Source of the DNA: Linderina pennispora
Lineage: Eukaryota > Kickxellomycota > Kickxellomycetes > Kickxellales > Kickxellaceae
Length of the DNA stretch: 64,000 nt
Assembly: GCF_002104995.1 (NCBI RefSeq)
Contig: NW_024468249.1
Span: 434,001-498,000 of the forward strand
Direction: 5' to 3'
The position numbers and the translations under genes are program-made. Below the pieces are notes generated by a model. The model worked only from the letters and a program-made list of their open reading frames with translations. It had not been told where the DNA came from and made no database searches. Of this stretch, positions 1 to 64,000 are shown in pieces (within the stretch, counting starts at the first letter, position 1; every line of letters starts with the position of its first letter).

Positions 1-220
1 CTCCAAGGTGTAGTTGTACTCCATATGTGGCACGATCGAGATAAATGAAAAGTGAGCGGTTTGAGGTTAGGGATCGAGAGTCGAGAGTCCAGAGTCGAGA
101 GATGAATACAGGGGACGTAGGTTGGGCTTTTATACATTTATCATTTGTAGTTTGCCATTAGATATTAGGTCTATTTTTAAGTACATTCATAATTAATTGT
201 GAGGAATGAACAAAGGACCC
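1..220. other. No gene seen; short purine-rich repeat
   Basis: This stretch holds no convincing coding sequence. Around 77-101 there is an imperfect short repeat of the unit GAGAGTC. It is the 3' flank of the transposase-like gene that begins at 221. No terminal inverted repeat or target-site duplication could be recognised. Confidence 0.4.
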
Positions 221-1264
221 TTAGTATGCATGCTGACTCGTAGTATGGATCGGATAGTTCGAATTTGTCTTTTGCTTCATAGCTTGCACTCCCCTAAGAC
301 TTGCATCCTTGTCCAGCCAATCTAGCCATTGTACGTACGCGAGGTTGGGATGCAAAAAATTGTACAAGTAGGCAGTGGCATTGATCCACTTTTTAGCAAT
401 GGTCATGGCACGTTCGTTCACTATGCATATTGGTAGCGCATTGAGCGAGCGGAATATGCACTTCCACATCCAGAAGGCACGGTTGACTGCGAATGTAGCA
501 GACCTATGGCGGGGCGTTGTTTCGGCTTGCTCGGCCAGCTCATGGACGTACTGATCCTCAAGGTATGGCGTGAAAAGATTCCGACTCTTCTTGGGTGCTA
601 TAGTCCAAGAAGTTGTATTAGCGTGTAGGCATTGTATGGTCGTGTTATTCTTCCAAAATGCATACTTACCGTTATCCGCTAGCAGATATTGGCACCCAGT
701 CATAAACTTTCCCGGCTGCTGAACAAGCGGGGACAGCTCCATGATGCGCTCAAACGGAGTGGCACCAGCATGGTCTGATAGGAAATACATGAATTTCAGC
801 GATGGCGCAATTGCAGCCATGATACGTATACTGTATTTGCCATACGCTGACTTGTCATAAGAGCAAAACGACGGCTCTAGGTATGCTGGCTCCAGGCCCA
901 GCCAGACACTCCCTGCACCCAAAAACCCGACCCGTGTATCAAACTTGCCGTCAAATGGTCCATCTGGGTTGCATGCGGTCTTTGGAAACGCTACCGAGTT
1001 TGCTAGTCGATCAATGATAATGTCAATAACGCGGCATGTGTACTCGTTTACGTTTTTGGATGATACGCCAAATATAGCCGCAGTGCGGTGCGCCAGCCCG
1101 CCGTTGCCTAGACGGTGTATGCACACAGCGACTTGGAGCACAACATCACTGTAGCTCCAGGTACCAAAGCACTCATGGCCATTAAGGAGGGTAACCAGGT
1201 TCAAGAACTGGAGGATAGGCATACGCATGAGCCGCGAAAACTCGCTTTCACAATAGAACGGCAA
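221..1264 (-). CDS. Harbinger/HARBI1-like transposase-derived protein, catalytic site eroded
   Basis: The 347-residue ORF resembles PIF/Harbinger DDE transposases and HARBI1-like nucleases. Residues about 45-85 look like the HTH region that precedes the nuclease fold (AAIFGVSSKNVNEY). Residues 142-200 match the core block (GKYSIRIMAAI, then LLADNGKY), and 261-274 match the ERAFG..K.RF block (NRAFWMWKCIFRSL). Of the three acidic residues expected in the family, the third (D197 in LLADNGKY) is present. The first (usually in IDGTH) is replaced by LGAGS around 115-119, and the second (usually in GSxHDS) by GATPFER near 168-173. The ORF is open end to end, so it is either a recently inactivated element or a retained, non-catalytic gene. 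Family assignment comes from pattern recognition only. Confidence 0.7.
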   Translation of the reverse strand: MPFYCESEFSRLMRMPILQFLNLVTLLNGHECFGTWSYSDVVLQVAVCIHRLGNGGLAHRTAAIFGVSSKNVNEYTCRVIDIIIDRLANSVAFPKTACNPDGPFDGKFDTRVGFLGAGSVWLGLEPAYLEPSFCSYDKSAYGKYSIRIMAAIAPSLKFMYFLSDHAGATPFERIMELSPLVQQPGKFMTGCQYLLADNGKYAFWKNNTTIQCLHANTTSWTIAPKKSRNLFTPYLEDQYVHELAEQAETTPRHRSATFAVNRAFWMWKCIFRSLNALPICIVNERAMTIAKKWINATAYLYNFLHPNLAYVQWLDWLDKDASLRGVQAMKQKTNSNYPIHTTSQHAY

Positions 1265-1312
1265 GGCATCTCTGATCCTGACCGACAGGATTCGAAATTG
1301 AATAGTTTATAA

Positions 1313-1833
1313 AGCCTTGTTGCTCAGGCGAATAGTCGTATTCCATGTTCATGTACAGAAATATGTCGAGATGATGAAAAGCGTCGGGAGAGAGGGAGAG
1401 AGAGGGCCGAGATGCGAGTTGGAACAAGAGGAGTGTTCTTGAATGTACACTTTTTGTTTTTACAAAACTGCCGGCACTCTTTATCGAAGAGGCGGTGATG
1501 CGTTCACAAATGCACGAGGTGCATAAATAGTAGGGGCGATTGATGGCATGTATTCACATTTATGGCTGTCCTGCCGCATGCCCGGTTCGGCTATGCCGCC
1601 GGCTTACTTGCATTGTGCAAAGAGGGACACGACAAGGAAGGCGGTTGTAGTGCTTAAGCATTTTCCGGTTACAGGCTGGTAGCTATTGTGTGGCGGATTG
1701 TCATAATCGAGGATCTTTTACTAATGTGGACCTGTTGTCTAGCACCACGTAGAGAAAGTGGTTGTACTGCACATTCACGCATGAATCGACAATGCGTATT
1801 TCACTTTTGGGAGACAATACGCAGGACTATTTC
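1313..1833. other. Intergenic, no gene seen
   Basis: The stretch between the transposase-like ORF and the membrane/spermidine-synthase-like gene has no supported ORF. A GA-rich simple tract (GGGAGAGAGGGAGAGAG) lies around 1388-1410. Confidence 0.4.
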
Positions 1834-3784
1834 TTAGTAGTTGAGCCAGTACTCCGTCGGGAACAGATCGCGCATGGCCTTCCAGTGGGCGATGGCAGAG
1901 CCGACCTGCCACTGAGGCAGCGGGTTCCACTGGTCAGTGATGGGCTTGACATCGTCGGCATACGCCGCATCGATGTTGATCTCCCGCTCCTCCATCTTGG
2001 ACAGCATGTTGGAGCGGATTGTGTATTGGTCCATTGCGCGCAGGACCTTGTGCGAAATGTCAAACTCGAGCGGGCTGTTTGATGCAAAGAACATCATGTT
2101 GGTCAGCCCATCCATATCATCCAATGACTCAGCAAAGCAGCGGACATGCGAGAACACAGTCGAGATAGTGCGAGCGACATGGTAAAGGGAGCGCGTGTCG
2201 GACATGATGCCGACGTAGTTCATGGCCAGGGTGCCATTGGGCTTGAGGATGCGCTCGAGCTGAGCAATAGGCCGATTCGGAGAACAACGAGCTGGGGACA
2301 GAGCCGCCGGTGAACACGTCATGCACAATGTAGTCGTATGTGTGGTCGGGCGACTCGTCAATGAAGGTGCGGCCGTCTTGCAGGTACACGCCATTGAGGT
2401 TCTTTGGCAGCATAAAATAGTCGACTGCAGCCTTGTAGACTTCGGGGTCGATCTCGACAACGTCCACACGCACATTCTGCTCGTGCAGCGAACGTGCTGA
2501 CACGCCAATGCCGAGGCCGATCTGCAGGGCGCGCTCCAGAGCCATCGCCGATCAGCGACTTTTTTGTGACCATCATGCCCTTGGACTTGGACGCCGGGTG
2601 GTGCTTGTTGTCCTTGATCAGACGCACAGGCGTCCGGGTAATAGAACACGCCAAAGATGGACTCGTTGGTCGTGTTCCACTGGCCGCCGAGAATGGAATG
2701 GCCACTGCGGAGCAGGCGTATTCCTCGCTGAGCCTCGTCAGATACAGAGACCCAGCCGGTGATAGACTCATGCCGCGACAGCATGTGATACTGTGTCGTG
2801 TTGCGGTTGTTGGCAGCTGTCAGGCCGTTGGTGCAAGAGGGCTGCGAGAAGAACGTGGTTAGGGCAAAGAACAGCACGCCTCCAGCCGGCAGGAATTGCA
2901 GTTTGCGGATCTGCCTATCGCGCAGGTTTGCGGTCAGCTCCTCGGCGCCCTTCTCGAGCTTGCCATCCGGCGATGCAGCCTTGAGTGCCTCGAGGGCATC
3001 TGCAGAATCAACAGTCTCCTGGTAGCCAGTCAGCAGCTTGATGATAACACTGCTGAGCCCAGCGAAGATGGCGTTGAAAAGAATGCCAGTGCAGGCAACC
3101 TGGGGGCGGGCAAATGTGTGGCCAAGCCAGACTGACATGGCGACAGCACTTAGGTACGCGATGGAGATTGCGCCCTGCAGGATCTTTGACTGCGGGTTGT
3201 ACGAGACGCGCGCCGCGCTGAGCACTGCGACGAACCCGCCCAGCACAAACGCCGGGAACGTGAACAGGCAGTAGACAATCATGGGGCCCCACATCGGGCT
3301 CACCATATCGGAGTAACGGAACAGGTACGAGGCGCGTGTCGGCGCCAGAGCAGTCAGAATTGCTGCCATGTCGAATGCCATGGCGATGGCACGAGTGGTC
3401 TTGGTGTCAATGGTCAGTTGGTCGCCCTTGCGCTTTTTGACGGGCGACATAGCCGACAGGATATAGCGCCAGTAGCTGGACCCCATCAGCCCGCCTAAAA
3501 TGAAACTGAACAGGATGCCGTAAAAGTAGTTGAGGTACGGCAGCACGTTGCCGAACACGGGCTCGAGGTACTGCGGGCCCAGACGGATCAGCGACGAGGA
3601 CAGGATGTTTGTCGACATAAAGCCGATGAATATCGAGATGACTGTGGGCAGCGACGGACCAGCCGGGGCTGTAGTGCGTGGGCCAAGCACCTTGTAGGCA
3701 GCATCGAGCACGGGTTTGCTGTCTGTGAGCTGCGGAGAGTCGTCGCCCTTTCGTCTGCTTCTTGCGTCTAGTCGTCGACGACAT
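1834..3784 (-). CDS. Multispanning membrane protein with C-terminal spermidine-synthase-like domain
   Basis: The N-terminal part carries several hydrophobic segments (for example around FIGFMSTNILSSSLI and IVYCLFTFPAFVLGGFVAVL). The C-terminal part is a Rossmann domain of the spermidine/spermine synthase family: glycine loop LQIGLGIGVSARSL, acidic strand VVEIDPEVYKAAVDYF, then DGRTF and the HDVFTGG catalytic-loop motif. Family members bind decarboxylated or ordinary S-adenosylmethionine; whether this one makes a polyamine is unknown. The start is taken at 3784 (MSSTTRRKK), because the longest frame (from 3711) lacks the basic N-terminus. Four +1 frame changes are needed, near 3745, 2630, 2550 and 2280. 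The Rossmann motifs continue across them, which suggests sequence errors rather than a dead gene. Confidence 0.75.
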
Positions 3785-4339
3785 TTCTTTGAATAGATTG
3801 CGCAGGTTTTAGAGGGAAAAAGAGTACAGGAGGGAGGCTGAGGAGAAAGGCGTCAGCGTGGACTCGTTCATCCAAGGCTCGCTCTTCCTGCCATGTGCGC
3901 GTTTGCATGACGGCCAATAAAGGAGCGGGATCCACCAGGAGATCGTCGACCAGACCTTGTGTGTTTGTGGGCTAGCTCGCTGATGAGCTAGAGGCAGAAC
4001 TGCCCGACGCCAGGGACCGGCTGCTGGCGGTTCGGCGCACATGTCGGTGCGGCTCATGGAAACGGCCAGCTGGAATAGGGCGGCTCACCGCTGAGGCTCA
4101 TTCCTAGCCGCTGATCTAATATCAGGCGCAGCTTGAGATTTATTGACGCCAAAGTTGCGCCAGCTGCGTTTTGTGGTTGAACGTCGCGACACTCCGGCAG
4201 AAAAGCCCCACCCCATCAGCGGTTTTCTCCTTTGCTCCATTGCTCCATTGCTCCACCATCCATTTTTCTGCCCCTTGTACGTGCCTAGCCCATTCATTAT
4301 ACACTCCCGAGCTGTACCATATACCACAACCTCCCCCAG
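3785..4339. promoter_or_regulatory. Divergent intergenic region
   Basis: These 555 bp separate two divergently transcribed genes, so both promoters must lie here. No clear TATA box was seen on either side. Small ORFs on both strands look like chance frames. A pyrimidine-rich tract with a threefold TGCTCCAT-type repeat lies around 4232-4256. Confidence 0.4.
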
Positions 4340-5438
4340 ATGTCGCCTGCGTCAAACACAAGCACAGAGATTGCCAACACGAGCTACTCGCCAGCCAACT
4401 TCGCGTCGGTGTATGCGGTCCTCGACAGCTTCAAATCAGTCATAATGTCCGGTATCCATGAGCCCGAGGTAAGGCACTTTTGGCGCGTTTGGTCTCAATT
4501 GGGTCGCGAAGCGCAGTTCCCAGGCACTTGTTGCCCTGATGGCAGCTTCATGCCAGACCAGGATTTGCCATCGATTGGCCCTCAATTGCTGACAGGCCTC
4601 TGCATGTGTAGGAATTGGACGCGACAGTGCGATGCACCGATAATGGCGTGCGGCTGAGGGCCCTGGCGCTGGCATTGCTTGCTGCAGCATCCGACAAGAA
4701 CCCCAAGACCACAAAGTCGGTGTGTGTATCGAGCCCGATTGAATCGTGCATATCCGCAGCAATATCGGACTAACCAGTTTTTTGCGCCTTGATAGGGAAA
4801 GCCAATGGTCAAAGATGTGCAGCGAGCTGGCGTCCAAAACTGTGTTCCTGCTCAAGGGTCTGCAGGTGCCTGAGCAAGTTGCCGACTCCCTTGATGCGTT
4901 CATTCTGCTGGACGCAGCGGTGCACATCGATGTCCTGTATTGGCTCAGCGAGTGTACAATCATGTACAACACCGCTGTCAAGGAGCTCATAGACAGCGAG
5001 TCAGAAAAGGCCAAGCGTGTGACCACGGCCGACGAGATGGACACCCAGCTCGTGCGCCTGCAGCCATTTGGCGAGATCTCCAAGCAGCGGTACTGGATGT
5101 TTGGTAACAAAACCCGGCAACTGTATTTGGAGGGCGGATCGAGGCGGACGCGCAACAAGTTTGAGCTGCTGGCGCAGACAGTTGATGAGTTTGAGAGGGT
5201 GGCAGATGAGCTGGAAGCAGGCAGATTGCGCGTGCACAAGGAGCTGGCGGAGCGGATCCGCGAAGAAGTGGTGCCGTTTGTCGAGAAGCAGGCTTTGCGC
5301 AAGGAGAAGCTGGAGCGCAAGCTGGAGCGCAACGCACGGCAGTTTGCCAACGTGCATGTGTATGAGACGAGGACACGCAGGCGCCAGAGAGTCAACTACG
5401 ATCTGAATGCCGACCCGTATGGCGTGGAGAACTATTGA
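4340..5438 (+). CDS. WHIM/WSD-motif protein (ISWI-accessory type)
   Basis: Three exons are inferred: 4340-4468, 4612-4721 and 4796-5438, giving about 293 residues. Both introns have GT..AG ends, and the second has GGACTAACC upstream of its acceptor. Exon 3 encodes a recognisable WHIM2/WSD motif (FGEISKQRYWMFG followed by RQLYLEGG), the segment that in ISWI-type remodeller accessory subunits follows DDT and WHIM1 and helps contact ISWI and linker DNA. The C-terminal third is strongly charged and probably helical (LRKEKLERKLERNARQF). The protein is much smaller than Itc1/BAZ family members and shows no PHD or bromodomain. A role as a chromatin-remodeller accessory protein is inference from the motif alone. 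Confidence 0.7.
4722..4795 (+). other. Intron 2 of WHIM-motif gene
   Basis: The donor GTGTGT at 4722 and acceptor TAG ending at 4795 flank a CTAAC-like branch site at about 4769-4774. Removing 74 nt joins the phases so that the reading continues as KSVESQWSKM. This intron is representative of the short introns in the window. Confidence 0.65.
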
Positions 5439-5488
5439 TTCTGGAAGTGGGTCGAAAATACATATCCTGATTTTAAAAAAAGCGACAT

Positions 5489-6405
5489 CTACGAAACGAT
5501 ACAGTTGATAGCAGTCAAGAAAAGCAGCAGCGATGCGCTCTCTAGAATGCGGTTGCCTGCAGACAGCGCCACAAAAGGCCAGTCAGGGATTCCAGGCAGC
5601 TGCGCAATGGCTGGACGCGCGACGCGCGGTGGCCGGTCCGACAGGAGCACGTAAGCGCTGAAGATGCCAATCTCCAGGATCATCAGTACCACAGCAGGTA
5701 GCCGCCTGTAGACCACTCAGCCATCTGGCTGTCAGGCCGGGTGTTCAGCAGGCCGGACCATTTAGCATTGGTGGCCTCTGCGTCCTCGCCTAGCAATCTG
5801 TCGTGCCTGGATTCGCGCATGGTGCCGTATACAAACAGGGTCGCCACTGGCAGCAGCCGCACAAATGCCCTGGATGCGCCGATCATCGAGAACTGCCGTG
5901 GCACCAGTAGCCCGCCCAGTGCACCCTGGGGGCCAGTGGAAGCGTTGGCACCAGGGTCAGCGATCGTGGCATCAGCTGAATCATGCAGGGCGTCGCTGTT
6001 GATATCTGCTACGCTGACCGCAGGTCGCTTCTCCACCCTGGTGCTGGCAGGCTTAGACTCTGCCGCACTGCCGGCCGATTCTGCCTTCTCGCGCTTCTCC
6101 TGCGCGGCCTTGCGCGCCAGATTTCCGACTCTACGGCGTGGCTTTGGGTTCTCTGTCGCGCTGTCTAGCGAGATCCCCGCTACATGCTGCTGCTGCGGCT
6201 GTCTGGTGCTGGGCTGTGGCGAACTCTCAGCCGAGGACGCGTGCAGCTCGTGGCCGCCAACAATGGCCATTTCGCTTTTGTCTGACTCTGCCTGGACCTG
6301 CGAGAACGTGCCCTTGATGCGCGACAGACGGTCAGTGCCACGGTTAAGAATGCGCTCCTGTCTGAGGCGGCGGCGGCGCTGTGCTTCGGTTTCGGGGGTT
6401 GACAT
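5489..6405 (-). CDS. GET2: GET complex subunit Get2-like (tail-anchored protein insertion receptor)
   Basis: Get2 (CAML in animals) pairs with Get1 in the ER membrane and captures the Get3 ATPase that delivers tail-anchored proteins. The N-terminus shows the hallmark Get3-binding arginine cluster followed by the RL.KI element (RRRRLRQERILNRGTDRLSRIKG shape, residues about 10-32). A low-complexity acidic/alanine linker follows. Then come three hydrophobic segments: FVRLLPVATLFVYGTM, LPAVVLMILEIGIFSAYVLL and a last one near ILESASLLLFLTAINCIV. This matches the usual Get2 architecture of a long cytosolic N-terminus and three membrane spans. A single -1 frame change near 5720 separates the first span from the other two; one more G in the GG at that place would restore EWVYRRLPAVV. 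The gene is divergent from RPS15 and convergent with the WHIM gene 50 bp away. Confidence 0.8.
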
Positions 6406-6704
6406 CGCGCGTGTTCAATTCGGGGAGGGCAAGGGGAGGCAAGTATAATTTACGGACTGAGATGGGCAGCAAGCGAGCTGGAAGAGCTCAGAAGCTCAGA
6501 AGCCAGGCTACAGGTGCCAGCACACCAAGACCCAGATTCGGGCATTTAATCAGGCCGGTAGCATGTGATTGATCACTGCTAATCACAAGAGTGATCAGCG
6601 CGCATTTGGACTTTTGGCTGGCAGAGCCCATTGTGTTTAGGCGGGTGCCAGCGCATGTCAGCATCGAGTTCGATCTTTTCTCTAGCCTATAGCAAAAAAT
6701 AAAA
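6406..6704. promoter_or_regulatory. Divergent promoter GET2/RPS15
   Basis: About 299 bp lie between the GET2 start and the RPS15 start and must serve both genes. An AT-rich tract (AGCAAAAAATAAAA) immediately precedes the RPS15 ATG at 6705. No canonical TATA box was identified. Confidence 0.4.
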
Positions 6705-7386
6705 ATGGTAAGGGCCGCATATACGATGACTGGGCAGCGATAGCAGGCGTTCTGCGGATGGATGCGCCGGCAATTAAGAATGGATACGCGGGGGCGGCTG
6801 GCAGATACGGCCCCGATGGAGAACGATGGCGGCGGAGGAGCGCGTGTGGCTGAATTGCGGAATGGCGAGGGAGGAAATTTGAGAAAACATTTGGTACTGA
6901 ATCGTACATCTGGGTGGACCTTCGCTTCGCATTTCAACCACCTTTTTGTAGGCCGACGCTTCCGCTCATAAGAAGAGGACCTTCCGCAAGTTCTCGTACC
7001 GTGGTGTTGACCTCGAGCAGCTGCTCGATGTCTCCAGCGAGCAGTTCATGGACATGGTCAACTGCCGTGCCCGCAGAAAGTTCAAGCGCGGTCTTAAGCG
7101 CAAGCCCATGGGCCTGATCAAGAAGCTGCGCATTGCCAAGCAGAACGCTCCGGAGAACGAGAAGCCCGAGATCGTCAAGACCCACCTGCGCGACATGATC
7201 ATCGTCCCCGAGATGGTCGGCTCCGTCGTCGGTGTCTACAACGGCAAGACCTTCAACCAGGTTGAGGTCAAGCCCGAGATGATCGGCCACATGCTGGCTG
7301 AGTTCTCGATCACCTACAAGCCGGTCCGCCACGGTCGCCCCGGTATTGGTGCCACCCACTCGTCGCGCTTCATCCCCCTCAAGTAA
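6705..7386 (+). CDS. RPS15: 40S ribosomal protein S15 (uS19)
   Basis: The ATG at 6705-6707 is immediately followed by a donor (GTAAGG), so exon 1 holds only the initiator codon. Exon 2 is 6952-7386. The spliced product is 145 residues, the usual length of eukaryotic uS19. It contains the characteristic stretches [39 protein letters not shown] and [20 protein letters not shown]. The protein sits in the head of the small subunit. The gene is intact. An intron directly after or near the start codon is common in fungal ribosomal-protein genes and may carry regulatory sequence. Confidence 0.95.
6708..6951 (+). other. First intron of RPS15, directly after the ATG
   Basis: The 244-nt intron starts GTAAGG and ends in a pyrimidine-rich tract plus TTTTTGTAG. 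Without it the conserved N-terminus ([20 protein letters not shown]) could not be reached in frame from any upstream ATG. Confidence 0.8.
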
Positions 7387-7731
7387 ACATGTGTTTTTCA
7401 TTTTCTACCATGGAATTCTTTATTGAATACTGAGAGTGTGGCGGAGAGTACACCTCTTTCTAACCATATACTACGTGTACCTGCACATACATGCCCTTGA
7501 GATCACCTGTGTCCGATGTGTGATGACATCAGAATTGTTCCGATGGGGAGCGGTGAGTGGCAGCCATGTTTTTTCTTCTCTCCTGGCGATGGTCAGTCAC
7601 ACGTGTGGTAGTGCTGTGGTCAGGAAAGCTGGCCCCTTTTCTCTCGCGCTCCCGGTTTCAAATAAATATTTTCTACTTTTAATGCGTCCTGCCTCTGGAT
7701 AAATTCACAATTGCAACAACACAACGCACAA
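7387..7731. promoter_or_regulatory. Intergenic between RPS15 and WD40 gene
   Basis: The stretch contains the RPS15 3' end and the WD40 gene promoter. An AT-rich element (CAAATAAATATTTTC) lies near 7658-7672. No additional gene is supported. Confidence 0.35.
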
Positions 7732-9856
7732 ATGGAGGACCCGGCCGAGCTTCTAGACTCGAAAGCTGAGCTGGACCAGGAGGAGCTGGAGCGGCTACTG
7801 CGCGAGAATCGTGCGCTTAAGGGCAGGCTCGATGAGCTGGAACGTGAGAACCGCTTGCTGAAGCAGCGCAACTTTGACCTGTCGATGCGGTATGGCCGCA
7901 GTGCCGAGAACCGGCGCAACCCGTTTGAGCTCGAGTTCTCCGATGACGAAACCCCGCTACCAGACAATGCCGAGGAAGTACGATCCAGCGATAACAACGA
8001 GGTCAGCGGAGCCGGGTACAGCGTCGAAGAGGGCGAGCTGTCGGGGAAGGAGCCCGAGGAGGCGAGTGCTGATCTGCCCAAGGTGGCCATTGATGACCCC
8101 CAGGTCACGCTGGCAGGCAAGGGCTCGCCAAGGGCGAACAAGCGCTCTGCTGCCGAGGGCACAGCGAAGCCGAGACGCGACAAGGAGGCGGCTGGTGGCA
8201 ATGATGCGTCCGCTTACGCCGAAGACGGCGACGCCGATGCCGAAAGCACATCGCCAGCAGCCAAAAAGGCCGCCGGCTCTGGGGCCCGCGATAAGAAAGA
8301 TCGTCGCCCAGCGGCCGATAAATCCGACATTACCGACCGCGACGGCTCGTCCAAGCACAACGGCGACGGCGAGCCAGCAGCTGTCCCCAAAGAGAAGAAG
8401 CTGGGGAGTATGCGCGACGACGACGAGCAGCGGCACAGCGGCCTGGCCCGGCGCAAGGAGGCCCGGCAGGTAAAGTGCTACGCCGAGCTGGACGGGCACG
8501 ACGGCGCGATTTACTCGACGCAGTATTCGCCAGACGGCGGGATGATAGCCAGCGCGTCGTTTGACAAGACCCTGCGGATCTGGGATGTGGGCGAGCAGAA
8601 GGCCCTGGCGGTTCTCGAGGGCCACGTGCAGAGCGTGTTTGACGTGGCGTGGCGGTTCGACTCGCAGGCAGTGGTGTCGGCGTCGTTTGATCGCTCCTGC
8701 ATCGAGTGGGACTTGGAGAGCCGTGCGCCGCGCGCGCACATGCCGTGCAACGGGCTGGTGCAGTGTGCCCGATACTCGACACATAACCCCAATGTTGTCT
8801 ATGCCGGCGACTCGTCGGGGTTCATCTCGATCCTCGACACAAGGACGCCGACGGTGGCCACCAAGCTGTCCAACGACGGGGCTATGGTCAACACGATCTA
8901 CTGCTTCAACGACGAGACGCGGTTGGTGTCAGGTGACCGCAACGGCGAGATCAAAATGTGGGACGTGCGGATCGGCAAGTTCATGCGACTGGTGAGCGCC
9001 GATGCCGAGAAGCGCGCCATCAGCCACATTAGCGTCGTCAAGAAGGAGACCAGCGGCACCGAGTACATGGCCGTCAACTCGTATGACAATGTTGTCCGGG
9101 TGTATGACCGCGTCGACGATCCGAGCGTGCCGGTACCGCGTGTCATCCACGAGCTGCGCGGTGTGCGCAGCCGCAACTGGCCGATCAAGAATGCATTCTT
9201 CAGCCCGAGCAACATCTCCTGAAGAGCAGCTGCTGGGGCTTTACCGCGGCGGCGACTACTACGAGCTGGACACGCGGTCGCAAAACGAGATGAAGGGGCT
9301 CCGGTCAATGCTGTTCTTGATGACGGGCAGCGCAGAGCCGTTTGCGTATCTGTACAGACTCAGCTCTCACTCCAAAACCGTCGGAGTGGACGACAAGGTA
9401 AGAAGGGGCTGTACAGCAAAGCGGTTGCGTATAGTGGCCCGCTTGTTGGCTGCAAGGCTGACAGGGGCAAATTCCTGGTCTGCCGTTGTGTGGTGCTGGA
9501 CTGTACCACCCTGTGCGTGTGTGTAGCAGGTGAAAACTCCCCCGGCATAGGCGCTCTCTGCTGCTACTGTCTTGGGCTCGCTCAGGTCATGGAACTAGAA
9601 CATCCCCGAAATGGTTGGGGATTCGGACTGAGAGCCTTCAGGGCAAAAAATAGTGAGGACCGCGTTATTTATAAACCGCCTTCTTTGAAAATAGACCAAG
9701 CGCGGATCGCGGCAGAAGCTCGAGGGGCACTCGGACCGCGTCTATGCTGTGGCGACGCACCCTGCAGAAATCAAGGCCTGCACGGCGGGCGCCGACAGCA
9801 CTATCCGTCTGTGGCATATCCCGTCTGGTGGGCGCCTGCTCAAAGACGGATACTGA
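7732..9856 (+). CDS. Coiled-coil plus WD40-repeat protein
   Basis: The start is the ATG at 7732 ([14 protein letters not shown]); the longer frame begins at a TTG. Residues about 15-50 form a leucine-rich coiled coil ([19 protein letters not shown]). A charged, alanine-rich disordered linker follows, then WD40 repeats beginning [20 protein letters not shown] and [13 protein letters not shown]. One +1 frame change lies near 9218 (dropping a C gives [14 protein letters not shown]). A 318-nt intron is inferred from 9398 (GTAAG) to 9715; the last exon, 9716-9856, completes the final repeat ([29 protein letters not shown]). The combination recalls Atg16-like and other scaffold proteins, but I cannot name the orthologue. 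Confidence 0.75.
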
Positions 9857-10970
9857 TGCCTTCCAAAAAGCATATGCGTTTGTTGTTTATTTCTCAAGTG
9901 TGCAAATGGAATCTGGAAGCCTGCTACGCCCGCCATATGATTGGCGAATTATGCATAGTGTCGTCGTTGCCGCTGCCGGATAGCGGTCCGGCAGAAGAGG
10001 GCCTCCTTGTCCCATTTGAGATTGCCTGCTGGAGGCACAACAGACGATCGTCCATTGAGTAAGAGTGGGCGACTGAGCAGAAAGAGAGGGGGAAACAACC
10101 AAGACCGTCTGACCCGTTAGAGAGTTCAAGGTTCCTTCTCTTCCCCTCCGTTTACTTCAAATTCAGGCGTAGAAGCACTTTTTCCTCTCTTATTCCTTTT
10201 TAACCAGAGCCACACCACGCTCAGTCTGGTTAAGCAGAGCTTCGCCCCCTTTTCTTATTTCCCTCCCCCTTTCTCAACATCTTCCCTTTCTCTCTTTTCA
10301 CGCACGCTCCTACTTCCCTCGCTATTTTCGTTATATACCTATCGCTCCGACATACATACTTTCAGTCCTACGCTTTGACACACCCCTTTTCACGTCACTT
10401 CTTTCCTTAACACTCAGCACAGACAGGAACAGATCTCTTTTGGCTGCAGAGAAACCACTCCCCTCTCATCAAAACGGAGACGGGCACGCATCAAGGTAAA
10501 TGGCAGAGACTCTTGTATTTTTAGACATGCTCAGGGTGGCGAAAGTATGGCCTGCTGTCTTCCCACTCGCTTCTCCTTTCTCACTTCAATTATTTATTTC
10601 CGTGCTCTATACTATTTATCTTGTTTCTGGAGGGCCAATTTGGCAAGGACGATTTGGCACAGACATTTTTTTGCTGCTGTATATAAGAGCAGACCACACA
10701 CACTTGCACTCCCCCGCAGAGACAGGACCGCGAAGCCAACCCCCAGGTCCGTGGCCCGGCCTTGATTAATACTAGCCTCGAAGGCGCAGACCGCCAGTCC
10801 GCTACCGCGTGCTCGAAAATTGTTTTTAGCTCCACACTTTGCATACTAAAAGGGTGGCAACTTCATATTGCTTCCCAAAAACGGGGGGTTTCTTTTTGTT
10901 TTACTTTTCTTTGTATCCTCGGTGGCTGTAGACTTCTCGCGGCTCTCTATTTACACCACTCTACCGCGAA
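9857..10970. promoter_or_regulatory. Long upstream region of the Rax2-like gene
   Basis: This 1.1-kb region is rich in pyrimidine tracts (about 10133-10330). No supported gene lies in it. The only clear element is the TATA box listed separately. Confidence 0.45.
10680..10687 (+). promoter_or_regulatory. TATA box (TATATAAG) upstream of Rax2-like gene
   Basis: TATATAAG lies 291 bp upstream of the ATG at 10971, a spacing that would leave a long 5' untranslated leader. No other gene lies downstream that it could serve. Confidence 0.5.
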
Positions 10971-13900
10971 ATGCTAGCAGTGGATAACAGTGATGAGCGA
11001 CGCGGGCTCTCGGCAGCAGCAGCGGCGGCAGCAGCAGTAGATGGCACCATTACGAAACAACAACAGCAGCAGCAACTGGTGCAGCAAACTACGCGGGCAT
11101 CATGCGTGGCATACAGCAGTCGCCAAGGTAGTGGTGGCCGGACGAAAAAATGGGCGGCGCTGGCCCTGGTCGCCATGCTTGCGGTGTTCACGCCTGCACT
11201 GGCGGCAGACTCTACGAGCACCTCACTGACCACACCAACGCCAACAACGACGGCAGTGCGCGGACCGACCCATGCCTCGCAATCCGAATCTGGGAGCGAA
11301 AGTGAGTCCATGGACGAGCTGGGCGAAATTGACGACGTCAGCGGTAAGGCCGGCAGCAGCAACACGACAAACGGCGGCAGCATTGGCATCGTGGGTGGGT
11401 TCCGTGGCGTGTCGCTGTATGCTGGCAACACTGGCGGCGCCACCCTAAAGCTAGACAGCACCGTGTCGTCGATAATCTCGCTGTCGCAGGACACTGTGTC
11501 GTTCCTCAGCAATGCGCCGTCGGATGGAGACATTACGGCTGCCTGCGCATTCTACAACTCGGACGGCTCGGTGTCGCAGGTGTTTGTGGGCGGCAGCTCG
11601 CTGTCCAAGGTAAACTCAACCGACGTATCGTATGTTGCTGGTATTTCAGCATCAGGCAAAATTGACAGCATGCAGGGCGGAGTCAACGGCCCTGTCAACG
11701 CTCTGTACTGCGACCAGGACAAGCAGGTCGTGTATGTTGGCGGCAATTTCACCACCACGGCTGCGGCCACATTGAAGTCGGTGTCGACATCAGACTCTGC
11801 AGCCACGGGCCACCTGGTGCTGTATGATGTGGCGGCTAGCAGCTGGAGGACGCTGCCGTTCAGCGGCGTGGACGGGCCGGTCTACGCGTTCGGGCGCACG
11901 CGCGACTATGTGTTTGCCGCAGGCGAGTTTTCGGCCACAGTTGACAATGCCACGCATGTGTCATTGGGCACACAGCCGGTCAACCTGACAGCGTGCACCA
12001 TCACCGGCGGCAACAGTGCCGAGATCTTTGGATTTGGCGACCCGCACAACGCGATTTGTACGAAGAGACTGGATACTGTTAGCAATACGTGGCTGATGCG
12101 CGACAAGCTCACTGGATTTTTCCGCATTGACTTCCCGTTCCGCACCACGCCGTCGCTCCTGCGGCTAATTAACACCATGTACCAGGGCCGTGGAACAAAA
12201 TCGTTTAGGGTTGAAGCTGCCAGCACGAACCTGGCGCTGAGGATGGCGTATATGGACTCGGCTCTCGGCGCCGAGGTTATCTGCGTCCAATCGTGCCCGC
12301 TGAACCACGACTACTCGTGGCAGGACTTTAGGTTTGCCGACGACTCTGCTACAGTGGCCAATCTGACAGGTGTCAATATTGTCGTTACCGACTGGTACGG
12401 TGAGGGAGGCGGCTTCAACAAGGTCGAATTGTACCAACGAGGTAAGTAGAAACAGGCCACCCGATTGTCCAGAAGAACTACGAAAACAAATCATTGCGCA
12501 ATGGTGCAGTTGCAGTTTCGATTGTGTTTCTACCGGTCCGCCGATTGTTCGCGCTTCTGGCAAACACTGCTTATTGCCTCCCCCTGCTTGTTTCTTTTTC
12601 TAGATCCGCGCGTGTACGTCGACAGCAGCTTCAATGGCTCACCCTGCAGCCAGCAGGCAATCCAGCCAACCTCGAATATGGTAGGCGACTGGAAGCCGAC
12701 CTCGCCCTCGTCTTACCACGGCACTTACCGCACGCTGACCGTGAATGCCGGCGATGTGGACAGCGCGACGACGCAGAACTCGCAGGTGCGCCTGTACCCG
12801 AGCATCCCCGAAGCCGGCTTCTACAACATCTATATGATGATTCCTGGCTGTGAGAACACCAACACGTGCATCCGGCGGGCTTCAGCCAAGGTGACGCTGG
12901 GGATGACGCGCTCGCAGGAGGTGGTGGCCACAGTCGGCCAGCACAACTTTGTTGACCAGGAGGTGCTGGTGTACAGGGGCTACACGCCGGCGTCGACCAG
13001 CAACTTCACAATGTCGGTGAGTGTGGGCATCGTGTCTGATGCCAAGGTCAGTCCGCAGACCACACAGATCGAGGCTGTTGTAGACTACTTCCGCTTCGAG
13101 CGGACCACGTCGTACACTGATCTGCGCGGCGTGATGCGTCTGTATACCGACCTCAACTCGGAACTCCAAACGTACGGTCCTCTGTACATGCCGCTCAACG
13201 ACACCCTGCCCGAGCAGGCCGTGGTCTACTCAATCGCAGCTGATGCCTCGGACAAGAGTGGGAACGTGTACCTTGGCGGCAACTTTGCCAACCAGACGTC
13301 TGGATATGAGGGCGTCGTGCAGTACAAAGACAACAAGCTCCAGCCGCTGAACAACACTGGTGTGCTTGGATCGGTCAGCGCGCTGGTGCTCAACGGCAAA
13401 TCGCTGTTTGTCGGCGGCCAGTTCAACGGCACTGGTGACAAGAAAGTCGCCTTCAACAACATCGCACAGTACAACACCAGCGACTCGCAGTGGTATCCGC
13501 TGGCCGGTGGTGTCAATGGCGCTGTCACCCACATGGTGCCCTATGCGCCATTTGGATCGGACATTGTGGCAGTGACAGGTTCATTTGCGCAGCTGCTGGC
13601 TGACCCCCGTGTGCCAAAGAGCGAAAACGTCGCTGTCAGCCCGTTGATTATGTGGAACACAACGGCGGGCGATTGGGTGGCTACACCCTACGTCGAGGGC
13701 ACGCCGACGCTGGTGTTCTCGGATGCCTGGAACAAGTCGCGCCCCAACCAAGCCGGGCTGATTGCCGGCAAGTTCTCGGCTGCTGCAGCTATTAGTGCTG
13801 GGGGCACGTTGCTGCTGGATTCTGACTCCAGCGTGCGGTCACTCGAGTATGTCGGCTACAGCCTGCGGCCTACGGCTAACCAGGCCTTTGCAGTGAACAC

Positions 13901-16550
13901 TGGTCTGTGGTACGCCAAGAGCAACGGCACGGCCGCCAAGCTCATCGTCGGCGGCCAGTTCACAACCGCCGACGGGTCAACCAACATTGCACAGCTGGAT
14001 CAGGGCAGATGGCGCAAGCTGGTCTCCGGCGTCAACGGCGAGGTCCTGACGCTGGCCAATGCAGCCAAGTTCCTGTTCATCGGCGGCAAGGCCAACCTCA
14101 CCACGTCGTCGTCATCGCAGAAGACCACTGGGTTCATGGGTCTCACTGTGTATGACATGGACAGCGGCGACACAATGAGCATGCCGCGCTTCATGGCTGC
14201 CAGCGGCTCGACCACGCAGGTCAAGATCAACAAGGTTGCTGTGCGCGCCAACACGGCGCAAGTAATCGTGGGCGGCGACTTCCAGCTGTCTGGATCTCTG
14301 TCCTGCCCATACGTGTGCTCCTGGGACATCAACGATGCTCAGTGGTCGCCGCTGGCATCCAGCTCGCTGACAGGCCCGGTCACTGACATGCTGTTCGCCG
14401 GCAACCAGCTCGTAGTAGCGGGCACATTCCAGAATGGCTCGCAGCCCATCCAGTACCTGATGCACTACAACTTTGACAAGAGCGCATGGGAGGAGGTCGC
14501 CGACGTCGCCTCGCTGCCAGGGCCTGCGGCAGTTCTGGCACCAGTCGCAGCCACTGGCGACACAAAGTCGTTCTTTGTGGCAGGCGCTGACAGGTCGTCT
14601 GGAAAGTCCTATCTGGCGCGCTTTGACGGCAGGTCATTCACTCAGCTGTCAGTCAACCTGGGATCCAATAGCTCGATCCGTGGAGTCACTCTGACCCCTC
14701 TGTCGCGGATTCCCGCATCAGTTCTGTCGGCGAGTGCGCGGTCGGCGCTGTCCCGGCGCGCCGACGGCGAGTCGGCGATTCCGTCTGGCTATGCATTATC
14801 TATTTCCGGCGACCTGGTTCTGTCCGGCAATAAGCGTGCGTCCAGCGCGTTCTTTGACGGCTCCAAGTGGGCACCGTTCCTGTCCACGGTGCAGAGTGAC
14901 GGAAGCGCCGGCTACGTGTCGTCGTTCTTCTACGAGAACCCGCCGCTCAGCGTGTACGAGAAGAAGCTCATGTCGACGGCGCTAGTAATTCTGATTGCTG
15001 TGGTGATTGCGCTCGGCATCACCTTCCTGATCGTCCTGGTCGGTCTGGCCTATGTGTACTTCCGCAACCGCCGCGAGGCTGCTGCTACGGCGTCTGCTGC
15101 TGCTGCTGCCATTGCGGCGGCTGCTGCAGGCGGCGCAGGCACGATGAAGCCCCCGCAGATGCTGGCCAAGAGTGCCACCGGCACCGGGTACCTTCATGGC
15201 TCGGGAATGGGCGCTGCTGGATTCAGTGTCGGCGCTGGTGCGATGGCGGCAGCTACAGGTGACCTGGGCGATGACGACGACCGTCCTCGACATGCAGCAG
15301 CGGCTGCTGGTGACCGTGACACCTGGGATGAGGATGCGCTGATGGCGGCGTCAGAGCTCCGCTACAACAACATGGCGTCCAAGACTGGCCGCGTGGCCTC
15401 GGGCTCGTCAACCGGGCTTGCTGGGCTGGCCACGGCTGCAGGTCGCCAGGCAGCGGTGTCGTCCGATACCTATGTCGATAAGCATGGCAACGTTGGTGCG
15501 GGCGACCAGACGCGTGGAATCCCTGACGACAGCCTGGACTCTATCTTTGAGTCGGCTGCTGCTGAGGCCGAGGCCGAACAGGCTGCTACCACCGCTGCTG
15601 CCGCTGCCGCTGCCGCTGCTGCGAGCAACGAGAAGAGCGGCAGCCACGGCTACGCGATGCCAGCACCGCACCACTACGACCAGAGGGGCAACGAGCTGTC
15701 GCAGCAGCAGGCCGAGAACGAGCTGAGCAATATCAAGGCCAAGACTGGATCGCCACAACCCGCTGGTGGAGCGTCGCTGGCGGCGCCAATTCCGCGGTCG
15801 CTAGCAATGCCAGCGCCTGCAACAGACCTGCTTTCTGGCAGCGACGATGGCGGCATGACGTCGTCGTACGGCAGCCGCAGCAGCATGTACCGGCCCGACT
15901 CGACCAACCCGTTCGAGCAGCGCTTGGCTCTGCGCGAGTCGCAGGGTGCGTTCCCGCCAGCTGGGCCGTTCGCTGCTGAGGCAGGCGATACATCGTCTGC
16001 CTATATCCCGATGCCGACACCACGGCATCAGGACAGCGAGCAGGCGGCGGCAGCAGTGCTGGCTGGTGCTACGGTCACAACAGCAGCAGCAGCGGCGGCA
16101 ACAGCAGCGACAGCAGCAGCGACAGCAGCAGCACCACCCGGTGCTGTCGCTTCCAAGAAGAACAGCAAGGACTCTGGATCTGAACCCGAGTCCGAGTCTG
16201 AGAGCGCGGCAGCAGCTATCCGGCGGCGGTCACTGTCTGCAGCCAGCTCGTCGGCAGATACCAGCAATGGACGGTCCGATGCCTCTGGCCCACGCGAGCC
16301 CCTGCCGATCCGTGACTCGCTGCGGCAATACCCGGTGTTCTATGCCAAGTTCACGTTCAGCTCGCGTGAGACGGGCGAGCTTGGGTTCCGTGCTGGCGAG
16401 CGGGTGTTTGTCATTGACCAGAGCGACGAGATCTGGTGGATGGGAATTGTGGACCATGGCGCTGACCAGCCGCTCGAGCAGGGAGTGTTCCCGGCCACCT
16501 ATGTCAGCGACACGCCACCCAAGACCACCGAATGGGCCGAGCTCATGTGA
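10971..16550 (+). CDS. RAX2: Rax2-like polarity marker protein with C-terminal SH3 domain
   Basis: Two exons (10971-12441 and 12604-16550) encode about 1805 residues with no frame break. The extracellular part has many Rax2/kelch-like blades recognisable by repeated VGGxF motifs (VYVGGNFTTT, LFVGGQFNGT, LIVGGQFTTA). A hydrophobic stretch at about 63-82 (ALVAMLAVFTPALA) could be a recessed signal sequence after poly-Ala and poly-Gln tracts. One membrane span lies at about 1280-1310 (VILIAVVIALGITFLIVLVG). The roughly 420-residue cytoplasmic tail is rich in Ala and Ser runs and ends in an SH3 domain at about 1730-1790 (AKFTF, GELGFRAGERVFV, EIWWMGIV, GVFPATYV). Rax2 marks cortical sites for bud or hyphal-tip polarity. 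The SH3 tail is not part of the yeast protein as I know it. An alternative start near the hydrophobic stretch cannot be excluded. Confidence 0.85.
12442..12603 (+). other. Intron of Rax2-like gene
   Basis: The donor GTAAGT at 12442 and acceptor TTTTTCTAG ending at 12603 flank a 162-nt intron in phase 1. Joining gives QRDPRVYVDSSFNG, in frame with the downstream exon. Confidence 0.8.
16076..16140 (+). repeat. In-frame (GCA)n-type alanine-coding repeat
   Basis: A run of GCA/GCG/ACA codons encodes a long alanine/threonine tract in the cytoplasmic tail of the Rax2-like protein. Similar tracts occur at about 15595-15625 and 15085-15130, and in the N-terminus at about 11010-11040. Such repeats vary in length between strains in many genomes. 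Confidence 0.6.
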
Positions 16551-16821
16551 TGAGACCGCACATGCCCTCGCTGCTGCCCACATATACACGAATTCTCGCA
16601 AAATGGCACACCACCAACCCTCCTTATGTTATCTTGTTCTCTCCCCACTTCCATACCATGCCTGGGGTACTTTTGCTTCTGCACGGGTTGCCCAAGCAGC
16701 CTCATCGTTTCCCCTCCCCTCTTTTTCCTTGACGTTTTCCTTTTTAAACTCCTATTTCCTGTTCCTTCTGTGTTTTACAAAACATAAATTTCGGTTTTTC
16801 AAATATCTTCTAGGAGCAAGC

Positions 16822-18037
16822 TCAGAGGGCCTCGATGATGATGGCCACGCCCTGGCCACCGCCGGCGCAGGCAGATCCAACAGCGTAGCGGCCGCCGGTA
16901 GCCTTCAGGCGGTGCGCCAGGTGGCCCATGATGCGCGATCCCGAGGCACCGAGCGGATGGCCCAGGGCAATGGCACCACCGGACACGTTGAGGCGAGCAG
17001 GATCGATGTCCAGAGCCTTGGCGCACGACAGGACCTGGGCAGCAAAGGCCTCGTTGATTTCGATGATGTCCATCTGGTCCATGGTCAGGTTCGACTTGGC
17101 CAGGGCGCCCTGGATGGCACCGACAGGGCCGATGCCCATGAGTCCCGGGTCGACACCGACGATGTGGTAGGCCACGATGCGGGCGAGCGGCTGGATGTCG
17201 TGCTGCTTGACGAACTGCTCGCCAGCAACGATCACAGGCACTGCCGCCGTCACTGATGCCCGAGGCATTGCCGGCTGACACAACACCGTCCTTCTTGAAC
17301 ACAGCAGGCAGCTTGGCGAGCCCCTCGATGGTCGTCTTGGGGCGCGGGTGCTCGTCCTTGGTGACCTGCTCAACCGCGCGCTTGACCTTGACCTCGACCG
17401 GGGCAATCTCGGCATCGTACACACCCGACTCCTGGGCCTGCGCCCACAGTGTCTGCGAGCGCAGAGCAAACTCGTCGCAGTCCGTGCGGGAGACGCTGTA
17501 CTGGTCGGCAAGGCGCTCGGCGGTGATCGCCATGGGGACGACCTCCGGGTACCGGTCGGTCAGCGAGGCCGCCAGAGCGTCCTCCATCTTCAGGTACTCG
17601 GGCCCGAACTTTGTGCCCCAGCGGACATTGCGCAGCACGTACGGCGCCTGGCTCATGCTCTCGCTTCCGCCGGTCACGGCCACATCAACATCGCCAACCT
17701 TGATCTCCTGCACCGCGTTGATGATCGTCTGGAACCCAGACGTGCAGAGCCGGTTGACCGTGTAGGCTGGGGTGGTGATTGGCAGGCCGGCGCGCAGGCC
17801 GACGTGCCGAGCCAGGTAGGGCGCATCGGTCGAGGTCTGTGCGACGTTGCCGAAAATCACCGACTGCCGCTCGGACGTGCTCTGTGTGAGGTGGGCTTGG
17901 GCGCTGGCAGGCAGCTGGGCGAGCGCGGCCTTGGCAGCGAGGCCGCCGAGCTCGTTGGCGCTCAGATCCTTGAGCTTACCACCGAAGGCGCCAAAGGGAG
18001 TGCGCTTGGCTGCGACGATAAAGGCTTGCGACGACAT
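16822..18037 (-). CDS. 3-ketoacyl-CoA / acetyl-CoA thiolase, mitochondrial ACAA2-like
   Basis: Thiolases cleave 3-ketoacyl-CoA with CoA, or condense two acetyl-CoA. The N-terminus (FIVAAKRTPFGAFGGKLKD) and the blocks TAERLADQY and FKKDGVVSAGNASG are closest to animal mitochondrial ACAA2. The nucleophile is C98 in NRLCTSGFQTI. The NEAFA block, the GGAIALGHPLGASGSRI histidine block and the second cysteine block (SACAGGGQGVA) are all present. The ORF starts at 18037; no targeting peptide is obvious, and none is needed in ACAA2. One +1 frame change lies near 17245 (a G in GGCGGC) between ISDGG and AVPVIVAGEQ. Cytosolic acetoacetyl-CoA thiolase is the main alternative. Confidence 0.85.
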
Positions 18038-18376
18038 GGGGTGTTTAATCTACGAGGGTGCCAAAGTAGTAGTGTGCGAAATAATGGAGAGTGGAGACGA
18101 GAGGCGTTGTCGGGCGGCAGATAGAGGCGTGCGGGTGCCTATGCCTCCCGGGACGGGTGCATTTCCGCGGCCTTCGGCCCGTGCGTGACGGCTGGTGTTC
18201 CTGCCCGCGTGCTGGAGCGTCATCGCATTGGCGGCACGTGAATATTTTCCGATGCCCTTTTCTCGCTTTTGTGATAAGGCACCGGCATGTGAAACCGCCG
18301 CGCTTAAATGTTTACGAGGTAGTTCTTGAAGTTACAGGCTTAGAAATATGTGAAAAATAGAGTCCATTGTGTGCAT
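18038..18376. other. Intergenic between thiolase and OAT
   Basis: About 340 bp hold the thiolase promoter and the ornithine aminotransferase 3' end, both on the minus strand. No further gene is supported. Confidence 0.35.
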
Positions 18377-19696
18377 TTACTGGGCGGGAGCCGGGCGCTT
18401 CTCAAAGTCGGCGATGGCCTGGGCGATGATGTCGACGGCCTCATCGATCTCCTGCTCGGTGATGGTGAGAGCAGGCGACAGGCGGATGTTGGTCTGGTGG
18501 GTGGGCTTGGCCAGCAGACCGCGCTCCATCAGCAGATAGCAGAGGTCCCAGGCAGTGCGGGGGCCATGGGTCAGGTTGACCTCGAGGGCGTTGAGCAGGC
18601 CGCGGCCGCGGATCTCCTTGACCACAGGCGACTGGATCTTGGAAAGCCCCTCACGGAAGCGCTTGCCGAGGACAGCAGCGCGCTCGGCGAGCTTCTCGTG
18701 CTTGACAACCTCAAGGGCCGCCATGGCGACGGCCGAGCCAAGCGGGTTGCCACCCCAGGTCGAGTCGTTCTCGTCGGGGCCCCACACGTCCATGATGTGC
18801 TCGTCGGCGAGCACGGCAGAGACCGGGAACACACCACCGCCGAGCGCCTTGCCGAGGGTGACGATGTCTGGGCGGATGTTCTCCTGATAGTGGTAGAGCA
18901 TGGTTCCGGTGCGGCCAATGCCGGTCTGGACCTCGTCACAGATGAACAGCACGTTGTGCTCCTTGCAGAGCTCGGCGCAGCGCTTCAGGTAGCCGGTATC
19001 GGGGATGATTACACCGGCTTCGCCCTGGATCGGCTCGACGAGGAAGGCGCAGACGTTAGGGCCGTTGTTCTTGAGGGCCTCCTCGAGGTCGTCGGTGTTG
19101 TTGTAGCGGATGTACTTCTTTGTGACCGGGTCAATGGGGCCAACATTAGGCAGGTACGGGCCAAAGTTGGTGCGCAGCACATCGTTCGAGGTCACCGACA
19201 TGGTGCCGGTGGTGATACCGTGGTAGCAGCCCGCGGCCGACAGCACGATGGCCTGGTTCTCAGGGATCTTCTTCTTCAGGTATCCCCACTTGCGCGCCAT
19301 CTTTATCGCGGTCTCGACAGCCTCGGCGCCGGCGTTCATGGGCAGGACGCGGTCATAGCCAAAGGTCTCGGTGATGTACTTTGCAAAGCTGACCATCTTC
19401 TCGGGCACAAAGGCACGCGACGACAGGGACACGGTCTGCGCCTGCTCGTAGAGGACGCGCACAATGTCTGGGTGGCAGTGGCCCTGGCTGACAGCAGCGA
19501 AGGCAGATCCAAAGTCAAGGTAGTGCTTGCCCTCGGTGTCCCAAATGTGGACGCCCTGAGCCTTGGACACAACCGCCTCAATGGTCGACGAGTTGCGCGC
19601 AACATACTTCTTCTCCCACTCGAGAGTCTGGGCGACAGAGGCCGGCTTATACGCGTCCATGGTAGCGGCGATCTTGGCATAGGTATCGGTAGACAT
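18377..19696 (-). CDS. CAR2: Ornithine aminotransferase
   Basis: This PLP enzyme transfers the delta-amino group of ornithine to 2-oxoglutarate, yielding glutamate semialdehyde, in arginine catabolism and proline formation. The ORF gives 439 residues and is intact. Class-III aminotransferase landmarks are present: HYLDFGSAFAAVSQGHCHP at 58-76, NAGAEAVETAIKMARKWGY at 121-139, the cofactor aspartate D254 in FICDEVQTGIGRTG, and the Schiff-base lysine K283 in TLGKALGGGVF. The start is set at the internal ATG at 19696 (MSTDTYAKIAATMD). The frame stays open upstream to 20026, but a TATA box at 19849-19856 places transcription start within that extension. No mitochondrial presequence is seen, as in yeast Car2, which is cytosolic. 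Confidence 0.93.
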   Translation of the reverse strand: MSTDTYAKIAATMDAYKPASVAQTLEWEKKYVARNSSTIEAVVSKAQGVHIWDTEGKHYLDFGSAFAAVSQGHCHPDIVRVLYEQAQTVSLSSRAFVPEKMVSFAKYITETFGYDRVLPMNAGAEAVETAIKMARKWGYLKKKIPENQAIVLSAAGCYHGITTGTMSVTSNDVLRTNFGPYLPNVGPIDPVTKKYIRYNNTDDLEEALKNNGPNVCAFLVEPIQGEAGVIIPDTGYLKRCAELCKEHNVLFICDEVQTGIGRTGTMLYHYQENIRPDIVTLGKALGGGVFPVSAVLADEHIMDVWGPDENDSTWGGNPLGSAVAMAALEVVKHEKLAERAAVLGKRFREGLSKIQSPVVKEIRGRGLLNALEVNLTHGPRTAWDLCYLLMERGLLAKPTHQTNIRLSPALTITEQEIDEAVDIIAQAIADFEKRPAPAQ

Positions 19697-19848
19697 GGCT
19701 GACAAAGAGAAGGGCTGGTTCTTGCGGCTGTGTAAAGTGTAAGAGAGGCGACAAGGGGATTTCGACTTGCGTCTGAGCAGAGTATTAGGTGTTGTATTGC
19801 TGAATGAGCTTGGGTAGCCTGAGGTGATATTTTGGATGTGTCTGCCAG

Positions 19849-19856
19849 TATTTATA
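19849..19856 (-). promoter_or_regulatory. TATA box of ornithine aminotransferase gene
   Basis: Read on the minus strand this is TATAAATA, about 150 bp upstream of the chosen ATG at 19696. It supports the shorter start. Confidence 0.6.
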
Positions 19857-20960
19857 CTCGAGAACAGCCCTCGCCTTCCCCTGCCCGTCTCTCTAGCACC
19901 CGTTTGACTATCGTGCGCCTGGCCCTGCCCGCGGGCAGCAAGGAAATTAGGGCGTCCTGCCCACGGGCATAGTCGAATATTTTCCGAGTATACTGTGCAA
20001 CCGCTTTCTGTCCTGCCCTTGTGCACAGAGAACTCGCCCCGCGCGGGTCCTCAGTCTGAGGTCACTTGCCACCACCTGCCATTCTCAGAAAGTGCGAGGG
20101 CACGAAATGGTATCACTGGCAGCACAGAGGTAATCATTCCATGCGCGAGACAGGAGCACGCTTTTCCTTGCCCGCTTCGTAATGGAATGGCAATCCAAAT
20201 CTCTCGCGTACTCTTCTCTGTAGTCAGCGCAAAAGCGCAGCGCCTATCAAAGTACCATCTCAAACAGGCGTGCTGTCAAAAGATGGGCAAGTAGAATGCT
20301 GCCCGGGATTAAAGTCGCTTGTAATAGTTCAATGCCACTTGCAAAAACCCCGGCCATGGTCATAGGCGGGTGCGAGACCACATACAAGTGAGGCAAACAC
20401 ATTACAGATACGATTTACGATTGCACATTGATGACCGGAAATAGGCGGCAATGTTGCAGTTGTGCCATGATCCTATTGAGCTCTGGTGACGACTTGTCGC
20501 CCACATTTACAGGCACTGCGCTAAAGCTATGCCAATTACAGACACCAGAAGACCACAGGTACTTTTGTGTGCAAAGGCGGCCATTGGTGCCAAGTGGACT
20601 AATGCCTGGATTCATGGCGTTGACCACAAGTCCACGAAGATAACCGTAGGACCAGCCTATTTGGTAGCCCCAAATGGCAGGGCAGGGAATATGGCGGGCA
20701 GGACAAGCGGTGCAAACAGGTGCGAAATCAGAGATCGGATGCTGCCCTGTTTGCTCTGCGATTGTGATCGGCTGTGACGTCTGCTATTTGTCCACCCGAG
20801 AACAGGCTGTTAATTTTTCGCTCTGCCAGGCTCCGGGAGTTCCGGAAGTCTAGTGTTCCGCAGAAAAGGCGCTGAACCCATTTCTTCTTTGCTTCCTGCT
20901 CTTCGCAGCTTTTTATTTTACTCCCCTTAGGTTATCATTCCTCACATATCCACACGTACT
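19857..20960. other. Divergent intergenic region, no gene seen
   Basis: This stretch separates the OAT promoter from the mitochondrial carrier gene. Short ORFs (for example 20415-20627 and 20428-20643) lie antisense to each other and resemble no family I know. A T/C-rich tract around 20881-20925 precedes the carrier start. Confidence 0.4.
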
Positions 20961-22147
20961 ATGGCTGACACACACAAGGTCGACGCTGCTGCTGCTAATA
21001 CTGCAAAGCAGACAGCCAGTGGAGGCGGGTGGAAGGACTTTGTGGCGGGCAGGTAAGCAAGCTACTCGATCCTGCCAGCCAATTCCTTGAACAACGCACA
21101 GGTCTCAATGCTTTTTATTATATCGCTTGTAGCATTGCTGGCGCCGCCCAGGTCGCTGTCGGACACCCGCTGGACACTGTCAAGGTACGTTGGTGTTTAC
21201 CATGGCTGCCGTGCCCGTTGCTGCAATGAGAGCCACTGAAGTCATTTCCAGCATCTATGGCGCCATCTGCTGATCAAGCAAAAGTACCTGCTACCAGTGC
21301 TTCATTTTTCTGTCGATCCATCATGTCGCTGCTCAGCCATTGCTCTTCTAACATCGAACTCCCCTGTACTTAGGTGCGCATTCAAATCGAAGGCTCGGGC
21401 GTGTTCAAGGGCCCCGTTGACTGCCTGATGAAGACGGTCCGCAACGAGGGGTTCCTCGGCCTGTACAAGGGCATGGCGTCGCCGCTGGTAGGAATTGCTG
21501 CTGTAAACTCGCTTCTGTTCTGGGCATACTCTCTCGGAAAACGGCTGCAGACCAATAGCACGTCGCCGACACTTGGCCAGGTGGCCATTGCGGGCTCAGG
21601 TGCTGGCATCGTCAACAGTGTGCTGGCATCGCCAGTGGAGCTGCTCAAGGTGCGGCTGCAAACGCAGTACAGCGGTGCTGGAAACACGTTCAAGGGCCCG
21701 ATTCCGTTGGCCAAGCACCTAGTACAGCAGTTTGGTGCGCGCGGCATTATGTGGGGATTCTGGTCGACAGTTGCGCGTGAGATCCCAGCATACGCGGGCT
21801 TCTACACGGGATTCGAGTTCGCAAAGCGCAAATTCGCTGATAGCCTAACAGGCGGCAATGTAGATAAGCTGGGCGTTTTGCCACTGATGGCCTCGGGATC
21901 GTTTGCAGGCATTTGCTACTGGACTGCCAGCTATCCGCTGGATGTCATCAAGAGCCGTGTGCAGAACTCACCAGTTCCACCAAAGCGCCTTGGCGGCATC
22001 ATCGAGGCAGCGCAGGCAATTAGCAAGGAGCAGGGGGTCAAGGGGTTCTTCCGTGGCTACTCTCCCAGCATCATCAGGAGTATTCCGGCTGCTGGCGTCA
22101 CCTTTGTCGCCTACGAGTTTGTCATGCGTGGGCTGAATACAATTTAA
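20961..22147 (+). CDS. Mitochondrial carrier, SLC25 family (amino acid/acylcarnitine branch)
   Basis: Three exons (20961-21052, 21133-21184, 21374-22147) encode about 305 residues, the normal length for this family. The three tandem repeats each carry the signature: PLDTVK in repeat 1, PVELLK in repeat 2, PLDVIK in repeat 3. Each is followed by the second half-motif (GLYKGMASPL, and GFFRGYSPSIIRSIP in repeat 3). The family exchanges metabolites across the inner mitochondrial membrane through six helices. The SPVELLKVRLQ form and the overall pattern resemble Ymc1/Ort1/Crc1-type carriers, but the substrate cannot be assigned from sequence alone. Both introns (80 and 189 nt) are GT..AG. The 3' end lies 15 bp from the convergent ALG12. 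Confidence 0.88.
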
Positions 22148-22162
22148 GGATATGTAGTGTCT

Positions 22163-23576
22163 TTATAGATTAACGTTCTGCATAATATAGACCAGGGGCT
22201 TTTGCTGAATTGCAATGGGTAGGTGGCCTGACAGAATGGCCTTGGGCTGTAGCCGGACGCCTGCATACCCAGAGACCGCCGTGCTGACGAGAAACTCGTC
22301 CTTGTGGAGACCTGGTTCAGACGTCAGCAGATGCGTGAAATTGGAGAACTGGGGTGGCATCAAGTCCTCGGTTTTGTCGTATATCCAGTCGGATCGAGTT
22401 TGCCCAAATCTTGTCACTCCCGTCATGGCTGAGTACGTGTCGATGTGGACATGGGCATTGGATGAAGTAGCGATCCTGTGCAGTGCAGACAGGGCATGGC
22501 CCCCTGGATAATTTAAGCTGGAGACGTATGTCATCAGAACCACCGCGGCAAAACTGGCGGCCGACACACCAACAGCGGTCAGCCTTGCCAGTGTGCGAAT
22601 CCGGCGATGCCTTAGGAGCTTGGCGATTCCCAGCGCTGCGCATATGTTGAAAACCGGTACGACATATACGATGAATCGCCATTCCTTGTGCGGATTCGCT
22701 GAAAACACCGCAATGGCTGCTATATACGGGACCGCCAGCTTGGCAGCATCGACTGAAAGCGCAACACCCGAAATTGCAAACGGCAGGGCCCCCAGCAACA
22801 GACGGGGCATAAAGTACGTCACGTAGAAGTGGGCCGGCGACACTCCCCACTCGGAGCTGCGCTGCTCGACCACATTGAATCTGAAAACATGGAACTCGGG
22901 CCACATCCAGGCAGTCTGCCAGTAGTATGAATCGACAATAACAGTCAATGCAACGAACCCAGCCGCGGCCAGCACCGTGCGCCTAACTGATTGCCATGTC
23001 AAACACTGAATGCTCGATAGCACCATCACCGCTGCAAAGACCACAGTATCGAAACGCAGCACAATGGCTGTGAACGCCAGCAAGACCGTCATGGCTGTGA
23101 ATCTCCGGCCATCGATCCAGCACGCCTGTGCCAGCAGCATAGGCACCAGCGCAATAGTATTTCCCAGCATGCGCGATGTCCAGAACGTCATGTGGAACTG
23201 GCAGATGCAGAACACACCGTACCAAGCTGCTGTTGTTCCGCCAAACCGGATACGAATTGCACTGCGCAGCCTGCTGTTAGCCCACGCCACAGCCCACCCA
23301 AGCACAAGCCGCGACGCAACTTGGAGCCAAATCCCCTCGGTGGCATTGGTGAACAGCCTGATCGGTGACAGGAGGGCAGAAATCAGTAGTGGCGACACGA
23401 ATGAGCGGGGGACTACGCCAGGGAACGCCAAGTGGTCATAGCCACTGTTGATGAAGGGCGACTTGTACAGGTCGTGCACGGCCTGCACAAAGAAGCTCTC
23501 TTCGACCTTGGTAAACGGCACGATATACAGCACTGAGCGATATGACGAGCGCAAAGATAAAGTCCAGCAGGTGCAT
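22163..23576 (-). CDS. ALG12: Dol-P-Man: alpha-1,6-mannosyltransferase (ALG12-like)
   Basis: ALG12 adds the eighth mannose to the lipid-linked oligosaccharide in the ER lumen. Characteristic family motifs are present: TKVEESFFVQAVHDL near the N-terminus, YDHLAFPGVVPRSF, DSYYWQTAWMWPEFHVFRFNVVEQRSSEWGVSP, and NPHKEWRFIVYVVPVFN. Many hydrophobic segments fit a GT-C polytopic enzyme. The start is set at 23576 (MHLLDFIFALVISL). A +1 frame change near 23535 links this start to the long frame; the apparent longer N-terminus in the other frame is spurious. The length of about 470 residues is slightly below that of the human protein. Confidence 0.87.
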
Positions 23577-23777
23577 GTAGAATACAGAAGAAAAACTTGA
23601 CAATGCATGGAAGAAGAAAGGCAAGCCAGGCGTTTCTCAGTCAGAAATTGTCAGGTGGGTTGAGGGCGTGGCTTCCGACTTGCGTCAAGCTCTGGCAGCA
23701 AACCAGCTTTTTGTTTTGCCTTTCAACTTCGCATTTCCGATTCAATTACAGTAGTTTTCTCTCTTCTTTCTTTTGCA

Positions 23778-25733
23778 ATGGACTCGCGCAAGGAGGAGCT
23801 CGAGAAGAAGCGCGCCAAGCTCGGCTGAACTGCGGCGCCAGCGTGAAGAGCGCAAGCGTGCAGCACTCCAGAGCCAGCAGCAGTCTACTGTATGTAGCCA
23901 AATGAACAGCTGAACGCTAGATTGCACTGTTTTTACTGACGATGCAGGTGCATTTCCTCCCACTTAGGCCTCCTCGAGCAGGTTGGACACAAACGACATT
24001 AACGATTTGGTGAATTCACTGGTTGGTGACCGGGCGCGTTCGCCTAGCATCACGCATCCACGACGCCGAGCCGCTGTCGCCTGTAGCATCGTCGTTTTCA
24101 GCACATGTGCGGGCGGCGGCCAGCGCACCGCGGTCAGATACGCCCGACAGCATGTCAACAGGAGCGATGTCACCGCGGCCAGTAGCACAGCAACGGCTGG
24201 TTCCCGAGTTCACCACAACCGAGACCGTGATTTTTGACTTTGCACCCAAGGAGAAGGTGGCATACAACAAGGAGACACAGACCAGCGAGGCAGTGGCCGA
24301 GGACACTGGACTAATTGCCGAGGAGGAGGTTGAGCGGCGTGTTCGCTGAGATCCGCGAAAAGGACGAGAAGGCGAGGCAGGAGCGCGAAGAGGAGCGCAT
24401 GCGTCGCGAGGCCGAGGCCAAGGCCAAGGAGAACGAGATCCGGCGGCTGACTGAGGAGCAGCGGGCGGGCATCCTGCAGTCAACCGAGTTTGCTGGGTTT
24501 GTTGACACCATGTCGCGTGTCATGGAGCGCGCGCTCGACGAAGACTACGATGTCATGGTGGACTACTCGCTGGCCGACTGTGCCCGAGGATGAGTCGGCT
24601 GCGGAGAAGCTGAAAGCTGGCAATTGCGTTCAGCGACGACCGTGTGTCGCGTGGTCGCTCAGTCATGGACGTTGCCTGGTCGGGCCGCTTTACAGAGCTG
24701 GTAGCTGCCGCCTATAACCGGAACCCAATGGCGCCCAACGAGCCTGACGGTGTGGTGGCGATCTGGAACACGCATCTGAAAGAGCGGCCAGAGTTTGTGT
24801 TCCACGCTCCGTCCGACGTGCTGAAGGTGACCTTCTCGGACTTCAACCCGAATATTATCGTTGGCGGTGCCTACTCGGGCCAGATCCTGCTGTGGGATAC
24901 GCGTGCCAGGTCGCAGCCCGTGCTCAAGACACCGCTGACGTCCGGAGGACATACGCATCCGGTGTATGCCCTGAAGGTAGGTTGGCACCACTAACGCTCA
25001 CCAGCTGATCAGCGCCAGCACTGACGGACTTGTGTGCTCGTGGCAGCTGGATATGCTGGCCCAACCGCAGGAAACCCTGGAGCTGGCGCATCCGGCGCAT
25101 CTGCGCACTGACGAGGTCTCGGTGACATGCTTTGACTTTGCAGACAACGAAACCAGCTGCCTTTGTTGCTGGCACTGCCGAAGGCGTGGCTTACCAGGTC
25201 AACCGCTATGACCGCGCAGGCAGCAAGGCTGGACTTGCTGGCTTTGACGCCTACCGCGCCCATACCGCCCCACTGACATCGCTGTCATTCCATCCCGCCG
25301 ATCGCGTCGGACTTCTCCGATCTATTTCTGACCACATCTGCCGACTGGACCACACGACTGTGGCGCGCACGCCCTGCAGCCAAGCCTGCATCGACTGTGC
25401 CCACTGATATCCGTCCTGTGCATGTCTTTGATGCCTTTGATGACTATGTGTGCGATGCAAAATGGTCGCCGTCGCATCCCAGCTGTGTTTGCGTCATCCG
25501 ACGGTGCTGGCCGCCTGGCGCTGTGGAACCTCAACCGCGATACTGAGCTGCCAGTGCAGACTGTCAATGTGGGCCGTGCCCTGAACCGCCTGGCCTGGGA
25601 TCGCCCGGGCAAGCGTGTGGCTACCGGTGGTGCCGACGGCACAGTGTATGTGTACGATGTTGGAGACCTGGCCACGCCCAAGCCCGATGACAGCGCAAAG
25701 TTCTCCCGCGTCATCAGTAGTCTGTCCAGCTGA
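23778..25733 (+). CDS. Cytoplasmic dynein intermediate chain
   Basis: The dynein intermediate chain links the motor heavy chain, light chains and dynactin. The N-terminal helix begins MDSRKEELEKKRAKL and is followed by a Ser/Pro-rich linker. An LC8-binding TQT motif (NKETQTSE) lies near 24270. A WD40 propeller begins at about 24660 (VMDVAWSGRFTELVAAAYN) and ends LAWDRPGKRVATGGADGTVYVYD. One intron is inferred, 23890-23967. The locus needs at least six +1 corrections (near 23823, 24045, 24340, 24585, 24630, 24975 and further). At 24975 removing one G from GTAGGTTGG restores VVGTTNAHQLIS, a stretch conserved in animal homologues. The gene is probably intact in the organism. Confidence 0.85.
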
Positions 25734-26389
25734 ACCACAATTGGCATTTGCCACCAGCCTACTAACTCGTATCCTTTTACTACTATACAAGATTCTATAG
25801 TCCAAAAATGCCCGACCGTCCGCTAGAACCTTATTAATTGGATTAAAAGTAAAGCTCTTTTAAGCCTTCAAAGCGAGTTCTGGGTGACTTGCTCCTGTAA
25901 GCTCCCTTTTGATCTTGCGCGGCATCTGACCTCATCGGTGAAACCAGGGTGACAAGCTAGTATTGTAGTGGTCACAGGTCTCCACTAGATATCTCCACTG
26001 GTTCAGCGCAAGAGCTGCTCTCATTGTCGGTCGGCCTGATAACTTCCATGGCGTCATCATGGTGGTCATCATCAGCTGCGCAACACTCAGGATATTTATT
26101 TATGAGCACCTATTGAATGAGGCCATGTAACTCTTCTAGCGGTCATGCAATATTTGTGGGTTTATTTTACAAATTAATTTGTCTTATGACCATGCGTAAG
26201 CAGTAGTATTTGGGCCACAATGGACCCAGTCTGTATAGACTGATTCAGGAGACTGTATCAGTGCTAAGGGTCCCAAGAACCATGCAAGCCAAATCATTTT
26301 TAATAAAAAGTTCTTAATGCTATGCATACGCAATAAAGCAAAACTGAACAGCATCATTTCTCTTCTTACTTGCCTACTGAATTTCTCAA
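25734..26389. other. AT-rich flank of the Fanzor locus
   Basis: The DNA becomes visibly AT-richer here than in the preceding gene, consistent with an inserted element. No gene is supported. The string CTAGAACCTTATTAAT at about 25823-25838 partly matches the reverse complement of ATTAATTCTAG at 28204-28214; this is a weak candidate for element ends. Confidence 0.35.
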
Positions 26390-28061
26390 ATGAATATTAC
26401 CCGCAGCACTACTGTCATAAAGATATCATTTGGTGGTATTGGCTTCCGTGATTCTATGTTGCCCCGCCTAGAGCAATTTGTACACAGCGTCAATATCATC
26501 AAAGAGCATACATACATGCTTGCACGATGGATATTACTCCATCAACTAGCAGACGATGATGCCTTTGACCCTGCAATGCTTGTGAAAAAGGGTTTCACTC
26601 GTTCCAATTTATTTATTCATTTACCACAATCTGAAGGCAAATCCACTTACTGCTGCATCGGCAAGCAGCAGCAGACACTGTTGCAGCACTTGACAATGCA
26701 TATGCACCAGCACCCCTAGTCTGTGCACACGACCCGGTCCAAGGGATCATACAAGCTGTGTGAGATGTATGGGCCGGGTCGCAGATCTAACATCAAAGCC
26801 ATTTAAGGCGCATGGTGATAGAAAATTCCACGGAATGGCAACAACAGATGGTATAACGATATGCATTTTGTTACAAGACAAGGTACCTAAGGCTGGTGCT
26901 GCAGGAGGCAATGCTGCGGGAGGCAATGCAGCAGGGGCAATGTTACAGCTGATGCTACAGCCGATGCTGCGGGAGGTGATACTACAGCTGACTGTTGCTC
27001 TATCCACCAGATCCCACAGCCAGAGCTGCAGAATCTGAAAGGCCGCTGTGTATTCATCGATCCAGGTCGGGGCGATTTGCTATACATGATGCACGAAAAT
27101 AGCAGCAATGGGAAAGAGGGTGAAAAATGCTCTACCGCTACACATGGCAGCAGCGCAACAAGGAGCTCAAGCTGCGCCACTATGACAGGATTCGTCGGGG
27201 TACAAAGAATCAAGTCCCAGAAGATGCTGTCCGCAGAGCAGAGGCAGAGCTTTCCAAGCACTGCTGCCGGACCCTTAGCCCAGCAAAATTCCGTGCCTAC
27301 GTTGCTGCCCGTGCATCTGTGCGGTGTGTCCTAGCACCATTTTATGCCAACATGATGACAACACGAAGGTTGCCAGAGCAGCAGCCCACTAAGTCAAACA
27401 AGCAGCACCAGAGGCGCTGGAAGGCCCATCCGGGTGTCGGGACCAGTCCCAAGGTGTACCCGCTTCACCGCAAGCTGCGCCTTGATTCATTCATGAACCA
27501 GGCCCGTGCAGACCACAGGCTTGCCTGCGATACTTCCAGTCCTAGTTCGGTCCAGATCCAGTGCTGATCATGGGCAATTGGAGTGCGCCGATGGCCCGAC
27601 ACCATGCGCCGATTCGTGGCAAGAGATGGCGCGACACGTTCAAGCATCATGGCTTTGAATTCTATCTGATCGACGAATTCCGGACATCGTCGATGTGCCC
27701 GTTCTGCTGCGAAAAGTCGCTGCAGACATTCCGGCATGTTCCCAACCCGCGGCCCTACCAGAGATCGAAGAACCCAACTGTGAAGTGCCATGGTCTTCTC
27801 CGCTGTACAAGCGAGTCATGTAAGCAGGCCATGGCACAATACAGGCGAGCCTATTCGTCTCGGCTCTTGAACCGCGATCTCGCAGCAGTTCTAAACTTCA
27901 GACTCATTTTCCAGTCACTCTGTGATTCAGGCAGTATTCCTGAACGGTTCTGTCGTTCTACGGCCATTGTTGCCGATACTTCCGGCACCACCCCTGCAAC
28001 AAAGAACCCCACGCAAGAGGTGTGCGGCAGCAGCAAACCAGCGCTGAGGTGCCTGCATTGA
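26390..28061 (+). pseudogene. Fanzor-like (eukaryotic TnpB/OMEGA-type) RNA-guided nuclease, frame-broken
   Basis: Fanzors are eukaryotic relatives of transposon TnpB and are RNA-guided DNA nucleases. The N-terminal piece (LEQFVHSVNIIKEHTYMLAR, 26390-26719) has the helical pattern of Fanzor N-termini. The RuvC-I motif FIDPGRGDL (aspartate codon 27059-27061) follows a Gly/Ala/Asn-rich linker. A helical block follows at 27127-27560 (YRYTWQQRNKELKLRHY). The open segment 27561-28061 carries IMGNWSAP, the RuvC-II glutamate in LIDEFRTSSMC (codon 27675-27677), a zinc finger (CPFC with LRCTSESC) and the RuvC-III aspartate in NRDLAAVLNF (codon 27876-27878). All three catalytic acids and four cysteines survive. 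The pieces lie in different frames, needing about five -1 (or +2) corrections, and no single ORF covers the protein. Decay or sequence error cannot be separated here. Confidence 0.75.
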
Positions 28062-28186
28062 GCAGACCAATCAAAATGGGAAATGTCCATGACCACCATT
28101 GCACCAACAACCATCCGACACGTTCAAATGACCGGTTCGCCGTGATGCTCTTATCGACGTGTCAACCCATGCTGACTAGCAGCCGA

Positions 28187-28201
28187 GCTCGCATCGCGAG
28201 C
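28187..28201 (+). other. Perfect hairpin 3' of the Fanzor ORF
   Basis: GCTCGC and GCGAGC flank a 3-nt loop. The hairpin lies about 125 bp after the Fanzor stop and 56 bp before the convergent SmD3 stop. It could belong to a guide (omega) RNA, mark the end of the element or act as a terminator-like structure; the sequence alone does not decide. Confidence 0.35.
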
Positions 28202-28256
28202 AGATTAATTCTAGTACCGAAATGAGTCTTTTTTTAAAAACAACAAACACGAAGAA

Positions 28257-28625
28257 TTAGTACGGACCACGACCCCTCGTAGATCCACCGCGACCCCGGC
28301 CACGACCGCGCCCCGCCGCCTTGCCACGGCCCATGCCAATGCCGCGCATCTTTGCGAATTTGGGGTCCATGCGCTTGAACATGGGTGCATTCTTGAGCAT
28401 ATCCGGGACCACAAAGAACCGCACATTGGAGCCGCGTACATACACATGTTTCAGATGCGATGTGCGTCCATCGCGCTCGGTAACTGTGATATCCTTCATC
28501 TGCACGTTCATGTTGTCCTCGGTGTCAGTCAGCGTTCCGCGGTACAATTGCCCGGTCTTTAGTTCGAGCGTTACAACGTGGCCCTGGGACTCGTGTAGAA
28601 GCTTCACAGGAACTCCAATTGACAT
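28257..28625 (-). CDS. SMD3: Small nuclear ribonucleoprotein Sm D3
   Basis: Sm D3 is one of the seven Sm-ring proteins bound to U1, U2, U4 and U5 snRNAs. The intact 122-residue ORF has the Sm1 motif ([20 protein letters not shown], then [14 protein letters not shown]) and the Sm2 motif ([21 protein letters not shown]). The C-terminal [10 protein letters not shown] tail is the typical substrate of arginine methylation. The start at 28625 ([12 protein letters not shown]) matches the usual N-terminus. The 5' flank is AT-rich. Confidence 0.95.
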
Positions 28626-28972
28626 ATTTGAAGAGTAAAAAATTGTGTGAAAAAATCGATGCAAAATTATCTCAAAATTTTCCTGTTTGGATAATATAGG
28701 CTAGTACGATCACACAAATATTGTGGGGTGGAGGACTCTAGTATCAGTTTGACAATACCGATACCCCACATGAAAAGAGGCTATTGCCGGCTATAAATGT
28801 TCTAGTCTGTGCTCCCATTGCCCGCAATGGACTCAGGACGCACACTGCCACGCACCTGGCCCGAGGCCACGTTGCTGGCAACGATGCGCACCCAGCTGCC
28901 GCAAACTACATTGTTTATATCAGAAAACTTCAGAAAGCCCATAGCAATAGGTATGAGAATCACATTTTAACA
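28626..28972. other. Intergenic, SmD3 upstream
   Basis: The stretch contains the SmD3 promoter and the 3' flank of the LRR/F-box-like gene; both genes lie on the minus strand. No separate gene is supported; a plus-strand frame starting at 28784 overlaps the real minus-strand gene. Confidence 0.35.
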
Positions 28973-30788
28973 CTATGGTGTGTCATTGATTACTTCAATA
29001 TCGCAAATGTGAGGCATATCAAACATGGGGTAGCGAAAGAAACCGCCGATGTCCTGCACAACTCCAGGATATCTCTGAGCATAATTCTGCACGTTGGTGA
29101 TCTTGACCAGCGAACGGAGCCGCGATCCAGCAAGTATCAGCGAGCAGTTGGCTCTCAGAACTGCAAAGTATTCATGAACATTGTCGACCAAGCGCCAGAC
29201 TACAACTTCTTGAAGACAGTAGGTATTCACGAGCCGAAGTGCGTCCCTGGTACTAGCAACTTGTTCACCTGAAAGCTGATCAAGTTCCCAGCGTGGGCTT
29301 CCATGTGCATAGTACGAAAACCCCAAGCGGTACAGCGCCGGCAATTGGTTGACCAGGTACAGCATATCTGTAGCGCTGAGCACCACCCAGGGGAGTTTCA
29401 TAATGCGCAGACTGGGCAGGCTAAGCGACAGTGCTGAAAACGCCCCTTGGTTAACAAGACGCTCTTCGCTATACGAGAAATACTGCGCTTGTGACCAGGT
29501 GTTAAGAAGTCTGGGGTGTTAAGTCTGCAGAGCAGCGATTCGTCGCCAATATTCCATAGGAACTCATCCTGGTCAGAATGGCTTTGACTAAACACCACTT
29601 GGCGTACATTCGGAAAGATATAATTCTGTCCAGGTGGAGGATCCACAATAATCCTAAATATCGCACTTCTCTGCTCAAATAAGACGTGTTCGAGTGTTTT
29701 AGAAGAGGTCAGTAACACCGCTGCCAATTTTTGTGGTGCACCAGGGTCAGAATGCAGGTACCTCAACTGAGGAAAGGGGCAAGCAGTGTAGTCCTGGAGA
29801 GTACCATCGCCTGCTTGAATCCTAGTAGGGTAATTGCACCCTACATCAAGGCGATGGAGCTGGGGTAGGTAACTGGCTTGCTGTTACTATCAATGAGCAC
29901 ATGTCAGAATGTCGTAAAAAGGCGATTGAGGATACATATAGTTTGGAGGGTCAGGGCATTCCCGCGGATCAGCTCAATCACTTCCGGAGCAATTGTGTCA
30001 TAGTAGATCCTGATGGTTTGAAGAGATGCCGTGGGCATCTCCAAATCCATGCCATACGAGGCATCGTCATGTACTGATAGCCGGTGGAGGTCCTTCGACA
30101 ATGCGCCATAAACCCCTGGTAAGATAAGCGAGCTTATTCCTACCTGGATATATCCGTTACATCTAAGCGTAGACTCTGTGCATTTGGGAATGTGGCACGA
30201 AGCATCTGGCCCAGGCTTTCCGAATACCTCTTAATCTGGCAGCCAGTAATTAGACCAGCACGGACCTTCCTGTGCTGGAGTCAAAGAGAATACCGGGATG
30301 AACCCCTACGCTGATGCGTATTGCTTCACAACGTCCCTAGAAGACCAGTATGAATGCTCAGAACACAATGTGAGCGAGAGGTATCGGACAGCCGGGAACA
30401 TGTTGCCTTGAAGCATTACCCCCAGTTCATTGACGTGTTTCCTGTAATGCTCGCTAGAAAATCCGATTTTTAGCCAGAAGGACTTTAGCAACCTTTGGTG
30501 GCTATCGGCAATAACATCTTCTGGACGATATTGGAGATATACATGGCCTCTATTCACCCAGAGCTTCCCCCACACGACCATTTCTTTTGCTGCGAACGCG
30601 CTTTTCTTCGATTCAATGATCTGGCTCCATGTCCGGTTCATTATCGGAATAGCAGCATACTCTTGAACTGGTCGGGTACGAGCAAGCTCCAGTTCAAGAT
30701 GAGTAGGCGCATATCCAATTAACTCGCTAATAATCCTGGTCAATACTGAGAACAGGGATTCTGTCAAAGTCGGAGCGGGGCATGGCAT
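28973..30788 (-). pseudogene. F-box/LRR-like repeat protein, broken or intron-containing
   Basis: The minus-strand frames join into a long protein of a type common in Kickxellomycotina: an N-terminal helical region (LFSVLTRIISELIGYAP, as at the start of F-box-like proteins) followed by degenerate leucine-rich repeats. Examples are NMFPAVRYLSLTLC, NAQSLRLDVTD, LPQLHRLDVGCNYP and FPQLRYLHSDPGAP. The chosen start is the ATG at 30788. A 74-nt intron is plausible from the GTAGGGG donor near 30311 to the acceptor near 30238, with a CTAAT branch site. Further frame changes near 30130, 29880 and 29470 read as -1 or +2, unlike the +1 changes of the housekeeping genes. The real gene may be intact with unrecognised introns, or decaying. 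The exact family was not determined. Confidence 0.5.
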
Positions 30789-31232
30789 AAATAAACAGAG
30801 AAGAGAAATCGGGGTTGGAAAGTATATCATGCCGTATATGAGTATCAGGTTTCCGATATGCATAGAACTAGTATCAGGAGAGAAGATAAAGAATCCTCTT
30901 AAAGCAGTAGGTTGGTAGCTGCTTATGTACTAGGCTAGTAGGGGACGCGTAAGTAGTATTGCGCCTTCCTTTATGCAGAGTGCTGCCAATCGCATTCTTG
31001 TTGCAGTGTTCCTCGTTTATGGCCAGGTTTATAACCTCATACAACTAGATCAGTCAATGTATGTATGATACCATTGGCCGATGCAGTAAACAATTTTAAT
31101 GGATAAACAATGATAGGTTACAGTATCAAAAAAACTCACGACTGAGTATTTCTTTGCTCGCTGCTTCTGGTACGGTTGTGTACAAGTTGCTTTGTGAGAA
31201 TGACTAGCGAAAGCAAGTCCTCAGAGATAGGC
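30789..31232. other. Intergenic, no gene seen
   Basis: AT-rich region upstream of the LRR/F-box-like gene and downstream of the small beta-rich protein gene. No coding evidence. Confidence 0.35.
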
Positions 31233-31670
31233 TTAAGGATATATAAATGGCCCTTCGTTCTCTGCCCTCCTTGGCCTGCAGTCAATGTATGCAATCTCCT
31301 TGTTCTCTGAGTCATACAGCCGATATTGGTTTCTAATGACCTTGACGTCCCATTTGTATGCGTTTCCCTTAAAGTCAGTAAACGACCATGCTCCCCGAAA
31401 ATGCCCTTCCTTCTTGGCTGACCCCGATCCACCAATACCACTAAGTGATGCGTAACTCCTGGTAATTCCTTCGAGGGATCCAGCAACAAGCACTTGCCCA
31501 CCTGTGCTCGGCGATCCATATACCGCGATGTTTCGCCGTTCTACCTGCACTGTATAGGCGATAGGATGACCGACGGTACTATCTTTGGTCCCAAAGTGCC
31601 CAGAGTACACTATGGCCGACTTTGACGTATCATGGGCATCAAAAAACGTAAATTCTTGGACAAAATCCAT
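31233..31670 (-). CDS. Small beta-rich protein of unknown function
   Basis: The 145-residue ORF is intact and has no signal peptide or membrane segment. The alternation of polar and hydrophobic residues suggests mostly beta strands (VQEFTFFDAHD, AIVYSGHFGTKD, YTVQVERRNIAVYG). The C-terminal half (FRGAWSFTDFKGNAYKWDVK, then YRLYDSENKEIAYIDCR) resembles the core of the fungal DUF6593 / tubby-C-like folds, where an aromatic-lysine-tryptophan motif precedes the last strands. This resemblance is from memory and weak. Alternative: a lineage-specific protein. Confidence 0.55.
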   Translation of the reverse strand: MDFVQEFTFFDAHDTSKSAIVYSGHFGTKDSTVGHPIAYTVQVERRNIAVYGSPSTGGQVLVAGSLEGITRSYASLSGIGGSGSAKKEGHFRGAWSFTDFKGNAYKWDVKVIRNQYRLYDSENKEIAYIDCRPRRAENEGPFIYP

Positions 31671-32788
31671 TGCTGAACGAATTAGGTGGTTATGAAAAGC
31701 TGAGTGGATATGTTGTGAACATCGCGGCGCGCCTGGCTGGTTTTATTTCTTATCGGAACTCTCCGCGAGTTTGTTGTTTACAAAACAAATGGACATGATT
31801 TTTAATTGGGTACAGCTGAAGTGTCCACAACTAATTCTATAAACAGCAATGGAGCGGTCTTGGCAGTCTTGGCAAATTAGTGCCGTCGCTGATACTCCGA
31901 AGTTACGCGCGACAGCTTTCCGGGAAAAAATTTCAGGAATTTTGCTCCCTTCGCATATTCCGCCATCAGCAAAAATTCCGAGTTGGGTGCTGACCTTCCA
32001 ACAATCTTTAGTGGTGCTAACACCACAGGACCCACGGAAGGTCACGAGTTTCAGCGAGTGGTTTGGGCTGAGTCAGCCAGATAATTGTTGTATTGAATAA
32101 GGATTGGGCTGTAAGCAGCCAGAAAAAGAAAGAACTACGAATAAGAAGAGAAAGTAGTTATAAGAAAGAAATCGAGAGTGGAGAAGAGAGAGAGATCCCT
32201 AAGGAGGATCGGAGTCATGATTGTGATGACACATGGATCCGATGAGGAAAGAAAAAAAGTAGAAACTCAGAGAATCATAAATTCTGATAAAGATGCTTAG
32301 CAACTTTTCAATATATGGAAACTACAGCGCCGAAAGAGCAGGTGTCGAACGGTGCTTGTACTCAAAGCCTGCGCTTCACACAAGGCGACAGAGCAGCTAC
32401 TGTGAGGTGAATTTAGATTCCCAGAAATCAAATCTAAAGCAGGAGGAGGATTTATCAGGCTCACAACGTCATGGGTCCATGGCAAGACCGCTGGCGACTT
32501 GCATTGGCGGTCCTTCTACTGAAGACTGCCGGCAAAAAGCAAGCGAAAGCGTTGTGCCAGCAGAAATGCCACAGGTCCAAGGGTACAAATTCCCACATTC
32601 GCTTCAAGGAGTGGAAATCATACAGGTTTCTGCATTTTGTCCGCCCCGCCCTCCCTTGTGCTTTATTTGCAAGGCACCGCTGTTTTTCGGCTGTTGCTGC
32701 GGCACGAATGCTGCGGTACAAATGCTGCGGTCCGCAAGCAATAAGCCTTGCACAGCTCCGCACAACCTAGCCCCCTCCGCACGGATGC
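31671..32788. other. Intergenic, no gene supported
   Basis: A GA-rich tract lies around 32130-32200. Overlapping frames on both strands (31743-32045, 32293-32793) have no recognisable composition or motif. The 3' part is the promoter region of the ABC transporter. Confidence 0.4.
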
Positions 32789-32796
32789 TATAAAAA
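32789..32796 (+). promoter_or_regulatory. TATA box (TATAAAAA) of the ABC transporter gene
   Basis: It lies about 200 bp upstream of the chosen ATG at 32992, and a pyrimidine-rich stretch follows. Confidence 0.5.
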
Positions 32797-32991
32797 TAGT
32801 CAAGTTCCTTGTGATGCAACTCTTTCCTCATTCAAACAGCTACACCCTTTTTGAAAAATACACTTTCCGCAACATCCGTTCCTCAAAGGTCAGTAGACAA
32901 CCAATTCTGGAGCTGCGCAATGTTATCAGCTAGTGGCACGAACTGATTCTGGCTTGACTTCCATGTTTCTAGAAGCACTTTTTCTCGACGT

Positions 32992-35900
32992 ATGCCCCCT
33001 TTCAGTCCCCCACTTGGCCGAAAACCGTTAGCCCTCGCCGCTGCAGGGCTCGCTGCAATTTCGCTGGGACAGCTCGCATCCCTTGCATCAACTGCTGCAC
33101 GCGATCGCGATAGACTGTGCGATGGCAAAACCTGGTCCTGGTCTCTGCACAGCGACTGCTTCCGGTTTGGAGTCTTGCTCCCTTCGATCACTCTGTTGAT
33201 CACAGCAGCTGGATCGGCTCTAGCTGTTGTCAAACCTATTGTCCAAAAGCTTGGCCGTAGCTGAGGATTCAAAGCCAGTTCGCCGCCCACCGGGCAACAC
33301 CCGTCTGATTGACAACCGTGCCTACGATCGGTGCGGCCAGTACCCTGCTGTCGATTCTTTTGGCCGGACTCTCGCTCGGATGGCAGTTTTCTGCCAAAGC
33401 AACACCCGAGAGGCTATTTTCTGGCGGCCTTGTACTAGCCATGCTGGCGATCGCAGTAGCATCGGTATTCTATTACACGGCTTTCATGCGCGCTGCCGAT
33501 CGCATCTCGTACAGAGGGCTGTTTCCGCCGTTTTTGACCGGGGCTATTGGTATTCTACTTGCCCTGGACTTGCTTGAGGTCTACTTCTCGTTCTTCACAC
33601 CCGAGAACAGTGACACTCCGTTCTGGTTTGGTGCCTCGCAGCGTTCGCGCTACTTGCTCTTGATTACAGTCACCAACGCTGTCTTGTTTTTCCTCCATGG
33701 AGCCGCGCAGCACCGTGCAATTTTCCTCCGCCCACACCAACCCTGCACCGATGAGACCGAGGAATATGTGGATGCTGAGTCGGACAGAGACTTTGTCGAA
33801 ACGCCGTTGGCACAAACACGTGGAAAGAATGGCTCTCCTTCCCTGGTCGATACACCCGAGTACAGTGGTTCGTGGCTCGATACATTCACATTCTCGTGGG
33901 TCAGCGACATATTCTACAAGGGCTCTCGTCGTCAGCTCGATTATGCGGATCTTTACAAACTGGATACGAGTGACACGGCGATTCCAAACTGGAGCCGCTA
34001 TGCAAAGCACCGCAAACCAGGTCGGTCTCTGCTATTGTCGCTAATGCTGACGTTTGCCCCTCAGCTCCTCACTCAGCTGCTGCTTTCTGTGGCTGTCGCA
34101 GTACTTAAGCTACTCTGGTCCGTTCTTCCTGCAGCGCATTTTGCAGTCAATCGAGATTATTGGCAATACTACCGTGGGTGGTACTCCAGCAAAATCGATC
34201 CGTAGTGCATATCTGGATGCATTCGGGCTGTTCGTCTTCACATTCCTAAATATGCAGCTTATTGACCAAGCGATGTGGATTGGCCGTCATATGGATTTCC
34301 GCATGAAGGGTCTCTTGGTTGGCGAGCTGTCTACCAAGACCTTGAACCGTCGCGCAAAGGGATCACTTGAGGGCGTCACGGGCGATGACGATGAGGATAG
34401 CAGCGACGATGGGTTAGAGTCGGCGCAGGAAGCAACAGATGGCAAAATAATGAATCTGCTCACCACAGATCTCAACCGTGTCACCAAGATCGTCGCCTAC
34501 CTGGATGACCTGTACACGCTGCCTCTGTCAACAGTCATTGGTGTCATTTACATGTTCAAGCTGCTGGGATGGTCATCGCTCATCGGATTCTCGATCGTGA
34601 TTCCGTACTACCCACTGACAAGGAAACTATTCAGCTATCTGTCGGATCTTGAGGAGAAAACTTTGGAGCTGAGCGACGAGCGTGTGGAAGCGATTACAGA
34701 GCTTCTGCAAGGAATTAAGGCTGTCAAGCTCTATGGCTGGGAGTCCCAGTTCCTCAAAAAGATCGATGCGCATCCACGAAAAGCAGCTGGGATTCAACGT
34801 GGAGATGGCTACTCGGCTGGGCCTATGCATCCATCGTCACGTCTCTGTCACCGATGATCGTCATGGTACTGATACTTGCGTCATATACCGGCATATTCGG
34901 ACATCAGATCAATGCCTGAGGTTGCATTTACAACGATTCGGTGTTGCCAGCTCCTGCGAATTTCACTGGAGCGTTTCCCCGACCTTTTTGAGCTGGGCCA
35001 TTTCAAGCTATGTGTCGCTGAAACGTATCGATTCATATCCTTGTGATGCCTCAGGCCCAGGACCTCGAAGAGCGGATCTGTCGAGTAGATGGCAGTGGTG
35101 ATGTGCTGGGATTTGTCAAGGCTAGTCTAGTCTGGGACACACATGGGAAAGACAGCTCAACTAATTCAGCCGATGATACTGGGTATATGGCGAAGGTCGA
35201 CGAGAACACACCACTGATATCGGACGCTTCGACCCGTTCAGATGCTTCGTTGGACAGCCAGCAGGAGCAGCCAGATAAGGTTGCATTCAGGCCTCAAGGA
35301 CATCAATGTTCACTTCCGCTGTTGGTGGCTTGTCAATCATTGCTGGTCCAACGGGCAGTGGCAAGTCGTCGTTGCTGTCAGCGCTCATTGGCGAGATGAC
35401 ATTGATCAGCGGGTCTATTCAGCTGCCAACTGTCAATGCCGACCAGAGCATCGCTTCGAACCAGGGCTATCAAGACGTTATCGAGCTGTCACGCGAACAG
35501 ATGGCAATTCGCGATATTGCCTATGTTGCGCAGGAGGCATGGCTGCGCAATGCCACCATCCGCGAGAACATCCTGTTCGGCGAGCCGTATGATCAGCAGC
35601 GCTATGAGGAGGTGCTGCGTGTCTGTGCACTGAAGCCCGATCTGCGGATCCTGACTGCTGGCGACCAGACCGAGATTGGCGAGCGCGGCGTGACGCTGTC
35701 GGGTGGCCAGAAGCAGCGCGTTGCATTGGCGCGTGCTGTGTACTCGGACCGCAAGATCCTGCTTATTGACGATTGTCTGTCAGCTGTCGATGCGCACACT
35801 GCCAAGCACATCCTTGATGGAATGCCTGCTGAACAAGACATCGCTGATGCAGGCCGCACTTGTGTCCTCGTCACCCACCATGTGTCGATGTGCCTTCCGT

Positions 35901-38165
35901 ATGCGCAGTACATCGTGGTGATGCGTGAGGGTGAGATTGCGCTCAAGGGAAATCCGCAGGAACTGCAAGGCCAATGGGCAAGTTCTCGGCGACTCTTGCT
36001 GAGCTCGACACCAAGGACGACACAAAGGCTGAGGATGGATCGAAGGGCAAAGAGGTTGATGACATCGAAGATGATGGCAATGCCGAGCGAGTCAAGGCTG
36101 TCAATGATCCGACATCGGAAGACGAGTACAACAGCAAGAGGACTGCACAAACTGGTCGTTGATGGGGGCTTGGGTGCAGGTATCAATCCGGTAAACCTTG
36201 AAGGAACTTTGGTTGAGGACGAGGAGCGTGAGACTGGACGGGTCAAAATGGAGGTTTGGGGCATGTTCTTCTCAGCATGCGGAAGCCATTGGTACTGGAT
36301 TGCTGTACTTTTGTTAAACTCCCTGACCGACGTGCTTCTGATTGTTCAAGACTACTGGATCCGCATCTGGGTAGAGGCAAACAACACAGCATCTCCACAC
36401 GTGGTTCTACGCGATTCCATCGACACAGTATCACCAACAGCAAACACCAACATAGTCGGCCAGCATACAGTATCGTTTTGGATTCGGTATTTACCTGGCA
36501 ATCGGTGTCATCGAAGTTTTTGCGCTGTTTATCAAGGCTGCCTATGCATATTCTGGAGTGATCAAAGCCGCCAGAAATGTGCATGCAAAGTTGATCAGGT
36601 CGGTTGTCCATGCTACACCACGCTTCTTTGATTCGACACCATTCGGTCGGATCATTAACCGGTTCTCCCGCGATATGGAATCGATTGGCACAGATACGCT
36701 GGATCCACTCATTTGGATGCTCGCAGACTTCACCTCTGCATTGGGTGTTATCATCATCATCACTGCAGTTACGCCGCCGTTCATTTTTGTTGCTGTTGCC
36801 ATCGTAGTCGCATACGTGGTGATTGCCAAGTGTTACTTGGATTCAACCCGCGAGCTGAAGCGACTTGAGTCAAACGCCTCAGCGCCGCTGCTGTCGCTGT
36901 TTGGCGAACTGATACAGGGTGTATCGTCGATCCGCGCATTTGGTCTCAAAAAGTACTACATCATGGAGGCTATTAACAGATCAGATGAGCTGAATCGCCC
37001 ATTCTACCTGACAATGGTGTCGACCCGCTGGATGTCCGTCCGACTTGATGCCGCAGGTGCAACGGTGTCGTTCTTCTGCGCTTTCTTCATCTTGTGGAAT
37101 GTCCACAGCTTCGACGCCGGTCTTGCTGGATTTGCATTGGTACATGCACTGCAGTTTAAAGACTATATGCTGTCTGCCATCCGGAACTATGGCGATAACG
37201 AGCTGAGCATGAACGGTGTTGAGCGGGTCAGCCAGTATCTAAAGCTTGACCAGGAGGCCAGCGCTCAGTCGACGCCCGAGAACAAGCCCGCCAGCAACTG
37301 GCCCAGGACTGGTGATCCTTGAGATTGAGGACCTGGTCGTCGAGTACGTGCCCAATGTCCCAGTGTTGCATGGCCTGAGCATGTCGATCAAGCACGGCGA
37401 GAAGATTGGTGTGGTTGGTCCGCACCGGCGCTGGCAAGTCGACGCTGTCGCTGGCGTTCCTGCGGTTCATCGAGGCAGCCAAGGGCCGGATCGTGCTCGA
37501 CGGGGTCGACATCTCGAAGATTGGCCTGGAGGATCTCCGTCGCAATGTCACCATCATCCCGCAGGACCCAGTGCTGTTCAACGGCACTATCCGCTTCAAC
37601 CTCGACCCGTTCAGCGAGTACCCGATGAGATTGTGTGGGATGCGCTGCACCGTGCGCATCTGGTGCGCGAGCGTGGCAGCCAGACCGCCAGCACCGCAAT
37701 CAGCGTGTTTGAAGGCAATGCCATCGACAGCTCGCTGGAGCGCATGTCAGGGCATATTCACTAGCCTGGAGGCCGAGATCAAGGAGAATGGCCAGAACCT
37801 GTCGCTGGGTCAGCGTCAGCTAGTGGCGCTGGCTCGCGCTCTGGTGCGCCAGTCGCGGCTGATCATCATGGACGAGGCGACGGCGTCGGTCGATTTCGAT
37901 ACCGATGACCGTATCCAGCGCACGATCCGTGGCTCCGAGTTTGCCGACTCGACCCTGTTCTGCATTGCTCACCGGCTGCGCACCATCATCGACTATGACC
38001 GCGTGCTGGTACTGGACAAGGGCAAGGTTGCCGAGTTTGACACTCCGGCCAACTTGCTCAACAGACAAGGCAGTATCTTCCGGAGCATGTGTGAAAAGTC
38101 CGGCGAGTTTGAATATCCTTGCCGATGCTGCCAAGCGAGCCCAAGATGCCAAGCAGTTTTCTTAA
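32992..38165 (+). CDS. ABCC (MRP/Ycf1-type) full-length ABC transporter
   Basis: ABCC transporters export glutathione, glucuronide or metal conjugates, in fungi often into the vacuole. The order is an N-terminal extra membrane domain (TMD0), TMD1, NBD1, TMD2, NBD2. NBD1 has Walker A GPTGSGKSS, signature LSGGQKQR and Walker B ILLIDDCLSAVD. NBD2 has RTGAGKST, LSLGQRQ and LIIMDEATASVD. The NBD1 site with an aspartate after Walker B (LIDD) is the degenerate ABCC form. About eleven frame changes occur, nearly all +1, including one inside the NBD2 Walker A and one directly after the 33264 stop. Where two are close (near 35960) dropping one G and one A restores ELQAMGKFSATLAEL. The conserved motifs argue for an intact gene with sequence errors. 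The exact start is uncertain. Confidence 0.85.
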
Positions 38166-39424
38166 AATTAGCACGATACAATACAGAGCCGCAGCAGCAG
38201 AATGCATCTCCTTGTCCAACAATTGCTGTTAATGAGTGGAATGTTCCGCCTGGCAGGCCCATTGCTTAATTAGCTGCGAATATAATGTACTGTGAGCGCC
38301 AGTTAAGGAAGCCTTGCGGATCCATTTATAATGCATGCCCGAATGAACCCACAGCCGCTCCAGGCATATACCGCAGTGATTCGAGAAGCGCCGGGTCCGG
38401 TCCATATCATATTGGGCAAAATACACTGGAATGAGCGATCTGCCGAAGGTGCTATTCCTCAAACGTGCCCCGACGTTATTGCCAAGTCTCTGCATGTTCC
38501 GGAAACGTAACCCTGCGGCACTATTTGAAGCATACGTATATCTGACGCAGTACATTTCCGGGCGCAATTAGCAGTTACCCTGCTGGTGTTAATGAGCGAA
38601 CAAAAAACCGAGCAGTAGCAGCAGATGGCGGAAACGAGAGGGGGACGGTGGGGCTGTGAATTCAGATGTGCATTATCCGCCACGGGAAATCTAAACCGCC
38701 GGGTCACAGAAAGTAACTGCCCGGCATGAGCGAGGAAAACACTGGGTGATAATGACGAGGTGGGGCCATATAGATAAGGCTCATTTTCAAGAGAATCGGC
38801 AAGTGGCGGTGGGCGAGCGAGCGTATTGCAAATGGCGTTGTTTTTCTTTTTTAACCATCGCGAAATTTCGCTGTATTTGGGAGCGCGCAAAGCCGAAACA
38901 TGCATTCCAAATCCAGTGTGCATAATGAGGAAGGCACGAAATTGCGCTCCGGCTATTCGGACATATGCCCATGGGCGGGATGTTTGAGAGCGGTGTGCGC
39001 CAGCCAGAAAAAGCAGAGCAGGTTCATTTACTCCACTTGCTCACTCCGCCTTGGAGTCCCGGAGATTGAGCATATTGCCTCGGATTCTGTGGTCTCTGGG
39101 GGAAGCCCGGGTTTGGCTCCCTTCGAGTCTTCACACACGACTCGAAACACACAAATGAGTGGCGAGGGAGAAAGCATACTGCAGAAAACTGTACGCTTTA
39201 GGAAGCGAAAAATACCGACGGAACCCGGAAAATGAGGCTCCCAAAGGCGGGGGGTTGCACTGCGTGGTGCTGAGCAACGCCCACCCAAGACGCCCGGCTT
39301 TTGCCACATTCCATTTTCCTCCTGGTAACTGCGAGAAAGTAAATTGCGACTCGCACCCCCTCCCCGCCTTCTATTTTGTCTGTTGCCGCTTGGGAAATGC
39401 TGGAGTTTCATCCGCTGGCTGGCA
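38166..39424. other. Long intergenic region upstream of the secreted-peptide gene
   Basis: No gene is supported in this 1.25-kb stretch; overlapping frames lack motifs. Its length upstream of a 62-codon gene suggests extensive regulatory sequence. Confidence 0.4.
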
Positions 39425-39432
39425 TATAAATA
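39425..39432 (+). promoter_or_regulatory. TATA box (TATAAATA) of the secreted-peptide gene
   Basis: TATAAATA lies 219 bp upstream of the ATG at 39651. A C/T-rich leader (39485-39560) and a T-run followed by ACCACATACACACA lead into the start codon, a pattern typical of strongly expressed fungal genes. Confidence 0.6.
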
Positions 39433-39650
39433 CGTTTGCCACATCCTCAGGCTTGACAAGATGTCTCATTTCATCATTGAACAGCTTTTCTCTCCTCCGC
39501 TCCCACATTCCGCTCCCTTTCTCCTCCTGCCTCCCTTCAGCCTCCTTGCACCTCTCCTTTTTTGCCACTAGACAAAATTATCCACAGGAGAGTTTTCATC
39601 CGGACGACCGCGCTCACGACCATACTTTTTTTTTTTACCACATACACACA

Positions 39651-39839
39651 ATGCGTTCTGTTATCGTTTCGCTGGCCATCTTGCTTGTGGCCACCGTGTC
39701 GTCTGCGTCGCCGTTGCCCCGTGACTGGCCGACCACCACCAACCAGTCTGGAGATGCAGCCGCCGTGGCAGCAAAGAGGGATAGCGGTTCAACTGGCGCG
39801 TCGCCCAACCGCGACTGGCCGGTCATTGCCGTTAGCTGA
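39651..39839 (+). CDS. Tiny secreted peptide precursor with duplicated RDWP motif and Kex2-like site
   Basis: The 62-residue ORF begins with a clear signal peptide (MRSVIVSLAILLVATVSSA, predicted cut after residue 19). The rest holds two copies of RDWP, at residues 24-27 and 54-57, separated by a linker containing a dibasic KR at 42-43. Cleavage after KR by a Kex2-type protease would release a 19-residue C-terminal peptide ending DWPVIAVS, with the other copy in the N-terminal product. This layout resembles fungal alpha-factor-type pheromone precursors and Kex2-processed repeat peptides, but the peptide sequence itself matches none I know. The ORF uses G/C-ending codons like neighbouring genes, which supports real coding. 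Alternatives: a small cell-wall or effector-like protein. Confidence 0.7.
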   Translation: MRSVIVSLAILLVATVSSASPLPRDWPTTTNQSGDAAAVAAKRDSGSTGASPNRDWPVIAVS

Positions 39840-40830
39840 ACATACACATGAAAAAAGGGGAGGACTGTATATCCCGCTCATACAAACCCCGTTTTTCTCT
39901 TTACTAGTGTTTAAAATCTGTGAACAATATAATCCTTCTCTGTTGACGAAACGACAAGCACTTTTGTCAAAAAAGAATCCATGTATTCCATCTTTTTTTT
40001 CAACGGAGGACCACAATGAACACAGAAGTGTTTTGTTTCTCCCGGTCCTCGGCTCTAAGACCGTGGTTTGTTCCTCGCGCAAAAGAATCAATGAATAAAC
40101 AGGGGATCCGCGCCTGGCACCCAAAAAGATTTCAGTGCATTGTGCAATTTTCGATAACACCGACGCCACACAGCGTCAAAATTACCGTCCCGGATGCGGC
40201 GCAAAGCGGGACGATCGGGAGGAGGCGCTGTTCGGTGGAATGTGCTTTATGCTCAACAGGGGCGTATACCTCGACGGCGTGATCAGAGGTACTCGGCCTT
40301 AATTATAGTCGATTAGCCATTGCGTTAGCAAATGCTAGTCGGTGACACGACCACAGCTTCATCGCTAGTAGTGGACACCACCGAGGCAGCCAGCTCGTGC
40401 TGCGTCCAAAATCAACGTTGGACGCCGGACATTCCAAGCTCGATAGTAGTCGGTGCGCAGTAGAGCTAGCTCTCTGCTCTAGCCGGGTGTCTCGCTTTGT
40501 CCCTTACGTGGCCACCACGCCATCTGCTGCCGACCGCAGCCCAACCGCCACCCAATTCTTACTGCAACATGTGCGATGGAAGTGCTCCATCCCCCTCATT
40601 TGAACTATGCTTTCAAAGCAAATATCAGACAAAAGACAACAAAATATAGTTAATCACATAGGGATCGAATCGATTAATTAACGCGTTGCAGTTTCGGTTC
40701 GTGTTCGTGTTCCGTGGCAGACCGTAAATACTGGCATGGACCAGAAGAAAAAATTGCTCCTGCACATCTCTCTTCTCCAATTCAGCCGGGCCATTTCTCT
40801 TGTTCTGTAGTCCTTGTATTTAATTTCAGC
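39840..40830. other. Intergenic, no gene seen
   Basis: About 1 kb between the peptide gene and ASF1. Short frames at 40016-40282 and 40397-40603 have no recognisable features. TTTAATTTCAG just before the ASF1 ATG could be a 5'-UTR intron acceptor. Confidence 0.4.
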
Positions 40831-41674
40831 ATGAGCGTTGTTAACATTACGAACGTTACTATTCTCGAGCCGCAGGGCCATTTCATGGACCCGTACAAGT
40901 TTGAAATCACGTTCGAGTGTCTGTCACAGCTTGACGACGGTAAGTGAGCCCAATACAAAAAGCCAAGAGCACAAGGACGATTGCGCCAGCTAACGGGCAC
41001 GATTCATGGGCTATAGATCTCGAGTTCAAGCTGGTGTACGTTGGCTCGGCCGAGAACACGACGCTGGACCAGGAACTGGACTCGCTGTTGGTGGGGCCGG
41101 TGCCGGTGGGAGTGAACAAGTTTGTGTTTGAGGCAGATGCGCCGCAAGTGCACAAGCTGCCGAAGGAGGACATAATCGGGGTGACGGTGATTCTGCTGAC
41201 GTGCTCGTACAAGACCAAGGAGTTTGTTCGGATAGGGTACTACGTGGACAACGCGTATAAGTGACGAAGAGCTGCAGCAGAGCCCGCCCGAGGTGCCGGT
41301 CCTGGAGCGCGTGTTCCGCAGCATCCTGGCAGACAAGCCGCGCGTCACGCGGTTCCCGATCAACTGGGACGATCCCGCTGCGCGAGGAGCAGCCGCCAGG
41401 CGCAGCCCGAGGTCAAGGAGGAGGAGGAGCGGGCGATGGATGATGGCAGCCACGATATCGTCGATGAGGGCGGCGAGGAGGACGAGGACGGAGGACGAGG
41501 AGGACGATGACAAGGATGAGGTTGATCTGGAGATGCTTGAGGAACAGGACGAGGCCGATGGGCTTGAGGATGAGGAGGACATGGGCGACGATGAGGCTGA
41601 CGACATGGAAGAGGTGCAGGCCGGGCAGTCAGTCGTCGATTCTGCCACCCGGCGATGCCATGGAGACTGATTGA
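40831..41674 (+). CDS. ASF1: Histone H3-H4 chaperone Asf1
   Basis: Asf1 hands H3-H4 dimers to CAF-1 and HIRA. Exon 1 (40831-40939) and exon 2 (from 41017) are separated by a 77-nt intron with a GCTAACG branch site. The conserved Ig-like core is clear: [60 protein letters not shown] and GYYVDNAY, then [15 protein letters not shown] +1 frame change near 41258 (one A of TATAAGTG) joins GYYVDNAY to [11 protein letters not shown]. The acidic tail carries one or two more frame changes, and the stop could be at 41670 or 41674. A long acidic C-terminus is typical of fungal Asf1. Confidence 0.92.
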
Positions 41675-41732
41675 ATAGAAAAATTGATTCTGATAAATGG
41701 TTTTAAAAACTATGCTGCGGCGCCGTTGGCAT

Positions 41733-43044
41733 CTACAGTTCGTCCTTGGCGCGCTCCTTGCTCTGCTTGGGCTTAGACACGTCGAGATTAAACAGGAACC
41801 TACGCATGCCGACACCAGTAGCGGCGGCCTCAGCCCACTGCTGGATCTCTGATTCCTCAAAGGCGCCACGGTACAGCGCCGACGCGCTCTTGCGCGGGTC
41901 AACAGCAAACACCACCGGCAGGATCATCCGACAAACCAAACATTTCGCGGATGCGCATGCCGACCGGCGACAAGGCATTGACCCACGAGACACGCAACGG
42001 CGGCAGACGCTCTCCTTCCTTGTCGCCATCCTCATCATCCTCGTCATCGTCGTCCTCGACCCGCGCATGCTGAGTGACCAGCTTCTGGATTGTTGAGGAT
42101 GCTGGTGAGCTGCTGGATAGTCTTGGCATGGATCCTCGCGCGACTCCTCGTACTCGGGCTCCAGCGGGACAACGCCGATCACGCAGACCACGGGGACGGG
42201 CGAGGCATCGGCAGGACCAATGCAGAGACGCTCCAGGTCCTCTTTGATTCACAATCTCATCGACCGATCCCAGGCTCCTGCGCGGCTTCTTACCGCCCTG
42301 CACCTGCTGCATCCACTTGGCCACGGCGACGAACTTTGTGCGTGGCTCCCAATGCGTCTTGTCGGGGAAGACGTCGTAGGTGTCGGGGTTGGTGAACATG
42401 AGAATGGCCGGTAGGCTCTTGACGCCGTACTTGGCCATCAGCTCCTGGCTGGCGGCTGGCACCTGCGAGAAGTCGATTTTGCCAGGCAAACTGCGCGCTC
42501 AGGCTCTTCCACAGCGATGCAACCTTTTTGCGCTCCGACAGCAACACCGCAGTCGGGCGCTTGGCGCTCTCCAGCACCGCCGGTCAGCCCGTCCTCCGTC
42601 ACGTGCTTGCTGAGATTAGGCACGGCGTCCCTTGCGTGGCGGACCAGGGCGCTGGCCTGTGCGCTCGCCATTGTAGTCGCTGCTCCTCAGCCTGCCCTTC
42701 TTGCTGCGCTTGCCGGTGAAGACCTTGATGGTGGGGAAGCCCTGGACGTTGTATTCACCGCACAGCGGCTTGTTTGCGTCCTCGTCGCAGTTGACAGCAA
42801 AGAACTTGGCCGAGCCCACAGCGTTCCGCGCAGCCTTGTTGTACTCGGGCTCGAGGTTTTTGCAGTGGCCGCACCACGGCGCGTAGAATTTGACAAACTT
42901 TGGCAGCTGCGACTTTGTGATTGTCTTCTCAAAGTTCTTTGGCGTCAGCTCGGCCACCGGCGACCCGGCGCCGTACATGCCCAGGGCGGCTGGCAGCAGC
43001 GCCAGACCGGCGGTAAGGGCAAGAATAGAGCTCCTGGTAATCAT
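41733..43044 (-). CDS. ER protein disulfide isomerase, P5/Mpd1-like, with KDEL
   Basis: PDI-family proteins form and rearrange disulfides in the ER. A signal peptide (ITRSSILALTAGLALLPAAL) is followed by a thioredoxin domain with active site APWCGHCKNLEPEYNKAARN and cis-proline region VQGFPTIKVFTG. A second, probably redox-inactive thioredoxin-like domain (FSQVPAASQELMAKYGVKSL) follows, then an acidic stretch. The C-terminus is KAKDEL-like: ERAKDEL stop, the ER-retrieval signal. About six +1 frame changes occur, near 42690, 42590, 42500, 42235, 42110 and 41930. The single CGHC site plus KDEL resembles Mpd1/PDIA6-type proteins; full length about 435 residues. Confidence 0.85.
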
Positions 43045-43202
43045 TGGTCTATTGCAAAGAAAGATAGCAAGATAAGAAGAAAGCGCAGGCTGGCTGGAAA
43101 GTTTCCTCTCTCCTGCCATTTTATACGGCCAGGTGGACGCGCTGCACAGGGAGCCAATTCCTGCAGCCCACGTCATCTGCTAGCGATCACAAGCCGTAAC
43201 CG

Positions 43203-43863
43203 CTAATCCCGGGCTACGGCCTGGAACTCAATCCTGCTGAGCTCGGTCCCCTCGGACTCCAGGCCCGCAACAACGGTCTCACCGGGCAGAATGGGGCCGA
43301 CACCCTTGGGGGTGCCGGTCAGAATCAGGTCGCCCTCCTCCAGGCGCATGATCTTGCTGACGTGCTCGACCAGCTGCGGGATCTGGAAGATCATGGCATC
43401 TGTGACGCCGTCCTGCCTGATCTGTCCGGCCACCTCAATCCACAAACGCACGTTCTGCGGGTCCCTGATCTGGCTCGTTCGGAATGAACTCGCCCACGGG
43501 TGTGAATGTGTCGTAGCCCTTGGCCGCCGACCACGGATGGCCCTTCTTCTTGGCCTCATCCTGCACGTTGCGCGCTGTCAGGTCCAGCGCCAGCGCATAC
43601 CCAGCGATGTGCTCGGAGGCTAGTGCCGCGGGGATGTCGCGCCCAGACTTGCCGATGACCACGCCCAGCTCGACCTCATGGTGGACTGTGCAGCCGGCAG
43701 GGATCTCGATCGTGCCTGGAGACGTGACGTACGACGACGTCGGCTTGAGGAAAAAGAACGGCTTTGTGGGGACCGCGTTGCCCAGCTCCTTGGCGTGCTC
43801 GCTGAAGTTGCGCCCGATGGCGACGATCTTGCGACCGGTCTGGACAAACGAACGAGCTGTCAT
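43203..43863 (-). CDS. Fumarylacetoacetate-hydrolase family protein, FAHD1-like acylpyruvase
   Basis: FAHD1 hydrolyses acylpyruvates and decarboxylates oxaloacetate, mostly in mitochondria. The ORF gives about 219 residues, the usual FAHD1 length. Motifs: IVAIGRNFSEHAKELGN, FFFLKPTSSYV, HHEVELGVVIGKSGRDI (the metal-binding HxE.E acids), ALDLTARNVQDEAKKKGHPW, AKGYDTFTPVGEFIP and the C-terminal LEEGDLILTGTPKGVGPI. One +1 frame change near 43470 separates GEFIPN from IRDPQNVRLWIEVAG. No targeting peptide is apparent. Confidence 0.9.
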
Positions 43864-43985
43864 TTCTTAAAGTTGCAATTTTAGAGATAGTGAGGAAGGA
43901 AGTGCGCTGCGTCTGCTGGAAGCTGGGCCGCCTTGTTTTTATAGCTGCAAAAGAGGGGTAAATTATTTCTCCGGGAAAAGCTGGT

Positions 43986-45725
43986 CTAGAAAGAGATTGC
44001 CGCGCGCTTTCCTCGCTTGGCCTTCTTGCCCGCGGCCGGCGTCCGCCGCACGCGCTTGAGCGGCGACTCTTCGGGCGACGCATCGCCGTATGCCGATTCC
44101 TTGCGCAGTGCCGACTTGAGCTTGATGACCGGCGGCGTCACAACCGGCTCGCCCATGGCCATCAGCGGCACCTTCTTCTGGAACCGCTTGACCGAATTGC
44201 GCTCCAGTGCCCACTTGAGCTGCTTCTTCGAGGAGCCTGGCGAGCCATCTGCGGGCACTGCGACCGGCTGGATCCTTTTGGCTGCTGTCTGCTTCTTCTC
44301 CTTGACAACGAATTCCGACTCCTCCTGGAGCGCGCGCTTGCGCGTGGAGGGCTTATCGCGCACCACCCAGCTGTCGTCGTCTGCGTTGACCCTGACGTCA
44401 ATGCGGGGCTTCTTGGCCTTCACCGGCTCGCTGATGGGTACCAGCTCCGGGATCTCCTCATTGGCAACAACCGGCTTGCTAGTCGGTCTTCTGCACCTTC
44501 TTCTTCTGCGCCCGCTTGTCTTTCTTGCTCAGCGGCTTGTCGTCGCTCTCCACGCCCGCCTTCTTCTTCAGCTCCTGGATCTTTTGCACGTCCCGCTCGT
44601 ACTGCCGCTTCTCCTCCTCGGTGGCCGTGTTCACCAGCGCGTTGATGTCCAAATCGACATTGCTCGAGTCAATCATGGCCCGCAGCGACGCCTTCTTCTC
44701 CTTGCGCTCCTTGGTCTTCTTCTCCAGCTTGCGCTTGAACTTTTTCTGCCCGCTTGCGCTCTTGCGCGCCCACCGGCTCGCGCACCGTGATCGGCCCGCC
44801 GAGCAGAATATCGGATTCTTCGGGGAACGTCTCGCACAGCCCCTGGTACAGCGCATGCAGCCGCTTGCGTCCCAGCGACGTCAGCTTCTCTTCGCCAGCC
44901 ACATCCAGCACATGCTTCTTTATGCTGCTCATCTGGTCCACCAATATTTGCAGCTTCTCGATCGTCTCGCTGGTGATTTCGTTGTCGTGCAGCTCGTCCT
45001 CGGACTCGCTCTCGTCATCCGAGCCCTTGCTCATCTGGGCCTCCTCAGCCTCGGCAATCCGCACCACCATATTGTCAAACACTGACTCCTGGATAATCGG
45101 CGGCAGATGCCGGATCGTGGTGGCCCCGATGAACCGCGCAAACGGCTCCAGAAGCGCACCTACCGGCATGTCTGTGTTATCGCGCTCCTCCTTGAGCATC
45201 TCTGAATTTAACCGCACCAGCTCGTCAATAAACACATTCGCCACCTGCGTGCGCACGCTGTGCGGGATCCGCAGATTCGTCGGATGCAGCGGGAACGTGC
45301 CGTAGATCTGAGCATACTCGCCAACAAGCTCCGCGTCCCACGAAGCTCTGCTCAAGCGACTTGAGCGAAAAGAACACCACTCGGCGCAGAAGCAGAAGGT
45401 ACTTGTCGATCCGGTGCTTGTCCAGCGCCGACCATTCGCGGCAGATCGTCTCCCAGAATGCCTGCAGGAACCTGCCGCGGTTCACGCCCTTGCATGCCAG
45501 GATCATGTTGCCCAGGTTCCATGCCAGCTCCTGCTGCACCAGCGGCTTGTCTGAGAGCCAAAAACAGTAGAACAGCGCCTTCCACTGCCGCAGCATCTCC
45601 ATGTACTCCAGCTCAGTGTCCTGTGACAGGAATACCGACAGCTTGCCCACCGCCTGGTCCCGCACCTCCTTGTCCACGTGCGCCAGTTTTTTGCCAAACG
45701 CAACCTCCTTCTCCGTTAGATCCAT
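43986..45725 (-). CDS. RRP1: Ribosomal RNA processing protein 1 (Rrp1/Nop52-like)
   Basis: Rrp1/NOP52 acts in 60S pre-rRNA (ITS1/27S) processing in the nucleolus. The conserved N-terminal Nop52 domain is clear: EVAFGKKLAHVDKEVRDQAV, ELEYMEMLRQWKALFYCFWL, QQELAWNLGNMI, FLQAFWETICREWSALDKHR. The start is the ATG at 45725 (MDLTEKEVAFGKK). The middle part is acidic and helical, and the C-terminus has the short LKWALERNSVKRFQKKVPL block found in RRP1 proteins, then a basic tail. Three +1 frame changes (near 45345, 44790, 44475) are needed. Length about 579 residues. Confidence 0.88.
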
Positions 45726-46090
45726 GTTCTTTTTGGCCTGTCTGGTGCTGCTGCAAAATAGTGAGTATGTAGAAGACAGTCGAAGGTATTCAAGGAGAAC
45801 AGAAGAATTGGGAGCTCTACCAAGCCTGCTGTTCAACAAAGAACTTTTTTTTGTTGGGCAGATTTAGCCGATCACGCTGTAATTGATCACATCGGTTGGC
45901 ATGGATTGCGATTGGGTGATCAGCGCCAGGACAGATGAATGACGGTTCGTTTGGGACAGAGTACCAGTTCTCAGCAATAGCGTAGACATTTAGGAAACAA
46001 ATCCACATGCTGTGCTGATCCGCAGCCTAGTAGCTACCAAAAGAAGTTCATTTCTGCTGGGCTTCCCTACAGCCACCACAGTCCATCATT
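45726..46090. other. Intergenic, no gene seen
   Basis: RRP1 upstream region, AT-rich; no gene supported. Confidence 0.35.
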
Positions 46091-46489
46091 CTAGCAAAAT
46101 CCTTGCATGCAGGGGCCATCGAGGCCGCCAGGAGGTCCATCTAGCCGGTCCAAAGCCTCGTCCACCAGCTCTCTAAACTCGACATATGAGAATTTCCCAA
46201 GCAGAAGTGCCTTGTAGCAGGAAAAGCTCGACTGGCAAAGAAGCGAGAGCATATCTTGCGAATCATCAACAGCAATGTTTGAGCATTTCTCGTTGGTGTA
46301 GATACCTTGATAGACAGGAGGATGCTGGTCATGATCCAAAATGCACAATCCCATGATGAACGCAATCATTGAGCATAGGACCTGAGTACATAGGCCGTCA
46401 AGCGACCCATCGAGGCCCTTGCACAAGTGGACAGCAGGACTGGCGTTTTTAAATGACTGGCGATGATGGTTAGATGAAAAGCATTGCAA
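46091..46489 (-). CDS. Small cysteine-containing hypothetical protein
   Basis: The 132-residue ORF is intact. It has scattered cysteines, a hydrophobic centre (CSMIAFIMGLCILD) that is not clearly a membrane span, and a C-terminal acidic helix (YVEFRELVDEALDRL) followed by DGPPGGLDG. A palindromic TATATA near 46549-46554 lies 60 bp upstream in the right place for a promoter. I recognise no family. It may be a lineage-specific gene or chance ORF. Confidence 0.3.
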   Translation of the reverse strand: MQCFSSNHHRQSFKNASPAVHLCKGLDGSLDGLCTQVLCSMIAFIMGLCILDHDQHPPVYQGIYTNEKCSNIAVDDSQDMLSLLCQSSFSCYKALLLGKFSYVEFRELVDEALDRLDGPPGGLDGPCMQGFC

Positions 46490-48110
46490 AAATATTGAAA
46501 GGAGGAATAGAGGGTGACAACTGAACGGCCAAGGATCCTGGATTGCATGCTATATAAAGCCAGAAACGGTAGTGTAAAATGTTAGGGATCTATTATCTTT
46601 TTTGTAGGAAATATTGTCTTCACAATGTTCTTCGGAATGCCACAAGCTGGGACGTGCAGACCGAAACTTGGAACTCTGATTATTGGAGAACAGGAGACAA
46701 AAGAGGCGGATACAAAATGTGCATGAGCGATTGTTCCAAAGACACTACAGTTCGCACTGGGCCTATCAGGTGATGCAGCAACTGCTATTCAGACACAGCC
46801 CTTGAGGAACGGCTACAGGCAATATGACATGTGTAGATGAGTTGATATAATGCTTGATTAAATAGGTTGTCAACCGTTGCATATCAATACCTTGTTACGT
46901 TAACTATCCCTAATACCACATACACATAGGTATGCGGCGAATTGCACGATATCATATGTATTTGCAGTTACTTCATGCACCAGTGCAATATCTTGCTAGC
47001 CCCCATCGACACAAACTGTCAGAGTGGAGCTGTGGAAGACTTCCAAGTCGAACTGCCAGAGCAGTACAAGACACATGCCTTTGGGCGATATGATTATAGA
47101 TTTGAAATGAAGCGCTAATATTAAAACGCCAAGAGAACCCTTGCATCACTATTAATCCTTGAGGCTGTTGGCGTATGTGGCACATAGTGTTGTGCCATTT
47201 GATTCCCTTATTATTGGGAAAGGCTGCCACGCCATATCCTTTCAGGGCTGGTGGCGTTTCTGTAGACAACCGACCAGCAACATTATGCCAATACGGTGCA
47301 TTACAGTTATGTGGCAGCTGTGCTCTGGAGGACATAAATATTGCGAAATAGCTGGTGTCTCTTTAGTTGCCCACCACCTTCGTTTCTTTATTTTTATTTT
47401 ATTTTATTTTATTCAAATATGCAGCTCTTCAAGATCATTTCGGCCGGTCATCTTCGTCGCTAACGCTGCTTGCGCTCAAGCTAAGCTAACTCTGAACTCA
47501 AGTGTGTTCGAGATGAATAGAGCAACCAAGCGAACCCTTTATCCAGAAGGCTGGTGGCAATAACAGTTGGTGGTTCACCAGGCGACTTGAAAAAAGCATG
47601 CGATTATCTGGAAAACAATCCACCAAGGATATCATCCCAGACCCGACTGATGAACAGATCGAGGGAATTTTGACTCTTATCGGCCAAAAGAAACTGACCA
47701 AGCTTTTCTCTGATTGTAAAATTATTGTCTAACAGTCCATCCAGTAACATGACAATAACATGCGCACTTTATTACACGTTAAATTGCTGAATATATGTTT
47801 GAATATTCTTGGAGGTTGTTTACGTCGCTGTTGGTGGTGACAATCACCACCTACAGTCAGACAGAATGTAATTGCGGATACATCAATTCCATCTATTCAT
47901 TTCTGCTGCCAGGCCTTTCTCTCGACCCACTATCTCTCGCATATCGACTTGGCCTAAATATCGTGACTCTACGCATACTGTGTATGCGTTTCATTGTCTG
48001 TGCCACAAACATACATACGCATGTTAACTAACGATGGCCTCCATCGGAGATGCAGTCCTTTTCACACATACACGGAATTGTTTATTTGAAGGTCAACGCA
48101 GGTGGATAGC
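46490..48110. other. Gene-poor AT-rich region
   Basis: Several short frames on both strands (46579-46773, 47159-47563, 47795-48031) show no family features. The region includes an ATTTT simple repeat (listed separately). I see no RNA gene. Confidence 0.4.
47387..47413 (+). repeat. (ATTTT)n microsatellite
   Basis: About five units of ATTTT or near-units in a row. Confidence 0.8.
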
Positions 48111-48576
48111 CTAGACTGCAGTGACATCCATCGCCTGGACGGGTGCTGCGTCGGCCTTGGACCGCCTTGGCCGCCTCGTTCTTTTGCTTCAGCGACAGCA
48201 GCGACTGGGGACCAGCGACCCGGCCTGACATGGCAAGGCTCTTGCCATTGTCTGTTGTCAGGCCTGCAGCGGCCTCGGCCTCCTTCTGTGTGTATGCGGG
48301 CACCTTGAGGTCGCGGATGCGGCGCTTGTGCTCACGGGCGCGCTTGTGTTCCTTTAGTGTCAGGTCGTTGACAAAGAATTTGCTGCACTCGATGCAGTAG
48401 TGCTGGCCGAGGCCAGGCAGGTCTTCATCCTCGGGCATGCTCTGGAACTTTGACCGGTTCTCGGGCAGCAGGTCCTCCTGGATCTGGTCGAGATCCTTGG
48501 TGCGGCGCTTTGTCTTGTACTTGTGGTGCAACTCCTTGTTGTTGCAGTGCATGCGCTTGCGACGAACACGAGTCAT
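48111..48576 (-). CDS. BUD20: Bud20/ZNF593-like C2H2 60S assembly factor
   Basis: Bud20 is a pre-60S shuttling protein. The N-terminus is the family hallmark (RVRRKRMHCNNKELHHKYKT, then TKDLDQIQEDL). A single extended zinc finger follows: YCIECSKFFVNDLTLKEHKRAREHKRRIRDLK, with two cysteines and two histidines. A +1 frame change near 48155 (one C in GTCCAAGG) leads to an ending KADAAPVQAMDVTAV with stop at 48111; the raw frame ends instead at 48082. Length about 154 residues, typical. The gene is divergent from RPB12. Confidence 0.92.
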
Positions 48577-48932
48577 GGTTTATATGTGCTAAATGTGTGT
48601 GAAGAGGACGAGGAGCGAATTGAGGGCAGTGGAAGGCTGGAAGAGAGGGAAGGCCTTCAAAAAGAGATCGAAAAAAATATATATGCTGCAGTTTTTTCCC
48701 CTCAACAAAAAAAAGCTGCCGCTCCGTGTGTAGCTCGAGCAGATCTGCGGCAATTGGCTGAGTAATCACGGCTCTGCGGATCATGCGATTTTTATTGCCA
48801 GACCCCATACGCTGTGGCGACGGCCAGCAAAAAATGCGCAGGTACAAGTTGGCGCTGGCAGAATTTTTCAGTTGCGTCGCCGTCAAAAAATTTTTTGCTT
48901 GTATTTCTCATTTGTAACTTCCCACTGACATC
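48577..48932. promoter_or_regulatory. Divergent promoter BUD20/RPB12
   Basis: 356 bp shared by two divergent housekeeping genes. A-rich and T-rich tracts (AAAAAATATATATG near 48674; AAAAAATTTTTTG near 48886) are present; no clean TATAAA box. Confidence 0.45.
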
Positions 48933-49127
48933 ATGGACGTGAGCATGCAGTACCAGGGACAGCCGGCTCCCATCAGACAGCAGCCGGTCCAGATGACGTA
49001 CATGTGCGCGGATTGCGGTGCCGACAACGACATCAAGCCCAAGGAGCCGATCCGCTGCCGCGAGTGCGGGTACCGCATCCTGTACAAGAAGCGCACCAAG
49101 AAGATGGTCCAGTTCGAGGCCCGCTAA
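48933..49127 (+). CDS. RPB12: RNA polymerases I, II and III subunit Rpb12
   Basis: Rpb12 (Rpc10, RPABC4) is a zinc-ribbon subunit shared by the three nuclear RNA polymerases. The intact 64-residue ORF contains [20 protein letters not shown] and [20 protein letters not shown], with the four zinc-binding cysteines in two CxxC pairs. The start at 48933 ([10 protein letters not shown]) is close to the family length. Confidence 0.97.
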
Positions 49128-49704
49128 GCCCTTTGTATATGTGAGCAAGTTAATAAATGAGCGTGTTCATTTTTGATCCAGCAATATATCAGGTGCAGAG
49201 CGCGCTGCCGTCAGTGGCGTCGCCTTACACCTGTCTCCTCGCTGCCCTCTCATCTGCCTTTCCCCTCCATTCTATTGCCGGGCTAATAATAGGCGGATTG
49301 TCTGCAAATTTGCTGGAACGGAAAAGGGGATGCGGGTTCTTGGCGCGTCCAGAAATCAACGCATCCTGCTTCCGTTGCTCAGTCTCAACATCCGACGCAC
49401 TCTGGCCTTGCGGAGGTCCATCGCCGGGTCGTATAGTGGCGGGCAAGACAAAGGACAGCCGTCTACGGGGACATTGGCTGTTGTGACTTTGCTGGGGCAG
49501 AAGAGTATGGCCAGCAGCAGCAGTCTCTGCATGCATGGGCCTTGCGCCTTGCCGCGCGCACGCTATAAATAGGCAAGCACTGTCTTTCTGCGCTTGATGC
49601 CTTTGCCAACATTGTTCTTTTTCCTCCCTTCTATTTTCCACCATTTCCATCCTTTTTTCCATCTTTAATACTCTGCAGACTTTATCTTGGTCCTCATATC
49701 CGCC
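49128..49704. promoter_or_regulatory. Intergenic with TATA box at 49564-49571
   Basis: TATAAATA at 49564-49571 lies 134 bp upstream of the TMEM184-like ATG. A C/T-rich leader (49600-49660) precedes the start codon. No further gene is supported in the stretch. Confidence 0.55.
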
Positions 49705-51297
49705 ATGGCCTTAGGAATACACCGGCTCGAGTGGATTGATTCTAACGGCACGGGCAACGGCACTGACCCGTACGCAACTGGCAGCGAAGGCTGCTGGGTC
49801 ACTATGCACGGCTCCGACAACCTGGCATGGTACCAGTTCAATGCGCACAAGGTCGGCTGGATAGTTGCTGGCGTGTTTGCTCTGGTAGCTACCATTCTCT
49901 CGGGCATCCATATTGTTCGGCACCTTAAGAACTACACCGTGGTACGTAGACCGCACATCCGTCGCCCATGGAATTATTCCATCGGCAAAATTCCGCACCG
50001 ACTGCTGAGGTTGCACAGGAACAGCAACTTTCCTCAATCCGAATGTACTTATGCTATTGTAGCCAAGCCAACAGCGTCACATTGTCCGAATCTGCCTCAT
50101 GATTCCGATTTATAGCATTATCTCGTTCCTCAGCTACCGGTTCTACCGCGAGGCTCCGTACTACACTGCTGTGCGCGACTGCTACGAGGCTTTTGCGATT
50201 GCGTCGTTCTACATGCTATTGCTGCAGTACATTGGAGCCTCGTCGGCGGAGCAGAAGAAGGCCATGCTGTCCAAGCGCGGCATAAAGTGGACGTTCCCGT
50301 TCGGATGCATAAAGATGAACCCAGCCGGCCGCCGGACGTTCATTCTGCTAAAGTGGGGAATCATGCAATATGTCATTGTCAGCCCCACCAACACCATCAT
50401 CACCATCATCACGCACGCCAAGGGCGTGTTCTGCCCAGACAGCATGCGGCCAAAGTACGCGCACGTGTGGATTGCGTGCGTCGACTTTATCTCCATCACA
50501 GTAGCCATGTATGCACTGGTGTCCCTGTACCGTGTCATCAAAGAGGATATCAAACAGGACAAGCCGCTGATAAAGTTCATGGCCATCAAGGCAATTGTGT
50601 TTGTAACGTTCTGGGAGGCCTTCATCATCTCGATGGCTCGGAAGCAGCAACATCCATGTCATCAAGGGCACAAAGTACTGGTCCAAGGACAACGTCGTTG
50701 AGGGGCTGACTGCGCTGATCATCTGCATTGAGATGGTGCTGTTCGGGCTGCTGTTCATCAAGGCGTTCCCCGTTGAACCGTACCGCCGTCCCGATGGCGT
50801 TGGCCGCACATCAACCAAGCGCGCCTTCATCGATTCGCTCAACTTCATGGACTTTATCTACGAGATCTGGTACGAGCTGCGGTGGATGGTTGCGCCGCTG
50901 ACAGGCCGCTACCCGGCCGAGCCCGACTCCGAGAAGGGCCGCTTCGGCCGAATGGACATCAACGGGGCCGTGCGCTACAAAATCAACAAGCAGACCTACG
51001 ACCAGCTCGGGATGCAGAATGAGCCAAAGTATAGCGATGACCTGCCCCTGCGCGAAATGTCACCGATTGCCTAGCCCCAACGAGATCGTGTCACACGGCG
51101 GCAACATGGGCACCCGCGGCTCGGGCGCCGCTCACCTGCGCACAGATCCAGAGCTCTACAACTACCAGACTCTGTCGTCATCATCGCATCCGCCTGCAGT
51201 GCCGTCGCAGATCCATGTTGTACCCGAGGGCCACTACTCGCCACCACCGTCCGCAGCGCCACCGTCAAACAACAACAGCAGCCCGTTCTACCGCTGA
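49705..51297 (+). CDS. TMEM184 / organic solute transporter alpha (DUF300) family membrane protein
   Basis: Exon 1 is 49705-49941 and exon 2 starts at 50063 after a 121-nt intron. Seven hydrophobic segments are expected; several are clear (VGWIVAGVFALVATILSGIH, MIPIYSIISFLSYRFY, IAIVFVTFWEAFIISM-type). Family motifs: QQRHIVRICLMIPIYSIISF, CYEAFAIASFYMLLLQY, FCPDSMRPKYAHVWIACVDF and VEGLTALIICIEMVLFGLLF. The function is not known for fungi; animal relatives transport organic solutes or act in membrane trafficking. Two +1 frame changes near 50640 and 51060 are needed. After the second, a Ser/Pro/Asn-rich cytosolic tail ends at 51297 (SNNNSSPFYR). Confidence 0.82.
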
Positions 51298-51915
51298 TTC
51301 AGTTCAGAGTGTGCTGCAGTGTCGCCGCCGCTCCGCCTGGCCAACCCTGTCCATTCTCCATTTGCTCTCTGTGCATATCTCTCCCAATCTCTTTCCTAAG
51401 CGGTTTCCATGAATAACATCCACTGGCAAGCTTCTTTTCCGGGTATATGCCAATATGCGTGGCGGTTTCTACTGCTGGCTCAACCCAAAACGCGCTGTCC
51501 CTCCCTGGACTGTGGGGAAAGGCAGGACGTGCATTCGGTAGTGGACGGTTTCCGCCGTGTCCGCATGTCCGGGGTGGTGTGGTTTTGGCCCAGCAAATAG
51601 CCAATCGCCCTGCTGGAATTATTCGCTCTGGGCTAGCGTGTTGCTCCTGGTCACTCCTGGACAGCCTGTTGCTTTTTTATAAAGCGTCTCCGTCCTCTAG
51701 CCAAACAACGCCTCTCCGGGTATTGAACCAGAGTCCTTGCTTCCGATAAACCTGCTCTGTCTTCTCAGCACCTTTCTCTACTGTGCCTCCTTCCATTCTC
51801 CTATTATCCTCTCTCGCTTGCAATTCCGGGCACGCTCCTATTCCTTCTTTTTTTTTTTTTACTGAATTCCTATTACTCTCCAGCCCTTGCCTGCTATCAG
51901 CTAACGAAAACAATC
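51298..51915. promoter_or_regulatory. Intergenic with TATA box at 51678-51684
   Basis: TTTTATAAAG at about 51675-51684 lies about 235 bp upstream of the first TLC-domain gene, followed by long pyrimidine tracts (51740-51870). No other gene supported. Confidence 0.5.
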
Positions 51916-53132
51916 ATGTCCCTCTCGTCCCAGGTCGCGGAGCACTACCAGCAGCTCGTAGACCTTCCGCAGGCACAGTGGCTGTGCAGCTATTTAGGGC
52001 TGCCCAAGCTAGTCGATTACTGGCCAGCCATGCTCGGTCTTGCTGTTGCGTTCCAGCTATTGCGCCTGTCGTCCAACACCATGTCCTCGATAGTCTTTGG
52101 CAAAAAGTTTGACAGTCTGACCGCGCGCCAACAGTACGACTGGGGGATTCGCGTCGTGTCGCAGGTGCACGCTATTGTCGTTGTCATCATGTCCATCCCC
52201 ATCTTTTTCAACAAGGTGCTGCTCGAGGACACGCTCTACGGCTTCGACCACTACCCCGCGTGTGTCTACACCATTGTCTGTGGGTAAAGTATCCAAATAG
52301 GAGTGCGCTCTTTGTATGAAAACGGCATGAGCGGCATGCAGGCCCACATGATGCCAGGTATTTTTGTTGCGTTGAGCGTGCTGCTAACCTCGTGCCATGG
52401 CTGCGCTGCGTGCTATTCTGTAGGTATTTCATGTGGGATATTTGTGTTAGCATTTCTGACATGAAGCATATCGGAGTGGGATTCGTTGTCCACGCGGTCG
52501 CATCGTTTGGTGTATATATTCTCTCATTCGTAAGTATCTCCACAAATATACTGGCGTTGAGTCAAGGAAGGCTGCCGTGTGGCATATGTCAATGATTTTG
52601 GTATATCACTCCAGATTGCACACTGCACGTGGCTCTTAGTAACATAGATTTGTGTCTGACCAACTAACAATGACATGTGCCATGTCTTTGTTTTGTGTAG
52701 CGCCCCTCCCTGCAGTACTATGGCTCGTCGTTTATCATGTTTGAGGCCAGTACCATTTTCCTCAACATCAACTGGTGGCTCGACAAGCTGGGCATGACCG
52801 GCAGCCGCCTGCAGTTCTACAACGCGTCGATTCTGCTGTTCCTGTACCTGACCGTACGCCTGATCTTTGGTACCTACATGTCATACCAGATGTTTGAGGA
52901 TCTGAAGGCCAACGGCACCCAGACCTCGGCTTCGCTGTACTACTTCTACCGCGTCAGCAATTCGTCCGTGTTGCTGCTCAGCTACTACTGGTTCTACCTG
53001 ATGATCAACGCTGTCCGGAAACGCTTCACACCGGCCACCGCTGATAAAGGCAAAGAAGACCCAATGAAGAGTATGTGTGGCTGCTTCTATCAGTTTAATG
53101 ATTCTTTTATGTCGTCCTTGATTATATCATGA
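51916..53132 (+). CDS. TLC-domain membrane protein, TLCD4/TMEM56-like (copy 1)
   Basis: TLC (TRAM-LAG1-CLN8) proteins are multi-span ER or plasma-membrane proteins linked to lipid handling. Three exons: 51916-52283, 52424-52529, 52701 onward. Family features: RQQYDWGIRVVSQVHAIVVV after the first span, GYFMWDICVSI after the first intron, then GFVVHAVASFGVYILSF and FIMFEASTIFLNINWWLDKL (the family E-S/T-S-T-xFLN motif), and YRVSNSSVLLLSYYWFYLM at the end. All frames are intact. The C-terminus after about 53065 is uncertain: the frame runs to 53132, but GTATGT at 53070 could be the donor of another intron. A paralogue follows in tandem. Confidence 0.78.
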
Positions 53133-53693
53133 CTGCCGCTTTCTTATCGATGATACCGAGTGTTTCAGTTGCACCTATGGCCACCAGGATACTGAGTGAG
53201 CGCCCCAAACCATCATACAAATACTGCTCCTGCCCACCTCCTCTATTTCACATCTGCAATCCCAGCAAAGGCAATAGAGGTGCTCGCATCGCTTATACGT
53301 ATAATAAAATACTAACATTGCATATGCGTGTGGCGGTGGCAGCAAGGAGGTGTCAATAATACGCGTTACGGCTTATGCGCGTTAACGTATGTTCCATGCA
53401 CCTTCATTCTGATTATTTTCGCAAGAAATAACTCCAATGTGGCTACTGCCTTGTATATCTGCTCCATGTATTGTAGCCATTACGAGCTACTTTTTTGTAA
53501 AATGGCCTTTTCAAACTCCACTCTTACGTGCATTGAGACCACCTCGCCAAAATGAGCCTTGACAGTCTCGCTCTCCTAGATATCTTCCACTCTCTGTTCT
53601 CCTCTCGCACATTCTCCAAGCTGATCACACAGTCTCCATACCCCTGCCTACTCTATATCTCCACCAGTTATTTTTTGTTATTCAGCTCTGGCC
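53133..53693. other. Intergenic between the two TLC genes
   Basis: AT-richer than the flanking genes; a pyrimidine-rich stretch precedes copy 2. No gene is supported. Confidence 0.35.
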
Positions 53694-54643
53694 ATGAGTT
53701 CAACCTTTGACATAGTATACAATACGCTTGTGGATAACAAGCTCTCGGTCAGCTTCTTCAATTCTATCGGGCTCCCACGACTGGCCCCGTACTGGCCGTG
53801 TATCCTTATGGCTGCCGCAGCTTTCCAGCTGATCTATCTAGTTGTGGGCATGCTTACATCACTCATCTTTTCGGGAATGTGGGCGCGTCTGACCAAGGTG
53901 CAAAAATACAAGTGGTGTGTCCGGAAGGCATCGATTGCTCACGCCGTCTTTATTGTGACCCAAGCACTGGTAATTATTGCCAACATGGATCTCAGGAGGG
54001 ATCCAGTCCACGGCACGGATCCAGTTGCTGAAAAGGCGTTCACTGTCACAGTTGGGTAAAGTATCGTAGGATGTTGTTCTACATGGGTGACTGAGGATCC
54101 TGCACATTGCTGACAAATCCTAAACCCTGTAATCTTGTAGCTACTTTTTGTGGGACATTGGTCAATACTTACCAGAACCTGCACGTAAACGGCTGGGGCT
54201 TCATGATTCCACGCTGTGCTGTCCTTTGGTGTCTACATTCTCGCATATTCGCCGCTGCTCCAGTACTATGGCGCGTGCTTCATGATGTTTGAAGTCAGTA
54301 CAATCTTCCTCAACATCCATCTGGGTCTCAATGACCTCGGATGGACCGACTATGTCATGTACTTTATCAACGGAATGGCAGGTTGTCTCGAGCTTCTTCT
54401 TTGCGCGCCTGGTCTATGGTACCATGCTGACCATCAATGTCTGGCGCGAGTTGAGAAACACAACCATCCCGATCAGCCCGCTCGCCTCGGCATACATTCG
54501 ACTTTCCAACCTGGTGCTGTTGACAATGAGCTATTACTGGTTCTACCTCATCATCAAGGAGACCAAGAACACGGTTCCTGGATGCCGACTTGATCCGAGC
54601 CCTGGACGAGATGGACAAGAAGGAGAAGAAAGAAAAGGCATAA
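53694..54643 (+). CDS. TLC-domain membrane protein, TLCD4/TMEM56-like (copy 2)
   Basis: Paralogue of the preceding gene, with the same exon-1 layout (53694-54055, ending at a GG|GTAAAG donor just as in copy 1). Exon 2 starts at 54141 with GYFLWDIGQYLPE. The region matching copy 1's second intron (GVYILAYSPLLQYYGACFMMFE) is continuous here, so that intron is missing. The EVSTIFLNIHLGLNDLGW motif is conserved. Four +1 frame changes occur, near 54180, 54215, 54380 and 54580. After the last, the ending LDADLIRALDEMDKKEKKEKA with TAA at 54641 gives a charged tail, possibly an ER-retention-like KKxx variant. The protein is about 287 residues. Confidence 0.75.
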
Positions 54644-54966
54644 ACTGATACCAAGTGACAGAGAAAAGCTGCTTGTTCTGAAGCTTCTCGGTGGTAGGCA
54701 TGGCGTAGACAAATATCTTCAGAATCAAGCATCATCATTTCATTTCCCACACAAAAGCGTTTAAATACAACCAAGTCACCACAGAAGCAGCATGCGATCA
54801 GCATTGTTTGTTTGCACCAGAGTTTCCACATAGGCGTCAAAACACTGAAAGTCATTTGTTATAGGAAGACCTCAATAAGATATACTATATCTGAGAGACA
54901 GCACTAGGAAAGCGGCTGTAGCTCACTTCTTTTTTTTTTGGTCTGACACAAAGCAAACTAGCAGAT
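54644..54966. other. Intergenic, no gene seen
   Basis: AT-rich. A long T-run at 54929-54940 precedes the first mini zinc-finger ORF. Confidence 0.35.
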
Positions 54967-55074
54967 ATGCCAGTATTTGCCGCCGCAACCCAAATTTCTT
55001 TGTGCATATTCTGCAGCGAGACATTCAGAAATATCGATGTCTACCTTCAGCATTATTCATCCCATTGTTCCTAA
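54967..55074 (+). CDS. Mini single-finger C2H2 protein (copy A)
   Basis: A 35-codon ORF encodes one classical C2H2 finger and little else: CIFCSETFRNIDVYLQHYSSH, spacing C-x2-C-x3-F-x8-H-x3-H. It is too short for standard gene calls; support comes from its membership in a tandem run of similar ORFs on the same strand. No clear TATA box. Confidence 0.45.
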   Translation: MPVFAAATQISLCIFCSETFRNIDVYLQHYSSHCS

Positions 55075-55420
55075 ATGCTCCAAGACCCTTCAACGTTCCT
55101 CAATCAACACTAGACAATATATTTCTATGCAGCACACCATGATGTCACTTCTGCTAGTGATTCAGTATGTCTGAGTTTGCCATGTATGTACACGCTGCCA
55201 TCCACCATGTTTTGCTGCCAAGCCATATTCCTGCGACATCAGCAGCGGAGGCAACGGCCACACAAGGGTTTGATCTGATATCAGTTTAAACTAGCCATTC
55301 AGCCTCGTCAACAATTGTGGAAGGGAGCCATTCATAAAGCTGCTCTTTCGCATCACTAAAGGCGAGCTGGTCTTCCCCTGCTTGCTCACTATTCCGACCA
55401 TCAGCTACCCAGCCTAATAC

Positions 55421-55437
55421 TATAAAATTATAAAAGA
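55421..55437 (+). promoter_or_regulatory. TATA box of mini zinc-finger copy B
   Basis: TATAAAATTATAAAAG, two overlapping TATAAA-type elements, 47-63 bp upstream of the ATG at 55484. Confidence 0.5.
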
Positions 55438-55483
55438 TCGACAAAGGCAGCTGTATAAGAAGTAGCAAACGAAGTGCCTGGCT

Positions 55484-55666
55484 ATGAAGTGCGTCCCCAT
55501 TTCCCGCAAGTTATCCTGCTATTCGACTCCTAATATTCTAGCCGATATGTCTCCGTTCGCCTGTAATACTTTCGTTGGTACCTGCTGGGAATGCAATATG
55601 GAGTTCACTGATTTTGACGCCTTTGTTGCTCATGTAACTCCACACCTCCATGCTATTGATGATTAA
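55484..55666 (+). CDS. Mini single-finger C2H2 protein (copy B)
   Basis: The intact 60-residue ORF ends in one C2H2 finger: CWECNMEFTDFDAFVAHVTPH, spacing C-x2-C-x3-F-x8-H-x3-H, then LHAIDD and stop. The N-terminal 35 residues are Ser/Cys-containing without motif. A TATA box lies directly upstream. A single finger rarely binds DNA specifically; protein or RNA binding is possible. Function unknown. Confidence 0.55.
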   Translation: MKCVPISRKLSCYSTPNILADMSPFACNTFVGTCWECNMEFTDFDAFVAHVTPHLHAIDD

Positions 55667-55877
55667 GAAATAAATGATAATCTATTATCCAGCCACCCAA
55701 GTGCGCTGTTCGATGTTTACAGATGCATAGAGTTAGTCATATGTACACATGTGGAGGCATTTTCTGCTACTATCGCCACAAATAGCTGACGCATAGTCGA
55801 TGAGCTGTTTTCCATTTTCATTGGCCGTGACTCATTAGACCATCCAGACCGATGAGCAGGCTGCGGAACTGGTAAAA

Positions 55878-55885
55878 TATAAATA
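55878..55885 (+). promoter_or_regulatory. TATA box (TATAAATA) of mini zinc-finger copy C
   Basis: 85 bp upstream of the ATG at 55963. Confidence 0.5.
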
Positions 55886-55962
55886 TGGCAAGAGGATCCT
55901 TGGCTAGCTGATCATTACCATCGGCTTGTTTTTTCTTTGTACAAAGCATCTTGCCTCACAAA

Positions 55963-56112
55963 ATGCCCAGACAACTAACCACAATATCACCGTTCGTTTC
56001 CCACAGTAAAACCTGGGTGTGTCCATTCTGCCAAGCCGTGTTTGACAGCCCTATTCTAGCCATGAACCACCTAATAGCATGGCACCCGAATAGACATGGC
56101 GAATTCGAGTAG
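55963..56112 (+). CDS. Mini single-finger C2H2 protein (copy C)
   Basis: A 49-residue ORF with one finger: CPFCQAVFDSPILAMNHLIAWH, spacing C-x2-C-x3-F-x8-H-x4-H, with a short tail HGEFE. It has its own TATAAATA box. The opposite-strand frame over the same bases has no features. Confidence 0.55.
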   Translation: MPRQLTTISPFVSHSKTWVCPFCQAVFDSPILAMNHLIAWHPNRHGEFE

Positions 56113-56327
56113 TAAACAAGCTGCTTTAAATAAATGTTATTAGTGTATTTCCCGAACTGCTGGCTATTGAGTGCTTCGTGGTCGAGATGATGCAAATCAG
56201 AATACTAGGCATCAGAGGGGCCAACTGCGGCCATCATTGAGTGGCTAACAGTAATAACACCAGCGTCAATCCAACTAATGGGCCAACCAGGAAGAGCTCC
56301 AGTTCAATAAAACGATACAGGGTGCGC

Positions 56328-56570
56328 ATGTCGAATGATAGGCAGTCAGCTGCCATATTCAACACCTCCTCTCTTTCCAAACAGCCAACCGTATTAACAC
56401 AGACGCTTTGCAATCATAGCCCACACCTATCCCTCGTTTCTTTCTACGACCTCTATGAATGCCAGCATGGGTATTATGATACAGCATTCGGCGATTTTAG
56501 GAAATACTGTAGTCACATAATGGTAAAGCACATATACAGCCAGTCATCAGCGTTTGGAGCTACTCGATAA
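56328..56570 (+). pseudogene. Degenerate mini C2H2 ORF (copy D)
   Basis: The end of an 80-residue frame reads YECQHGYYDTAFGDFRKY then CSHIMVKHIYSQSSAFG. It keeps the first cysteine, the central phenylalanine and the H-x4-H pair, but the second cysteine of CxxC is glycine. It lies between intact copies C and E, so it is probably a decayed member of the array. Start (ATG at 56328) is a guess. Confidence 0.35.
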
Positions 56571-56688
56571 CACGCTTCGCCTTTAACTAATCTCCCCTCA
56601 ACATTCTAACAATGGATAGGCGGCTAGCTAGCTGATAACATCACTCGCGTTGTATGTTTTTGCGACGTGCATTTTTCAAAGACTCCCT

Positions 56689-56696
56689 TATAAATA
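56689..56696 (+). promoter_or_regulatory. TATA box (TATAAATA) of mini zinc-finger copy E
   Basis: 80 bp upstream of the ATG at 56769. Confidence 0.5.
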
Positions 56697-56768
56697 CGTG
56701 TCCAGTCGCCTTTCATAAGAAGGCACGCTGTCTCTCTTCCGTTAAATAACCAAACTTACTCGCACAGC

Positions 56769-56907
56769 ATGTCTGATATCGATAAGCAAACCACTGCCAG
56801 ATTCTCCGTCAGACGATGTCTGGCCATGCATGTATTGCTTTGATGAATTTCCCAGTGTTACGCAGTGCTGGGACCACATTCTTGGCGCACATCCGTATGG
56901 GAAATAA
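56769..56907 (+). CDS. Mini single-finger C2H2 protein (copy E)
   Basis: About 45 residues. The start MSDIDKQTTAR reads into a +1 frame change near 56803-56806; the continuing frame gives DDVWPCMYCFDEFPSVTQCW followed by DHILGAHPYGK and stop. The finger has C-x2-C-x3-F-x8-H-x4-H. A TATA box precedes it. The frame change is of the same +1 type as in housekeeping genes, so the gene may be intact. Confidence 0.5.
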
Positions 56908-57216
56908 CTAGTGGTTATTGCCAGTATCTATAGAACCACAACACTCTATATTCTGTATACTCATCATGCCAGGCAAATACATTTGTACCAGCCATACAGG
57001 TCAGGCTATCAAGGGTAGCGACCAGAAATTCAAGGAATATCAGGGTTAACGTTACACTTTGTTAGGATGTTTCCCAAAACCTTCACATTTACTATGAAGC
57101 TCTCGAACCCATGGCTATATGCTGACAGCAACTTCGCTAGTATCTAATGAGTCAATCTTGCAGCTGGATATTAAATGACCAACGCTCACTAGTGCATTGA
57201 AGTAGGCTAGTTAAAG
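56908..57216. other. Intergenic, no gene seen
   Basis: Short frames only. A 27-codon ORF at 56965 (MPGKYICTSHTGQ) has a single cysteine and is not a finger. Confidence 0.35.
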
Positions 57217-59576
57217 CTAGTGCTTGCCATCCTTCTGGCGCTTCCCAGAAAACAGGGACTTCGCAGCAGACTCTGCTAGCTTCGCTGTGCGTCTCTCCAA
57301 GCGCTTGAAGCGCTTCCAGTCACCGTCGGTTGCTGCCTCGGTCAAGCCAGGGAGTGTCTGCGCTCCATATCCCTTCCAGAGCGCAGGACTAACCAGAACA
57401 TTCTTGAACCAGCTGCGGCCAGGAAGCCCCTCCTCGTCTAAGAAGTGGCGCTCATAGAAAGCCACCTTGTCGTTCAGCTCCTTCTTCCACTGGATGCAGT
57501 ACGTTTGTCTCGGGCCAGTAGCGGCAGCGCAATCGCCGCCAAACCTTCTTACAAGGGCATCCCGGGCAAAAATATAGTGGTGGGCAGCAGCAAGCAGCTT
57601 CTTCTGTGCATGACGCAGGTTCCTGACTGCCTTCTTGGCCTGGCGATGGTTGCGGTGCGACGAGCCACGGCCATCCTCCGAGAGCTTGGAAAGAACAGCC
57701 TGCTCGAGGTCATCGACATAGTGCTTAAAGTCCCACGCATGCGAGACCGGGTTGAATGGGACCAGCGGTTCGTCAGCCAGACGGATTGTCAGTAGACCCC
57801 AGACCTGAGTCAGTGTCTTGTGGATCTTGAAGCCAGGGTCGGTGAAGGTCTCGGCAAACTTGAAGCTGTCGTAGTTGGAATGGTAAACGCTGCCAGGTCC
57901 ACTAAACCCAAGATCAACCGACGAAACGCCGATAAAATCGTTGAACGCAGTAAAATCGCTGCCCGATCCGAGTGGCCCGATAGGTGGAGCCTTGTCACCT
58001 GGGTGGTGGTGTGGCCTCCTGCGACTGGCCTGCTCTCGCTCATACTCGCCCACCCAGTGCTGGTAGACAGTCTGATTGCTGTCAACATACGGAACCTCCT
58101 TTGCGACGCTATACAGCAGAGACTTGTACAGCGGCGATGCACTCGAGTAGAATAGCGAACCGCGAACAGCCACATCCACATTGACATACGCAACAGCCTC
58201 GGCACCGAGCAGTTTCTGGTGCTCTTCGACCCACTCTGTCGAACCGACCAAGCCATACTCCTCGGCATCCCACGATGCCAGAATAATAGAGCGACGTGGG
58301 CGCCATCCATGCTTCAATAGTTCGCCAAAACCGCGTGAAAGTTCAAGAAGAGCAGCCGATCCTGAAGACGGGTCGGATGCACCGGCACACCAGGCATCGC
58401 GGTGATTACCAATGATTACAACGCGGTTGGGTTCTTCCCAGCCTTCAATGCGCGCAATGACGTTTTGAATTGGGGTGTTCTTGTACTCGACCTTGTTGAG
58501 GCAGGTTGACATCAAGCTCGCTCGGTCCAGTCCAGTACTCAACACCCTTCGATGTCAGGACCGCCGACCCAGTTATCGCCTACATCCTTTGCAGGCTTGC
58601 CTTGGCCCTTCAAGGCACGCAGCAGCGGCTCGGCATCGCGGTATGACAGAGGCAGTGATGGGATGTGGTTCAGACTCTCTGCCTTGTCGACATCAATGCG
58701 CGGTGCATCCTTGGTTGAAGCATAGCCAGGCGTTAGTGGGTCACCTGGATAGAGACTGAGTCGCTGGACAGACCCCCGCTGGAATGACGATTCAGGTCTC
58801 CACGGCCCTTCCGGGTAGACCGGACCTTGGACGTAGCCGTCATCGGCAGGGTCCGAGTAGATCAGGACACCACGAGCACCATCCAGCTCAGGCTCCGTAG
58901 ACCTTCAGCCCACGGAACACATCTCCGTAGCGCACCAGCACAATCTTGTCCTTTACGCTAATCCCAGCCGCCTTGAGAGCCTTGAAATCCTCATGCGATC
59001 CGTAATTGGCATAGACAAGCTGACCAGTGACGTTGCCATCGGCGGAGTAGCCCGTGGAAGGCAGGCAGGTTGTTCGGATCCTCTGATGCAGGGTCGTCTG
59101 GAATAACATCTTCCTTGAGCCCAGCCTCGAAAGTGAACTTGGCCCGTGGTTGCATTGAACAGCGCAACTCTCTGGTCAACCGGGTAGTTCAGCCACGGAT
59201 AGTACTCTGCAATCTCAGCATGGATTCCTTGATCACGGAAGTAGTCGCGGGTGTAGACAGCCTGAGTGCGGTTTATGCCGGCGACATGTGTCCCGGACGT
59301 GTAATACCAGAGGTTTTCGCGCAGGCGCTCAGTCGAAGGGATGGCAACAAATGCCTTGCCTGCATCGAAGTTGGGGTCTGGTGTATGAATCTTGCTGTTG
59401 TGGTGGGTGCAAGCGCTAAAGTGCCGACTGACAAAACCTAGAGTCAAGAGCGACCCAACCAGCGCCAGCAAACCAATCCTGACTTTGGCTGCTGTGGGCC
59501 GACTGTGGCGCTTGGCTGGAGCCGTCACAGCAGCATCCAATGTCTCGTGAACTAACTGAACTTTCTCGTCAGACAT
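57217..59576 (-). CDS. Glutamate carboxypeptidase II-like M28 peptidase (copy 1)
   Basis: Family members (PSMA/GCPII, yeast Tre1/Vps70 relatives) are type II membrane proteins with a protease-associated domain and a di-zinc M28 peptidase domain. A short cytosolic N-terminus is followed by a span (VRIGLLALVGSLLTLGFVS). The PA-domain region has GVLIYSDPADDGYVQGPVYP. The peptidase has NHRDAWCAGASDPSSGSAAL (zinc histidine and aspartate), WDAEEYGLVGSTEW (catalytic and zinc glutamates), VNVD, LGSGSDFTAF and YHSNYDSF (zinc histidine). A TfR-dimer-like helical domain ends it. About five +1 frame changes lie between 59150 and 58530; the peptidase core itself is one open frame. All ligands are intact. 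Tandem with copy 2. Confidence 0.85.
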
Positions 59577-60010
59577 GGGCTACAAATAGCGGGAAAAGGG
59601 CAAAAAAGTTTACAAAAGAAAGCAATTGAGGAACGAGGTCGAGGAGTTCCTGGCGTGCTCCTTTTCAGTGTGTTTCTGCCAAGAGGTGAGATGACCAGTT
59701 GATCCTTCACCACCGGCTTTGCACGCCATTTCCGTGGTACAACAACAGACGGTATATGTCGGAATCCGCTGGATGATTGACGTGTGCGAACAGCACAGGG
59801 CACATGACGACCAGGGCTGGAAGTGGCCAACAGCACATTGCAGAGACTGAATTGGGCAATTTGTGCAGCAGGTTTCGTCAACAGCCGCATGTTCTACAAC
59901 AGAAGTCGATGGTTTCCGCGTAAACTTTTAGCAGGCCAGGCTGGGATATAATTCAGCATAGCATATGTATCGGTTCAACTAATCACCGTGGTAAAACAGC
60001 GCTAAACAGC
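59577..60010. other. Intergenic between the two peptidase genes
   Basis: Copy 1 promoter and copy 2 3' flank; no gene supported. Confidence 0.35.
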
Positions 60011-62299
60011 TCAAAACTTGCGCAGGAACCGAGCAGCATCGTTAACGAGCCCAGCTGCACGCTCCTCGTAGACCTGGAATGCCTCCCAATCGCCATCCTC
60101 GGCAGCTTCAGCCAGGGCTGGGAATACCTGCGAGTCATAGCCCATCCAGCGGCCAGGGACTGACCAGAATGTGCTTGTACCACTCGCGACCCGGAATGCC
60201 ACTGGGGTCAATGAAATGGCGCTCGAGTTTGGCAACCCGCTCATTGATGCTCTTGCGCAGCTGGTGGCAGCGAGCGCGGCGGCGATTGCCGGCCATCTGG
60301 CAGCCCTCACCGTAGACACGCTGCAGATATTGGAGTCTCCTCTCCAGATACTGTGCACTGCGAAGCAGATTGTGCTGGGCATGACGGAGATTGTGGAACT
60401 TTTTGGCAACAGCCCACTCTATATCGGTCTTGTCAGGGATCTGGGAGGCAACGTATTTCTCAATGACGTTGAGATATTGCTGTAGTTCCTCAGCATATGT
60501 CGTTGGCTTGAGGTCAAGAACTGGGTCGTCTGCGATGCGGATAGTCAGTAGACCCCACAGGCGTGTCATGGCCTGGTGGAGCTTGAAGTCAGGGTCAACA
60601 AACTTTGACATCCAGTTAAAGCTGTCATAGTTGGAGTGGTATGAGCCCACATAACCACCGAAACCCATGTCGATTGACGAGATTCCAGCATGTGCCATGA
60701 ACGCAGTGAAGTCGCTACCCGACCCGAGCGGGAACACAGTTGGCTTCTCAAGCTTATCGTCGCCAGCATTCCTGGCTGAATCCCTCAGCCAAACATCGTA
60801 AACAGTCTGGTTAGAGTTGGGGTACGGCACTTGCTTGGTAGCTTCATGCAGCAAATGCTTGAACACTGGTGATGCACCAACAGCATATCTCCTACCACCC
60901 ACAGCACCGTCGACATTGATGTAGGCGACAGCCTCTGCCTTGAGCCAGCTGCGGTTCTCCTCAACCCACTCGGTGGAACCGATCAGGCTGTACTCCTCAG
61001 CATCCCAGGAGCCGAGGATGATGGTGCGACGCGGGCGCCAGCCAAGCTTTAGAAGCTTGCCGAGACCGCGCGAGAGCTCAAGAAGGGCAGCAGAGCCAGA
61101 AGACGGGTCAGATGCACCAGCACACCAGGCATCGCGGTGGTTGCCGATCACGACAGCGCGGTTTGGCTCACCCCAGCCTGGGATTCTGGCGATGACGTTC
61201 TGGATAGGAGTAATCTTGTACTCAACCTTGTTGAGCAGATTGACGCTCAACTCGCTCGGACCAGTCCAGTACTCAACGCCCTTCGATGTCAGACCACCGA
61301 CCCAGTTGTCGCCTACATCCTTTGCAGGTTTGCCGAGTCCCTTCAAGGCACGCAGCAACGGCTCGGCATCGCGGTACGACAGAGGTAGTGACGGGATGTG
61401 GTTGATGCTGGTTACTTCACTTGGGATCAAGGCGCGGCGCATCCTTAGTCGCAGCATAGCCAGGGCGTGAGCGGATCGCCAGGGTAAATCTGGATGAGCG
61501 AGACAGAGCCACGCTGGAACGACGACTCGGGCCTCCACGGCCCATCTGGGTAGACAGGGCCCTGGACGTAGCCATCATCGGCAGGGTCCGAGTAAATAAG
61601 CACGCCGCGCGCGCCACCCAGACCAGCAGCATAGACCTTGAGACCGCGTGTCATGCCGCCGTAGCGCACAAGCACAACCTTGTCCTTGATGCTGATACCG
61701 GCTGCCTTGAGGGCCTTGAAATCGTCGAGTGAGCCCGTAATTTGCATAGACAAGCTGACCAGGTGACGTTTCCGTTGGCTGAGTACCCGTGGAAAGGCAG
61801 GCAGGTTGTTTGGGTCCTCCGATGCAGGGTCTCCAGGAATGACGTCTTCCTTGAGCCCAGCCTCGTAGACAACATTGCTCGTGGTTGCATTAAACAGTGC
61901 AACGCGCTGGTCAACCGGATAGTTCATCCACGGGTAGTACTCGACAATCTCTGCGTCGATTCCCTGCGCTTGAATATAGTCACGCGTGTAGACAGCCTGG
62001 GTGCGGTTGACGCCTGCAACATGTGTCCCGGACGTGTAGTAGTCAAGGTTTTGACGCAGGCGCTTGGTGCTGGGGAAGCTGAGGAAGACCTTGCCTGCGT
62101 CAAAATCGGGTGTGTGCGGGGTCAGATGCTCGTGCTCGCATCCGTGCACACCGTTGGCAAGGATGTGGAAGGCTATGGCAGTACCAGCGATAGCCAGCAG
62201 ACCAATCTTGATCCTCTTGTACATACGCTGACACTTGTCTGGCGTGTGCGTGGCAGGTTCAGCCGGCGTGGAAACGAGGGGCTGCTTCTCATCAAGCAT
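60011..62299 (-). CDS. Glutamate carboxypeptidase II-like M28 peptidase (copy 2)
   Basis: Close paralogue of copy 1 in the same orientation, with the same order: N-terminal span (IKIGLLAIAGTAIAFHILA), PA region (GARGVLIYSDPADDGYVQGP), peptidase NHRDAWCAGASDPSSGSAAL, WDAEEYSLIGSTEWVEENRS, VAYINVDGAV, LGSGSDFTAFMAHAG, SYHSNYDSFNW. Metal and catalytic residues are intact. The ORF starts at 62299 (MLDEKQPLVSTPAE). About five +1 frame changes lie near 61790, 61740, 61460, 61420 and 60150. After the last one, the C-terminus ends at 60011 (VNDAARFLRKF). Confidence 0.85.
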
Positions 62300-62667
62300 G
62301 CTATATAGAAAAATAATGTAGTGTGGAGGGTAATGGGGTGATAATGGCAAAACAAATGGGAGGAGGGAGAGAAGCCAGGTATTTACAGGGTGCTGGATGG
62401 TGCCAAGAATTGCACTGTCGGCCTGCCACATGCGCTGGCGCAATGGGCATCACAAAGGTCCGAGGCGGCGGCAGCCAAATCGTGGGATTTTATGCATTTT
62501 GGCTGCACAGGTCGGGCAGATCACTTCAAGCCGCAAGCCCCAGATAATCACAATTTGATCTAGGCACTAGATAAGAGTCCTGGCCAGTCTCTGGATTTTT
62601 AGCTCTTTTCTCGTTTTCTTCAATTTGAATTTTCACAATTCTGCCCGAATTCGCTATTATTACCACA
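62300..62667. promoter_or_regulatory. Divergent region GCPII-like/NDUFB2
   Basis: 368 bp between two divergent genes. No canonical TATA box on the NDUFB2 side; TATATAG lies directly before the peptidase ATG. Confidence 0.35.
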
Positions 62668-62952
62668 ATGCCCGCTGGACAATACGGAGGATACGTGCCA
62701 GCCCACAGTGCCTATGAGGTACCGCGTTCTGTCGAAGGGGCTCGGTGCTGCAATGTGGTTCTGGATGATGTACCGCATGAAGCAGGACGGACCAGCTCTC
62801 TTTGTAAGTTTCAATTCTGAATGCGGCAGAGTGAGCCCCCCTTACGTGTGTACTAACAGAGCTGAAGACTTGCTGTTGTGTAGGGTCTGCGTCATCCCTG
62901 GGAGCACGGTGACCACGGCAGCCACGGCCACAAGGAGGAGGGCGGCCACTAG
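62668..62952 (+). CDS. Mitochondrial complex I subunit NDUFB2-like (AGGG)
   Basis: Exon 1 is 62668-62803 and exon 2 is 62884-62952, with an 80-nt intron. After a +1 frame change near 62705 (one C of GCCTATG) the start MPAGQYGG joins to MRYRVLSKGLGAAMWFWMMY and RMKQDGPALF, then GLRHPWEHGDHGSHG with a His/Gly-rich end. This is the plant-type NDUFB2 pattern (LxAVMWFWVLYRAKQDGP, LGWRHPWE), a small single-span accessory subunit of NADH:ubiquinone oxidoreductase. Its presence shows the organism has respiratory complex I. Confidence 0.78.
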
Positions 62953-63050
62953 AGCGCATATACCAAAGTCTTACGTTTTTGTCTCAAATACACCACACCA
63001 TATATTCAGAGCTGCTGCGTACACCGGAGAGTTTATTTTGCATTCCGACA

Positions 63051-63531
63051 TTATTTCTTGGGCTTGGACGCACCGTACTTGCTTCTGGCCGGACATCCGT
63101 CCCTGGACACCCTGCAGATCAAGCGCACCGCGCACAATATGGTACAGCACACCAGGCAGATCCGGGACTCGCCCGCCGCGCACAAGCACGACGCTGTGCT
63201 CCTGCAGGTTGTGGCCCTCGCCGGGGATATACGCGATGATGGTCTTGCCGTTGGTCAGACGCACACGGGCGACCTTGCGCACGGCCGAATTGGGCTTCTT
63301 GGGCTTTGTTGTGTAGACCTTCACGCACACGCCCTTGCGCTGCGGGGACTTGTCGAGAGCAGGCGCCTTGCTCATGCTGGTGACGCGCTTGCGCATGCCG
63401 CGCATGACCTGGTTCAGCGTGGCCATGGTCGCGTGCTGCGGCTGCTGTGAGATCATCGAGGCCATGGTCGGCAGCCTTGTCGTGAGGCGTGGTGCAGCGC
63501 TAATGCGCAGGTTCTGGAACGCAGCAAACAT
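63051..63531 (-). CDS. MRPS12: Mitochondrial ribosomal protein uS12m
   Basis: Conserved uS12 core: [76 protein letters not shown] and [16 protein letters not shown]. The N-terminal 35 residues ([20 protein letters not shown]) form a typical mitochondrial presequence. A +1 frame change near 63080 (CC in GGCCAGAAGC) brings the frame to the family ending [11 protein letters not shown] with stop at 63051. Start is set at 63531; the frame is open further upstream. The protein is about 159 residues. Confidence 0.92.
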
Positions 63532-63854
63532 GATTTCGAGCAATGTGCAGGAGAAGCAGAAAAATTTGCAAAGGAAAGCGCTGATTTCAGCTTCAGTTGC
63601 AGACGAATTCGGGCTAGCTGCGAAAAGGCCGCGGATCGATAAAGAGCAGCGAAAAATTCCGGTAAGCCGGCTCGCCAGCCATGCCGGCTCGCCGCTAGAT
63701 CGAGCTGTTACCATGCGCAAATTTCAGGTGTGAGCGTTGAGAGAGCTTCTGGGATTTTGGCTGGGCTTCGAGACTGTTTTTCATTTGCAAAAAATTTTTA
63801 CTCACTTTTACCTTCACTCCGTTCCACACTCCTCCATTTTTGTACACTTAGAAT
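63532..63854. promoter_or_regulatory. Divergent region before the last gene
   Basis: Between MRPS12 and the plus-strand gene starting at 63855; a T/C-rich leader (63770-63840) precedes the latter. No gene supported. Confidence 0.35.
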
Positions 63855-64000
63855 ATGCCTTCGCCTGTCCAAGTATGCATCCAGCCTTCTTCAGCGCTTG
63901 GCGCCAACGAGCCGGCCCGCGTTCCTACACACCGTGTGCGCAACCCGCCCCTGGTCGAGCCAACTGTGGCCACATTCACGCTGGGCAAGCGCCTGCCAAA
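63855..64000 (+). CDS. Start of an unidentified protein, cut off by window end
   Basis: The ATG at 63855 opens a frame for 48 codons (MPSPVQVCIQPSSALG, later TFTLGKRLP) running off the window. The preceding pyrimidine-rich tract plus ACTTAGAAT resembles leaders of other genes here. I recognise no family; it is Ser/Pro-rich. Confidence 0.5.
   Translation, partial: MPSPVQVCIQPSSALGANEPARVPTHRVRNPPLVEPTVATFTLGKRLP

What the first reader, a model, noticed from the sequence alone, without database searches (positions are those of the whole stretch)
26390..28061. Fanzor-type (eukaryotic TnpB/OMEGA) locus between dynein IC and SmD3
All three RuvC acids (FIDPGRGDL, LIDEFRTSS, NRDLAAVLNF) and a CxxC...CxxxxC zinc ribbon are present, together with GNWSAP-like and N-terminal blocks typical of Fanzors. 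The frames are broken (-1 or +2 between pieces). The locus is AT-richer than the neighbouring genes and sits between two convergent/tandem housekeeping genes. A Fanzor is a eukaryotic RNA-guided nuclease, so a copy in this fungus could still have a guide RNA. A perfect hairpin lies 3' of the ORF (28187-28201).
Basis: partly seen in the sequence, partly recalled or inferred. Interest (0 to 1): 0.85.

Follow-up and report, generated by a model that had tools for sequence, protein, structure and literature searches.

The report
Dead copy of Helitron-borne Fanzor family
The locus is a broken copy of a jumping gene that carries a Fanzor RNA-guided DNA cutter, one of a large family in this fungal genome that appears to be moved by rolling-circle (Helitron) transposons and to insert at the kind of short sequence that the closest studied Fanzor must see before it cuts.

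Summary
The Fanzor call is right, but the window holds a dead copy. Window 25772-28214 is one element of a large family: the 26.2-Mb genome has 200 matches to its 3' end and at least 150 protein matches; intact copies have ORFs of about 860 aa. One of them matches Parasitella Fanzor1 (PpFz1) at E 2e-83. The window copy keeps the RuvC D, E and D and the zinc ribbon, but lacks about 270 residues of the N-terminal half and changes frame repeatedly, so it should not work. The element looks like a canonical non-autonomous Helitron: TC...CTAG ends, a hairpin 12-13 nt from the 3' end, insertion between A and T. The one RepHel Helitron read through its 5' end shares its first ~80 bp with the Fanzor element. 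In 136 of 138 exact 3' ends the next bases are TA, so the inferred empty site reads A^TA; the published PpFz1 TAM is ATN. Fanzor1 on Helitrons, and the homing idea for them, are in print; canonical ends whose target matches the TAM were not found in the papers seen. No RNA or empty-site evidence was obtained.

The parts
25772..28214 (+). Whole element: internally deleted, Fanzor1-carrying, canonical-type Helitron (5' TC ... 3' CTAG), 2443 bp; long relatives 3.3-3.6 kb
   Evidence: blastn to the other copies and comparison of both ends over 39-43 copies
25776..25848 (+). 5' terminal segment shared with the RepHel-coding Helitron L049 (83.8% over 74 bp in this copy; 97-100% over 77-84 bp in the best preserved copies)
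25771..25771 (+). Left-flank host base A (first base of the inferred A^TA target)
   Evidence: set by eye in this copy, where the aligned start is off by two bases
26390..28055 (+). Fanzor1 coding remnant in several frames; residues ~1-89 (76-89 weakly, E 0.011) and 361-852 of the 863-aa homologue L016
   Evidence: tblastn, phmmer against PDB
26641..26642 (+). Junction of an internal deletion of ~820-830 bp that removes most of the N-terminal (REC/WED) half
   Evidence: domain names by alignment to PpFz1, inference
27053..27079 (+). RuvC-I motif FIDPGRGDL (catalytic D)
   Evidence: aligned with PpFz1 DPGR in an intact copy
27666..27692 (+). RuvC-II motif LIDEFRTSS (catalytic E)
   Evidence: alignment
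27696..27821 (+). C4 zinc ribbon (TNB domain), CPFC...CTSESC
   Evidence: alignment; PF07282 weak, E 0.0058, below cut-off
27870..27899 (+). RuvC-III motif NRDLAAVLNF (catalytic D)
   Evidence: alignment
28117..28214 (+). Candidate omega-RNA scaffold (98 nt): 7-bp stem 28117-28123/28157-28163, then the terminal hairpin
   Evidence: less diverse than each of 51 windows of the 5' non-coding part in 17 full-length copies; fold and covariation not decisive; no RNA data
28187..28201 (+). Perfect 6-bp/3-nt hairpin GCTCGC-ATC-GCGAGC, the Helitron-type 3' subterminal hairpin, 13 nt from the end
28211..28214 (+). 3' terminus CTAG (CTRR of canonical Helitrons)
28215..28216 (+). Right-flank TA (rest of the inferred A^TA target)
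   Evidence: T in 43 of 43 and A in 42 of 43 copies; TA after 136 of 138 exact 3' ends
28217..28232 (+). Where a guide would start if the TAM is ATN (host DNA beside SmD3); hypothetical
   Evidence: inference from PpFz1 TAM ATN (PMC11423790)

Best explanation
What it is: a dead, internally deleted copy of a non-autonomous canonical (Helitron1-type) Helitron that carries a Fanzor1 gene and, probably, a 3' guide-RNA scaffold; one of about 200 related copies in this fungus. How the family most likely works: (1) RepHel made by the sister Helitrons in the genome copies the Fanzor element by rolling circle, between the shared TC end and the hairpin-CTAG end, and inserts it between A and T of an ATA site. 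(2) Transcription through the 3' end gives an RNA whose scaffold is the last ~98 nt (7-bp stem plus the Helitron hairpin) and whose guide is the host DNA to the right. (3) Fanzor1 with this RNA cuts the same site where the element is absent, because there A and TA are joined into the TAM (ATN/ATA); the occupied site is spared because the insertion splits the TAM. (4) Repair copies the element into the cut chromosome. Step 1 is supported by sequence (ends, target, partner); steps 2-4 are inference from the PpFz1 and SpuFz1 systems. Confidence given is for identity plus step 1; for steps 2-4 about 0.45.
For: Fanzor1 identity: (E 2.4e-83 to PpFz1 for an intact copy). Family size. Helitron ends and A|T insertion: against the hallmarks quoted in PMC5148889 (passages). 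No terminal inverted repeat of 10 bp or more. RepHel partner: at six RepHel places a copy of the 5'-end pattern lies 1.7-1.8 kb upstream on the same strand; L049 shares the first ~80 bp and encodes Rep and PIF1; head-to-tail RepHel-Fanzor loci. Purifying selection on the ORF: dN/dS 0.30 overall, 0.195 over residues 1-300 (6 ORFs). Conserved 3' segment: diversity 0.017 against 0.058 in the 5' non-coding part. The closest solved relative has TAM ATN, and its omega RNA a 7-bp first stem (passages and one section of PMC11423790).
Against: No empty site was found: two flank searches gave only occupied sites, and a search with 20 joined flanks did not complete. So TA could be the element's own last bases; in two of four head-to-tail loci CTAG is followed by TAC (L037, C157). 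Left-flank A holds in 19 of 24 ends aligned from their first base, 22 of 39 raw. The hairpin is 12-13 nt from the end, the quoted rule is 10-12. The 3' segment's fold is not unusual (z -1.09), covariation is hardly above shuffles, and the last 13 bp, next to a would-be guide, are variable (0.09). A Helitron 3' end is itself conserved for transposition. 29 of 321 windows, coding ones at the bottom, are even less diverse. RepHel in L049 is split over frames. No expression data.
Confidence: 0.8

Rival explanations
1. Fanzor1 is a passenger: the Helitron captured it and its nuclease activity plays no part in spread; the 3' conserved segment is only the Helitron terminator.
For: Deletion derivatives without a usable ORF are common: 41 of 150 protein matches begin at query residue 56-59, where a shared deletion ends. 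Fold and covariation give no RNA signal.
Against: Intact ORFs show purifying selection (dN/dS 0.30). The conserved segment extends ~70 bp upstream of the hairpin, and by eye the RepHel Helitron's 3' end shares only the hairpin and CTAG with it.
Confidence: 0.25
2. The element is not a Helitron but another Fanzor1 transposon (for instance a TA-target element) that happens to sit beside Helitrons.
For: The right flank is an almost invariant TA, as in SPu-1, which is flanked by putative TA duplications (PMC3627910).
Against: No terminal inverted repeat of 10 bp or more (25 of 28 pairs shown for L016, 21 of 21 for the window). Of the 19 clean left flanks ending in A, 8 read TA, 7 AA and 4 CA, so TA is not duplicated. 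Ends are TC...CTAG with the hairpin, and the first ~80 bp match a RepHel element.
Confidence: 0.05
3. The window copy is really intact and only looks broken because of assembly indels.
For: The neighbouring dynein gene also changes frame without clear introns (by eye), so the assembly probably holds some indel errors.
Against: ~820-830 bp of coding DNA are missing, whatever the small indels.
Confidence: 0.03
4. The short elements work as guide-RNA-only 'ghosts' served in trans by Fanzor from full copies, as proposed for SPu-1 ghost loci.
For: All 20 short copies fetched have the 3' end, though they were picked by a protein match near it; in 11 cleanly aligned ones the 3' segment is somewhat less diverse than the 5' non-coding part (0.053 against 0.079). 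Ghost loci with an omega RNA are reported in Spizellomyces (PMC10432273, passages).
Against: Keeping both ends is also what any non-autonomous Helitron needs.
Confidence: 0.3

Closest known systems
Parasitella parasitica Fanzor1 (PpFz1, PDB 9cf0-9cf3; PMC11423790, passages and one section read)
   Same: Best match among solved structures, in the N-terminal part, RuvC and TNB; DPG, DEFRTSS and NRD motifs; TAM ATN fits the A^TA insertion site
   Different: The ~100-aa RuvC insertion of PpFz1 has only ~30 residues opposite it here; this family has Ala/Gly-rich stretches at about residues 311-400 and 443-490 instead; PpFz1's transposon type is not stated in the passages read
CRe-1, -2, -3: Fanzor1 on non-autonomous Helitron2 in Chlamydomonas (Bao and Jurka 2013, PMC3627910, Results read)
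   Same: Fanzor1 on a non-autonomous Helitron that shares its ends with RepHel elements; many copies; internal deletions
   Different: There: Helitron2, insertion after TTTT, often with 7-19 bp duplications, genes of 5-10 exons. Here: Helitron1-type TC...CTAG ends, A^T target, no duplication seen, one uninterrupted ORF
SPu-1 / SpuFz1 of Spizellomyces punctatus (PMC10432273, passages; PMC3627910)
   Same: Fungal Fanzor1 with full, partial and 'ghost' copies (42 Fanzor loci and 134 ghosts); its TAM CATA also covers the insertion site (CA plus TA)
   Different: SPu-1 has inverted repeats and putative TA duplications, and no transposase was found for it
Coemansia sp. RSA 2673 hypothetical protein GGH92_001199 (P0001)
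   Same: Only hit in the large protein database (E 1.1e-92, 37% over 50% of the query; 7995 best candidates scored, so not exhaustive)
   Different: Third RuvC residue reads NRN instead of NRD, so it may be inactive

Membership tests
Fanzor1 (OMEGA nuclease) | RuvC D, E and D residues and C4 zinc ribbon before NRD | tested here: met
   Aligned to PpFz1 and SpuFz1; motifs present in the window pieces. The shifted-glutamate signature was not examined separately
Fanzor1 (OMEGA nuclease) | Similarity over the N-terminal half too, not only the C-terminal half | tested here: met
   Intact copy L016 residues 7-302 align to PpFz1. Not met by the window copy itself, which lacks residues ~90-360
Fanzor1 (OMEGA nuclease) | Guide RNA transcribed from the 3' end into flanking DNA | not testable with these tools
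   Only a conserved 3' segment; fold z -1.09, covariation inconclusive
Canonical Helitron (Helitron1) | 5' TC, 3' CTRR, short hairpin 10-12 nt from the 3' end | tested here: met
   TC start in most copies; CTAG in 35, CTGG in 5, other in 3 of 43; hairpin 12-13 nt from the end, just outside the quoted range
Canonical Helitron (Helitron1) | Insertion between A and T without duplication | tested here: inconclusive
   Right T in 43 of 43; left A in 19 of 24 clean ends, 22 of 39 raw; no duplication seen. Fits, but no empty site was seen
Canonical Helitron (Helitron1) | RepHel source with matching ends in the genome | tested here: met
   13 PF14214 matches; 5' end shared with L049. 3' ends share the hairpin form and CTAG, read at four loci
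Helitron2 | 5' terminal hairpin / asymmetric inverted repeats, target TTTT|T or C | tested here: not met
   Target and ends differ; no repeat of 10 bp or more links the two ends (shorter asymmetric repeats not searched)
Helitron carrying its own transposase (autonomous) | RepHel gene inside the same element | tested here: not met
   L016 has one long ORF (866 aa, Fanzor) and a 214-aa open frame antisense to it; RepHel DNA lies in a neighbouring unit ending in CTAG at four loci

The most novel reading that the evidence does not exclude
A rolling-circle transposon whose own integration target is its nuclease's TAM: the Helitron inserts into A^TA, thereby splitting an ATN TAM, and its terminator hairpin doubles as the second stem of the guide RNA. 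Every insertion then makes a guide against its own empty allele, so that Fanzor would turn a Helitron into a homing element. [quoted passage not shown] the shared target/TAM and shared hairpin would be the new part.
Probability: 0.45. Interest if true: 0.75.

Novelty: new variant of a known kind. Interest (0 to 1): 0.5.

Why it matters
The biological role of Fanzors is called unknown in PMC10432273 (passages). Here target, terminator and candidate scaffold can be read in the same ~100 bp over some 200 copies beside RepHel genes in one small genome, which makes the homing idea directly testable.

Tried and rejected
Rejected: 'intact gene hidden by sequencing errors' (~830 bp missing); 'another transposon type' (ends shared with RepHel, no inverted repeats); 'the hairpin proves a guide RNA' (it is of Helitron form). 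The idea that all short copies come from one deletion event was weakened: most of those read share the right breakpoint GCAGCAGACATT or a one-base variant, but on trees they mix with full copies (8 and 7 label changes; shuffles mean 13.8 and 11.4, minimum 8 and 7), so gene conversion or repeated deletion at the same short repeat is possible. Rfam: no match above a cut-off, one chance-level hit. Pfam: zinc-ribbon model only, below cut-off. NCBIfam TnpB below cut-off. Folding and covariation gave no decisive RNA signal. Structure prediction was not run. Paper searches: Fanzor (82 papers, 40 listed), Fanzor with Helitron or transposon-associated motif (7 papers), Fanzor with Kickxellomycotina, Linderina or Coemansia (22 papers, 20 listed, none of these holding Fanzor). 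I saw no report of this family; I read passages or sections of five papers only, and the library is partial.

Full report
Observation. The motifs, zinc ribbon, broken frames and hairpin are at the stated places. The piece 27546-28061 matches PpFz1 at E 2.6e-36 and SpuFz1 at 6.9e-21. Neighbours are dynein intermediate chain and SmD3, convergent.

A family, not a single locus. In the window's own genome (26,172,285 bases, 222 contigs) the piece has 258 first-look candidates; 150 were scored and all are listed as matches, and 14 of these lie in frames of 790 aa or more without a stop inside the match. A 37-bp 3'-end pattern with up to 3 mismatches has 200 matches and a 38-bp 5'-end pattern 111, with none for the reversed patterns. 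I fetched 20 copies with long open frames and 20 of the short group; with the window, L008 and a copy on contig C157 this makes 43. Both ends were located in 39, whose lengths are 1550-3576 bp. Of 20 long copies, 10 have 790 codons or more from the first ATG. L016 has a single long ORF of 866 aa and a 214-aa open frame antisense to it.

Fanzor1. The 863-aa product of L016 matches PpFz1 (E 2.4e-83), SpuFz1 (2.9e-33) and GtFz1 (7.9e-6), with the RuvC residues aligned in the first two. Among six intact ORFs dN/dS is 0.30 overall, 0.195 over residues 1-300 and about 0.5 in the low-complexity linker and the C tail, so the protein seems to have been kept by selection in the active lineages. The only hit in the large protein database, where the 7995 candidates sharing most words were scored, is from Coemansia; this suggests a fungus of the Kickxellomycotina. 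That is inference; no tool names the genome.

The window copy. Against L016 it holds residues 1-89 and 361-852 in changing frames; ~820-830 bp are missing at about 26641. The dynein gene beside it also changes frame (by eye), so some indels may be assembly errors, but the missing part is not of that kind.

Transposon type. Over 43 copies the 3' end is hairpin, 12-13 nt, and CTAG in 35, CTGG in 5, other in 3; it is followed by T in 43 of 43 and A in 42 of 43 (terminal types counted by hand). Genome-wide, 138 exact 3' ends were found and 136 are followed by TA. The 5' end starts TC; the base before it is A in 19 of 24 ends that align from their first base (17 of 22 without L025 and L034, which share their site with L021 and L031), and in 22 of 39 raw rows, misaligned ends included. 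These are the marks of canonical Helitrons as given in PMC5148889 (passages), the hairpin one base further out than quoted in some copies. No inverted repeat of 10 bp or more joins the two ends. The genome has 13 RepHel (PF14214) matches at seven or eight places; at six of these a 5'-end pattern lies 1.7-1.8 kb upstream on the same strand. The one I read through its start, L049, shares its first ~80 bp with the Fanzor elements, at 97-100% in the best copies and about 84-95% in many others, and encodes Rep (E 3.3e-49) and PIF1 helicase (1.3e-66), split over frames. In four loci (L012, L018, L037 and C157:9.8-15.6 kb; L037 with a short Fanzor copy) RepHel DNA and a Fanzor element lie head to tail with different right flanks. 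In L012 the RepHel unit's CTAG is followed by the complete 5' end (CTAG|TC); in the other three the first bases of the Fanzor end are missing or changed. Such junctions are what joined circles or tandem insertion could leave (inference; circles and tandem insertions are discussed in PMC5148889).

Target and TAM. Of 20 joined flanks, chosen from the 39, 18 read A-TA, two of them (L038 and the window) with the left end set by eye. PpFz1, the closest solved relative, has the TAM ATN (PMC11423790). If the TAM here is alike, insertion between A and T splits it, and the guide would begin after TA. An IS607 TnpB includes a fixed right-flank base in its scaffold (PMC10711439, passages), and the SpuFz1 TAM CATA likewise covers its insertion site (PMC10432273): precedents, not tests. 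Limits: no empty site was seen; two searches gave only the occupied copies and the larger one did not complete. So TA might be element sequence; L012 (CTAG|TC) speaks against that, L037 and the C157 copy (CTAGTAC) leave it open.

Candidate guide RNA. In 17 full-length copies the 86 bp at element positions 3226-3311 have diversity 0.017, against 0.058 in the 5' non-coding part (51 windows, lowest 0.045) and 0.096 in the C tail. Of 321 windows along the element 29 are lower; the eight lowest, the only ones listed, are coding. The last 13 bp are variable (0.09). In 11 short copies, chosen for clean ends, the segment has 0.053 and the 5' part 0.079. The segment starts at a 7-bp stem, and the first stem of the three solved Fanzor1 RNAs has seven pairs (PMC11423790); it ends in the Helitron hairpin. 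Stability is not unusual (z -1.09, 146 of 1000 shuffles as stable); 106 of 1000 shuffles hold a 7-bp stem, 18 the hairpin, none both, but this combination was chosen after seeing the sequence. On 20 rows, picked from the 43 for their differences, 96.5% of cells pair against 96.1 in shuffles, and 33 to 59 of 500 shuffles reach the covariation score and both-sided changes: no firm support either way.

Short copies. 41 of 150 protein matches start at query residue 56-59 (counted by hand), the end of a shared deletion. Trees do not give one clean clade.

Verdict. A Fanzor1 on a canonical Helitron is a new variant of a known kind; the copy in hand is dead. The bold reading is that Helitron target and Fanzor TAM are one and the same, which makes each insertion self-targeting towards its empty allele. 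The homing idea for Helitron-borne Fanzors is already in print (PMC10432273).

Noticed in passing
P0001 (Coemansia sp. RSA 2673, 13 member sequences): The only database hit has NRN where Fanzors have NRD, and FNDMG for FIDPG: perhaps a catalytically dead Fanzor in a related fungus.
   Followed up: partly
L012 near 1849, L018 near 1819, L037 near 1157, C157:9798-15600: RepHel Helitron and Fanzor element lie head to tail at four places with different right flanks; only L012 shows a complete CTAG-TC junction.
   Followed up: partly
L009, L010, L011, L017, L028, L043 left flanks: Runs of TCTTTA/CTTTAT-like repeats precede the 5' end, like repeated copies of the element's own first bases; origin unexplained.
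   Followed up: no
L016 protein residues 311-400 and 443-490: Ala-rich and Gly/Asp/Ala-rich stretches coded by repeat-like DNA; the shared deletion of the short copies starts in the first of them.
   Followed up: partly
window 24614-25733: The dynein intermediate chain gene changes frame repeatedly without evident introns, which points to indel errors in this assembly.
   Followed up: partly
G000:C68:198243-198650: A more distant RepHel match (E 5.8e-24) in a 1989-aa open frame without stops, apparently another Helitron family.
   Followed up: no
L049 4913-6049 and L013 567-1634: An ORF of 379 aa (open at the end, no Pfam match) downstream of RepHel has a 68%-identical stretch in opposite orientation near another Fanzor copy.
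   Followed up: no
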